The notes under the pieces are model-generated. The model was not told where the DNA came from. It searched no databases and saw only the letters and a program-made list of their open reading frames with translations. A stretch of 43,052 bases of DNA, taken from a virus. The stretch spans positions 1-43,052 of IMG/VR virus record IMGVR_UViG_3300048587_001144; one strand, given 5' to 3'. A program made the translations under genes and the position numbers. This document shows, piece by piece, positions 1-43,052 of this stretch. Within the stretch, counting starts at the first letter, position 1, and each line of letters starts with the position of its first letter.

Positions 1-525
1 ATGATCGCTTTCTTATTGGCTTCGATTTTCTCCGCCACCATCGAGGGCCGTATCGTCGGTGTGGTGGATGGAGACACAGTCGACGTGCTGGTCTCTAATC
101 CGATAGGCACCGACTCAAACCTGATAAGCTCGGCGCCGAAGCCTATCAGGTTCCGCCTAAACGAGATCGATGCACCTGAGAGCAAGCAACCTTTCGGCCA
201 GCGCGCGAAGCAGGCATTGAGCAGTAAGATCTTCGGCCGAGACGTCAGGATCGAGGCCGCTGATAAGCTGGACCGCTACGGCCGCGAGGTCGGCACGATC
301 TTCCTTCACAACGAGAACGTCAACGCGTGGATGGTGGAACAGGGGTGGGCGTGGCGATACGATCAGTATTCGAAGAGCGCAGAGCTTAAATCGTTACAGG
401 ATAAGGCGCGACGAGAGAAAAGGGGGCTGTGGAGTAGCCAAGAATCGCCTATTCCGCCTTGGGAGTGGAGGAAGCGAAAGCGATCAAAACAAGAAAACGA
501 GACTATTGACTCCCGTTCACCATGA
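1..525 (+). CDS. SNase-like thermonuclease, probably secreted
   Basis: Staphylococcal-nuclease fold phosphodiesterase that would cleave DNA or RNA with a metal ion. The motif VVDGDTVDV (about residues 21-29), the FRLNEIDAPE block (51-60, carrying the R, D and E active-site residues of the family) and DRYGREVG (91-98, second catalytic Arg) are all visible. The 174 residues fit one SNase domain plus a basic tail. The first 12 residues are hydrophobic and could be a short signal peptide, which fits export. The ATG is the first base of the window, so the ribosome site and upstream context cannot be seen. It lies on the plus strand with the next gene and converges on the late operon. It may be phage cargo or a host flank. 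Confidence 0.88.
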   Translation: MIAFLLASIFSATIEGRIVGVVDGDTVDVLVSNPIGTDSNLISSAPKPIRFRLNEIDAPESKQPFGQRAKQALSSKIFGRDVRIEAADKLDRYGREVGTIFLHNENVNAWMVEQGWAWRYDQYSKSAELKSLQDKARREKRGLWSSQESPIPPWEWRKRKRSKQENETIDSRSP

Positions 526-569
526 GCGACAATATCGGGCGTATCACATATCTCTGGTAGGCCCGATCA

Positions 570-1376
570 ATGGATGAAGTCATTAGGTTCAAGTGCCAAG
601 CGTGTGGCGCTGGAATGAAGGTTCCAGCCACCGCCGCTGGTAAGAAATCAAAGTGCCCCAAGTGCGGAGATCCGGTCGTCGTTCCCAACGAGACGACTCT
701 CCCCGCCGTCATTGAGAAACCAAAGCTCCCCGCGAAGCCGAAGTCCGTCGAGGTCGAAGTCCGCCAAGAGAAGACAGTCAGCACGTCCGCGATCGTGGGT
801 GACTTCTTCGCGAAGGCAAAGACCGCTGCCAGCCATGTCGCTGAGATTGTAACTCGCGATAACAAGCCACCCGTGAATGCGGATCCCGCAACGCCCCCAC
901 TTCCGGAGATCTCAGCGACTGTCGTTCCGCCTCTTCCTGTGACGAGTTCGACGGCAGTGTCAACCCCCTGTCGCTACTGCGGCGAAGAGATCCTCTCGAC
1001 CGCGCTCAAGTGCAAGCATTGCGGCGAGTTCCTAGATGGTCGACCGCGAGAACCCGTCGCGCCGCAAGTGGTCATTCACCATGCACCACCGGTTCAAGCC
1101 GCTCCCGCACCGAACATCGTCATCCACAACAATAATCAGAACGTCGCCACGGCGATCGCGGGCGGCTATATGGGACGACGCTGGAGCCGTCTTGTTGCTG
1201 GCCTGCTCAGTATTTGCCCTGGATTAGGGCAAGCCTACAAAGGCCAGATAATCAATGGAGCCGTGTGGTTTGCATTGGTGATTTGCGGATACGCACTTTT
1301 CTTCTTTCCCGGCGCTGTGCTTCATGTCTGCTGCATCCTCGGTGCAATGAGTGGACCCAATCCGATGCCTCGCTAA
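570..1376 (+). CDS. Double zinc-ribbon protein with C-terminal membrane segment
   Basis: The N-terminus has a CxxC...CxxC ribbon (FKCQACGAGM then SKCPKCGDP, about residues 8-36) of the kind common in planctomycete proteins. A second ribbon, CRYCGEEI...CKHCGEF, lies near residues 133-152. A Pro/Ala-rich linker leads to a hydrophobic C-terminus with GLGQAYKGQIINGAVWF, resembling TM2-type membrane domains (a G-x-G-x-x-Y turn before a helix). The start has a ggtagg motif about 9 bases upstream. It ends 4 bp inside the opposing gene. The function is unknown. It is plausibly membrane-anchored with cytoplasmic ribbons, either cargo or a host gene. Confidence 0.75.
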   Translation: MDEVIRFKCQACGAGMKVPATAAGKKSKCPKCGDPVVVPNETTLPAVIEKPKLPAKPKSVEVEVRQEKTVSTSAIVGDFFAKAKTAASHVAEIVTRDNKPPVNADPATPPLPEISATVVPPLPVTSSTAVSTPCRYCGEEILSTALKCKHCGEFLDGRPREPVAPQVVIHHAPPVQAAPAPNIVIHNNNQNVATAIAGGYMGRRWSRLVAGLLSICPGLGQAYKGQIINGAVWFALVICGYALFFFPGAVLHVCCILGAMSGPNPMPR

Positions 1377-1813
1377 GCGGGCGAGGGTTGACTGCATCCA
1401 CAAGGGGCTTGGGCCGGCTCGTGCGGGTTGATGGCGGGCCAAATGCCGATCGGACATGACTCAGCCGGAAATTTGACCTTGATCGAGATGACGCATCCGC
1501 ACCCCTTGCATCGGCCATTTTCATTGCCCGGGCATTGGTTACAAAGCGACTCACGGAACTCGCGGACGTCGGTCGGCGTCTGCTCGAAACCATCGGCGGC
1601 GAGCTTGGCAAGGGCAGTCGCGAACGATTTCGCCTGATCGACGAGCGTCGGCATCTCGACGATCTTCAATTGACGAGCGTCGACCCCATCGTGAAACGCG
1701 TCATAGTGTTTTCGGCTGTTCTGGCAGAGCAAGACGCCACGCGGGCCGATGTAGCGAAGATGATGATGGCAAAGGCCACCGTCTGTGCATTGGCAGGGGG
1801 TCGGCTTGATCAT
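1373..1813 (-). CDS. Cys-rich hypothetical protein, last gene of the late operon
   Basis: About 146 residues. The N-terminus carries a CQCTDGGLCHHHL cluster and the C-terminus CNQCPGNENGRCKGCGC followed by CPIGIW, so it probably binds one or two metal ions. The C-terminal block resembles a conserved but uncharacterised phage and bacterial module. The ATG at 1813 is preferred over the one 15 bp upstream, because it has GGGAGG 7 bases upstream and overlaps the preceding stop as ATGA, implying translational coupling. No function can be assigned. It may be a virion or tail-tip-associated metal-binding protein, judged only from its position after the tail genes. Confidence 0.7.
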   Translation of the reverse strand: MIKPTPCQCTDGGLCHHHLRYIGPRGVLLCQNSRKHYDAFHDGVDARQLKIVEMPTLVDQAKSFATALAKLAADGFEQTPTDVREFRESLCNQCPGNENGRCKGCGCVISIKVKFPAESCPIGIWPAINPHEPAQAPCGCSQPSPA

Positions 1814-2334
1814 CCGAAAACCTCCCATGTCGAGCCTGAAGTCGCATAGTATGGACTATGACTGATCACCGTTAGCCCCGTTCCCGACCCGCAGTTGTAC
1901 GCACCAAAGTAAATAGCGCACTTATCAGTGTTCGGCGGAATTGTTTCGCTTCGCGTGCAAACGAGGCAGAGAAAAACTCGGGCACACGTGACCTTGACGT
2001 AAGCGTACCATTTCCATTGAGGGTTCGCGGGCAAATGAGTGACGTTGTCAATGTTGTTGCACGTCACGAGGAGAAACGGCTCGGAGTACCAAGTCGCGTA
2101 CCACGGGTTCGAAGGGGTCGCCCCGGCACAAAGGGAGGCGGAAACGGTGAATCCTGGAAAGATGATCCCGCCAATACAGCAAGTGTTTTCGCCCCCTCCG
2201 CCAGAATACGTGACCGTCAAAACGCTGGGGACGTCGAACCCAAAACAGGGGACGGGGGGCAAGATGATTCCCGACCCACTCGACGACGATGACGATGACG
2301 GCGGCGGACAACAATTACAAAAAGGGATCGTCAC
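1810..2334 (-). CDS. Ser-rich putative virion protein
   Basis: Starts at a GTG that overlaps the upstream stop (GTGA), with GAGGAGG 7 bases before it. The N-terminus has a Cys-Pro segment, CNCCPPP, followed by a run of seven Ser and then SGSG. The remainder is rich in Cys, Gly, Trp and Tyr with the pattern of short beta strands, and Cys pairs could be disulfides. CCPPPSSSS-type starts are, in my recollection, a recurring feature of planctomycete phage or prophage proteins. It lies between distal tail genes and a glycosyltransferase-like gene. It is probably a tail-tip or host-contact component, but no domain is recognised. Confidence 0.65.
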   Translation of the reverse strand: MTIPFCNCCPPPSSSSSSSGSGIILPPVPCFGFDVPSVLTVTYSGGGGENTCCIGGIIFPGFTVSASLCAGATPSNPWYATWYSEPFLLVTCNNIDNVTHLPANPQWKWYAYVKVTCARVFLCLVCTRSETIPPNTDKCAIYFGAYNCGSGTGLTVISHSPYYATSGSTWEVFG

Positions 2335-2999
2335 GCGGTGACCTCCTCGTGAAAGATCCGCTGATAGTTCTGGTGGAGCCCATCACGGGGGGAGGCGATC
2401 TCGAATTTTCTCGGATAGCCGGACCCGATCCAAAACTCAGCCCATATGCGACGATTCCCACAATCGGTGAGCATTCTCGGTTCCGGGAGCCGGTTGATCC
2501 ATGAGCACCGGGCCCACCAAAAGTTACCGGCGTAATGGGGATGATCGCCATCGACCCACCAAGCGCCGACCGTGTCATACCCCTCGTCGAGCTTCGCGAC
2601 GCATTCCCGCCATCGGGTAATGACTTGAAAGGCCATCCATCGCCGCCACTTCGCCCTAATGCAACGGTCGTCGTCCGTGTCGGATCGGACCCCTTTCGAG
2701 TGAATATAAAGAACGTAATCACGGGGATGATCTTTCGCGAATCGCCAAAGAGCTTGAAGGGTCGGATACTCATATTCAAGCAAACCGCCCCCGTCCTCGA
2801 TCGTCCACTTCCCGGAGTCGAACGGAAGGAAATGAAGGTTCGGAACGTCGGGACCGACCGTGACACAATGGAGGCGGTCGGCGACATTGTGTAAACCGGA
2901 CCCGTCGATCGCCCCGCCAAGGTATTCGGCGACCTCGCGCCAGAATGAACCCATTCGGGCGAGATGAAAGAAGACGTAAAGGCGCGGCGACGGCGTCAC
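2331..2999 (-). CDS. Glycosyltransferase-like protein (viral HTKG / HYSGNFWW type)
   Basis: Contains YVLYIHSKGV near residue 97, then DTVGAWWVDGDHPHYAGNFWWAR, shown here in outline: an acidic D-G-D, then H-Y-A-G-N-F-W-W and a following LPEP. I associate this pattern with putative nucleotide-sugar glycosyltransferases in viruses and bacteria. It would transfer a sugar to a virion, host-surface or DNA acceptor; the substrate is unknown. The GTG at 2999 overlaps the upstream stop (GTGA) and has GGAAG 8 bases away. An in-frame GTG at 3008 is the alternative. Placement at the end of the tail operon suggests decoration of tail proteins or of the host envelope. Confidence 0.62.
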   Translation of the reverse strand: MTPSPRLYVFFHLARMGSFWREVAEYLGGAIDGSGLHNVADRLHCVTVGPDVPNLHFLPFDSGKWTIEDGGGLLEYEYPTLQALWRFAKDHPRDYVLYIHSKGVRSDTDDDRCIRAKWRRWMAFQVITRWRECVAKLDEGYDTVGAWWVDGDHPHYAGNFWWARCSWINRLPEPRMLTDCGNRRIWAEFWIGSGYPRKFEIASPRDGLHQNYQRIFHEEVTA

Positions 3000-3772
3000 G
3001 TGGGGCACTTCCAGTTTTTAAGGATGAGTTGATCGGCCTCGAAATCATAACGGCCGAGGACGCGAGTCGGACTGTTGAGAGCGGTCGCGCCGATCCATGT
3101 ATCCTGGTCGAATACCGTCACGGTCTCGCCGGTTGATGTCGAACCGATTTTGACGACGGCGTTTGCGCTGGTTCCACCCGATGAGAGGGACGCGGCGAGC
3201 TCGGCCGTCACGTCGTCCTTTTTGTTTCGCATCTCGACGATGCCCCACCGGTCGCCGGTCGATGTCGACTCGAGCGCGAGAATCTTGACCGAGCCAAACG
3301 ACCCCGCCTTGAGCTTGGTCGGCGTCGAAGGTTGAGGCCGAGCCCATCCGACATAGGACGACGAGGAGATATTGATCAAAGCGGGCGAGCGGCCCGCGAT
3401 TCGGACGATCCCGATTCGGCCCGCCTTAATCGGCTCCTGAGTGATACCGAACGCGAGCTCCTGACTCCTCGTGAAGGTCCCGATCGAGTAAATGATCTCG
3501 TTGAACTTGAAGTGATTCAGCTTATCCGTGTTGCTGGAGTCGATCGGCAGAACTGGTGAGAAGACGTTGACGGCCGTGAATGCCGCGAGGTCGCTCCCGG
3601 CTTTCGCAAACACTTCTCCCCACTGGAGAGGGCGAGGAGCAAGCCGACTTGCGAGCACATTGGCTTTATTCTGAGCAACGATTTGAGCGGCATCGGTGAC
3701 GGCATTCCACCATTCGGCGGTGAGTTTAACTTCCTCTCCAGACGTAACTTTTCGAAACGGATCGCCCGCCAC
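2996..3772 (-). CDS. Putative distal tail or baseplate protein
   Basis: 258 residues with a GTG start and AGGGG 6 bases upstream. The opening DPFRKVTSGEEVKLTAEWWNAVTDAA resembles a module I have seen at the N-terminus of planctomycete phage tail proteins (a helix ending in WWN..T.AA), followed by beta-rich sequence with many Ser, Thr and Gly. There is no enzymatic motif. The previous gene ends 10 bp upstream and the next overlaps it. It is probably a structural tail-tip or adaptor protein; this rests on position and composition only. Confidence 0.6.
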   Translation of the reverse strand: MAGDPFRKVTSGEEVKLTAEWWNAVTDAAQIVAQNKANVLASRLAPRPLQWGEVFAKAGSDLAAFTAVNVFSPVLPIDSSNTDKLNHFKFNEIIYSIGTFTRSQELAFGITQEPIKAGRIGIVRIAGRSPALINISSSSYVGWARPQPSTPTKLKAGSFGSVKILALESTSTGDRWGIVEMRNKKDDVTAELAASLSSGGTSANAVVKIGSTSTGETVTVFDQDTWIGATALNSPTRVLGRYDFEADQLILKNWKCPT

Positions 3773-3782
3773 GATTCGCCCC

Positions 3783-4589
3783 TTAAGATGGTGTCGGCAA
3801 GCTGGCGAAGCTAGCCGTGTAATAGACTTGGCTCACGTAGACTCCTCGAATCTTTGGGACGATCGCGAAGTTCGTCGCATCCTCGACCTTGTCATAAGTG
3901 ATCGACAGATACTCCCATCCCTTCTTGTCGACGCCGGAGACTCCACCGAATGACAGGCCTGTGACATTCGGTGATGCCAAGAAGGAGTAAGCGAGATCGT
4001 AGGCTTGGCTGTCTCTTTGTGACCCACGAAGGCCGAAGAAAAGAACTTCGCCGGCGGCGAAGGGTCCAAAGGCATCCGCACATACTTTGCCGACGAGGCC
4101 CATCATTTCGAACTTGAATGAACTGTTGACGGAGGATGCAGCGACGATTTTGTTGATCGAGAACGCGTAGGTCGGAACGAAGATATCGCAGCCTTCAACT
4201 TCACCTTTCGAGAAGTCTTTGACATTGATCGCTCCGTTCAAGTCGGGTGCTGTCGGTCCACTGCCGGGCGAGTACTTAATCTGATTGATCGCATGCGTGA
4301 TCTTTTGCGTCTGTGCGGTGATGTCGAACGACTCGGTCTGCGTCCCGATCTCGGTTGTCGCATTATCCGGCTTGGCGTTGTAAGTCGCCTCGCAGTCATA
4401 GAAGCCGTCGGCAATGGGGGCAACACGAGTACCAACGACAGGCCAGCCGTCGTAATCCGAGGGCGCCGTTGACACCAGCAATGCCATCGCGGCCGAAGAA
4501 TTGGCGGCATCGCGCACGTGATAGTGCAGACGATACCCGTCCTTCGTGAGCTCACCAGAATCTTGAAGCTCATAGATGTAGGCACTCAT
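3783..4589 (-). CDS. Putative tail protein immediately after the tape measure
   Basis: 268 residues, beta-rich with regular Thr, Ser, Tyr and Gly. The ATG overlaps the tape-measure stop as ATGA, so it is translationally coupled. Repeated short segments around residues 80-110 (TEIGTQTESFDITAQTQK) suggest a beta-sandwich virion component, as in the distal tail or tail-hub proteins that follow tape measures in siphophages. No specific family is recognised. It forms one transcription unit with the tape measure and the genes that follow. Confidence 0.62.
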   Translation of the reverse strand: MSAYIYELQDSGELTKDGYRLHYHVRDAANSSAAMALLVSTAPSDYDGWPVVGTRVAPIADGFYDCEATYNAKPDNATTEIGTQTESFDITAQTQKITHAINQIKYSPGSGPTAPDLNGAINVKDFSKGEVEGCDIFVPTYAFSINKIVAASSVNSSFKFEMMGLVGKVCADAFGPFAAGEVLFFGLRGSQRDSQAYDLAYSFLASPNVTGLSFGGVSGVDKKGWEYLSITYDKVEDATNFAIVPKIRGVYVSQVYYTASFASLPTPS

Positions 4590-6775
4590 GCGAAGGTCAT
4601 GTATCCCTTCCTCTTGATATTGCTGTTAATCTGCTTCAGCTCTTGCGTTTGTTTCTTCTGCTCCTCCCGTGTCTTCTTTGCCTCATCGAGCTGCTTCTGA
4701 TTGATGTCGCCCCCTCCTCCCAGCGAGAGTGCTTGGAATGCTAAGGGGTTGAACGTGCCGCGGGACGTGACATTCTTCATTGCCTCGCTGACACCATCGG
4801 TCCCGTTCTGGGATGCACGGTAGGCCGCGACGTCGACACCTTGCCGCTGAAGGTTTCGCTCGATGCGAGCCCGTTTCCCTTCGCTCAACGAGTCGTTGTT
4901 GAGCATGGCGGCTTGACGCTTCTGCCGCTCGGTGAGATCGGTCGAGAGAGCAGGAGTGGTGTTGGGCGAAAGAAGCTCTTTCTGAGCAGCTTGACCAGCG
5001 GCGACGGCGTTTGATTTGGCGGCATTAAATGCGGCGAGTGCTCTGTTTAGTTCGTCCTCCTGCGCTTTGATGACGTTGTCCGTCATCTCTTTGTACTTGC
5101 CCGCTTTGTCATCTTGATTGGTGGCGATGTCGCGACGGCGTTGTTGGTGCTGACCGCGAATTGCGTTTTCGCGAGCGTTGGCATCCTCCTCGATTTTGAC
5201 TCGGTCACGTGCCCGAGTCATTTCAGCATCTGGGTTCTCCGCCCTGAACTTCCTTTCGTCTTCCTTTTGCCGCTCACGAGCCATCTTCCGGACCATGTCC
5301 CCCGTGCCGGCGGGGACCGATCCGTCTAGCTCGAGCATGCGTGCGATTCCTTCAGCGATTGACTCCACAGATCGCCGACGGATAGTCTCCAAGAACCCAA
5401 GCCATCCTCGTTCCATCAGTGCTACAGTCTCAGTCCAAACGATCTGAGTGTTCTTGATCATCTGGTTGATGGCAATGGCACCGTTGAATGCGGCATCGTT
5501 CCACGTGTGAGCAAAAACCGTCGTCGCGTCATTCCACACACTGATAAAGACGCCCTTGAACTTTGCCCACGAAACCTGCAGGTAGCCGATGGCTTTCGTC
5601 CATTCGAGTTGGAGCATAGTCGTAACGACCTTCCACGCCGCCTGGAGATCGCCTGCTTTGAGTGCCTCGACGATCGCACCGAATCCAGATTTGATGTCAC
5701 CCGCGAAGTCCTCCCAATATCCCGTCAACGTCGTAATCATCGCTTTGCCCTTGTCGGTGCAGGTGACGAACCAAGCCGTCAGGCCAGAAATGGCGGCGAT
5801 GACGAGGCCCAGCGGGGATATGAGAAATCCGACGGCGGACGCTATAACTCCAAACGTCGCCCCGATGGCGGTGAGCGTCCCCATCAGTCCGCCAATAATG
5901 GCGGCGATCGACGAGAAGATAGTGCCGGCCGCGATCAGGCCAACGCCCACAGCACCGACCACAGCGATGAGCTTGACAATGGTGCGCGTGAGATCCTGAT
6001 TTGCCTTCATGAATTTGGCGGCACGGCCAGCGGATTTGGTGAGCCACTCGGTGACGTCACGAAGCCAGGGGGCGAACCCTACGCCGACGAGAAATCCGAT
6101 CTGCTGCCTGAGGCTATAGAGAGCGTCATTGAAACCAGCGGCAGCGGCGGCATCCTCGCGCGACATGATGAGGCCCAAGTCTTCGGCCTGCTTCGTCAGT
6201 CGTTCGATCTCGGGGCCGCCCTTCTTGATGAGCCCGGCGAGGTTGCCCGCACCTTTGCCAAAGATAGCGAGAGCGGCGGTCGATCGCTTCGCCGGGTTAT
6301 CGATCTTCGATAGACCGTCAACGAGCCTCGCGAACATCTGATCCGGAGAAAGGTCAATCAAATCCTTCGCGGATAGTCCGATCTCGCTGAGTGTTTTGGC
6401 GGCTTCCTTGTTCCCTTTCGAAGCGGCGACGACGAGCTTCTGCCCCTTCTGCAAACCTTTGGCCATGTCTTCGAGCGATGTGTCGGTGAGAGCGGCGACG
6501 TGCTTGAGGGCTGACAGGGATTCAACGCTGATGGATGTCTTGTCGGATAGCTCATCGAGTTGATCGCCCGTGTCGATGAACATCTTTCCCGCAAGGGCGA
6601 ATGGGGCAAGTGCGGCGGCAGAGATAGCGGTGATCTTCGAGCCAATGGCCGTGACGGCGGTACCGAAGTTCTTGAACCGGGTCTGAGCCCTATCGAGACC
6701 CTTATAGAGGGAGGCGTCTTTGGTAAAGAGTTCGACATAGGCACGGCCTGCCTGAATGTCACCCGCCGCCCCCAT
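4586..6775 (-). CDS. Phage tail tape measure protein
   Basis: 729 residues. The N-terminal half has the typical tape-measure pattern: FKNFGTAVTAIGSKITAISAAALAPFALAG (shortened here; residues about 34-62), the DELSDKTSISVESL segment, and a hydrophobic Gly/Ala-rich block at about 265-345 that probably forms membrane-crossing helices during DNA injection. The C-terminus is helical and charged, with a coiled-coil-like KKTREEQKKQTQELKQ stretch. The protein sets tail length and occupies the tail lumen; by the usual rule of about 0.15 nm per residue the tail would be near 110 nm. SD AGAGG precedes the ATG, which overlaps the upstream chaperone frame by 17 bp. Confidence 0.92.
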   Translation of the reverse strand: MGAAGDIQAGRAYVELFTKDASLYKGLDRAQTRFKNFGTAVTAIGSKITAISAAALAPFALAGKMFIDTGDQLDELSDKTSISVESLSALKHVAALTDTSLEDMAKGLQKGQKLVVAASKGNKEAAKTLSEIGLSAKDLIDLSPDQMFARLVDGLSKIDNPAKRSTAALAIFGKGAGNLAGLIKKGGPEIERLTKQAEDLGLIMSREDAAAAAGFNDALYSLRQQIGFLVGVGFAPWLRDVTEWLTKSAGRAAKFMKANQDLTRTIVKLIAVVGAVGVGLIAAGTIFSSIAAIIGGLMGTLTAIGATFGVIASAVGFLISPLGLVIAAISGLTAWFVTCTDKGKAMITTLTGYWEDFAGDIKSGFGAIVEALKAGDLQAAWKVVTTMLQLEWTKAIGYLQVSWAKFKGVFISVWNDATTVFAHTWNDAAFNGAIAINQMIKNTQIVWTETVALMERGWLGFLETIRRRSVESIAEGIARMLELDGSVPAGTGDMVRKMARERQKEDERKFRAENPDAEMTRARDRVKIEEDANARENAIRGQHQQRRRDIATNQDDKAGKYKEMTDNVIKAQEDELNRALAAFNAAKSNAVAAGQAAQKELLSPNTTPALSTDLTERQKRQAAMLNNDSLSEGKRARIERNLQRQGVDVAAYRASQNGTDGVSEAMKNVTSRGTFNPLAFQALSLGGGGDINQKQLDEAKKTREEQKKQTQELKQINSNIKRKGYMTFA

Positions 6776-7034
6776 CGGTCACCTCTGCTCGTTTCTTCGT
6801 TGCCTTGATCTTCATCACCGGCAAATTGCCGCCGTTCATGCACTTCAGAACGCCAACCTCATGCTTTGGTTCAACGATCTCTGTCTTGTTACTCTGCGTC
6901 CTCGGGTTGAAGTCGCCCGGCTGATACGGCTCGTCTCTCTCTTCCGGGTCACGCACAGTGTTCGCGAGCATGGCGAGGATGTGGCTTGTTTGACTCCACT
7001 GATGGTCAAGCCGGCCATCCGCCATCCAAACCAA
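6759..7034 (-). CDS. Tail assembly chaperone, downstream (-1) frame, gpT-like
   Basis: The frame encodes MADGRLDHQW, then TSHILAMLANTVRDP and PGDFNPR, a pattern I recognise in short proteins between the tail chaperone and tape measure of Mu/lambda-like prophages. The listed end is a TTG codon at 7034. The conserved reading clearly extends further upstream in the same frame (CREFVYRLAGIVGVSPDPL, about 7034-7090), where there is no ATG, GTG or TTG. Expression by -1 frameshift from the preceding gene, as in lambda G-GT, is therefore more likely than independent initiation. It assists polymerisation of the tail tube around the tape measure and is not a virion component. Confidence 0.7.
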   Translation of the reverse strand: MVWMADGRLDHQWSQTSHILAMLANTVRDPEERDEPYQPGDFNPRTQSNKTEIVEPKHEVGVLKCMNGGNLPVMKIKATKKRAEVTDGGGG

Positions 7035-7045
7035 CTGCCTGAGCG

Positions 7046-7534
7046 TCAGTGGGTCGGGGCTGACGCCGACGATCCCGGCGAGTCGGTAAACAAACTCGCG
7101 ACAAGTTGGTTGACTTTCTCCATCGCTTCCGCCTTCTTCTGCGGGAGTAGTGCCTCGATCCGTTGAGTGATCAGATCCATTCCCCGATCCGTCACGTCGT
7201 CGAGAGCTTGCATCAGTTTTTTCAGTGCTGCCCGCTGAGCGGGCTTCGGGAAAAAATCAGCAAGCTCAAGCAGTAACGCGCGGGTTGCGTGATCGATGAC
7301 GTCACCCGAAAACCCTTCCCCGAAGTCAATGTCAGTCACGCTCAAGGCCTTTGCTTGCGGTTCGCAAAAGGCATAGAGGACGTTGACGAGAAGCATCGGA
7401 TCAGTGGAAAGCTGGTGGATCTTATTCTCGATGTCGAGCAGATCGCACTGCGTCAGGTTCTTAACGCGATTGATCGAGGAGACATTCGCCTCGATCTGCC
7501 ACGTCCGACCTTTTGAATCCTTGAACGGCTGCAT
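7046..7534 (-). CDS. Tail assembly chaperone, upstream frame, gpG-like
   Basis: 162 residues, helical, beginning MQPFKDSKGRTWQIEANV. This is a typical start for the chaperone encoded between the tail tube and tape measure genes. The ATG at 7534 is chosen because GAGG lies 7 bases upstream and the family usually starts here; an in-frame start at 7570 is less likely. LPQKKAEAMEKVNQLVASL near the C-terminus is followed by a short SSASAP tail and stop, while the -1 frame stays open through this whole end. It binds tail tube and tape-measure proteins during assembly. Confidence 0.72.
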   Translation of the reverse strand: MQPFKDSKGRTWQIEANVSSINRVKNLTQCDLLDIENKIHQLSTDPMLLVNVLYAFCEPQAKALSVTDIDFGEGFSGDVIDHATRALLLELADFFPKPAQRAALKKLMQALDDVTDRGMDLITQRIEALLPQKKAEAMEKVNQLVASLFTDSPGSSASAPTH

Positions 7535-7580
7535 GAATTTGCCTCGATGAATGGTCCCAGGGATTACCAAACGCTGAGAA

Positions 7581-8048
7581 TTACGCTTCGACTTCCAGCC
7601 ACGTAGGAGGTGCGAAGGCTCCGTCGTCGGCGTTGTTGTAAGTGAGCGCGACGTCGAACTCGGTCTTGAGTGCTTCCTTGAGTGGTTGCGGCGCGCTGAA
7701 CTTCGTCACGTCGAAGATAGCTCGAAGACCTTGGCTGCCTTCAACCGTGATGTCACCATCCATGAGGGCGAGATCGAGCTGGGTGTTGTTGAGGAATGCG
7801 TCGCGGAACTTCTTGAAGTTCGCGTCACCCGTGTCGTACAGCATGCCGATCGTGATAGCGGCCGCCTTGGTGGTTCCCATGAATAGATCCCAGAGGGCAC
7901 CACGAATGGTTACCTCGGTCGTGTTCTTTGTGAGTTCCAACTGTACGTCTTGAACGAGGATCAGCTCCGTCCACGTAGGGGTGTCCCATGTGTCAGTCGT
8001 GGCGGTGTTGATGTACGCCTTGCAGTTGATGCCGATTTTTCGAGCCAT
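7581..8048 (-). CDS. Major tail tube protein
   Basis: 155 residues, beta-rich, beginning MARKIGINCKAYINT. It has a VQDVQLELTKNTTEVTIRG strand region and MLYDTGDANFKKFRDAFLN in the middle, a pattern typical of tail tube monomers in lambda/Mu-type siphophages. The subunits would stack as hexameric rings to form the tube through which DNA passes. GGAGG lies upstream and the ATG touches the preceding stop (TAATG). Its place between the connector genes and the tail chaperones agrees with the assignment. Confidence 0.75.
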   Translation of the reverse strand: MARKIGINCKAYINTATTDTWDTPTWTELILVQDVQLELTKNTTEVTIRGALWDLFMGTTKAAAITIGMLYDTGDANFKKFRDAFLNNTQLDLALMDGDITVEGSQGLRAIFDVTKFSAPQPLKEALKTEFDVALTYNNADDGAFAPPTWLEVEA

Positions 8049-8542
8049 TACGACGCCCCTCCTTGATAGCTTTGGCGGAACATGCCTCTAAAGTTTTCCT
8101 TGATGACGGTTTCGCTCTTCACGAGAGCGGGTCTCATGAAAGGCCTGGCTGGGTAGTTCCGCCCTCGGAACTTGCCGCCGAATTCGTGAACGTTTCCGAT
8201 CTCCGCGATATCTGATCGCTTGGGGCCGACGACGTAAGATCCAGCTCGTTCGCTTGCGGCGAAGGCGATGGATCTTGGAAGTTGTTTCGTGTGCGTGTTA
8301 GGTGGCGTCCCCGGCTTGCTCGGTGGATAGTAGGCGTCCAAGATCTCATCTCGTGACGCCCCTACTTCCTTCAGTCGAGCCACTTCCTTTTTGATGGCCC
8401 GCTTGCCTGGCTTCTTGATGGAGTTCTTTGCTGTCGTGCGGACATAGCCAGCAGACCGGTAGAGAGCCTGCTTGGTCTGCTTGCGGCTGAGTCGCTTCAG
8501 TCCAGCGAAATCATTATTCGTCTTGATGACCAATCCCATCAT
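8048..8542 (-). CDS. HK97 gp10-like or tail-completion protein
   Basis: 164 residues, basic, with LKRLSRKQTKQALYRSAGYVRTTAK near the N-terminus and AEIGNVHEFGGKFRGRNYPARPFMRPAL (shortened) near the C-terminus. The HEFGG...R.YPARPFMRPAL pattern is characteristic of the HK97 gp10 / phage virion morphogenesis family involved in joining head to tail. ATGATG gives two possible starts three bases apart; the first overlaps the upstream stop. It acts during virion assembly. Confidence 0.75.
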   Translation of the reverse strand: MMGLVIKTNNDFAGLKRLSRKQTKQALYRSAGYVRTTAKNSIKKPGKRAIKKEVARLKEVGASRDEILDAYYPPSKPGTPPNTHTKQLPRSIAFAASERAGSYVVGPKRSDIAEIGNVHEFGGKFRGRNYPARPFMRPALVKSETVIKENFRGMFRQSYQGGAS

Positions 8543-8985
8543 CGCTCCACCCCCAGGTCATAGCCGACAAGGATGGTGCTCATGAACAGCCCGTTTTCTT
8601 CGAGCTGATCGTGATCGAATAGAGGGTCGACGCTTGCTCGCTGGGGGGTTCGTTGGGCTCCAGTCCCATCGAGAACCTCGTTGTCGGGTGCATTGAGGAA
8701 TCTCGCGATCTCTTCCACGAGTCCGATCAGGGCTGTCATCTCGGCATCATCGGAAGCCTTCACGAGCTTCAGAATCTGGACGCCGATGGTCGTTGTCTCG
8801 TTGTCGTGGGTGCGGTCCCTGATGTCGCTGCTCAGTCCGGCGGCAAGAACGAGAACCGATAGCCCCTCGTAGTCCTCAGGCTTGGCTTCACGGAAGAGAA
8901 CGCGCTCGGCAGTGAACGAAATGGAGAACGTGCCGCCATTGAGCATGGCGGTAACGTCGTCCATGATGTCCACAGTCTGGCTCAT
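8539..8985 (-). CDS. Putative tail terminator protein
   Basis: 148 residues with mixed alpha/beta pattern: VDIMDDVTAMLNGG, FSISFTAERVLF, LSVLVLAAGL, then an ILVGYDLGVER end. Size, position between the head-closure and gp10-like genes, and the helix-first alpha/beta order fit tail terminators (lambda gpU-like), which cap the tube and join it to the head. The ATG overlaps the upstream stop as ATGA with AAGGG 6 bases before. Sequence identity to a named family is not obvious, so the call rests largely on synteny. Confidence 0.55.
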   Translation of the reverse strand: MSQTVDIMDDVTAMLNGGTFSISFTAERVLFREAKPEDYEGLSVLVLAAGLSSDIRDRTHDNETTTIGVQILKLVKASDDAEMTALIGLVEEIARFLNAPDNEVLDGTGAQRTPQRASVDPLFDHDQLEENGLFMSTILVGYDLGVER

Positions 8986-9356
8986 GACACGCCCTTCGTG
9001 TGAATCCGAAACCGAACGCCGTGGTTATCCGAGAAGCGATAGCAGGGATCTTGGCCGAATGGCATGACGCGGAAGCGATAATCAACCCCGTCAATCGTTT
9101 CGGTGAGCTCGTCGTCACGCTCGGGCTTGAATGGCCCACCACCGAAGTCGAGGTCAGCCGCGGTAACGATGAAGTCCCGCGACTTAACCTTGATGAGCGA
9201 TCCATTCTTCCCGTCGATTGTCTGGTGGGTGCTCGTGCCGACGGTCGCTAGGATCGTGATCGAATCACTCCCACGCGTATAAGTGACCTCGTGGCTCGCA
9301 AACTGTTTCATTTGCGATCCGAGCCACTTCGCACCGTCAGCAAGCATGTCACCCAA
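8982..9356 (-). CDS. Putative head closure / head-tail connector protein
   Basis: 124 residues, beginning MGDMLADGAKWLGSQMKQFASHEVTYTRG and beta-rich afterwards with SLIKVKSRDFIVTAADL. This resembles small connector proteins beside the capsid genes, which close the head portal after packaging. The listed start is TTG at 9356 with AGGG 7 bases upstream; the ATG at 9347 (MLADGAKW) has a poorer spacer but is possible. It overlaps the downstream gene's start. Function is inferred from position and fold pattern. Confidence 0.58.
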   Translation of the reverse strand: MGDMLADGAKWLGSQMKQFASHEVTYTRGSDSITILATVGTSTHQTIDGKNGSLIKVKSRDFIVTAADLDFGGGPFKPERDDELTETIDGVDYRFRVMPFGQDPCYRFSDNHGVRFRIHTKGVS

Positions 9357-9369
9357 GCGTCACCCTCGA

Positions 9370-9705
9370 TTAGCGATTCAACATGACGCGGGTCGTAGTG
9401 TCGGCGTCGACCGCAGCCTTGACGGTGTAACCCATCTTCTTGTTGCCGCTCGCCGTGGTCGTGACTCGCTTGTTCGTGTCGTCCCAGTAAACGAGGACGC
9501 CAGCGCCAATGGCCGTGCTAGTGCCGGAAGCCTTTGCGACTTCGTACACGCCAACGGTTGCGAGCTCGCCTTGCTCGTTCGCTTTGATCGCGGCTGGGGC
9601 CACGAGGACCATATCGCCCAAAACGACGACCTGTCCCAATGCGACTGCGGACGAAGGGGTGTACTTGATCACCTCGCCCGGGTGCTTGTACGTTGCATCT
9701 GCCAT
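9370..9705 (-). CDS. DUF2190 family capsid decoration protein
   Basis: 111 residues matching the DUF2190 style: an early KHPGEVIKYTPSSAVALGQVV block, a central VGVYEVAKASGTS strand and VLVYWDDTNKRVTTT, ending KKMGYTVKAA...TTTRVMLNR. Members are small beta-sandwich proteins placed next to the major capsid gene, and some trimerise on the capsid surface to stabilise it. GAGG lies 9 bases upstream of the ATG. A strong hairpin separates it from the capsid gene upstream. Confidence 0.82.
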   Translation of the reverse strand: MADATYKHPGEVIKYTPSSAVALGQVVVLGDMVLVAPAAIKANEQGELATVGVYEVAKASGTSTAIGAGVLVYWDDTNKRVTTTASGNKKMGYTVKAAVDADTTTRVMLNR

Positions 9706-9760
9706 GTCTCATTACCTCGTTCGATTGAGTTGAAAATTGAAGGAGTGAGTCAGCGAACGA

Positions 9761-9792
9761 GGCGGCCCCATCTCCCTGGTAATGGGGCCGCC
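9761..9792 (-). terminator. Perfect 11-bp hairpin after the capsid gene
   Basis: GGCGGCCCCAT and ATGGGGCCGCC form a perfect 11-bp GC-rich stem with a 10-nt loop, 12 bases after the capsid stop. There is no T run on either side, so it may be a partial terminator, an RNA-processing or stability element, or a way to set capsid against decoration-protein levels. Confidence 0.55.
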
Positions 9793-9803
9793 TGTGCTAC
9801 GGC

Positions 9804-12002
9804 TTACGCCGATCCCTTGCTCTTGACGGCTGCTCGTTGTTCAGCCATCGAGATTCCGAAATCGAAGAAGACCGTAAAGTCGATCGCCAACTTGTTGACC
9901 TGCCATTGACCCGGCATGATCGTTGGCGTCTGGACGCCGTTGAGATAAGCGGCAATCATCGGTGTTGAGATGCCGGCAGGATCTGCCCACAGGTACCACG
10001 CCACATCAGATCCACCGAACGAGGCTGCGAGCTGCGGAATGCAGATCGGCTCATACTTACCCACGTTGATGTTGTTGGCGGGCGCGGCCTTCGTGTTCCC
10101 ACTCACGATCAGTGGCGACTTGTAGATGTTCTCTGCCGTCGCCTTGAGAGCAGGTGGAACAACCAAGTACTTCGGCATGATGCGAGTCGGATTGCCATTC
10201 TCCGTCTTCATCTCAAGGAAGAGCTGTTCTGCCGCGCTGAGTGCGGGAATGTCGAGAGCAGTGGCCGCACCGCTCATGTAATTCCCGTTGCCAGCCTGGA
10301 AGAAAGATCCATCGGCGGCGAGCAGCAAGGTGATCGTTTCGGTTTCCATGAACTCGATCGCCATCGACCCGAATCCACGGCCCTGATCGATCAGTGCCCC
10401 GAGATCGTCGTTGATCTGATCCTGTCGAGACAGGGTCAGCATCGCGCCTGAGGTATCGACTTTTCCGGAGTACGACGTTTCTGCCAGAGCGATCGACTCG
10501 AATTCACCTGCCTTGCCAAGCTTCTTGAAAGCACCCTTGCCGTACATGCGGTACCATGTGTATGGCTTGAAGTCCTTCGCGTTCTTGGCCATGGTGATCT
10601 TGGGCACAAACGAATCCGAGGCATAGAATCCAGCGAGCAAGGCCTTATTAGCCGAGTCGCTGAGAATGCCGGTGAGCGAAATGGGCGACAACTGCGACGA
10701 CGCATAGACGCCGCGGTTGCGACCCTCAATGGCGAGGATCTGATCGACAAGCAACTCGATCGGCTGCCCGCCGCGAACATGCTGGCCGTGAGCCTCAAGC
10801 ACATCGTAGCAGAGTCGACCAAGGCTGATTTGTCGATACTCACGGCTCATCGCCGCTTCAACGACCTGTTCGCCATATGCCTTCGCAACCAGCTTCTCGG
10901 GAACTTGCCGACTGTCGAGAAGAATCGCGGCCGCGTAAACGTTTGGTCCCATCGGCTTGTTCGTCCCGCCAGAAATTGCCGGTGCCTTCGGTCGGCTCGC
11001 GCGGAGAACTTCGAGCTCAGCACGCTCAGGAGTCCAGCCCTTTTCAATTGCTTTGGCAGCAATCTCGGGATGCTTCTCTGTCACCTTGTGGATGCCAGCA
11101 ATGCGGCGACTCTCAGCGGCGCGGACTCGACGCTCTTCCTCGATGGAGTAGCCGTCATCGCCGTCCTCATCTTCGTCGTCGTTATCATCGCTCGCAGCGA
11201 CCTTAACCTTCTTTTGGTTCTTGCTCTTGGCCTTCACCTTGGTCTTGGTGCTCGGGCTGCCGCCTTCTTCATCGTCGTCTTCATCGGAGTCATCTGAAGC
11301 GTGCAGACGATCGTACGTCTCCTGATATTTGGCAAGAAGTGCCGGAGTCAGGTCAGACGCCTTCAGCCCGTACGAATCGAGGAATTCATCGAAGTCCATG
11401 TCATCACCTTTCTGTGCGGCTTTGGCCGCTACGCTTACGCTCGTATCGTCGTCGGCTCCGAGCGCGACGAACGACACTTCGCGAAACTGGCCCTGCCGCA
11501 CGATGTATGCTGGGCCTGAAACCTGCTGACCGTTAACGATTGCTGTCTTGCCCTCGCGAAGTTCAACCACTCGGCTTGGGGCAACTCCGATCGATGCCTG
11601 CCAAGGGAAGTTGTTCGCGGATGTTGCAAGCACTTCTTGTGCGTGCTCACCGGAGCCGGAAACGATCCCGTCTACCGTGAGGCGGCCGCCGTCTTTGTTG
11701 AGCCCACTCGTGTGCCCAACGATCTTCCCTGGATCGTGATCACGCAGAACGGGTCGACTCTTTCGCGTGACGCTCAAACCGTTGAGGTCTACGACGACGG
11801 GTCGATACCATCCGCCGACCATCAAGGGGCCGCCGTTGTAAGCGACCATGGAGAACCGAGCGAGTTTTGGTTTTCCGTCTTCGCCAGACTCAGCAGCGGC
11901 GAACGTGACCGGCGCGGTGAACTCAAGCTTGTTGGGCAGCTTTCCTGCTGACGCACTGAGAGCGGGAAGATGCCGACGATGACGATTGCGTTTCTTCTTC
12001 AC
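9804..12002 (-). CDS. Prohead protease fused to major capsid protein
   Basis: 732 residues combining maturation protease, scaffold-like linker and capsid subunit. Residues about 25-200 look like the S78/HK97 prohead protease: a candidate His in VLRDHDPG (His89) or VGHTS (His97), Ser in WQASIGV (Ser137) and Glu in QFREVSFVALGADDD (Glu175). A very acidic, then Lys-rich segment (about 230-290) resembles a scaffold. From about 345 to the end the sequence has the Mu gpT/HK97-like capsid style, for example SREYRQISLGRL, YTWYRMYGKGAF and IMPKYLVVPPAL. The GTG start overlaps the portal stop (GTGA) with GGAGG before it. Autocleavage near residues 200-345 would release the shell protein. Confidence 0.85.
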   Translation of the reverse strand: MKKKRNRHRRHLPALSASAGKLPNKLEFTAPVTFAAAESGEDGKPKLARFSMVAYNGGPLMVGGWYRPVVVDLNGLSVTRKSRPVLRDHDPGKIVGHTSGLNKDGGRLTVDGIVSGSGEHAQEVLATSANNFPWQASIGVAPSRVVELREGKTAIVNGQQVSGPAYIVRQGQFREVSFVALGADDDTSVSVAAKAAQKGDDMDFDEFLDSYGLKASDLTPALLAKYQETYDRLHASDDSDEDDDEEGGSPSTKTKVKAKSKNQKKVKVAASDDNDDEDEDGDDGYSIEEERRVRAAESRRIAGIHKVTEKHPEIAAKAIEKGWTPERAELEVLRASRPKAPAISGGTNKPMGPNVYAAAILLDSRQVPEKLVAKAYGEQVVEAAMSREYRQISLGRLCYDVLEAHGQHVRGGQPIELLVDQILAIEGRNRGVYASSQLSPISLTGILSDSANKALLAGFYASDSFVPKITMAKNAKDFKPYTWYRMYGKGAFKKLGKAGEFESIALAETSYSGKVDTSGAMLTLSRQDQINDDLGALIDQGRGFGSMAIEFMETETITLLLAADGSFFQAGNGNYMSGAATALDIPALSAAEQLFLEMKTENGNPTRIMPKYLVVPPALKATAENIYKSPLIVSGNTKAAPANNINVGKYEPICIPQLAASFGGSDVAWYLWADPAGISTPMIAAYLNGVQTPTIMPGQWQVNKLAIDFTVFFDFGISMAEQRAAVKSKGSA

Positions 12003-13603
12003 GCTGCCTCCGCTTGGTCATTAGGGTCTTCCTCGTCAACGTTGTCTTCCGCGTTGGGATCTTCGTTCGGATCGCCAGACGGGGCCGACGTTGATGGAGG
12101 GCGGTTGTTTCCAGGGGGTTGTGAAGATGAGCCACCGAACGAGAGTCCGAGTTCCTTCATCTTCTTTTTCTCACGAGCCATCTGTTCGAAAGCTGGCTCC
12201 CAGTCGCGGCCATCTTTGGCATAGACATCGGCATAAGTCTTCTGACCCGAGCGAAGTGCGATCTCGTCGGCGGTATAATCCTTCACCGGGTCGATGGAGA
12301 TCGGTTGGTTCCAATGCCATTCGTGCTCGACGTTATCGGGAAACATGCGGAACGAGTCGGGAAGATAGTCAGCGATGAGAGCCGCTTCGCTCAGCCATCG
12401 TGAGAAGACGACATCAAGGATGATGATCTCGATTTCTGATCGTTCGACGTCGATTTGATTGAAGTAGATTTGATGATCGAGTCGGCCGCTGGAATAGTTG
12501 TAACCAGAGGAATCGGCTGTCGCGATGTTACGGGGCATGGATTCACAACGAGCAATTTCATTGAGAACTTCCCCCTTAAATTCCTTATAAGTCGTGGTCG
12601 GCTGCTCGGCCTTCATCTGCTCCATCTTGTAACCCATCGGCAATGTGGTGAGCACATTCCGATCAATGGTCACGGTGTCGAGTGGCTCGAGCGTATCGAT
12701 GTCATCTTCATCGGGATCGATGTTCGCCGGTGCGTCTGAGTAAATAATCCCAGAGTGATTGGCGGCCGTTTCAGCGGCCTCAATCACAGCGATCGTGTAC
12801 CTGCGAAGATTGGCAGCGAGGGGCAGGGCGCCCTGAACCTCGGAGATTCCGCGAGGTTGACCAGGACGGTCCTCACGGAAGAAGTGGATCACGTTCTCCG
12901 CGGGAACACGGTCGAACTCTTGCGAGAAACCACCAATGCCGAGATTGCCAGGATGGTACTTCAGGATGTGATACTCGATGGGGTTGTGGGCCTCATCGAA
13001 CACGATGCCGTCGACACGCAAATCTGTTTGAGTCAGAAGGTTTGGCGTTGATACCTGCTCACCCTCAAGCAGTCGCAGATCAAGCTTTACAGGGTGATTG
13101 ATTTTCGGATTCGAGATGAGCAGGGCGAACGCTTCGCCGTCAATTGTCTTGGCATTCTTCATCGTGCGAAGCTTGGCGGCAAACTTCGTCTTCTTGCACC
13201 ACCTCGCGAACTCTTCCTCAACGAACCGAGCTCCATCGGTATCGTCAGAGTGGATGTTTAATTTCGGTCCGGTTCCGATGGTGTCGGTGGATAGAGTCGA
13301 CTTGATTCCCTGGATATAGGTGCTGTTATCGTTCTCGTATCGAGCGCGATTGCGGTGAATACGACGAACACCGGGAGAGGCGGCAGCGGCGGCGGATAGG
13401 CCATCGGCCTGGGACCAGTGCCGCTCGTTGCTGCGAGTTGTCTGGGAAGAATCGTAAGCAGAGCGGACACCGCCATTTGTGTGATGACGTCGCTGTCCAG
13501 GTCGATGGACGCGGTCAGCCACCGGCAAGTGGCAAGCGGGCACCGAAGCAGCAATGCTGCTCATGCCTACATCGATCGTGATCGAACCGAGTGCGTCAAT
13601 CAC
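11999..13603 (-). CDS. Lambda-type portal protein
   Basis: Dodecameric DNA-translocating vertex of the head. AYDSSQTTRSNERHW, then SPGVRRIHRNRARYENDN and TDTIGTGPKLNI match the opening of lambda gpB-like portals. VIHFFREDRPGQPRGIS and FKGEVLNEIARCESMPRN are also family-typical. The C-terminus is an acidic Asp/Glu/Pro tail. The start chosen is a GTG at 13603, overlapping the end of the previous gene, with AGGG 8 bases upstream, giving about 535 residues. The longer reading from 13696 adds a non-conserved stretch, and an ATG at 13564 is another option. Some portals of this family also undergo proteolysis. Confidence 0.88.
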   Translation of the reverse strand: MIDALGSITIDVGMSSIAASVPACHLPVADRVHRPGQRRHHTNGGVRSAYDSSQTTRSNERHWSQADGLSAAAAASPGVRRIHRNRARYENDNSTYIQGIKSTLSTDTIGTGPKLNIHSDDTDGARFVEEEFARWCKKTKFAAKLRTMKNAKTIDGEAFALLISNPKINHPVKLDLRLLEGEQVSTPNLLTQTDLRVDGIVFDEAHNPIEYHILKYHPGNLGIGGFSQEFDRVPAENVIHFFREDRPGQPRGISEVQGALPLAANLRRYTIAVIEAAETAANHSGIIYSDAPANIDPDEDDIDTLEPLDTVTIDRNVLTTLPMGYKMEQMKAEQPTTTYKEFKGEVLNEIARCESMPRNIATADSSGYNYSSGRLDHQIYFNQIDVERSEIEIIILDVVFSRWLSEAALIADYLPDSFRMFPDNVEHEWHWNQPISIDPVKDYTADEIALRSGQKTYADVYAKDGRDWEPAFEQMAREKKKMKELGLSFGGSSSQPPGNNRPPSTSAPSGDPNEDPNAEDNVDEEDPNDQAEAA

Positions 13604-13799
13604 CGAGTGACCCTGGGGGAGAGATCCGCTGTCGACGGACTCCACCGTTACGGCGTTTCGCTGCTGCCTTCGCGGCGAGGTGGCGATCAGCGGCAATCAA
13701 GTCACTGATCGAGCGAGCAGTTGTGGTCCCACCATCCTGGGTGACTGAGGAAGGTCCCTTCGCAGCATCTGCGATTTGTTGAGAAAGATCTTCAGCCAT
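13596..13799 (-). CDS. gpW-like head-tail joining protein
   Basis: 67 residues: MAEDLSQQIADAAKGPSSV, then TTARSISDLIAADRHLAAKAAAK and a final RISPPGSLGD. The helical middle and the I-x-PPG end, located directly upstream of a portal gene, are what I expect of small lambda gpW-type joiners in this prophage group. The second ATG of ATGATG (13799) has GAGG 6 bases upstream. The end overlaps the portal start by 8 bp, so the two are translated as a coupled pair. Confidence 0.7.
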   Translation of the reverse strand: MAEDLSQQIADAAKGPSSVTQDGGTTTARSISDLIAADRHLAAKAAAKRRNGGVRRQRISPPGSLGD

Positions 13800-13880
13800 C
13801 ATTGCCCTCGCCGTGACACGCGCGTGCCACATGGGCATTGATGCCGATGACCGATGAATTTTCATCCCGACCCACAAAGT

Positions 13881-13900
13881 AAGTTACACCGGTGTAACTT
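13881..13900. repeat. Perfect 20-bp palindrome (possible operator)
   Basis: AAGTTACACCGGTGTAACTT reads identically on both strands, with no spacer. It begins right after the TAA of the zinc-ribbon gene (minus strand) and lies about 80 bp before the gpW-like start. A perfect dyad with no loop is more like a homodimer binding site than a transcription terminator. Confidence 0.7.
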
Positions 13901-14071
13901 TTATTTTTTGGCGTGCGTTTGAACAATCGTTTCGCTGGTCGTGACTTGCTTCCCGCAGTGTCGGCACTCGCGACGGCGAACGATCTTGTTCACGTGATGG
14001 CGAACCCACACCACGAGGAAATGGCGGCAATGGCACTGAGGGCAACGAATGCTCACGTCTTTGTCACTCAT
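13901..14071 (-). CDS. NrdR-like short zinc-ribbon protein
   Basis: 56 residues. CPQCHCRHF and CRHCGKQVTTSETIV flank a basic VNKIVRRREC segment. The arrangement C-x2-C...RRR-x-C-x2-C-G-x4-T-x-E closely resembles the N-terminal zinc ribbon of the NrdR repressor, without its ATP-cone. Its ATG overlaps the terminase stop as ATGA, so it is coupled to terminase. It probably binds nucleic acid, perhaps as a terminase partner or late regulator; the exact role is unknown. The reading frame was found by direct translation of the gap. Confidence 0.68.
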   Translation of the reverse strand: MSDKDVSIRCPQCHCRHFLVVWVRHHVNKIVRRRECRHCGKQVTTSETIVQTHAKK

Positions 14072-16116
14072 TCGCGTGCCCCCTGAAGTTCAGACAGTCG
14101 AAGCCGTCGGCGTTTCTTCTTCTTCGGTGGAGGTCCCAGCGGCGAGATGCCCTCGACGGACGCACCGACCGCGCAACCAACGAGACCATCCCACCAGTGG
14201 TTATCCGGTCGCTCTGGTCGCTGATCCCATTCGTCAGCACTCTCACCGTTCACCTCGATCACTGTTCGATACTCAGCCATCATGTGACTGGAAAAGAGAG
14301 CGTGTTCGGTCGGATCACTCCCCCACAGCGAGATGGATGTCGCCTGTCCGTAGGGAATACCAAGCTTCGAATAAACAAAGGATTTCCAGTGGTTCGTGTG
14401 CCAAGAGCAGTGGCGGATCCGCTTCGCTGTCGGAGCGGTCAATTTCCAGAAAGAGCCGACTCGCTCTCCGTTCGCCGCCCGCATGTTCTTGAATCGCTGA
14501 CTTGACGCGCGATGGTATTGGCCGTGGCTCGGTGTGAGGATGCGGCGGTGCGGACTCTGCTTGCAAAATCGATAAACCGTTTCCTGCGACAGGTGCCAGT
14601 TGGCATCAATCATGATTCGGTCGATCGAACACGATGATCCATTGCTTCGCTTCCACTCGCCATTCAGATCGTCGACCAGAATCCCCAATGCCTGCCAGAG
14701 ACTCCCCTCGAGATCAGAGATCTTCAGGACTTTAGGGATGGTTCGCTTGATCGTTGCGAGCTGGTACCACTTCTCTTTTTGCTCAGGCCACGCTCCATAG
14801 TCCACGACGTATCCTGTGCTGTTTTCCTCCCACGCAACCACCACGTAATAGAGGGCTCCCGCGTGAACGTCGATGAAGGCGGTCAGACGAGTGCAGTACT
14901 CGGGCACGATCCGTCGCGCGAACCCATTCACCTTCGAAGCAACGTCATCCGCGGTGAGGGTGTTGGCGGCATCATCGTCCTTCTTTGGTTGGTTCATGTA
15001 TTCAGCCCAAAACGCTTCGGGCTTGTCGATGAGAATGTTCATTAGTGACTGGATTGCCGACACATCATTCGGCATCTTTCGCTCTTTCCATGCGGGGGTG
15101 CACCCAGCATCCATCGCCTTACGATGCTTGCGATAGAACGAATTCGCCTTAGGTGTCTCGTGATTTGGAGAGCTCTTCTGCTCGTCCTTCCGGATCTCCG
15201 CGTACTTATCCCAAAGCTCCTGATTCGTGGGCAACGAGTAGCAGATTTTGAATCGTTCCCCTTTCCAAGCTGGCTTCTTGTCTGGAGTCAGGAACGTATC
15301 GGCAAGGTCACCCTCGACGATCACGGTGCAGGGCATCAACAACGTCATCGCGCTGGCAGGGCCGGCGAGCCCAGAGATGGCACCCTCGATGATTCGTGAT
15401 CGAGACCGGCACTGTGATTCGGAATGTGCTGACTCATCCGTCTGAGGGTCATCGATGAGAGCGATGTCAGGGCGAAAGGTGTTGCCCATCGCATCAGTGG
15501 TTACCAGTCCACGGATCTTTCCGGTGATACCAGCGACTTCGATTGTGGCGCCTGAGGACTTTGATCCCTCGATGGTAGGGAGGATGAGCTTGTTCTCCGC
15601 CCACGTGATGTGCGTTCTCTTGCCGTCGAGTAGTTGGCCATGGGCCCGTTGCGAAATTCCTTCGAGGCACCGCACAGGGTAACAGATTTCAGGCCAATCA
15701 GCGAGCAACAGATCATTGTTCTCGATCTCGGTCTTGATCTGCTGCAGCATGCCAGTCGCTGCACCACCCTCCGCGCCGACATTCAGCATGTATCGACGTC
15801 GCCCGGTGAACGTGCCCCACATGGAACTACCAACACAGAGCGAAGTTTTGCCATCACCTCGTGGCATGCCGAATGCAAAGCATCCACCACTGATAATGGC
15901 CGACTTGATTTTCGCTATTGCAAGACGATGGTCCGCGGACCACGGCAGATAAAACTTCAACGGCAGATAAGTTTTGAGGAAGTACTCCAAATTCTCTTCC
16001 GCTTTGGCACGTCGCTTTGGATTCTGCACAGCAGGAAGGGGCCCAATCTCACGGGCGTGCTGTGATTTCTGGCGGCTGACCTCCGCCATTTTTTCGCGAT
16101 GGGAGATTTCGGCCAC
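14068..16116 (-). CDS. terL: Terminase large subunit (packaging ATPase/nuclease)
   Basis: 682 residues. Walker A is GMPRGDGKTS at about 83-92 and Walker B DIALIDDPQ near 217-225. DAMGNTFRPDI precedes it, as in the GpA-like group. The C-terminal half should hold the RNase-H-like nuclease: AFIDVHAGALYYVVVAW carries the first Asp, and DNHWWDGLVG near the end fits the final acidic site. It pumps DNA into the prohead through the portal and cuts it. GTG at 16116 has AGAGG 8 bases upstream; an ATG at 16089 is the alternative. The C-terminus is very basic (PPPKKKKRRRLRL). No small terminase is recognisable next to it. Confidence 0.9.
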   Translation of the reverse strand: MAEISHREKMAEVSRQKSQHAREIGPLPAVQNPKRRAKAEENLEYFLKTYLPLKFYLPWSADHRLAIAKIKSAIISGGCFAFGMPRGDGKTSLCVGSSMWGTFTGRRRYMLNVGAEGGAATGMLQQIKTEIENNDLLLADWPEICYPVRCLEGISQRAHGQLLDGKRTHITWAENKLILPTIEGSKSSGATIEVAGITGKIRGLVTTDAMGNTFRPDIALIDDPQTDESAHSESQCRSRSRIIEGAISGLAGPASAMTLLMPCTVIVEGDLADTFLTPDKKPAWKGERFKICYSLPTNQELWDKYAEIRKDEQKSSPNHETPKANSFYRKHRKAMDAGCTPAWKERKMPNDVSAIQSLMNILIDKPEAFWAEYMNQPKKDDDAANTLTADDVASKVNGFARRIVPEYCTRLTAFIDVHAGALYYVVVAWEENSTGYVVDYGAWPEQKEKWYQLATIKRTIPKVLKISDLEGSLWQALGILVDDLNGEWKRSNGSSCSIDRIMIDANWHLSQETVYRFCKQSPHRRILTPSHGQYHRASSQRFKNMRAANGERVGSFWKLTAPTAKRIRHCSWHTNHWKSFVYSKLGIPYGQATSISLWGSDPTEHALFSSHMMAEYRTVIEVNGESADEWDQRPERPDNHWWDGLVGCAVGASVEGISPLGPPPKKKKRRRLRLSELQGARE

Positions 16117-16217
16117 AGGGATGGCCTCTTGTTAAACCAGGTTAAACAAACTAAGTGTGGTTTTTCGAGTTTTCCGGGCGAACTCGGGAAACGATTCCCA
16201 CCCCCCGGAAGGACCCT

Positions 16218-16313
16218 TTCGGCCCATATCGGCTCGGGCCTATTAGGGCTTTCGTCATATGGGCCCGTCCCCATATGGGCTCAAGCTCTAATAGAGCCGT
16301 GATATGGGCCGAA
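16218..16313. repeat. Large nested inverted repeat upstream of terL
   Basis: Within the 228-bp gap 16117-16344. Outer arms TTCGGCCCATATC (16218-16230) and GATATGGGCCGAA (16301-16313) are perfect 13-bp complements. A middle stem pairs GGCTC with GAGCC and TATTAGGGCTT with AAGCTCTAATA (one G-T pair). The centre is an 8-bp hairpin CATATGGG / CCCATATG with a 6-nt loop. The whole 96 bp could fold as a single long hairpin or a cruciform. No gene was found here. Candidates are a cos/pac site, a leader RNA or a terminator. Confidence 0.75.
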
Positions 16314-16344
16314 CGTGCGTTAAAATGCTCGATTTTCGTGCGTT

Positions 16345-16656
16345 TTAACCGATGACGGTCACTTCGGGCGTCCCACCTGATAACGTCGCGGCGCGCACTT
16401 TCCAGAGCACTCCCACTGGCCCGACGAGCACCGGCCCAGAGAACGGCCCCGTGATGTCTAAGCTGTTCCCGTCCTTGTCGATCGTGAGATCCTGATAGCT
16501 CACCCCTTCATCGGTCGAAAACGCGAGCCGCAATGATCCTGTGAACGAGTTCACGACCTTCACGAAGATCTTCTCATCCCTGTTCCGGACCGGACTCGTC
16601 GAATCCCCAGCGGATGAGAGCGTTGCTCGGGATGTTTGAGGCTTGAACCCTACCAT
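16345..16656 (-). CDS. Small beta-rich virion-associated hypothetical protein
   Basis: 103 residues starting MVGFKPQTSRATLSS, with SGPVLVGPVGVLWKVRAATLSGG near the end; the pattern is alternating hydrophobic and polar, as in a small beta-sandwich. The ATG at 16656 has AAAGGG about 9 bases upstream. A longer in-frame reading crosses the end of the beta-helix gene and is not supported. It follows the beta-helix spike gene closely, so it may be a spike accessory or head-decoration protein. No family is recognised. Confidence 0.6.
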   Translation of the reverse strand: MVGFKPQTSRATLSSAGDSTSPVRNRDEKIFVKVVNSFTGSLRLAFSTDEGVSYQDLTIDKDGNSLDITGPFSGPVLVGPVGVLWKVRAATLSGGTPEVTVIG

Positions 16657-16672
16657 CGCGTGACCCTTTCTC

Positions 16673-19291
16673 TTATGCCGACACCCAAACCAGGGGACGC
16701 AGAAAGCCATTCGATCGAACCGCCGTCGACTCCGCGCACCCCATGTCCCACGCTCCACCAAGGAACGGTCGCCCATGAACGTCAGTCGAACCGATGACCC
16801 CCGTCCCACCAAGCCCGTCCACGTCCTGAGCGTCCCCCAGGTGAACCGCTTGGTCATAGCTGTTGAGGTTTGGCGCGCTAGAGGACTTCTTGTTCGTGCC
16901 AAGGCTCGCCCATGTCGTCGTCGGAAAACGCGTATCCCAGTTGTTAGGAGCCGTGTTGACATCCGTTGGCTTCTGAATGAACGAATTCGCGATCGTGTTC
17001 GTCGTGCTGTTGGCGGTCGTTCCGAGCCCGATCGCTCCCGCTCCTCCCGTCACGAAAATCGTGTTCGTGATCGCGTATTGCTGGTTGGCGGAAGTCCCCG
17101 TATTGCTCAAGTTGAAATAAGGGTTTGCCCCGGAGAGAACCCGGAATAGACATTGAGCGACCGTTCCGGTCCAGGGTCCGCCGGTTGATCGAAATACTCG
17201 CATCATGCCGACACCCGTCGACGAAGATCGATAGGTGAGCCGGCATCCTCTGACGAGGACGTTCCCATCGTTTGCATCGAGCATGATGTCGGAACCTGTC
17301 GTCGCGGAGTAAAGATCCGACCCGATCCACTTGCTTGTGATCGTCGACGTTGTGTAGACCATCGGCCGACCGGTCGTATAGGTCTTGATCGTGGAGCAGA
17401 CGACGGACTTGATCGCGTCGAACACCCCCGCCGCCTGGAAGTCGCAGAAGTGGAGGAATGAGGGGTTGTTCGGCCCGCTCCCTGTGACGTTGATCCCGAT
17501 CACCGTTACGAAGTTGGCGGGATAGGATCGGCAAAAGAGGAGATAGTCCGGCGAACTCGGCCCGTCTGAGGCGACACGCGTCGTCGTTCCTGTGGTGAGG
17601 TTCCCAAACGAACATCCCCAAAGGGCCATGATCCCGCCGCTGTGGTTCGTCACGATCTGGGCATCATTTCGCGACCCGTTCCCGTCGAGATAGTTCCCGA
17701 TCTGGTGGAGCGTGCAGGAGCCCGCTCCCTGATTGTTCGCGGCGGTCAGATCGTCAGCGGCGCCCGAGAAGTTGCACCATGCCGCATAGTTGACCGATGT
17801 CCCACTGAAGCATTGCCACTTGATCGAGGTGTCGCCCCCTGTGGTGGCATTCGTGTTGATCGAAACGATCGCCCCCGTGACCACGCAGCCGATCGTGTGA
17901 CATGTCGACCCGTACGAGAGGCGGAATTCGATCATCCCGTCGGGCGATCCGAGCTCCGTCAGAACAACTTGCCCCGTGATATCCCACGTCACATTTTTGA
18001 TGATCCACGAAACGGCGCTCGTCCCGTTGTAGAGCTGGCAATACCATTGCCCCCCTTCGGTCCCCGGATTCGCGACGCGGAAGATGACGTCCTTCCCCCC
18101 GCTGGCCGTCACGATGCGACGGTTCTTGCTCATGGCGGACCCATAACTGTTGATCCGCATCCAGAAAGAGCTTCCGGCCGCCTGAAGGTCGTAGACTCCC
18201 GCGATCATTCGGACTTCGACGTTGTCGCTGGCGTCATTCATCGCCGTTTTGAACTCGGCAACGGTCGAAACGGTGATTACCTTGCTTGCGGTGAACGATG
18301 GCTCCCACACGATTCCCGCATCGGTCGCCAGGTTCGCCCCCGCCGGCGTCGAGACGGTGAGAGTCGCCGTATCGATTGAGGCGAGGAATAGGACCGGATA
18401 GCGGCACTCGACGACGATCGGTTGATTCTCGGGAATGTGAATGTGACGAACGGGCGTCACGTTGACCCCGCCATCCCATTCGACGAGGAAGATGTCCCGC
18501 TTTACAGCGGCGGGAGCGATTCCGAACCGTTGAAACTCCCCATCGAAGGCGATGCACGCGCGAGCCGGCGTGTAGAGGTTCGGAGGACAACGGTCGAGGC
18601 TGATCGTTCCCGTCTTGCCACTCGGAGCGACTTGGGCCTGCCCAATCGTCGCGACCGCCTTGAGTGGGAGCGTCCCGTTGACTAGGCTGTTCGAATTGCG
18701 GGCGTTCGTGGCCGCACCGAACGCGATGGTCTCTCCGTCGACGTCCTGAAGGCAGTAGCAGCCCCACGAGAGGACTTCGACCTCCTTAACGGCGGCGGAC
18801 CCGACTTTGACGTACAGGACTGCTTTCTCGGTCGCGAGCCCCAGATCGCCGACATAAATCATCAGCTCGGAGTAACCGACCGGCATCTCGATCGCGTTCC
18901 CTGTGTCCGGGGTTGTATCGGGTGTCACCGATGAGCCGCTGGTCGCAACCAGGGAGCGAACCGATTGAGCCTCCAGGGGCGGGTTCGGGTCGAGTTCCCC
19001 CGTCCGGCCGTACGGATCGGGGAAAATGGGGCTGATTGCGACGCGAGGAGTGATCCCGCGTAGCTTTTCGAAGTAGAACGCTACCCGATTGACCGGGAGA
19101 GGATCGAGCGATTCCTTTGGCGGACCGTAGAACTCTTGGTTGAGGCGATAGCGGGCGACCTTTTTCTGATTTCGCCGTTCCGACAAATGGTGCCACCATC
19201 GCCCGACCGGATCCTTTAGGCGAAAGAGCGACTCCGTCTCGATCGCTTTCCTCAATCGCTTCCTAGTCGTGGGTCGCTCTTTCGTGATCAT
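16673..19291 (-). CDS. Right-handed beta-helix protein, probable tailspike
   Basis: 872 residues. The N-terminal 90 residues are charged and helical (RKRLRKAIETESLF), a plausible virion-attachment domain. From about 330 onward the sequence is a series of short strand-turn repeats rich in Asn, Ser, Thr, Gly and Cys (AEFKTAMNDASDNVEVRMIAGVYDL then many I-x-N and G-x-x-F turns), which is the right-handed parallel beta-helix style of tailspikes and polysaccharide-degrading adhesins. The end, DVDGLGGTGVIGSTDVHGRPFLGGAWDMG, resembles choice-of-anchor or beta-helix closing motifs. The ATG overlaps the upstream stop (ATGA) with GAGG before it. The target is unknown. Confidence 0.75.
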   Translation of the reverse strand: MITKERPTTRKRLRKAIETESLFRLKDPVGRWWHHLSERRNQKKVARYRLNQEFYGPPKESLDPLPVNRVAFYFEKLRGITPRVAISPIFPDPYGRTGELDPNPPLEAQSVRSLVATSGSSVTPDTTPDTGNAIEMPVGYSELMIYVGDLGLATEKAVLYVKVGSAAVKEVEVLSWGCYCLQDVDGETIAFGAATNARNSNSLVNGTLPLKAVATIGQAQVAPSGKTGTISLDRCPPNLYTPARACIAFDGEFQRFGIAPAAVKRDIFLVEWDGGVNVTPVRHIHIPENQPIVVECRYPVLFLASIDTATLTVSTPAGANLATDAGIVWEPSFTASKVITVSTVAEFKTAMNDASDNVEVRMIAGVYDLQAAGSSFWMRINSYGSAMSKNRRIVTASGGKDVIFRVANPGTEGGQWYCQLYNGTSAVSWIIKNVTWDITGQVVLTELGSPDGMIEFRLSYGSTCHTIGCVVTGAIVSINTNATTGGDTSIKWQCFSGTSVNYAAWCNFSGAADDLTAANNQGAGSCTLHQIGNYLDGNGSRNDAQIVTNHSGGIMALWGCSFGNLTTGTTTRVASDGPSSPDYLLFCRSYPANFVTVIGINVTGSGPNNPSFLHFCDFQAAGVFDAIKSVVCSTIKTYTTGRPMVYTTSTITSKWIGSDLYSATTGSDIMLDANDGNVLVRGCRLTYRSSSTGVGMMRVFRSTGGPWTGTVAQCLFRVLSGANPYFNLSNTGTSANQQYAITNTIFVTGGAGAIGLGTTANSTTNTIANSFIQKPTDVNTAPNNWDTRFPTTTWASLGTNKKSSSAPNLNSYDQAVHLGDAQDVDGLGGTGVIGSTDVHGRPFLGGAWDMGCAESTAVRSNGFLRPLVWVSA

Positions 19292-19611
19292 CCATCACCT
19301 CGTCGAACACTATGTTGATGAATCGCGGCGGCACGTAATCGGGTTCGCTTCAAAGGAACGTCAGCAATCGACTTCCACAGGAATCGATGCTTGAAGGCGT
19401 CGTAGGTCCAAGATTCCATCCATGCGAAGTCGACGGTTCGAAGCTCTGAATGGCTGTAACTGAGAACGGACTCTCGGAAGGCTTGAAGGCATTCCTCTTG
19501 CGTCACTCCCATCGCAAACAAGAATTCCTGATCGTCATGAGTCATCCCCATGACGCGGTAATTCTTTTCGTGGTGAGTGTTTTGCTTTGGAAGCTTCATC
19601 CAAGCGATCAC
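19288..19611 (-). CDS. Hypothetical protein upstream of the spike gene
   Basis: 107 residues from a GTG (19611) with GGGA upstream, or 103 from an ATG at 19599 (MKLPKQNTHHEKNY). Central QEECLQAFRESVLSYSHSEL and aromatic-rich TVDFAWMESWTYDAFKHRFLW suggest a small helical globular protein. It has no signal peptide, Cys cluster or known motif. It is translationally coupled to the spike gene through ATGA, so it may be a spike chaperone or virion accessory. The function is unknown. Confidence 0.55.
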   Translation of the reverse strand: MIAWMKLPKQNTHHEKNYRVMGMTHDDQEFLFAMGVTQEECLQAFRESVLSYSHSELRTVDFAWMESWTYDAFKHRFLWKSIADVPLKRTRLRAAAIHQHSVRRGDG

Positions 19612-19629
19612 GCAATGTTCCCGGGATTA

Positions 19630-19663
19630 AATCACGGACGAAGATCAAGCCTCATCCGTGATT
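19630..19663 (-). terminator. Likely intrinsic terminator after the Ig-like gene
   Basis: AATCACGGA (19630-19638) and TCCGTGATT (19655-19663) are perfect 9-bp arms. On the minus strand the stem extends by five more pairs including G-T wobbles, leaving a 6-nt loop, and it is followed by TTTAAT. It lies 34 bp after the stop of the Ig-like gene, separating that gene from the spike and terminase operon. Confidence 0.6.
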
Positions 19664-19696
19664 CTTGGTGGTGCTATTCAGTCTGATCAGGATCGA

Positions 19697-20143
19697 CTAC
19701 GCTGCGGTGACACGACGTAGATCGAGGTTCTTTGGCGGCCCAGGCTTGACCGTCACATCAACAAGACCGACCTGCGAAGGGTCATCAGCCGAAGCAATCG
19801 CGACAACGGTGTGGGTGGCTGGACCCTTCGCAACGGCGGTGTACTTTCCTGCCTCTGACCCCTCGGTAAAAGTAATGACGTTCTCATCGACCTCGGTGAA
19901 GGTGAGGCGGACTGGCACGGGGCCGATCTCATTGCCCTTCTCATCGGTTGCGACAACTTCCACTTCGACAGACGAATCAGGGCCGGCAGCATCCATGGTG
20001 AAACCCATGATGTGTTTTCTCCTTTTGCTGAGAGTTCCATAACAGGTCACGCCCGCGACACGCACGCGGACGCGTAATGGCTTGGATCGAAAGCACGCCG
20101 TTTCGCCGATGGTCAGGTCAACGAATCCCTTCAATCGAATCAC
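19697..20143 (-). CDS. Ig-like beta-sandwich protein with two possible starts
   Basis: The last 100 residues form one Ig-like/Big-type domain: SVEVEVVATDEKGNEIGPVPV, then GKYTAVAKGPATHTVVA and VDVTVKPGPPKNLDL. Such domains decorate phage capsids and tails or attach to host surface glycans. A GTG at 20143 has GGGAG 7 bases upstream and adds 45 basic residues (RLKGFVDL...KPLRVRVRV). An ATG at 20008 has AAGGAG 10 bases upstream and gives the domain alone. Both starts look usable, so two isoforms may be made. Confidence 0.65.
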   Translation of the reverse strand: MIRLKGFVDLTIGETACFRSKPLRVRVRVAGVTCYGTLSKRRKHIMGFTMDAAGPDSSVEVEVVATDEKGNEIGPVPVRLTFTEVDENVITFTEGSEAGKYTAVAKGPATHTVVAIASADDPSQVGLVDVTVKPGPPKNLDLRRVTAA

Positions 20144-20146
20144 GAT

Positions 20147-20380
20147 CTAGCTCCCGATGATGTCGTGTTTCGAGCAAAGCTCTTTATGCCATGCGGAAAT
20201 GGCATGTTCGTAACGCGTCTGCGGGGCAAGCTCTTCGCCACGAGAGCTTTTGGCACGCCACTTTCCCTCGGTGAAATTGATTTCCCATTCATCGGGTGAC
20301 CAAGCGATGAGATAGCGGTACAGCACATGGGCACATTGCTCGATGGAGACATCGTGCATGAACGCGTGTGGCTTGCTCAT
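20147..20380 (-). CDS. Small hypothetical protein
   Basis: 77 residues, charged and Trp-rich: EQCAHVLYRYLIAWSPDEWEINF, then TRYEHAISAWHKELCSKHD. The composition is soluble and helical, with no membrane segment and no recognised family. The ATG follows the small membrane protein's stop by 3 bp, so it is part of the same operon (20.1-24.0 kb). The function is unknown. Confidence 0.55.
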   Translation of the reverse strand: MSKPHAFMHDVSIEQCAHVLYRYLIAWSPDEWEINFTEGKWRAKSSRGEELAPQTRYEHAISAWHKELCSKHDIIGS

Positions 20381-20383
20381 CGC

Positions 20384-20485
20384 TTATCCCCATAGTCGAT
20401 CGATGACATCTTTTGCCATCCACCCGATGACAGTGCCGAGAACGAAGGTGAGCAGGATCTCGATGAGCCGTTCAACGTTTACCAT
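20384..20485 (-). CDS. 33-residue single-span membrane peptide
   Basis: Direct translation gives MVNVERLIEILLTFVLGTV, then IGWMAKDVIDRLWG and a TAA. One hydrophobic helix (about residues 7-22) is flanked by charged ends. The ATG overlaps the end of the repeat protein gene by 7 bp. Size, topology and location beside the membrane-anchored peptidase suggest a holin, antiholin or accessory lysis peptide, but composition alone cannot tell. Confidence 0.5.
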   Translation of the reverse strand: MVNVERLIEILLTFVLGTVIGWMAKDVIDRLWG

Positions 20486-21024
20486 CGCCGACACGACGGG
20501 CAGTTGCCAAAGACAGGCACATCACTTAGTCGCACGGTCGATCTAACTTGCTTCCGCTCTGTGCTTCCAGGGAACGCATAGGTTCCGTTCGGGTAGAGCC
20601 AGACGCCAAGGGCTGTTCCGTGATCCGTTTCGAGCGATCGACACCATTTGGGCGATGGCTCCGAAGCGGGTGCAGTCGCTGGTGATGGTCGGCTGGGACA
20701 TTGCTCAGATCCGCAGATGCCGAGTTGACATCCGCACCCATTCACGCAGCCGCACGCGGACTGCTTTGGCTTCCAAGCCACTGGCATAGTCACCGCCCAC
20801 TCGACCTCATCCGCTTGAGTAGGCATCGTTACCGCCCACTCCGTCACATCAGCCTCATGGGCTGATGGCATAGTCACCGGCCACTCGATCTCATCCGCTT
20901 GAGTAGGCATCGTTACCGCCCACTCCGTCACATCAGCCTCATGGGCTGATGGCATAGTCACCGGCCACTCGATCTCGCTTGGCGACTGACCGAGGATGCA
21001 CGATAATACGATCGAGAGAATCAT
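20479..21024 (-). CDS. Secreted Cys-rich protein with EW-VTMP repeats
   Basis: 181 residues. The N-terminus (MILSIVLSCILGQS) looks like a short signal peptide, and Cys9 could also be lipidated. Residues 17-80 hold five near-copies of E-W-(P/A)-V-T-M-P, arranged as two 28-residue units plus a partial one, encoded by an 84-bp direct repeat. A Cys cluster (ACGCVNGCGCQLGICGSEQC) follows, then a C-terminal domain ending VFGNCPSCRRW. GGAGG precedes the ATG. The start lies inside the end of the peptidase gene (86-bp overlap), so the two are translated together. It may be an envelope-located partner of that peptidase; no family is recognised. Confidence 0.6.
   Translation of the reverse strand: MILSIVLSCILGQSPSEIEWPVTMPSAHEADVTEWAVTMPTQADEIEWPVTMPSAHEADVTEWAVTMPTQADEVEWAVTMPVAWKPKQSACGCVNGCGCQLGICGSEQCPSRPSPATAPASEPSPKWCRSLETDHGTALGVWLYPNGTYAFPGSTERKQVRSTVRLSDVPVFGNCPSCRRW
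20817..20984. repeat. 84-bp direct tandem repeat, two copies plus a partial
   Basis: The unit beginning GAGTAGGCATCGTTACCGCC runs 20817-20900 and again from 20901; the second copy is essentially identical to about 20976. A diverged third part lies at about 20783-20816. The 84 bp are 28 codons, so copy changes would keep the frame of the secreted protein but also cross the 3' end of the peptidase gene. Confidence 0.8.
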
Positions 21025-22114
21025 CTCGACTTTCCTCCCTAGCTGGGCCGGACATGATCACGTCCCACTCACGCGCGGGAAATCCGCTTGCATCGGAGAA
21101 GGCGAAACTGTCCTGCTGACTAACGATCCGTTGAACGGCTGAGGCACGGACCCAGAAACCACCGAGGGGAGCGCCGTCAATCGGCTTCTCGCACCAGTCT
21201 GGACCCCATGAATTCAGGATGAAGAAGCATGGCTCGGGTTGAAGGTCATACCCGATGATCACCATTTGGTGACCCCATGACCCTCGCGGGTCGCGGAAGA
21301 GCTTGCCACCCTTCTCGTAGGCACGACCCTCAAAGCCGACATTCGAGGCGATCGTGACGGGATAGCCGTTGATCAATGCGTCGCGAACTTCTTGCCATGA
21401 AGAGACTTGTGCAGCCGACTTCAAAAAGTTTGGCTTGGCGAGATCCGCGAATTGCTTTGGAGGTCCATGACAACCCCAGTCACGCGCGAGCGAGCCGGAG
21501 TAGGCGGGCACACCCGGGGCATCCGCTTGAAGAGCACCACCACCAGACTCGAGCAGCCATGCAGCCGCCCATGCTCCAACGGACCCGTCTGATCGGCAAC
21601 CGATTCGCCCTTGACCGATAACCACTCGCGATCCGGCGTAAATCCAAGGCGGAAAGATCTCATGCCATTCCTGATCCGAACCGGTCGCAATCTGAACAGC
21701 AAGAAGGTATTCGCACGCGTGAGCAGCACCGAATGAAACGCAATCACCGACGAGTTGCTTTTTCGTCGGGATGTGATGACCCAAAACCTTGATCGCCGCA
21801 TCCCACAGAACCGACCTACGGTCCTCGGTCACCCATTGACCGCCGTCGGCTCTTGAGATCAGAAAAGGGACGAAGCGCGCGGCCAGTCGCCTCCCTTCGC
21901 TCTTGGCGATCTCCTCGCCAGCCCATCCGCAAAGGGCTTGCTTCTGCTCCGAGGTCATCACCTGGAGCTGTGATTGTTCGGCCTCAGGATTGAAAGTCAG
22001 AAACGAATAGAGGACAGCCGCGCAAACCAGCGACACCATCCCCAGAGCGATGATCGCGAAAACCCTTAAGGCTCCGCGGCTCATTCGGGTCAGGTAACGA
22101 CGGATCGAGGTCAT
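20939..22114 (-). CDS. Membrane-anchored papain-like (C1) cysteine peptidase
   Basis: 391 residues. The catalytic set of a C1-type peptidase is visible: Gln120 and Cys125 in QLVGDCVSFG, His282 in GSWGHQMVIIGYD and Asn301 in FILNSWGPDW, in the canonical order and spacing. One membrane helix at about 17-40 (RVFAIIALGMVSLVCAAVLYSF, shortened) after a basic start implies an anchor with the enzyme outside the cytoplasm. It would cut proteins or cell-wall-linked peptides. Neighbouring genes encode small membrane and secreted proteins, so it is a candidate lysis or envelope enzyme. The gene overlaps the next by 86 bp, through the DNA repeat. Confidence 0.8.
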   Translation of the reverse strand: MTSIRRYLTRMSRGALRVFAIIALGMVSLVCAAVLYSFLTFNPEAEQSQLQVMTSEQKQALCGWAGEEIAKSEGRRLAARFVPFLISRADGGQWVTEDRRSVLWDAAIKVLGHHIPTKKQLVGDCVSFGAAHACEYLLAVQIATGSDQEWHEIFPPWIYAGSRVVIGQGRIGCRSDGSVGAWAAAWLLESGGGALQADAPGVPAYSGSLARDWGCHGPPKQFADLAKPNFLKSAAQVSSWQEVRDALINGYPVTIASNVGFEGRAYEKGGKLFRDPRGSWGHQMVIIGYDLQPEPCFFILNSWGPDWCEKPIDGAPLGGFWVRASAVQRIVSQQDSFAFSDASGFPAREWDVIMSGPAREESRDDSLDRIIVHPRSVAKRDRVAGDYAISP

Positions 22115-22166
22115 ATGTCAAAATCTCCCTTGATGTGATTCAGGCGGATTCAGGCAGAATCGAGAG

Positions 22167-23159
22167 CTACTTGGCGTTTGCGGCTCGATCAATGCCTTCA
22201 GCGATAGCGTTCCATGAGGTCACGTAGAACGATGTTTGCCGTTTCACGTCCGTGATCGATCGAACCTTGTCGCCGATCTGCGGACTAAGTGATGGCCATT
22301 GACCACCCGAAGCGGCGAGATACTCGATCGAAGCCTTTTGCAAGCCGGCCGGGTTGGCGTCGTATGTCTTCACAGTTCCATTGATCGTCAGTTTGATGGG
22401 CTGATTCTGGCTGAGTTGAGAGGAGGCAGAACGAAAGGCGGCGGCTACATCGTGCCCTTTCACTCGATCGACCATCGGGTACTTGGCAACGATCGCATAA
22501 GCCCATTTCGTCAAGCCGTGATCACCATCGGGAATATCAGGGTTGATTGGCCCAGGTGTTGGCGATGGAACATTTCCACCGAACGTGAAAACGTGTTCGG
22601 TCCGGATTTGCGAACCGTCGCGCGCGATCTCGATCAAAATCACTTTGTGGGTCGTTCCTGGTGGCCCCCATACTTCGAACTCGCCATCCTTGTTCGTCTG
22701 GTAGCCTCCTCGCTCTGGTTCCGGAGTGACGACCCAAACGGGGATCGATGTTTTCGGCAGGTCGGTTGCAGTGAAGCGAGCCACCCCCACGACGTCTGGG
22801 CCACTAATCGGCGCGGACAGAGCAACTGACGGAATAAAGAGAGCGAACAATAGGACGGCGGATGGAGGAGTCGGGTTTGAAAACAAGGTTCCCAAGAGAG
22901 GCAGGACCACCCGGATTACAAATGAAAGAATTGCCGTGATCGTCGCAAATCCAGCAGCCGACTGGCTCGCCGTGAACGCGTCCCGTGCGGACATAATCAC
23001 GTCATCTGCAGGCGTATTGACCCACTGATAGATCAGGGTCCCGAGATAAGCGAGGCCTGCATCAATCGCGACGATCAACCAAGCACGAATCCTCGTCCCA
23101 AGTTGATCCAAGGCCTGTTTGGTGACGAACCTTGCGAGCAGATTTTTGAAGAGTCCCAT
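22167..23159 (-). CDS. Multi-span membrane protein with extracytoplasmic domain
   Basis: 330 residues. Hydrophobic segments fall at about 26-47 (AWLIVAIDAGLAYLGTLIYQWV), 70-93 and 100-116; the last has a signal-like FALFIPSVALSAP and may be cleaved. A soluble C-terminus follows, with a beta-domain (VVTPEPERGGYQTNKDGEFEVWGPPGTT, shortened; a transthyretin- or CarboxypepD-like style) and a helical end (VDRVKGHDVAAAFRSASSQL). The N-terminal 95 residues could be a holin-like module. GAGGG precedes the ATG. It is the first gene of the membrane and lysis cluster. The function is unproven. Confidence 0.6.
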   Translation of the reverse strand: MGLFKNLLARFVTKQALDQLGTRIRAWLIVAIDAGLAYLGTLIYQWVNTPADDVIMSARDAFTASQSAAGFATITAILSFVIRVVLPLLGTLFSNPTPPSAVLLFALFIPSVALSAPISGPDVVGVARFTATDLPKTSIPVWVVTPEPERGGYQTNKDGEFEVWGPPGTTHKVILIEIARDGSQIRTEHVFTFGGNVPSPTPGPINPDIPDGDHGLTKWAYAIVAKYPMVDRVKGHDVAAAFRSASSQLSQNQPIKLTINGTVKTYDANPAGLQKASIEYLAASGGQWPSLSPQIGDKVRSITDVKRQTSFYVTSWNAIAEGIDRAANAK

Positions 23160-23243
23160 TCCATCCCTCGACGCTGAAAATGCGAATACAGTGTTGGTGT
23201 CGAGAGAATGATTGCAAATGAGGGTGGTCGGAATGAATAGGCC

Positions 23244-23262
23244 AGCTACTAGCCGAGTAGCT
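23244..23262 (-). terminator. Short perfect hairpin at a gene end
   Basis: AGCTACT (23244-23250) and AGTAGCT (23256-23262) form a perfect 7-bp stem with a 5-nt loop, overlapping the stop codon of the gene ending at 23262. No T run follows. It is possibly a weak terminator or an RNA stability element between the early-side and lysis-side genes. Confidence 0.4.
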
Positions 23263-23489
23263 CATTCGAAAAGCGATATTTGAGGGTTGGAGGAATGATC
23301 ATCTTCTTCAATTCCCACAAAGGTTTCAAGCATAGACTTCGAGTAGCCACATTTCGGGCAAGTCATCTGACAACGTCGTTCGTACTCCCCAAGTTGAATT
23401 TGATCGCGATCGGCATCCGATGATCGAAGACGACCACGTTTACACCTCCGGCAGAGCAGTCTTTTGGGAATAGGAACAATCCGTTTCAT
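23262..23489 (-). CDS. Zinc-ribbon hypothetical protein
   Basis: 75 residues with CRRCKRGRL (about 13-21) and CQMTCPKCGYSKSM (about 40-53), giving one C-x2-C...C-x2-C ribbon. The N-terminus is basic and the end acidic. The ATG overlaps the upstream stop as ATGA. It probably binds nucleic acid or is a small scaffold in the replication-side operon. No family name is certain. Confidence 0.6.
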   Translation of the reverse strand: MKRIVPIPKRLLCRRCKRGRLRSSDADRDQIQLGEYERRCQMTCPKCGYSKSMLETFVGIEEDDHSSNPQISLFE

Positions 23490-24004
23490 GCCACCGCCTG
23501 TTTGGGTTCCTCGTCATGTCGAGAGGGCTGCCACATCGATCCATCGGGCAGGTAGAAAGGTGCATGCCAACAAGATGGGTATTCTCCGGCGGGGATTGCG
23601 ACCCACCGTTTTCGCCCTCCATTTTTTAGTGGCGGATTTGGAACCATGTCGTCTGGACCCCAGAGGTAATTTCTCGCTTCATCGTAGTCATCCTTCGTGA
23701 TCGCGTGATCAAGCCCGTCTGTCCCCTCATAGATGATCCATACCGTCGGTGTGGAGGGTCGGTCCTCTCGCGGCGCGGCAGGTGGTTCGCTGGTCTGATT
23801 GTCTGGCTGGGATTTCTTTTCTCGGCCCTGCAGGTATTCAATAACCTCATCGCGTCTCTGCTTCAGCCCCTCGGTGTGAGAAGGGGTCATCCGCCCGGCA
23901 GGAGTGCAGCGAATTTTCTCCCCGGCAATGGAGAGGATGATTCCAGTGGCCTCGATTTCTGAGATCAGAGCTGAAATCGGCTGTTTTGGTGGCCATACAG
24001 ACAT
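23486..24004 (-). CDS. TubC-docking-like protein beside the origin-like region
   Basis: 172 residues. Residues about 5-58 (ISALISEIEATGIILSIAGEKI then TPSHTEGLKQRRDEVIEYL) resemble the small TubC N-terminal docking fold: helix, two strands, and a helix after a TP motif. I have seen this module in phage primase-like proteins. A Pro-rich linker (SEPPAAPREDRPSTP) leads to a C-terminal part with GAEYPSC-like and Trp-rich patches (actual: AGEYPSCWHAPFYLP). The ATG at 24004 has AGGAG 8 bases upstream, and an iteron lies between them. It could bind the primase-helicase; this is inferred from context. Confidence 0.55.
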   Translation of the reverse strand: MSVWPPKQPISALISEIEATGIILSIAGEKIRCTPAGRMTPSHTEGLKQRRDEVIEYLQGREKKSQPDNQTSEPPAAPREDRPSTPTVWIIYEGTDGLDHAITKDDYDEARNYLWGPDDMVPNPPLKNGGRKRWVAIPAGEYPSCWHAPFYLPDGSMWQPSRHDEEPKQAVA

Positions 24005-24267
24005 CAATCACACTCCTGATCACACATCAATCACACTGACCCAAAATTATAAACCCTTATTAAAAGCCAACTTAACCGATCAATCACACAATCCCATCAA
24101 TCACACCACCATAGAGACAGCTTGCGCGTGTGCGGGCGCGGGCGTGCATGCGTACGTGTAAGTCAGTAGTGGTGTGATTGTGTGATTGTGTGATTGATGT
24201 TTATAAGTGTTTATGTATTATTGTTTTATGTCATATTTATCAATCACACATCAATCACACAATCACA
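24005..24267. other. Candidate replication origin with ten 8-bp iterons
   Basis: The 263-bp gap holds CAATCACA at 24005, 24028, 24081, 24098, 24241, 24252 and 24260, and its complement TGTGATTG three times in perfect tandem at 24173-24196. AT-rich stretches flank them (24038-24075 and 24196-24240), and a GC-rich tract with alternating pur-pyr bases (gcgtgtgcg...gcatgcgtacgtg) sits between. Iterons plus AT-rich DNA beside a primase-helicase gene is the classic layout of a theta-type origin. The iterons also sit at the start of one gene and the end of another, so a regulatory role is possible too. Confidence 0.65.
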
Positions 24268-27027
24268 CTAGTAGTCCTCTTTTCCTAAATTGAATGCCTC
24301 AATCGGAATTTCCACCCCGCGCGAATACCTACCGGAAATTTTTCGTTGACCTCTCTTTGCCCCAGAAATTCGGAGGAGCAGTTGGTCGAGTGATTGGTTT
24401 TCCCATTTCGATCCACGGAATAATTTCTGAGACACGGTTCGGTGGGCGATGAAAACAGTGTTCAAGGTTATCCATGGATTTGTTTCTCGGCGGCTCCTGT
24501 CTCCACCGCTAGAAACTCGCGTGATACCGCAGCCCTCGAGACTCGTCACTGCCCCTGGTTTGTCCGCCGTCTCTCCTGACAAGATTCTCCCGACCGTTTC
24601 CTTGCCTCGTTCAACCCAGACGTCAGCGGAAAGAATTGCATCAACCAGTTCATCTTGATCGCTCATCATGGTTTCTTCAAAATCACCGCCGTCCAGTAAT
24701 TCAGTCATCCACGCGCGGGCATCCGTGACACTGATTCCACTTGCCGCCATAAGCATGGCCACAGGTACCGAGTAACTTTCAACGACGCGGTCTGGAGTGG
24801 CTCCGTATCGCCCGCGAAGCTGCGTGGCCATGTCTCTGGCCTTCCAGATGCTCTCGACCGCCACAGCGAGCAACCTGAGGCCTAAATCATGAGCCTCATT
24901 GGAAGACGGGAGAGTTAGTTTTCCTTGCTCCTCAATAGGAGGCTTCACAAGCTCGAGCTGGACGAAACGATTTCGATCTGGATCTCGCTTTAGTCCAATT
25001 TCGATGGCGGCCACCCAGCAGATGTGGCGGAGAGCGAAGCGTTTTCCTCTCTGGTCCTGAGATCCTCGAAGAATTGCCGACGACTCTCCGCGTGAGGCCG
25101 TGCGGATAAGCTCGAGGACTGATTGCCGATGCTTGTCATGTTCGAACTCGTCAAGCAGGATCGCCTTCGATGAATTTCCGATCGCTTGTCGTAGGCCGGC
25201 TTCGCTCGGCTTCTCGCCGCTGACGTTGAGTTTCCCGAAGAGCTTGACGAGGAATTGAAAGAGGGTGGTTTTGCCGGTTCCGCTTTCACCCATGAGAGCG
25301 ACTTGAGGTCGCCACTCGAAACAGACCTGCATGAAGGTCGCCATGATCAAACCGACGACGAGTTCCGGATCGTGCTGACCCTTCCACTTCCACCGACGAA
25401 AGATATCGATTGCCTGTGCGATCTGTTGACTGCACCATTCCGTGGAAGCGGCGCGGTTCAGATAGACCGAGAGGCGATCGAAATCAACCCAAGGTTCAGT
25501 ATTCGCGAGATCGAGAAGCTTCCCACGGCAAACAGGTGATTCGTTCGGCTCCAAAACCTTCGAACCATTCCACACCGCCGCCCGTCCTCCGTTGACGATA
25601 CAGATCGCGTGATCATCGATAGGCCAGCATCCTTGCCCAAGCATCGACCCGTCGTCGATCTGCCTTTGGCCGGCCAGCATGGCAATCGACTCCCGGACAA
25701 CTCGAAGCTCCCATTTGTTTTCGTCCCCTTTCTCGGTGACGTTGTCGCGCGCGGGAGATCCACAAATTTGAATTAATTGGGGGAGCTGCAGCCGGTTGAT
25801 GTCGCGAATGGTGACGACCTTCTTCCGCTTCTTCGAATAGACCCGGATTCGGCCATCATCATGCTCACCCAACACATCGAGTTGGATCAGGTTGCAAATC
25901 TCGGTTTCCGCAACATGGTCGGAGTCCTCTTTGACTTCTGATTTCTCGATCGGCTTCGTCTGCTCAGCGAGGTCGAGCAAATCCTGGTACGTTTTCCCCG
26001 AGTTGAAATAGTCCCTCAGGTCCTGCCCATGCTTGTCACTGATCGTGAATGGCATCTCGACGTTACGCGAGGTCGCACCCGCGTGCGTGAGAGCGGTGAC
26101 CCATACCTTCGCACCGACTTGCCCTGGCTCATCCGCATCGTGAATGACACGTACGTCCTTCCCAGCAAGGACTGTTAGAAATTCAGGTCGTGGCCGCTCG
26201 CTCGCTCCCGCGCTGTTGGTGATGACGACGTGTCGACCGCGAAATTCTTCCGGAATCATCGATTCTAGGGCGAGACAATCCGTAACGCCCTCCACCTTCC
26301 AGATGACTTCGGCGGCGGCAATGTGCTGAAGGGCGAACCGATTCATGAGCCCAGATTTCGACGCGCGCAGTGTATGTGATTTCTCCGACGTCGTCGGCTT
26401 CCCTTCACCTTGATAGACTTCCAGCTTCTTTCCGTAGGCGTTGACGACGACCCATCCTGTTGGATCGGACTCGGTGAGAAGCGGACCGTAAATCGGGAGA
26501 GCAAAGATCGTGTGTCTGTGCTTAGCATTCTTCGGCCACTGACCGCGCTTGGCCCCCATTCGCTCCAGGGCATCTGGTGTGATTGGCGGCTTCTCTTTTC
26601 CGTAGGCAATGGCGATTGGTGGAAGCCACTTTTGAAATTCGATCTGAGTAGACCAATCGCGCGAGTCCTCGTTGGATGGAAGGGTGATTTTTGCTTCGGC
26701 GGCATAGTGACGCTGGGCGGCCATGTGATCGGCATGACCGCCAAATTTCGCGGCCGCGTACCAAAAGCTCATCGAGTTATCAGGTGATGGGTCACCGAAA
26801 TCGCGGTATCGACCCCGTAATGGACCATCGCCAACATTGATGCCGGCGGACGGGTTCGAATCCTCTCGCCCGAGAGCGAAGCATGAAATCCAACCTTCAT
26901 CGTTTGGCTCGCCACTCAGGCGGACACCCCACGAAAGGTATTCGGCTTGCACGTCGATCGCTGTGAGGATATCGGCGCGAGCTTGATCCCACGCGTACTT
27001 ACTTGCGGCTGCCGTTTTCTTTGCCAT
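24268..27027 (-). CDS. Replicative primase-helicase fusion
   Basis: 919 residues. The N-terminus (about 20-110) resembles a degenerate primase zinc-finger/CHC2 region (SCFALGREDSNPSAGI, GRYRDFG). A Toprim domain spans about 240-330: Glu246 in KVEGVTDCLAL and DADEPGQVGA (about 297-306). After a linker the C-terminal third holds a helicase ATPase: Walker A GESGTGKTT (580-588), Walker B ILLDEFEHD (623-631) and downstream SRGESS with Arg candidates. This is the arrangement of phage and plasmid primase-helicases. It would load at the adjacent iteron region, open the duplex and synthesise primers. The ATG has AGGA upstream and overlaps the nuclease gene by 29 bp. Confidence 0.87.
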   Translation of the reverse strand: MAKKTAAASKYAWDQARADILTAIDVQAEYLSWGVRLSGEPNDEGWISCFALGREDSNPSAGINVGDGPLRGRYRDFGDPSPDNSMSFWYAAAKFGGHADHMAAQRHYAAEAKITLPSNEDSRDWSTQIEFQKWLPPIAIAYGKEKPPITPDALERMGAKRGQWPKNAKHRHTIFALPIYGPLLTESDPTGWVVVNAYGKKLEVYQGEGKPTTSEKSHTLRASKSGLMNRFALQHIAAAEVIWKVEGVTDCLALESMIPEEFRGRHVVITNSAGASERPRPEFLTVLAGKDVRVIHDADEPGQVGAKVWVTALTHAGATSRNVEMPFTISDKHGQDLRDYFNSGKTYQDLLDLAEQTKPIEKSEVKEDSDHVAETEICNLIQLDVLGEHDDGRIRVYSKKRKKVVTIRDINRLQLPQLIQICGSPARDNVTEKGDENKWELRVVRESIAMLAGQRQIDDGSMLGQGCWPIDDHAICIVNGGRAAVWNGSKVLEPNESPVCRGKLLDLANTEPWVDFDRLSVYLNRAASTEWCSQQIAQAIDIFRRWKWKGQHDPELVVGLIMATFMQVCFEWRPQVALMGESGTGKTTLFQFLVKLFGKLNVSGEKPSEAGLRQAIGNSSKAILLDEFEHDKHRQSVLELIRTASRGESSAILRGSQDQRGKRFALRHICWVAAIEIGLKRDPDRNRFVQLELVKPPIEEQGKLTLPSSNEAHDLGLRLLAVAVESIWKARDMATQLRGRYGATPDRVVESYSVPVAMLMAASGISVTDARAWMTELLDGGDFEETMMSDQDELVDAILSADVWVERGKETVGRILSGETADKPGAVTSLEGCGITRVSSGGDRSRRETNPWITLNTVFIAHRTVSQKLFRGSKWENQSLDQLLLRISGAKRGQRKISGRYSRGVEIPIEAFNLGKEDY

Positions 27028-27595
27028 GGAATCCTAATCCGTCAGAGGTGCTAATCCGTTGCAACCGACGCTGCTCCGCCGCCGGCTTGATGACATGATC
27101 CGTCCAGAATCTCTCTAAAATCCTGTAGGTGGTAACCTCTGCGAACCTTCTGGAGTCGCACAGGTACCAATGCGTTTTCAGATAGCGTTGAGAGAATGCG
27201 AGAATCGATCGATAGATTGTTTTGGGAATGACTTGCGATCGTTCCGGCGGTCGACGACAAACTGTAATCCAAGAAGCCTCGACGACAACAGCGCTGAAAG
27301 TCATACGTTGAAGTCGTTCAAGCTCTCGTTCGAAACGTTCCCGACCATGGGTCAGCGTGCCGTACAAATCCTCCAAGCTCTTCCGCTCGACACTGATTCG
27401 ATCTTCAAGGCCAACGATCGAATAATCGCCAGACTGAAGGGTTCGCCCCTCAGTCTTGACGATGAGCGGATGTAGCTTGTTTGGCGGTCCATCTTTCAGA
27501 CCGTCGAAGGTGAAAGGGTGCTGTTCTCGGGTGTCGATGGCGACAACGAAAGGGCTGAATCGGATCTCACCAAATCCGGATGATCGGCTAGCCAT
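26999..27595 (-). CDS. ERCC4-type (XPF-like) nuclease
   Basis: 198 residues from the ATG at 27595. VAIDTREQHPF (about 16-26), SGDYSI and ISVERKSLEDL form the ERCC4 active-site pattern GDxnERKx3D, here V-E-R-K-S-L-E-D. GRERFERELERLQR follows. It is a structure-specific endonuclease that would act on forks or recombination intermediates. The start is within the end of the RecD-like helicase gene (100-bp overlap), and the end overlaps the primase. A longer in-frame reading to 27748 adds a non-conserved basic N-terminus that I reject. Phage relatives usually sit with recombination genes, as here. Confidence 0.83.
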   Translation of the reverse strand: MASRSSGFGEIRFSPFVVAIDTREQHPFTFDGLKDGPPNKLHPLIVKTEGRTLQSGDYSIVGLEDRISVERKSLEDLYGTLTHGRERFERELERLQRMTFSAVVVEASWITVCRRPPERSQVIPKTIYRSILAFSQRYLKTHWYLCDSRRFAEVTTYRILERFWTDHVIKPAAEQRRLQRISTSDGLGFHGKENGSRK

Positions 27596-29814
27596 TGCTT
27601 TCTCTCTTCCGTGATCTCTTTGATGATTTCGACGAGGAACGTCTTTCGCTTGTTGAGAAGCTGGCGTCTTGCCTGTGCTTCCATCACGGACTGTTTTCCA
27701 ATGATGAGACATCTGTCTTTCGCACGACTGACGGCGGTATACCACCATTCACGCGAAGCAACGCGGGACGCCGATTCATCAGCCAGAATGATTACCACCG
27801 GCCATTCACTCCCCTGGCTCTTGTGGCAGGTAATGGCATAGGCGAGCTCGAAATTCTTCGCCCATTCGGTACCTAGTTGAATTCGGACGCGTCGGGGTCC
27901 GTCCCCGACCGATGGAAACTCCATGACCACGAGGCCGATACCCACCTCGGTCACGCGTCCGATGTCTCCGTTCGCCAGGAACTCGGGGAGAGTCACACCT
28001 CCCGTCACTGCTCCCGACATCGATGGATACCATCCGTTCGACGTGCAAATCACCTTATCCCCGAGCCGAAACGGATTGTCTTTGATCTGTGTTCCATCCG
28101 CATTGAGGATGGCCTGAAGCTGTGAGTTGAGCTTCTTCCGACCGAGAACGCCCGCTTCGTTCATCGCGACGAGAACTTGGATATCCTCAATTGGATCACG
28201 GGCACCCTTACGAACGACCGCTTCGAACACGGCGCGGATAGTCGTCATCGTGGCTGCTGGTGACGTTGATGGAACAATCCGAAGATTATTCCCCTCATCA
28301 TCAAACCGTTGGCATACCTCGACTCGGTTCCCTTGACGGATCGAAGCACAACCCTTCACGATGAGCCCGGAGTTCCGCTGGATCTCGGTCAAGCAGCCGT
28401 GCGAAATGCCAGCAGCGATCAGATCACGAAAAGGGGCACCATGGCCAACTGGAGGGAGTTGGTAAGGATCGCCGATGAGGAGTATTTGCGTCCCCTGTTT
28501 CGTTGCACTGACGAGCGAGCAAAGGAGATTCGTATCCACCATGGATGTTTCATCGACGATGATGAATCGTTGGGGCAGAGGATTTTTTCGGTCATATCGG
28601 AAACCCCAATCTCCATCGCCATGACCGTTACGGCCGATCCCAAGAGCACGGTGAATCGTCGTTGCGGTGAGGCCCTGTATCCCAGCTTTGGCGAGCGATT
28701 CTGTCGCGCGAACAGCGGCTTTCCCGGTAGGGGCCAACACACACACATCACCATGTCCGTACCGATTCAGGATCTCCCGAATGATTGCCGCGGCGGAATA
28801 GGTCTTGCCGGTCCCAGGTGTGCCAGAGAGAATTCCAATCGCTGTCGATGTGGCAAGGCTGACCTGCTCGGCTTGATGATCGCTGAGACCGTGGTTGACT
28901 TCAGGCCAGCGGACAGGAGCGGTGTTGAGTTGGATGAGCATATCGGCAAGATCGTGTTCGTTCCTCGCCGACTTCCCGTCCGCAAGCCAGCCTTTGCCGT
29001 CTGAATCTTTTCGTATCGCGATCCAACGTGCTCGCATGCCCAGGCGGATCGCCTTATTCGGGGTGACGTCCACGCCGCCGATCTTTCGTCGAAGTCCGTC
29101 GCACGCATCTTTGTACGGGTGCCACGTGTCGCCACTTCCCATCGAGAAAAGGTGATGCCAAAGGCAGATCGTTTGCCGCTTTAGTTTTGAGAGATCAAGA
29201 CCAAGCGACTGGTAAAGCGTGTCGCATCGCGCGAAGCCCGCGCCCGGGAGTCGATGAGTCATCAGCAAGTAGGGATCCCGCCGAATGAGCCCGGGAGCAC
29301 GCGTACCCCATCGATCGATTGCTTCCTTGACGGTTGCCATCGGGAATCCACGGCCAGCAAATAGGCCGATCAGGTCAACGGTCGTGTTCTCACTCGAAGT
29401 ATGCTCATCGAGGCGATCTGATGCGGCGCGGCACTTTGACACATCAATCTTGAGATCTTCGGCAACCTTCGCCGGATTCATGCGAAGCGTTCGAACCGCT
29501 TCCGATTGATAGAGATCCCAGATTCGCTCAATCGTTTGCTGGCCGATCCCGGTCCCTCGGAGAGTGCGGACAAGGTAGGTCACCACAGCCGTGCGCGTGT
29601 GCGGGGCGTGTGAAGTAAAAACCGCGAACTTGAATTGCTTGCCGTACTTGGGTGACGTTTTCCAGTGGCCGAAGAATCGGTATGTCATTCCGGGCTCGGG
29701 GCATGGTTCCGCCGGGCCGGTGAGTTGCGTTTTGTCTTCGAGGAATCCGACCATGAAGCCTTGCTCGACATTTCGATATCGAGTCGCTTGATAGGTACCG
29801 ACTAGCTCTTCCAT
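27496..29814 (-). CDS. RecD2/TraA-like DNA helicase
   Basis: 772 residues. The N-terminal region has an OB-like opening (GTYQATRYRNVEQGFMVGFL) and helix-hairpin-helix parts (LRGTGIGQQTIERIWD, near 85-100). Walker A is GTPGTGKT at 331-338, Walker B IIVDETSMVD at 418-427, then GDPYQLPPVG and a C-terminal YAITCHKSQGSEWPVVIIL (UvrD_C_2) with VASREWWYTAVSRAKD. All superfamily 1B motifs are present. It would unwind DNA 5' to 3' in replication or recombination. The end overlaps the ERCC4 nuclease gene, suggesting a unwind-and-cut pair. The ATG lies inside the end of the preceding gene. Confidence 0.88.
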   Translation of the reverse strand: MEELVGTYQATRYRNVEQGFMVGFLEDKTQLTGPAEPCPEPGMTYRFFGHWKTSPKYGKQFKFAVFTSHAPHTRTAVVTYLVRTLRGTGIGQQTIERIWDLYQSEAVRTLRMNPAKVAEDLKIDVSKCRAASDRLDEHTSSENTTVDLIGLFAGRGFPMATVKEAIDRWGTRAPGLIRRDPYLLMTHRLPGAGFARCDTLYQSLGLDLSKLKRQTICLWHHLFSMGSGDTWHPYKDACDGLRRKIGGVDVTPNKAIRLGMRARWIAIRKDSDGKGWLADGKSARNEHDLADMLIQLNTAPVRWPEVNHGLSDHQAEQVSLATSTAIGILSGTPGTGKTYSAAAIIREILNRYGHGDVCVLAPTGKAAVRATESLAKAGIQGLTATTIHRALGIGRNGHGDGDWGFRYDRKNPLPQRFIIVDETSMVDTNLLCSLVSATKQGTQILLIGDPYQLPPVGHGAPFRDLIAAGISHGCLTEIQRNSGLIVKGCASIRQGNRVEVCQRFDDEGNNLRIVPSTSPAATMTTIRAVFEAVVRKGARDPIEDIQVLVAMNEAGVLGRKKLNSQLQAILNADGTQIKDNPFRLGDKVICTSNGWYPSMSGAVTGGVTLPEFLANGDIGRVTEVGIGLVVMEFPSVGDGPRRVRIQLGTEWAKNFELAYAITCHKSQGSEWPVVIILADESASRVASREWWYTAVSRAKDRCLIIGKQSVMEAQARRQLLNKRKTFLVEIIKEITEERKQWLADHPDLVRSDSALSLSPSTPENSTLSPSTV

Positions 29815-30692
29815 GGTCGCACCTCGTAATCTTTAATCACGATCCCGTTATCTTTATCTCCCCTCCAAAATGGACTCACCTTCACAGTTCGTGGTCCACG
29901 CCCGAAGAAATTTTTGAAGCTCTTGGAATGTCCACAAACGATGTGTAACGGAAGATTTCGGACATCGCCGCTCTTAATGGAAGGATGGAACTGAGGTGAG
30001 GAACTAGGATCAATGAATATCGTTCGCCAAGATAGTTCAGGAAGCTTCTTGGATCTGAATTTTTTCCCGTAAACAGGCGTGTATTCTTTCGATGTGTCGA
30101 GAAAAGGTCTTCTCCGCGACCGGATGACGCTCATGGTGTAAAATGAAACAAGAACAAAGTGAATCAACCGAAAACTTCCCTTGGGTAGCAGCCCAGGAAA
30201 TTCACCGAGCAATCGCATTGACGGTAGATCAACTACTTCGCACGTATTGATCGCCCCACTTTTGGAGTGGAAGATGTTGTAACCTTCGTTTTCGAGTTGC
30301 GTCCTCTTTCCATCAATAGATCGAAGAAAAATGTAACAGCTAGAAATACCAGATAGGTCATCATGATCATCGATTTTCTCATAGATGATTTGCACCCCCA
30401 CTTGGCCGATTGTGTCATCCTTGATGAGGTTTGGATTGACCGGAAAACCATTAAAAAAAACTAGAGAAAAATCGAATACTGGGGTCGGATCAGGAATATC
30501 GGATAGATCGATAGTTCCTGCCAAAAGGTTGTTCTCGATCATGTGAGGAACAACGCTGTTTGCAACTATGATTTGAGATTGCTCAACAATACCAGCTACT
30601 CCTTCGCCGTATTGAGCCACTTCTCTATCAACGAAAAACCTTCTTCTGAGTATGTCATGAACTATGGTTCCGTCGTTCCACTTTGATCGCAT
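29802..30692 (-). CDS. AT-rich hypothetical protein inside the replication operon
   Basis: 296 residues with no recognised domain. It is visibly poorer in G and C than its neighbours, with many Ile, Phe, Asn, Lys and Asp codons ending in A or T. The C-terminal third has LHIVCGHSKSFKNFFGRG, then TVKVSPFWRGDKDNGIVIKDYEV. The pattern H-I-V-x-G-H...W-x-x-x-x-x-R-G with a final KDYxV weakly resembles a C-terminal module of uncharacterised phage proteins. A GGTGGGG motif precedes the ATG. It may be a recently acquired gene (moron) between the SSB-like and helicase genes. It could be an anti-host or defence function, but nothing in the sequence shows it. Confidence 0.6.
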   Translation of the reverse strand: MRSKWNDGTIVHDILRRRFFVDREVAQYGEGVAGIVEQSQIIVANSVVPHMIENNLLAGTIDLSDIPDPTPVFDFSLVFFNGFPVNPNLIKDDTIGQVGVQIIYEKIDDHDDLSGISSCYIFLRSIDGKRTQLENEGYNIFHSKSGAINTCEVVDLPSMRLLGEFPGLLPKGSFRLIHFVLVSFYTMSVIRSRRRPFLDTSKEYTPVYGKKFRSKKLPELSWRTIFIDPSSSPQFHPSIKSGDVRNLPLHIVCGHSKSFKNFFGRGPRTVKVSPFWRGDKDNGIVIKDYEVRPWKS

Positions 30693-30711
30693 GATTCACC
30701 CCACCAGAGAA

Positions 30712-30752
30712 AGGCGACGAAGCACCCACAACGAGCAAGTACTTCGCCGCCT
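30712..30752 (-). terminator. Hairpin terminator after the SSB-like gene
   Basis: AGGCGACGAAG (30712-30722) and CTTCGCCGCCT (30742-30752) pair over 11 bp with one G-U on the minus strand, loop 19 nt, followed by TTTCTC. It lies 21 bp after the SSB-like stop and before the AT-rich gene, so it could lower transcription of the helicase and primase part of the operon. Confidence 0.55.
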
Positions 30753-30773
30753 GAGGACAGCAGCAGTGCTCGA

Positions 30774-31376
30774 TTAGATGTCGTCGAAATCATCCGCAGC
30801 CTTGCTGGCTGCAACTGCCGCTGCCGGTTGTGGAGACTTGGAACCGGATGGGGTCGACGCAGCAGACGCTGTCGCTGATGCTCCTCCCCAGCTTGGATCT
30901 CTCGGAACCTGCTGAACGTCTTCGTGATTTGGATTCCAGATCCCGAAGAAGTCCATCACGTTTCGCTTGGCCTTCTCACCCGACTTCTTTGTGTATTCCT
31001 CCTCTTTCACCTTGATGATGCAGTCACGCCCTTCGGCGAGCGTGAACTCGATGTCGAGATCCTCCTGACCAAGTTGCGATCGCTCGATGAGGCTGAGTTC
31101 GACCGCGACACGCGAGAGTCGTCGGTTACAGACCTTCGTCGCGTCATCGGTTTTGCCGGTCAAATAGAACCGCTCACTGATCTTCTTTCCGCTCTGATCG
31201 CCTGCCGCTGGATCACTCGGTGCCCCAGCCAAGACAACAAAATCAAGAGCAACATAATTGTCCTCGACCATCTCTCGAACCGTATCGACGAGGACGTGAT
31301 ACATCCCGGGAGCCGGGTAATTTCCGCCACCTTCGATATCCTTCTCTGAAACCTCTGAAGTCGCTACACGCACCAT
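30774..31376 (-). CDS. Phage single-stranded DNA-binding-like protein
   Basis: 200 residues: a beta-rich core (YHVLVDTVREMVEDNYVALDFVV, KISERFYLTGKTDDATK, DIEFTLAEGRDCIIKVKEEEY) consistent with an OB-fold, then a flexible Ala/Ser/Pro linker and the acidic end AADDFDDI. A disordered tail ending in DDFDDI is analogous to the partner-binding tip of SSB proteins. It would coat single-stranded DNA during replication and recombination. GGAGG lies 7 bases before the ATG. It follows the RecA-like ATPase and precedes the helicase, which agrees with the role. Confidence 0.72.
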   Translation of the reverse strand: MVRVATSEVSEKDIEGGGNYPAPGMYHVLVDTVREMVEDNYVALDFVVLAGAPSDPAAGDQSGKKISERFYLTGKTDDATKVCNRRLSRVAVELSLIERSQLGQEDLDIEFTLAEGRDCIIKVKEEEYTKKSGEKAKRNVMDFFGIWNPNHEDVQQVPRDPSWGGASATASAASTPSGSKSPQPAAAVAASKAADDFDDI

Positions 31377-31399
31377 GCTGCACCTCCGTTGTGCCGTAC

Positions 31400-31552
31400 C
31401 TACGTCAATGCCTTGAGGACGGCATCTGCCTCGTTAAAACTGTGAATCCACGTGGGAGGGTACTCAAGACTTTGAAGGCCGATCTCCCACACGCGATCGG
31501 CACCAAATTTCGCCACGACACCCTGAAGGAGCCGCGGCCATGTCAGTTTTTT
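31400..31552 (-). CDS. -1 frame extension of the ATPase (48 residues)
   Basis: After the slippery site, the -1 frame reads LTWPRLLQGVVAKFGADRV and on through WEIGLQSLEYPPTWIH to a TAG at 31400-31402. The 48 codons are GC-rich with coding-like composition and fill the gap before the SSB-like gene. No ATG exists in this frame. The only candidate independent start is GTG at 31516 (VAKFGADRV), 38 residues, lying inside the hairpin with a weak AGG close by. The frameshift product would be a 485-residue ATPase. Confidence 0.55.
   Translation of the reverse strand, partial: KKLTWPRLLQGVVAKFGADRVWEIGLQSLEYPPTWIHSFNEADAVLKALT
31512..31552 (-). promoter_or_regulatory. Programmed -1 frameshift signal (A_AAA_AAC + hairpin)
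   Basis: The last two sense codons of the ATPase, with the preceding A, are A AAA AAC, immediately followed by the stop TGA. After a 7-nt spacer (TGACATG), GCCGCGGC (31538-31531) pairs with GTCGTGGC (31519-31512) over 8 bp with two G-U pairs and an 11-nt loop. Slippery heptamer, 5-9 nt spacer and stem-loop match the standard design of -1 frameshift sites. Confidence 0.65.
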
Positions 31553-32856
31553 GCGACGGCGAGTTCGTCGTGAGCCTGTTGATGAGCGACCTTCATTGCC
31601 TTCTTTGAGAGGGACTCGATCAGCTCTTCAGCCTGCACCTCGGTGAGATCACGAGCCGATTTGACGTTTCGCTTGGCGAGAATCTGGGCCCAGACTTCAG
31701 GGTCGGTGATTTTGCACGCAGCCTTGTAGTCTCGGATGCGACCAAGCTGAATGTCAGTCACTGCGCCGACATGAGGAACGACGGCTGCTGAAGGAGATTC
31801 GGTGTTTTTGGGCTCAACGCTCTTCTTTACCTCGTTGATCGATGGTTGTTGTGAGGGGGTCGGCGTTGCTGCAGGAGCGGCAGCTTTCACCTCTGTTCGC
31901 TGCTTGGCCATCCGGTCTGCCCGGTCCAGTCGTTCTGCCTTCAACGCCTCTGCTTCCCGTTCGGCTTCAGCGGCGGCCAAGCGCATCGCGGTCAGCTCTT
32001 CCTCGGACATCTTCTCTTCAACGACTCGTTCGCCCGGTTTGAGCTTAGAGTAGTCTGGAGGCGAGAGAATGTACTTTCGGATGGACGCTGGCGTTGCTGT
32101 AGGAATTCGCGGTGGAAGCAGGCTGATCCATTGCAGATCACCGTCGACTATTTCGTGTTTTGCGAGACGATGCTTCAGCGGAATCGCTGAAGGAACCTCA
32201 GGAACGACACCTTTTGAATCGGCTACACGCTCGAGCCGAAGGTAGAGAGAGGCGAGTTGGAAAAGCGTCTCCTTACCCTTTGGTTCCTTCTTGCCGGTGG
32301 GAGTGCCCCCCTTGAACACTTTTCGAAGGTGGCTTGTGAAAACGAACGTCTCACATCGAGCACGGATGTCGACCAAGATTGACTTCCAAAAATCCTTCGC
32401 TGCACCCTGCATGAGCGGAGCAGCGGCCGCAAACTGTCCAGCGGTGTAGCCGAACTGTGCCGGATTTTGGCGGACGAATTCAACGAGACCGTTCTCGATT
32501 TCGCTGACTGGATCAAGCACTATCACGCGGTACTGGCCCGGCTTAATCGACCGAACGTGAGCGAGCCACCAATTGAATAGATCTATCGGCTTATAGCCCT
32601 TTGGATGCTTCTTCAGCATTTCAGTCGACATACTCACTCGATGGAAACCGAGAGTCTTGTACGTCTCCGCGCCGTCCTCTGCGTCATAGATCAGCGTGTC
32701 GGAGCCAGGACAAATCGAAAGCCCAAAGATCGTCTTGCCAGTGCCGAAATCACCTGTCAGTCCAATGACACCAAGATCAAAACCCCCAGGCCAAAGCGGT
32801 TGACGCTCAGTCGTTGTTTCGCCAGACTCCGCGGGCGGATTCGCTACTTTCACCAT
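31543..32856 (-). CDS. RecA-like P-loop ATPase (phage AAA_24 type)
   Basis: 437 residues from the ATG at 32856, which has GAGG 9 bases upstream; a TTG at 32871 is the alternative. Walker A is GDFGTGKT (35-42), followed by TLIYDAEDGAETYKTLGF, and Walker B is YRVIVLDPVSEIE. It resembles the phage ATPases encoded beside SSB and Gp157 genes, thought to load recombinases or replicative helicases. The C-terminal third is a coiled coil (EEELTAMRLAAAEAEREAEAL) plus a small helical domain (PEVWAQILAKRNVKSARDLTEVQAEELI). It ends in the slippery sequence described separately, so two products may be made. Confidence 0.78.
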   Translation of the reverse strand: MVKVANPPAESGETTTERQPLWPGGFDLGVIGLTGDFGTGKTIFGLSICPGSDTLIYDAEDGAETYKTLGFHRVSMSTEMLKKHPKGYKPIDLFNWWLAHVRSIKPGQYRVIVLDPVSEIENGLVEFVRQNPAQFGYTAGQFAAAAPLMQGAAKDFWKSILVDIRARCETFVFTSHLRKVFKGGTPTGKKEPKGKETLFQLASLYLRLERVADSKGVVPEVPSAIPLKHRLAKHEIVDGDLQWISLLPPRIPTATPASIRKYILSPPDYSKLKPGERVVEEKMSEEELTAMRLAAAEAEREAEALKAERLDRADRMAKQRTEVKAAAPAATPTPSQQPSINEVKKSVEPKNTESPSAAVVPHVGAVTDIQLGRIRDYKAACKITDPEVWAQILAKRNVKSARDLTEVQAEELIESLSKKAMKVAHQQAHDELAVAKN

Positions 32857-32898
32857 TGCTGCTGTCCTCAAAAGTGATGAATGGGTTAGGTCTGAAAA

Positions 32899-33459
32899 TC
32901 AGGAGATCCGAAGATGCTCGCCTCGCTCTCCAAGGTGGGCGAAGGGGAGGGGCTCGCCCGTCAGGAGTTTCTCGCGAATTGCATCGGTGTTGATGGATTC
33001 AACGATTCGCTTCGAGATGTAGGCTTCGGGAACAGCCTTTGGATCAGAGAGGATGACGGGCAAGGCTCCACCGTTCTTGCAACGTTTTGCCTTGAAGATC
33101 CCATCCTTTTCGCCAATGGCCGGTAGTCCCATGTTCTGCATGAACTGATGGAGCCGACGTTTCATCCAGTCCATGGCGGAGCGAATTGTCTTAATGCGTG
33201 CGGCAAGCCGATCCTGCTCAGCTACCAATGCAGTCAGATGAAGTTCTCGTTCACGATAAACCTTCAGGTAGCCCTGAATCTTTCGATCCCTCTCTTCGCC
33301 AAGCTCCGCGAACCACTTGTCGATAGCTCGCTCAACCTCTTCCTCGGTGACCTCGCCTCCCATTTCGGCAAGCAGATCATCAAGAGCGAGAAAATCATCC
33401 TCGATGTCGAGGAGTGTTCGTCGTTTCGATGTCTCTGGTGGACTTACTTTGATGGCCAT
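32899..33459 (-). CDS. Siphovirus Gp157-family protein
   Basis: 186 residues. A long helical N-terminal half (LLDIEDDFLALDDLLAEMGGEVTEEEVERAIDKWF, shortened; then RDRKIQGYLKVYRERE) is followed by the conserved AARIKTIRSAMDWMKRRLHQFM. The last part, VILSDPKAVPEAYIS, then the IREKLLTGEPLPFAHL segment, matches the Gp157 family of siphophage early proteins. Family members occur with recombination and SSB genes; their biochemical role is unsettled. GGAGG lies 7 bases before the ATG. Confidence 0.85.
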   Translation of the reverse strand: MAIKVSPPETSKRRTLLDIEDDFLALDDLLAEMGGEVTEEEVERAIDKWFAELGEERDRKIQGYLKVYRERELHLTALVAEQDRLAARIKTIRSAMDWMKRRLHQFMQNMGLPAIGEKDGIFKAKRCKNGGALPVILSDPKAVPEAYISKRIVESINTDAIREKLLTGEPLPFAHLGERGEHLRIS

Positions 33460-33540
33460 GAATGAACCTCCGTTTTCAGGGAATCTTGAGCATCAATGAA
33501 CTTGTGATCGATCACCCGGGAGTTGTGCAAGTACACCCAC

Positions 33541-34320
33541 TCACTCAGCAGGAATGAGAACGCCCGCTTCGTTGAGCTTGTATTTCTTGTTGGGCTCGAT
33601 GCCGTTTTCGCCGGTGTAGCCCGTCGTCAGTCGATAGCGACCGGCAGCGAAGTCGTAGTATCGAATCTGGAGAGTGCCTCTGTCTCCAGCCGTGGCAGTG
33701 CCTCTGTCTCCAGCCGTGGCAGTGCCTCTGTCTCCAGCCGTGGCAGTGCCTCCGTATCCAGCCGTGGCAGTGCCTCTGTCTCCAGCCGTGGCAGTGCCTC
33801 CGTATCCAGCCGTGGCAGTGCCTCCGTATCCAGCCGTGGCAGTGCCTCCGTATCCAGCCGTGGCAGTGCCTCTGTCTCCAGCCGTGGCAGTGCCTCCGTA
33901 TCCAGCCGTGGCAGTGCCTCTGTCTCCAGCCGTGGCAGTGCCTCCCACGATCACCGATCCAGGATGATGCACCGCGATAATGGCAGTCGCTGTGAAGCGG
34001 TCACCGGTGTACACGACCCGGCATCGCGGAAACTTCACCTTGTCGCCACCAAGATCGACGACCTCTGATTCCTGGACCGCAACAACGAGCCACTTGGCGT
34101 CTGGTTTCCAGTTGAGGAGATCGCCGTCACCTTCTCCCTTCAGAAGGCCGTGCAAGCCAAACCCGCAACAGGCTTCTTCACTCCAATCGGGTGCAGAAAC
34201 CTCACCTGATTCCGGCCAGAGAAATCGATTGTGGCTCGTCATGTCTTTCCTGCATGTCCGCAGGGCAAGGACTTCGCCAGGGAGTAGTTCGATAGTCGGA
34301 ATTTCAATGACGCTGCTCAC
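33541..34320 (-). CDS. Phage protein with GTATAG[D/Y][R/G] octapeptide repeats
   Basis: 259 residues. The N-terminal domain (VLALRTCRKDMTSHNRF, then ACCGFGLHGLLKGEGDGDLL and WLVVAVQESEVVDLGGDKVKFPR, shortened) is a globular phage early-gene domain with a C-G-x-G-L-H-G motif. Residues about 129-216 are eleven consecutive copies of G-T-A-T-A-G-(D/Y)-(R/G), a repeat expected to stack as a left- or right-handed beta-helix. After it, IRYYDFAAGRYRLTTGYTG closes the protein. Similar proteins with GTATAGD repeats recur in phage early regions. Role unknown; a rod-like DNA mimic or scaffold are possibilities. GGAGG and a GTG start at 34320. Confidence 0.72.
   Translation of the reverse strand: MSSVIEIPTIELLPGEVLALRTCRKDMTSHNRFLWPESGEVSAPDWSEEACCGFGLHGLLKGEGDGDLLNWKPDAKWLVVAVQESEVVDLGGDKVKFPRCRVVYTGDRFTATAIIAVHHPGSVIVGGTATAGDRGTATAGYGGTATAGDRGTATAGYGGTATAGYGGTATAGYGGTATAGDRGTATAGYGGTATAGDRGTATAGDRGTATAGDRGTLQIRYYDFAAGRYRLTTGYTGENGIEPNKKYKLNEAGVLIPAE
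33674..33937. repeat. Eleven tandem 24-bp repeats
   Basis: The unit GTGCCTCTGTCTCCAGCCGT plus GGCA (plus strand) repeats eleven times without spacers. There are two main variants: CCTCTGTCT (encoding D-R) and CCTCCGTAT (encoding Y-G). Variant order, as read in the protein, is R-G-R-G-G-G-R-G-R-R-R, an irregular pattern that suggests recombination between units. Each unit is 8 codons, so copy changes keep frame. Confidence 0.9.
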
Positions 34321-34345
34321 AGCTTCCTCCGTGATGGATATCTCT

Positions 34346-34600
34346 CTAGGACTGTTTCGAACGTGAATTGACGATGATCGAATTCAACCGTGCAACCTGA
34401 TCGACGCTGATTCGAGGGTCACGCGCGGGGAGGTTGACGCCTGCGTCCCGAAGACGACGAATACGATTTGAGATCGACCCTTCCCCAAGACCGAGCGTGA
34501 TGCTCATCTCTCGATAGGTCGTTCCTTCCATGAACATCTCGACAATGGCGGTATTGATTTGCTCGCTCGTCATGGGTGCAGGTTTTTCGTTGCTGGCCAT
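34346..34600 (-). CDS. Small helix-turn-helix protein
   Basis: 84 residues. INTAIVEMFMEGTTYREMSI then LGLGEGSISNRIRRLRDAGV is a helix-turn-helix: a helix, a turn at G-T-T, and a recognition helix ending in S-N-R-I-R-R-L-R. This resembles RNA-polymerase sigma-region-4-like or Helix-turn-helix domains that recognise a short site. It probably regulates early transcription. AAGGG lies 7 bases before the ATG. It precedes the repeat protein in the early operon. Confidence 0.68.
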   Translation of the reverse strand: MASNEKPAPMTSEQINTAIVEMFMEGTTYREMSITLGLGEGSISNRIRRLRDAGVNLPARDPRISVDQVARLNSIIVNSRSKQS

Positions 34601-34657
34601 TCCGTGACCCTTTACGCTGGTGGACTGATCAGTTTGATCTCAGGAACAAGTGCGACG

Positions 34658-35026
34658 ATGCCGAGCATTGCCCGAACGGACTTCGACGGATTCGATCCCT
34701 TTCTCACATCGCCTAGCGACAAGGACCGCCGCTACCGAAGAAAGACGTTCAGGAACCATCAGATCGAATTGGACAATGGATCGTTTTTGCAGTGCCGCTT
34801 CGAAGATCACTGCGTTTTCGTGTACCGTGGAATTGGTCCGGTTTACTTCGAAGGATGCCTGATTCGAGGGTGTCACTTCGTCCTTCAGGAAGCTGCCGCC
34901 GCCGCGTGCATTGCTGTCTCGAACAATGGCGAGCCCCTGATCACTGCTGCTGACGCACCCCAAATCACGAATCTGATTTGGGAATTCATTCAGCAAGACG
35001 CCGAAGACAGGCTGCTCTCGAACTAG
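34658..35026 (+). CDS. Pentapeptide-like hypothetical protein, opposite strand
   Basis: 122 residues from an ATG at 34658. TFRNHQIELDNGSFLQCRF, then CVFVYRGIGPVYFEGC and a HFVLQEAA segment form a short series of strand turns with spaced Cys and Phe, similar to a widespread small family built on n-x-x-f-x-x-C-x-f turns. It lies on the plus strand between two minus-strand early genes and converges with the next gene with no terminator seen. Only a weak SD (AGGA, 12 bases) is present. It may be expressed separately in the lysogen. The opposite-strand reading here looks non-coding. Confidence 0.55.
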   Translation: MPSIARTDFDGFDPFLTSPSDKDRRYRRKTFRNHQIELDNGSFLQCRFEDHCVFVYRGIGPVYFEGCLIRGCHFVLQEAAAAACIAVSNNGEPLITAADAPQITNLIWEFIQQDAEDRLLSN

Positions 35027-35028
35027 GC

Positions 35029-35295
35029 TCACTGAACCACCTCTTTTGGTTCCCAGCCCTTCGCTTGCTCAGGCCAAAGCAAAGCGATGAATTCCGCACG
35101 CTCCTCCGGGATCGACTCCAGATCCGTCACCGCCACTTGGCCGTTGCCGTACTGAATCATTCCCATCGCCTTGAACGGTCGATGGTCCCGCTGACGCACG
35201 ATGTAAATCTCTTCGTTGTTGACCGTGGCTTTCGTGATGTACGCGTGCGTAACACAGATACCGGGAATCTGAATGGGCAGGCCAATCGTTGGCAT
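35029..35295 (-). CDS. First gene of the early operon, hypothetical
   Basis: 88 residues from the ATG at 35295, which has GGAGGAG 8 bases upstream. Beta-rich: PTIGLPIQIPGICVTHAYIT, then EEIYIVRQRDHRPFKAMGMIQYG, ending WPEQAKGWEPKEVVQ. No family is recognised. Its start lies about 70 bp downstream of the tandem operator region, so it would be the first early protein made after induction; many such small proteins interact with host machinery, but none is shown here. Confidence 0.58.
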   Translation of the reverse strand: MPTIGLPIQIPGICVTHAYITKATVNNEEIYIVRQRDHRPFKAMGMIQYGNGQVAVTDLESIPEERAEFIALLWPEQAKGWEPKEVVQ

Positions 35296-35341
35296 TGGTC
35301 GCTCCTCCCTGTTCGATGGGTTTGAATTGGCTGATGGATGA

Positions 35342-35405
35342 AGGATAAAGACAAAACTTAAAAATTCAAGATAAAACTTGAAAATTGAAACAATGCAGTT
35401 AGAGT
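35342..35405. promoter_or_regulatory. Tandem operator and divergent promoters
   Basis: The AT-rich gap holds two 18-bp near-copies, AAAACTTAAAAATTCAAG (35353-35370) and AAAACTTGAAAATTGAAA (35373-35390), 20 bp apart, i.e. two helical turns, 15 of 18 matching. TTCAAG and CTTGAA form a further inverted pair. On the minus strand, TTGAAT (35364-35369), 16 bp, TATCCT (35342-35347) resembles a sigma-70 promoter for the early operon. On the plus strand, TTGAAA (35378-35383), 16 bp, TAGAGT (35400-35405) could serve the HTH gene. Repressor binding here would block both. Confidence 0.5.
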
Positions 35406-35434
35406 GAGCACATCGAATAACTGAGGGGGCAGAT

Positions 35435-35656
35435 GTGATTGCAAGCTTTCCGCTCAAGAAATGGTTCAGCGTCGCCGAGGTGGCAAAACACCTCGGCGTG
35501 TCAGAACTGACCGTTTATCGGTGGATATCGAGCGGCAGATTGCCTGCGAAAAACTTCGCACTCCCGAATAGGCGAAAGCCAACTTATCGGGTGTCGCGGA
35601 AAGTCCTCTTAGAAGCAATCCAACAATCTGCCGACGGTTTACCCGTCAGCATCTAA
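35435..35656 (+). CDS. AlpA/excisionase-like HTH protein
   Basis: 73 residues. WFSVAEVAKHLGVSELTVYRWISSGRLPA is a winged-helix/HTH_17 motif (residues about 10-38) followed by basic YRVSRKVLLEAIQ. This is the style of phage Xis and AlpA-type regulators. GTG start at 35435 with GAGGGGG upstream. It is transcribed divergently from the early operon and its end overlaps the repressor gene by 18 bp. It could promote excision, or compete with the repressor as a Cro-like factor. Confidence 0.75.
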   Translation: MIASFPLKKWFSVAEVAKHLGVSELTVYRWISSGRLPAKNFALPNRRKPTYRVSRKVLLEAIQQSADGLPVSI

Positions 35657-36100
35657 GCAATGCTGAGAGTAGTAGGTGTCAATCATGCCGATAATCTGTG
35701 GCTTCATTCCTGGGAGCTTGAGGAGAGCGTCGATCTTCGCTGGGAGGCTTTCTTTTCTGACCGGAAACCACTTCGAATCAGGGAGATATTCGCCCCGCTC
35801 AAGGGCGTCAACACTCGCCCCCGACCATTTCGCTAGATGTGCAATATCTAGTCGAGTACTCGGAAAGCTAATTCCCTTTAGGAATTGCGACACTCTTGAC
35901 TCGGTTAATCCAACAAGATCAGCGAAATCTCGTTGGGTGATGTTGATCGCATCCAATGCTTGGGCAAGAGCTTTGCCTTGCCTCTTTTGGAGATCGTTGG
36001 GTTCCGTTGCCGCCTTCTTGGCTGGCTTTGCCTTCCCTGACTGCTTCATGCGATTAAAAAACTCCGCTACTTGCGGTCTCGGTGAGGATGGTTGGGCCAT
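35639..36100 (-). CDS. XRE-family transcriptional repressor (CI-like)
   Basis: 153 residues. The helix-turn-helix lies at about 53-76, NITQRDFADLVGLTESRVSQFLKG, after a Lys/Ala-rich N-terminus. The C-terminal part (KWSGASVDALERGEYLP, then IDALLKLPGMKPQIIGMIDTYY) is helical and has no LexA-type Ser/Lys protease site, so induction would not be by self-cleavage of the classical kind. It is expected to bind the tandem operators about 250 bp away. GGAG lies 8 bases before the ATG. A sigma-70-like promoter is placed about 190 bp upstream. Confidence 0.75.
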   Translation of the reverse strand: MAQPSSPRPQVAEFFNRMKQSGKAKPAKKAATEPNDLQKRQGKALAQALDAINITQRDFADLVGLTESRVSQFLKGISFPSTRLDIAHLAKWSGASVDALERGEYLPDSKWFPVRKESLPAKIDALLKLPGMKPQIIGMIDTYYSQHCLDADG

Positions 36101-36287
36101 CGCGCATACTCCGGCCGACCCCGATTGCTCGGCCTCTCAAGCAAAAATACTCCACGGCAGCGAGGTACCACGCAACCAAAAAACTGCGGGTGCCATGGAA
36201 TCAATCATTTCGGGTGTGTGCTGCGGCAAGCTGGGTTCTGCCGCCATCTCCCTGACGTGTGGTGGCCATCCATAGCCTTCGTCGGAT

Positions 36288-36315
36288 AGTATACACTTGA
36301 TCATTAAACGTGCAA
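36288..36315 (-). promoter_or_regulatory. Likely sigma-70 promoter for the repressor
   Basis: On the minus strand TTGCAC (36315-36310), 16-bp spacer, TATACT (36293-36288). The spacer holds the palindrome TGATCA. The 36101-36309 gap shows no other strong element and no convincing gene. The transcript would have a leader of roughly 180 nt before the repressor ATG. Confidence 0.4.
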
Positions 36316-36339
36316 GATGAACCAAATGAGACCAGCAAA

Positions 36340-36537
36340 ATGAGAGGAACGGATCAAATGGAGCATGTTCGCAGGGCTGCGACCCGTTCGGATCTCCTCA
36401 AATTGCGGGCGTTCGATCGGCTGAGATGTCATCTCCGGCTGCTTCTCGAAGAGAAGGGGCTGACCGCAAATCAGATCGCGCGAAAGTTTGTGCGCGAGTT
36501 CCAGGATCAAGTTCGAGAAGTCAGGCGAGGAATCTGA
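36340..36537 (+). CDS. Small basic protein before the tRNA
   Basis: 65 residues from an ATG at 36340 (MRGTDQMEHVRRAATRSDLL); a GTG at 36310 would add 10 residues. LRCHLRLLLEEKGLTANQIARKFVREFQDQV contains a possible helix-turn-helix (L-T-A-N-Q-I-A-R-K-F). No family is recognised. It is the first gene of the rightward block and its stop lies 5 bp before the tRNA. Short length and the lack of a clear SD keep confidence modest. Confidence 0.45.
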   Translation: MRGTDQMEHVRRAATRSDLLKLRAFDRLRCHLRLLLEEKGLTANQIARKFVREFQDQVREVRRGI

Positions 36538-36542
36538 CTCAT

Positions 36543-36614
36543 GGCCCGATCGTGTAACGGTCAGCACAACCGACTTTCTATCGGTTAGTACGGGTTCGAA
36601 TCCCGTTCGGGCTA
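36543..36614 (+). tRNA. tRNA-Glu (anticodon UUC)
   Basis: Cloverleaf by eye: acceptor GGCCCGA / TCGGGCT with one G-U; D stem GTGT / GCAC; anticodon stem ACCGA / TCGGT with loop CTTTCTA, anticodon TTC; T arm ACGGG-TTCGAAT-CCCGT. The discriminator is A, and no CCA is encoded. It would decode GAA and GAG. It sits inside the phage between a small protein and csrA, on the same strand, rather than next to the integrase. Confidence 0.85.
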
Positions 36615-36615
36615 C

Positions 36616-36671
36616 TTGGTTCGCCGTCGTGGCGGTGCGTTGCCGCCGGTGAGCGAGCGGCGGCGAACCAA
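36616..36671 (+). promoter_or_regulatory. Long hairpin between tRNA-Glu and csrA
   Basis: TTGGTTCGCCG (36616-36626) and CGGCGAACCAA (36661-36671) form a perfect 11-bp stem. Inside, GGCGG and CCGCC make a second stem with a 7-nt loop. No T run follows, so it may be a tRNA 3'-processing signal, a stabiliser or a translation control element. It lies 24 bp before the csrA ATG. Confidence 0.6.
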
Positions 36672-36695
36672 TGTAAAAGCACCATGGAGGGGCAC

Positions 36696-36932
36696 ATGCT
36701 TGTTCTAGCACGGAAGGCCGGCGGAAAGATTTTCGTCGGAGACAACATCACGATCACGGTGGTCGAGGTCGTACGCGGCAGGGTTCGAATCGGAATTGAG
36801 GCACCATCGACAGTCCGAATCATGCGCGATGATGCCCAAAAGAACTACATGCAGGCAGAGGATGCGGCTCAGGCGACGATGCCATTCCTGGGAGCCAGAG
36901 CGAAAGAGGAAAGGCAGGTACAGACACAATGA
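36696..36932 (+). CDS. csrA: CsrA-family RNA-binding regulator
   Basis: 78 residues. MLVLARKAGGKIFVGDNITITVV and APSTVRIMRDDA (around residue 40) reproduce the CsrA/RsmA fold, including the RNA-contacting Arg6 and the Arg of the V-R-I-M-R-D segment (Arg44-equivalent). A helical C-terminal extension (about residues 48-78) is longer than in typical CsrA. The ATG at 36696 is chosen over an in-frame ATG at 36684 because GGAGGGG lies 4 to 8 bases upstream. CsrA dimers bind GGA in leaders and block or stabilise mRNAs; its own SD contains GGA, so autoregulation is likely. Confidence 0.88.
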   Translation: MLVLARKAGGKIFVGDNITITVVEVVRGRVRIGIEAPSTVRIMRDDAQKNYMQAEDAAQATMPFLGARAKEERQVQTQ

Positions 36933-38083
36933 TCAAGCTAGCGACGGTGCCCATCGATGACGAGATGGACGATAGCGAACCGACAGAACTCGCTGAGGAA
37001 GTGGCGGAAGCGGAATTTGATCAGCAAGTCGAGGAAGGAGAATTCGCCGCCGCCGACATGGCCGATGATGAAGACGACGACGATGAATCCTCCGATGATA
37101 TTCAAGGTGAGCAGACCGACGGCGGCCCTGAAGGCCAGATCACAGCCGAGTCAGAGGTAACGGCAGAAGCACCGGCGGAAGCATTTGCCGAGCAACCACC
37201 CACCGCCATCGCGCCAGCGAAGCCGATTGAGAAGATCATGCAAGTCCCTGACTCGGTGAGGGAGCGGGATCTCCGTCTCATCGAGGCCCACCAGAACGAT
37301 ATTCGCAATTACCGTTCGACGGTACGAGAGCGTTTCCTTGAATGGTCAGACGCGAAGAAGGAAGCGAAGGCAGCGAAGGACTCGTACGAATCGGCAGTCG
37401 CGAAACTGCTTGAAGTGATTGATGAGGGCCCCGTTCGACAGCACTCACTATTTCCCGCCGCCCCTATCACCGAGGAGCAGAAATCCGAAGCGATCACCGT
37501 GAAGGCGGAGCCGGCAAAGGAGGAATCCACCGTACCGGCCGATGCCACTTCCGCTACGGAGACCTCCGCAGCCGACGCTCCCAAGTACTTCACCGATCCA
37601 AACTGGCGGCAGGGTGAAATCGGGGCGTTCATGCACGGCGAGGTTCCTGACGCCCTTTCTGATCTCGTTGAGGACTATGAGATCGAGGACGTTGGCGAAC
37701 TCGTTGACGTGCTTGATGATCCGGACGTGACCATTTCCGCTTACCTCAACGATGAGCAACTCGCCCAGGTTCGCGCCGAAATCGAGACATGGAAGCAGAC
37801 GTCCGTCAAGCCTGATCCAACTCCACCTGATGACGGCGACGACTCTTGGCGGGCCCTCTCGATCGACGAGCTCGATATCCCGAAGTCACTCCGAGAGAAG
37901 CTTCGTGAAGCCGAAATCACGAGCGTTGGCGGCATCGCGGACTGGACGTCGAGCGGCAAGAACTTGACGGACATTCGTGGCGTTGGCGAGGCCAAAGCAG
38001 AAAAGATCCAAGACGCCCTTGAAAAGGTCTGGGCAAACCGAAAGGCAATAGCCGAACAGCCTACACACGCTGAATCGGCATAA
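36929..38083 (+). CDS. Acidic protein with alpha-CTD-like helix-hairpin-helix domain
   Basis: 384 residues; the ATG overlaps the csrA stop (ATGA). The first 100 residues are extremely acidic, with alternating Asp/Glu blocks. A helical segment (RDLRLIEAHQNDIRNYR) follows. The C-terminal 65 residues, LSIDELDIPKSLREKLREA, then ITSVGGIADW and IRGVGEAKAEKIQDAL, closely follow the pattern of the RNA polymerase alpha C-terminal domain (L-x-L-x-x-L, V-x-x-I, I-x-G-x-G-x-K-x-x-x-I). A related weaker segment precedes it (SDLVEDYEIEDVGELVDVL). It may touch DNA or polymerase-bound factors, or mimic alpha-CTD. Strong acidity could also mean a DNA mimic. Confidence 0.65.
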   Translation: MIKLATVPIDDEMDDSEPTELAEEVAEAEFDQQVEEGEFAAADMADDEDDDDESSDDIQGEQTDGGPEGQITAESEVTAEAPAEAFAEQPPTAIAPAKPIEKIMQVPDSVRERDLRLIEAHQNDIRNYRSTVRERFLEWSDAKKEAKAAKDSYESAVAKLLEVIDEGPVRQHSLFPAAPITEEQKSEAITVKAEPAKEESTVPADATSATETSAADAPKYFTDPNWRQGEIGAFMHGEVPDALSDLVEDYEIEDVGELVDVLDDPDVTISAYLNDEQLAQVRAEIETWKQTSVKPDPTPPDDGDDSWRALSIDELDIPKSLREKLREAEITSVGGIADWTSSGKNLTDIRGVGEAKAEKIQDALEKVWANRKAIAEQPTHAESA

Positions 38084-38099
38084 CCGTTTCCACCTTTCA

Positions 38100-38168
38100 A
38101 CGACAAAAGCAATCTGTCGCCACGGTCAGCAAGGATCGTGGCGAGCGGAGTCTGATTGCCTTTGTCGT
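38100..38168 (+). promoter_or_regulatory. Two-tier stem-loop leader of the beta-helix gene
   Basis: Outer arms ACGACAAAAGCAATC (38100-38114) and GATTGCCTTTGTCGT (38154-38168) pair over 15 bp with one mismatch. Inner arms TCGCCACG (38117-38124) and CGTGGCGA (38137-38144) pair perfectly with a 12-nt loop. It lies 17 bp after the previous stop and about 20 bp before the SD (AAAGGAG) of the next gene. It may be a terminator, an attenuator or a structured 5' leader. Confidence 0.6.
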
Positions 38169-38206
38169 CACACAACCGACACAACACCAAAGGAGTGGCA
38201 TTCATC

Positions 38207-40678
38207 ATGGTAGCGAGAGTAGGGCAGTGGTCACCTGATGCACGTCAATCAGGGGGAGCATTCTTCGCAGGCGAGGGGTTCACGGGAGCGACACTCAAGT
38301 ACGCGGCAGAAATGACCCTCAAGTCGACGATGCTCGCCGCCCAGCTTGCCGAAATCAAGGAATCGATCGACGGCGGATTCGCGGATGAGAAGCCCAACAC
38401 GGTTGATTGGTCGAAGCAGGGGGTCAATGCCCCAATCTCGATCAAGAGTGACAACGTGATCAGTGCCTTTCTTACCATCGATCAGGGGCCCAGCGGAGCC
38501 AGTTACGCGCAGTCCTTTTGCTGTCCCTTCGCGGTGAAGAATGCGGACGGATGGTCCCCCACCTACGTCCTCAACAAGCCCAGAATCTATGGCCTCTCTG
38601 GAGCGAATCCAAACAAGCTCTATTCCGGCCGACTCTATTTCATCACCGGTGAGCATCTCGCCAACACCTTCATGGCACCGAGCTTATTCCTTTGGGATGG
38701 AACCACGCCGGTCGACACGTCGAAGCTCTACAGCCTCCCAGTGATTGAGCCGGGTGGAAGAGGGACGGGCAACACCAAGGATCTCAAACGAGAAACTCTT
38801 GGCTTCAAAATCCCTGCGAACATCCCCGCGGGCAACTACTACCTGATCGCCTTTACCAACGAGAACCGTTATGGGATATCGAGGCCGAAAGCCGTTCCAG
38901 TGCGAGTGATGGGGGCGAAAGATCCTTGGCTGTCGAATCCGAAATATGTCAACATCGACGACGCTCAAAGTGGCGATGACATCACGTACAGACTGAAGTC
39001 GGTTCTCCTGTTTGGTTCGTCGTTAGCAAGCGAATCCAATCCTGTCATCGTTCGACTGCCTCCGGGTGTCTTCTATACCTCTGCCACCCTCAAGTGGCCT
39101 TCAAACGTCGGTCTCGTGGGGGCAGGGATCAATCAGACGGCGTTGACGGTCAATCCCTCGCTCGATGCGGTCGCTCCGACAGGAGAGGGAAAATTTAACT
39201 TCGTCGATGTGGATGGTCGGGACCTTTCCGTTCTCGGTCGTGTGGGGTTGATCAATCTCGCAGGATCGAACACCTATTTCGCCGATCTCACCCTGAAGCT
39301 TTCGCCCGATGAATCGCGACAAACCGTGCGTTCGATCATCGTGGCGGGACCTGGAATCGACAGCCCCAGGTTCAATCAGGTCCGTCTTGAGAGCGTTCTC
39401 GCTGACGAAAAGAATGGCGGTTATGTCGACGGCGTCATTTTCCGCTTCGGCCTGCATCGATTCTGGGATCTTCGAAACTGCGAATACCACTGCGGTCAGA
39501 TTTTCGAGGGAACCAACGGCGCGGCCCAGTCATTCAGTACCAACGGCTCGTTCGATTTTGGGCTCATCCTGGGTGGCAAGTTCACGGGAGTCTACGGCAG
39601 CCAGTCGGGATCGGTTGTCGGCCCCGCATTCGGACGCGGCACGCTGATCTATGGTCTCGAAGTGGAGGGTACGCGGCGGGGTCTCGCGTTCTCGCCGGGC
39701 GACTACTCTGTTGAGTCCACGATCGCGTGTTGCCGGATCAACACGGGTGTTGAATTTGGGAACCTCGAATCAATCCTGCAGGAAGCTCGTGGGGGCTATC
39801 GCGCGAGACCGACCAAGGCGACCGAGTTCACGGTCACCATTCTCAACGACCTCGTCGATCGTCAGCGATGGACAGCCTACATCATCGATGGAAAGGGGGT
39901 TGGTCAGTTTCGGCTGATCAAGTCGTCACAAGCCGGGGTGCACACACTAGAAGAGCCCTGGGAAATCGTTCCTGATGAGACGAGCTTGATCCTTTTCACG
40001 CAGGCCCCCACCAACAATGCGTACGTTTGGAACGATTTCAGGTCAGCGGGCGGAATCACCTTCTTTGGCAGCGCGTTCGGCTGCCGGGTCAACAGCAATT
40101 CTTTCGACAATGCCATCGAGGGAGTGCTCATTGACACGAGCTGGCGATCATCAGCGGCCATCGGTCCGACTCAGTCGGGCGACACGACCCAGGCAGCAGC
40201 GTGGATGTCGATCAAGTCGAACACCTTCCGCGATGGGTGCGGCATCCACGTGAGTGCCGCTCGCGACTCGGCCGACCTGACGAAGGACAGCTCATTCCCT
40301 CAAGTATCGTTTCTGACGCTGGCCTTCAACTGCTACCGCGGCGACGTGACGAATCAGCTCTATGCGTGTGAGGGGCCCGAGCAGAACGGCAACGAGGCAG
40401 GGCCTGGAATCGCCAGCATCAACCTGATTCAGTACGTGTCGGCGATGTACGAAACGAGCTTCACCACACCGAACTATCTCCACAAGACGATCGCGAGGAC
40501 CCTTCTCCCTAGAAGTGTTTGGTTCACCTCGTTGGAAGGGGTGGGTGACTTCATGATCGCGGGCCACAAGATCGATGATGTTCCGATTAGAGACTGCTCG
40601 GCACTGATCGCCACATCGGCCGACACAAAAACCATCACCGACAAGGGCTACTACTCGATCAATGACTTAGTGGGGTGA
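38207..40678 (+). CDS. Beta-helix / lyase-like surface protein
   Basis: 823 residues from the ATG at 38207 (SD AAAGGAG); the in-frame longer reading is not supported. The N-terminal half is beta-rich with SKLYSLPVIEPGGRG and TLGFKIPANIPAGNYYLIAFTNENRYG, like an Ig/adhesin domain. The second half (VIVRLPPGVFYTSATLKWPSNVGLVGAG, shortened, onward) is a pectate-lyase-type right-handed beta-helix with many N-x-G-x-I turns. It could be a host-receptor spike, depolymerase or lysogenic-conversion surface protein. It is transcribed opposite to the tail genes and next to the control region. There is no signal peptide. Confidence 0.65.
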   Translation: MVARVGQWSPDARQSGGAFFAGEGFTGATLKYAAEMTLKSTMLAAQLAEIKESIDGGFADEKPNTVDWSKQGVNAPISIKSDNVISAFLTIDQGPSGASYAQSFCCPFAVKNADGWSPTYVLNKPRIYGLSGANPNKLYSGRLYFITGEHLANTFMAPSLFLWDGTTPVDTSKLYSLPVIEPGGRGTGNTKDLKRETLGFKIPANIPAGNYYLIAFTNENRYGISRPKAVPVRVMGAKDPWLSNPKYVNIDDAQSGDDITYRLKSVLLFGSSLASESNPVIVRLPPGVFYTSATLKWPSNVGLVGAGINQTALTVNPSLDAVAPTGEGKFNFVDVDGRDLSVLGRVGLINLAGSNTYFADLTLKLSPDESRQTVRSIIVAGPGIDSPRFNQVRLESVLADEKNGGYVDGVIFRFGLHRFWDLRNCEYHCGQIFEGTNGAAQSFSTNGSFDFGLILGGKFTGVYGSQSGSVVGPAFGRGTLIYGLEVEGTRRGLAFSPGDYSVESTIACCRINTGVEFGNLESILQEARGGYRARPTKATEFTVTILNDLVDRQRWTAYIIDGKGVGQFRLIKSSQAGVHTLEEPWEIVPDETSLILFTQAPTNNAYVWNDFRSAGGITFFGSAFGCRVNSNSFDNAIEGVLIDTSWRSSAAIGPTQSGDTTQAAAWMSIKSNTFRDGCGIHVSAARDSADLTKDSSFPQVSFLTLAFNCYRGDVTNQLYACEGPEQNGNEAGPGIASINLIQYVSAMYETSFTTPNYLHKTIARTLLPRSVWFTSLEGVGDFMIAGHKIDDVPIRDCSALIATSADTKTITDKGYYSINDLVG

Positions 40679-40681
40679 CGC

Positions 40682-40759
40682 ATGTGCCCGGTTGAAGCGT
40701 TCTTTCTTGGATTGCTGGGTGGAATGATGATCGGCGCGATCATAGGGGCGAGGCCATGA
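40682..40759 (+). CDS. 25-residue membrane peptide
   Basis: Direct translation: MCPVEAFFLGLLGGMMIGAI, then IGARP and TGA. It is almost entirely one hydrophobic Gly-rich helix. It begins 3 bp after the beta-helix gene stop (GGGGTGACGC before the ATG) and overlaps the next ATG as ATGA, a tight operon arrangement that supports it being real. The function is unknown; a small inner-membrane peptide, perhaps holin-like. Confidence 0.5.
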   Translation: MCPVEAFFLGLLGGMMIGAIIGARP

Positions 40760-41016
40760 CGAGCACGGAATTGAAGATGGCTGAGATGCAACTCAGCATC
40801 GATCGCCGCACGCTGGAAGGCAGTTACCTGCTAGAGAATCTGAAGAATCTGATTAGCTACATCGACAGCGATCAGAGGATTCTTCAGCAGGTGTACGGCA
40901 TCAGAAACAGGTGGAAGGATTCCAAAATTAGAGAGAGCTACCTAAAGGTCATCGAGAATCACAAGCATCTCGACCAACTGAAGGTAAAGGAAACGTCGAA
41001 TGAAAATCCTTCGTGA
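40756..41016 (+). CDS. Coiled-coil small protein
   Basis: 86 residues, nearly all helical and charged (TELKMAEMQLSIDRRTLEGS, then NLKNLISYIDSDQRILQQ), with heptad-like hydrophobic spacing. Lys/Ile/Asn use is higher than in neighbours. No family is recognised. It is coupled to the preceding membrane peptide by ATGA and overlaps the next small gene by 17 bp, so these three may act together at the membrane. Confidence 0.5.
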   Translation: MTSTELKMAEMQLSIDRRTLEGSYLLENLKNLISYIDSDQRILQQVYGIRNRWKDSKIRESYLKVIENHKHLDQLKVKETSNENPS

Positions 41017-41116
41017 AGCATCTCTATTCGTCGTGGTCATCGCTATTGCCTTGGTTCCGATCATCTGGATAGCAGTCAAGATCATGGACGGTTTGACTCA
41101 CAAAATAACCAACTGA
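41000..41116 (+). CDS. 38-residue single-span membrane peptide
   Basis: Translation gives MKILREASLFVVVIAIALV, then PIIWIAVKIMDGLTHKITN. There is one strong membrane helix at about residues 8-27 with a basic N-terminus and an amphipathic tail. The ATG sits inside the end of the coiled-coil gene with AAAGG 9-10 bases upstream. The composition fits a holin, spanin inner-membrane part or other small membrane factor. It was too short to be found without direct reading. Confidence 0.5.
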   Translation: MKILREASLFVVVIAIALVPIIWIAVKIMDGLTHKITN

Positions 41117-41151
41117 AGGATGGGGCACAGAAGTGAAAGGAGAGGGAGATT

Positions 41152-41373
41152 ATGCCTGATACCCCAGAGATGGTCACCATCGCACGCGGCAAGACCTACC
41201 CGATCCGTGAGACACTTCACTCTCACGGATTCACCTGGGACGGCGATCAAAAATGGTGGGTCAAGTCACCCGCTCTCGATGAGGCGGACCGATTTGCTCT
41301 CACGAAAGAAATCAGACGCCTCGGTTTTGGCGGCGAAGTTGAGGTCAAAAACATCCGCAGGGAATGGTCGTAA
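41152..41373 (+). CDS. DUF5710-like small protein
   Basis: 73 residues. VTIARGKTYPIRETLHSHGFTWDGDQKWWV (positions about 8-37, shortened here) matches the DUF5710 style, where a small beta-alpha unit carries G-K-T-Y-P and W-x-x-x-x-K-W-W. Family members are linked to phage early proteins or DNA-modification neighbourhoods and are poorly understood. AAAGGAGAGGG lies about 6 bases before the ATG. Confidence 0.6.
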   Translation: MPDTPEMVTIARGKTYPIRETLHSHGFTWDGDQKWWVKSPALDEADRFALTKEIRRLGFGGEVEVKNIRREWS

Positions 41374-41375
41374 AG

Positions 41376-41723
41376 ATGAGCGAAACGATCCACAATCTAA
41401 AGCCCGGTGACATGGTCTATGCACTGCCAATACTCTCGCGACCTCGCGGCCAGATCGGCGTTAATGAATTCCGAGTCACAAGAGCAACTGAGCACCGAGT
41501 CACCGGCATCTCGACTCCCAGATCGGCGCAACCCGGGCCAGTGAAGTACACGTTCTACGCCTGCAAGTTCGGCACAGAATGGTTCCTCACCCCCGAGGCT
41601 GCATTGATCCAGGTGATCTCGCTGTTGCAAAAGGAGATCGACGCGAATCAGAAGCGAATTGACCAAGCAGAAGCATATCTCGCCATCGTGAGACTCGAGA
41701 AAGAGGAGACGGCAACACCATGA
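41376..41723 (+). CDS. Hypothetical protein with a C-terminal coiled coil
   Basis: 115 residues. A compact beta-rich N-terminus (KPGDMVYALPILSRPRGQIGV, EFRVTRATEHRVTGISTPR) is followed by QVISLLQKEIDANQKRIDQAEAYLAIV, a short coiled coil. The start taken is ATG at 41376, which lies 12 bases after the in-frame ATG at 41364 within the overlap with the preceding gene. No family is recognised. It overlaps the next gene by 4 bp (ATGA). Confidence 0.5.
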   Translation: MSETIHNLKPGDMVYALPILSRPRGQIGVNEFRVTRATEHRVTGISTPRSAQPGPVKYTFYACKFGTEWFLTPEAALIQVISLLQKEIDANQKRIDQAEAYLAIVRLEKEETATP

Positions 41724-42049
41724 TCAAGCCTGCAAATGACACCGATGCCGACAAACTCCTCTCCCTACGCGACCTAGCGAAGGTCACCGGCATCAACTCG
41801 AAGACGCTCACCGACCTTTGCATCACGAAACAATTGAAACACGTTCAGATCGGTACGGGGAAGGTCAAGGGGAAGCGTTGGGTGCGTCCCTCATGGTGGC
41901 GAGAATACGAGGAACGTCAGTTGAAAGCGGCGATGGGACCAACCAAAGTCAACACCGCCGCCGACGAACTGGAACTTGAATTCATCCGACGTTCTGCCGA
42001 GTCCCATCAGACCGGACAACCGAAAGCTTCGCGGCGACGTCCTTCATAG
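41720..42049 (+). CDS. Putative HTH DNA-binding protein near the integrase
   Basis: 109 residues. LLSLRDLAKVTGINSKTLTDLCITKQLKHVQI (shortened) is a MerR/excisionase-like helix-turn-helix near residues 13-44, followed by RWVRPSWWREYEERQL and a basic, disordered tail (KASRRRPS). It is convergent with, and overlaps by 68 bp, the integrase gene. A second Xis-like protein is possible. The ATG overlaps the upstream stop as ATGA. Confidence 0.6.
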   Translation: MIKPANDTDADKLLSLRDLAKVTGINSKTLTDLCITKQLKHVQIGTGKVKGKRWVRPSWWREYEERQLKAAMGPTKVNTAADELELEFIRRSAESHQTGQPKASRRRPS

Positions 42050-43052
42050 CCGCCGTTTTCTTCCTCATGTGACCGTAAACCCTCTGAATCATCGTCGGGT
42101 CCGCGTGCCCCACAAGCTCAGCTATCACCGTATCGGAGATTCCAGCCGCCAATGCCTCGGTGACGTAGGTGTGTCGTAGCACGTAACTCGACAAGTCTTT
42201 GGGAAGGGCATCTTTGTGAGTGGTGCGCAGCTTTCGGAACCGTCGGTGGATCGTGTGCCGAGTCCACGGCTGCCCCTTCTCATCGCGAAACACGGGTCCA
42301 GACGGCCATTTTGCAACGCGAGAGCGGAGCAGGTTGATCGATGTAGGGGTGAGGTAGACGAGTCTCGACTTCCTGGTCTTGTCGCCCGTCTTGTGATCCT
42401 CTCGGGCAAACACGATCATCCCACCAGCGAGGTCTATCTGAGTCGCCTGGACCGTCCTTGCTTCATGCGGCCTGACTCCCTGCTCGACGCAGAAGACGAA
42501 CAGATCGCGGAACTCTTTGTCGGTGATGGAGGCGAGAATCAATTGCTTCTGATCATCGGTGACGATCGTCTCACGGTGTCCTTTCTCCGGCCGCTCGATC
42601 TCCGCGATGGGGTTGTAGGTGATCTTGTCCCGCTTGCACGCCCACGAGAGGCACGCATGCACGGTACAAATCCCCTGAGTCCTGCCGCCGTTGCTCCATC
42701 CTGGCACAGACTCAACCCAATCGAGGACATGGTGTCGCTTGATCTCATCGACGCGGGTGTCAACAGGGATCGTCTCGAGGAACATCTTCATCACACGAAG
42801 GTGTTGCTCGTAGGTATTCGGCTTTCGGTTCATCCGGATCCAGTTGAGCCACTCATAGGCAAGGGCGTGGAATCGCGGGGACGCTCCATCGATGGGAGCT
42901 TGGTTGCCGACTTGCTGCATGGCGAGCCTGACGAGCTCGCGCTGAGCGACTTTCAAATCAGATCCGAGAACCACCTGACGGTAGTTGATCTTGCAGTAGT
43001 ACTGCACCTTCCCGCTCGGGAGTGTGCGCGAAGACAGCTTCGGAATGTGCAT
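41982..43052 (-). CDS. int: Tyrosine recombinase / phage integrase
   Basis: 356 residues. A SAM-like core-binding N-terminal domain (about 60-150) is followed by the catalytic domain: Arg194 in GVRPHEAR, Lys221 in the EDHKTGDKTRK segment, Arg293 in SSYVLRHTY (the usual His two residues earlier is Tyr290 here), His316 in LVGHADPTM and the nucleophile Tyr326 in QRVYGHM. It inserts and excises the phage at its att site. The ATG is the last base of the window, so the upstream promoter and probable attP lie outside. No tRNA or att repeat was found beside it. Confidence 0.9.
   Translation of the reverse strand: MHIPKLSSRTLPSGKVQYYCKINYRQVVLGSDLKVAQRELVRLAMQQVGNQAPIDGASPRFHALAYEWLNWIRMNRKPNTYEQHLRVMKMFLETIPVDTRVDEIKRHHVLDWVESVPGWSNGGRTQGICTVHACLSWACKRDKITYNPIAEIERPEKGHRETIVTDDQKQLILASITDKEFRDLFVFCVEQGVRPHEARTVQATQIDLAGGMIVFAREDHKTGDKTRKSRLVYLTPTSINLLRSRVAKWPSGPVFRDEKGQPWTRHTIHRRFRKLRTTHKDALPKDLSSYVLRHTYVTEALAAGISDTVIAELVGHADPTMIQRVYGHMRKKTAAMKDVAAKLSVVRSDGTRQNVG

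Follow-up and report, generated by a model that had tools for sequence, protein, structure and literature searches.

A putative -1 ribosomal frameshift signal that would append a small helical domain to a Sak4-like phage recombinase

The viral DNA analysed here (IMG/VR record IMGVR_UViG_3300048587_001144, 43,052 nucleotides, referred to as the window) carries, at the 3′ end of a RecA-like ATPase gene, what is probably a conserved -1 frameshift site, through which some of the recombinase molecules would gain a small additional domain. This interpretation, advanced in an initial annotation of the window, is supported computationally by the occurrence of the arrangement in three of three genes that bear the tail. 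The evidence consists of the slippery motif, its spacing, the hairpin, the register, a coding signal in the tail, the homology of the tail and its predicted fold. The slip looks selected and not accidental, since the arrangement is also present in two distant relatives, in one case on a different recombinase.

In the proposed mechanism, ribosomes would reach the hairpin while the codons AAA and AAC occupy the P and A sites. Most would terminate at the adjacent TGA, and a minority would slip one base back and read a further 48 codons. The product of the slip would be an ATPase of 485 residues that carries an additional three-helix domain at its C-terminus. Both the occurrence of the slip and its frequency are what we infer from the sequence, and the extension may contact the SSB-like protein or another replication partner. 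The unit as a whole, which comprises a shared C-terminal domain, the slippery motif, the hairpin and the -1 tail, probably sets the ratio of the two recombinase forms, because distant genes of planctomycete phages or prophages have kept it on two recombinases.

The frameshift signal in the window

The elements of the signal, all of which lie on the minus strand, and the surrounding genes are as follows.

31546-31552, minus strand: slippery heptamer A_AAA_AAC, in frame, covering the two final sense codons
31543-31545, minus strand: 0-frame stop TGA, within the spacer
31512-31538, minus strand: stem-loop, the proposed frameshift stimulator, with an 8-bp stem (31538-31531 / 31519-31512)
31400-31546, minus strand: proposed -1-frame extension, three-helix YPPTW domain, 48 codons plus TAG
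31400-31516, minus strand: rival independent ORF from GTG 31516, 38 aa, with AGGG 4-5 nt upstream
31543-32856, minus strand: Sak4-like AAA_24 ATPase, 0-frame product, 437 aa from ATG 32856
30774-31376, minus strand: SSB-like gene, downstream (phmmer E 1.7e-10 to a 175-aa protein of locus L311)
32899-33459, minus strand: Gp157-like gene, upstream, same recombination module (Pfam PF05565, 88.2 bits)

The 3′ end of the ATPase gene reads ...GTC GCA AAA AAC TGA. The heptamer followed by TGA, the 7-nt spacing, the 8-bp hairpin and the -1 frame open for 48 codons to a TAG 23 nt before the SSB-like gene had all been noted in the initial annotation and were recovered here, with the heptamer at 31552-31546 and the stop at 31545-31543; two of the eight base pairs are G-U. 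The spacer between heptamer and stem is TGACATG, and three further base pairs form past a 1x1 internal loop. No other in-frame A_AAA_AAC occurs in the genes of the window. Read from CTG 31546 to TAG 31402-31400, the -1 frame encodes LTWPRLLQGVVAKFGADRVWEIGLQSLEYPPTWIHSFNEADAVLKALT, and the SSB-like gene begins at ATG 31376.

Two properties of the signal count against frameshifting. With z scores of -2.9 over 40 nt and only -1.4 over 48 nt, the hairpin (-18.3 kcal/mol) is by itself only moderately unusual. Furthermore, A_AAA_AAC is a weak site of low efficiency in E. coli, yet it is used in insertion sequences, with one case proven (PMC4066793). A terminator function for the hairpin was rejected for lack of a T tract directly after it. 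Of all hairpins that follow a stop in the window, the strongest (-21.6 kcal/mol, 40 nt) is located at 9804 on the minus strand, just 3′ of the capsid gene, and is a possible terminator.

The ATPase gene and its neighbourhood

The ATPase ORF is also open from TTG 32871; an SD-like sequence precedes ATG 32856 and none precedes the TTG. With ATG 32856 as the start that has a ribosome-binding site, the fused product would be 485 residues long. The earlier count of exactly 485 codons thus holds for this start, but we attach no weight to the precise figure as evidence. The protein matches the AAA_24 profile of Pfam (36.5 bits against a cut-off of 27) and has the Walker A sequence GDFGTGKT. It gave no match to a Sak4 PHROG at E 1e-3, and its homolog at locus L265 (see below) reaches E 0.0057 against phrog_124.

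The ATPase gene sits between the Gp157-like and SSB-like genes. The latter is homologous to the gene that follows the tail at locus L279, and the 175-aa L311 protein that it matches itself matches SSB families. The window also encodes a lambda-type portal, a GpA-type terminase and an integrase, and the best relatives of the terminase among bacterial genomes are almost all from Planctomycetota. Elsewhere on the minus strand, a 259-aa ORF (33541-34320) contains about a dozen tandem GTATAG[D/Y][R/G] units, with the opposite strand also open, and a papain-family cysteine protease domain (20939-22114) has relatives in other planctomycete phage contigs.

Relatives of the ATPase and of the tail

Searches of phages, plasmids, viral contigs (by protein scan, C-terminal scan and Walker A pattern) and genome contigs gave no relative of the ATPase, nor did 397 genomes of one planctomycete class; the Planctomycetota with related terminases carry other AAA_24 proteins, not the window ATPase. 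Among 398 genomes of a second class, Planctomycetia, three homologs were found (L265, L266 and L267, 42-44% identity), and a further search gave a fourth, L285, on a contig that breaks off ahead of the stop codon. In L266 the critical stretch falls in an assembly gap. The L267/L282 relative has no tail, slippery motif or comparable hairpin.

Two homologs of the tail are present in the Planctomycetia genomes. At L265 the homolog (MVALIERHGRERVFLAAEQLLGYPPTW...) lies downstream of the ATPase stop. The third tail, MFRPLLARYGPAVVYLAGIKELRFPPTW... at L279, was obtained with a two-sequence profile (E 3.7e-5); here the preceding gene is a different one, for a RecT-like annealing protein (phrog_561, E 1.2e-22), and the tail is followed, as in the window, by an SSB-like gene and a RecD-like helicase. 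The C-terminal helical domain of the ATPase is common to the RecT-like protein of L279/L311 (E 2e-6), and we interpret its presence on RecT-like and Sak4-like recombinases as domain exchange between unrelated annealing proteins. We lean towards the view that a C-terminal cassette, made up of the helical domain, the -1 signal and the 48-residue domain, was attached to two phage annealing proteins that are unrelated to each other, with a fixed minority of the molecules extended. The shared helical domain itself has weak similarity to GemA (E 0.06-0.24). At L265 an apparent host surface-protein gene begins at about 3128, right after the tail, and given this gene the contig may be chimeric or contain an integration junction.

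Judged by homology and coding character, the tail is a real conserved domain. Its codon usage in the window is typical of genes (9.09 bits, compared with 7.59+-5.66 for in-frame and -9.71+-5.31 for off-frame sequence), and all three tails are scored as coding. A leucine and a tryptophan right after the junction align across the three tails, and the similarity between the window and L279 upstream of the ATG has a p of about 0.01. AlphaFold2 with the three-row alignment predicts a compact domain that begins at the junction, with helices at residues 5-14, 16-27 and 37-47 (pLDDT 92.3, pTM 0.71; pLDDT 63.8 from the single sequence). Fold searches with the predicted domain gave no significant match.

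Recurrence of the arrangement

Each of the three tails is preceded by a slippery motif 6-7 nt before a hairpin: A_AAA_AAC in the window, T_TTC at L265 and T_TTT at L279. The three hairpins have energies of -17 to -21 kcal/mol (36-nt fold), and in longer folds the L279 stem reaches to 2 nt from the motif. L265 has no heptamer; T_TTC stands directly before the stop, 6 nt from an 11-bp hairpin whose 3′ arm contains an ATG 23 nt after the stop. At L279, T_TTT lies seven codons before the stop; a strong hairpin, with the stop in its loop, is about 6-7 nt away from the motif. In E. coli, tetramers of the form Z_ZZN slip as well, T_TTC and T_TTT ranking second and third among them (PMC4066793). The stop-to-start gaps of 26 (window), 23 (L265) and 44 nt (L279) differ by multiples of three, and hence the -1 register is kept in all three. 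The alignment proposed in the initial annotation, made with the few relatives available, supports its reading: the exact heptamer and the stem sequence are not conserved, whereas the arrangement of motif, 6-7 nt spacing, hairpin and -1 tail is found in every case.

We counted the A/T slippery motifs that lie in frame and have, 4-9 nt further on, a hairpin with at least 8 bp and a strength of at least -15 kcal/mol; this motif set and hairpin criterion were chosen with the loci already in view. The genes of the window (11,433 codons) contain 188 in-frame A/T slippery motifs, and the only one with such a hairpin is the present site, in agreement with the earlier claim that the conjunction is unlikely by chance. 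The single passing site of L280 (2,501 codons) is the ATPase end, one of the two in L311 (5,216 codons) is the RecT end, and L282, which encodes the tail-less ATPase, has none in 2,777 codons. Of 2,123 gene ends taken from planctomycete loci, only four pass, among them those of the three tail-bearing genes, and this result hardly shifts with the thresholds; about 0.05% of the other gene ends pass, a null set that includes many spurious ORFs. Hairpins of this strength are found at about 10% of gene ends, and about 7% of gene ends have an A/T slippery motif within their final eight codons. The recurrence concerns three loci only, whose junctions are probably homologous and not fully independent.

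Alternative explanations

The main competitor of frameshifting, which we consider improbable though still to be reckoned with, is that the tail is a separate small gene (starting at GTG 31516 in the window and at ATG in the relatives) that is translationally coupled to the ATPase: the hairpin would cover the start codon and be opened by ribosomes finishing the ATPase. A GTG ORF inside the hairpin had already been named as an alternative, and GTG 31516, the only canonical start for the tail in the window, does fall within the 3′ arm of the stem. In all three cases the upstream stop is followed after 23-44 nt by a start codon, which in the window and L265 belongs to the 3′ arm of a hairpin beginning 3-4 nt past that stop, and coupling through RNA unfolding is already known (PMC12548453); at L279, however, the hairpin does not cover the ATG. 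The window has an SD-like AGGG (-6.4 kcal/mol) and L279 a GGAG 9 nt upstream of an ATG near the domain start, but the L265 ATG has no evident SD. By codon usage, the stretch between the stop and the tail's own start is neutral in the window, coding-like at L279 and non-coding-like at L265 (-5.78), the last being in favour of a separate gene. The GTG corresponds to residue 11 of the tail, within predicted helix 1, and its product would lack the first half of that helix; similarly, the LxW pattern is kept upstream of the starts. Coupling also leaves unexplained why a slippery motif stands at 6-7 nt in every case and why the -1 register is constant. Frameshifting, unlike coupling, accounts for the conjunction of motif and hairpin and for the fixed register, but the two mechanisms could coexist.

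Relatives that lack the slippery run or stem and keep the small ORF with its own start codon had been named as the case that would speak against frameshifting. Both relatives do have an ATG near the domain start, yet they retain a slippery tetramer and a stem. A reading of L265, with its own ATG and no heptamer, as a counterexample was reversed by the T_TTC and T_TTT tetramers and by comparison of the L279 hairpin with the gene-end background. It is very unlikely that the true gene is a single frame with seven A residues and that the A6 run arose by misassembly or by a recent indel that split a fused ATPase-tail gene: an indel is likely in such a run and one added A would give a continuous 485-codon frame, but the same -1 break occurs at the same protein position in two independent genomes with different run sequences, each with a hairpin, and because the break recurs we reject sequencing error. 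We give equally little credence to a chance association, in which an A run happens to precede the stop, the GC-rich hairpin has no connection with it and the gap happens to contain an open frame. The single elements are common in this composition, as the gene-end frequencies above indicate, but homologs exist for the tail, its codon pattern resembles that of genes, and all three cases show the conjunction.

Comparison with known systems

The mechanism itself is of a known kind. Bacterial -1 frameshifting in insertion sequences and E. coli dnaX likewise involves a slippery motif (X_XXZ_ZZN or Z_ZZN), a short spacer and a stem-loop, with a stop in or just after the motif and a coding -1 frame (PMC4066793, PMC5009743). 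It differs in that the host gene of the window is a predicted phage recombinase of the single-strand-annealing type and that the motif sequence varies between relatives. Sak4 of phage HK620 is also a RecA-like ATPase recombinase adjoining a phage SSB gene, but it is about half the size of the window ATPase (25.6 kDa), and the portion of its description consulted mentions no extension or frameshift (PMC5928155). Our non-exhaustive literature search found no report of a frameshift on annealing proteins.

The programmed frameshifts so far described in tailed phages mostly concern virion assembly. If the present one is real, recombination in a phage would be regulated by ribosomal frameshifting; the ratio of short to extended forms would be under selection, the geometry having been kept despite a changed motif and stem and an exchanged recombinase; and gene callers would overlook a domain in such recombinases. 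A frameshift of this kind is directly testable with a reporter. The lambda G/GT tail-assembly chaperone is similar in that a phage gene with an infrequent -1 slip close to its 3′ end yields an extended protein, and differs from the window in gene, function and sequence; in some tailed phages a stimulator seemingly plays no part (PMC5009743). Closer in outcome are the C-terminal Ig-like domains of tailed phages, in which one small domain is frameshifted onto a fraction of different phage proteins (PMC5009743), although here the domain would be a helical one of 48 residues on DNA-recombination proteins instead of an Ig fold on virion proteins.
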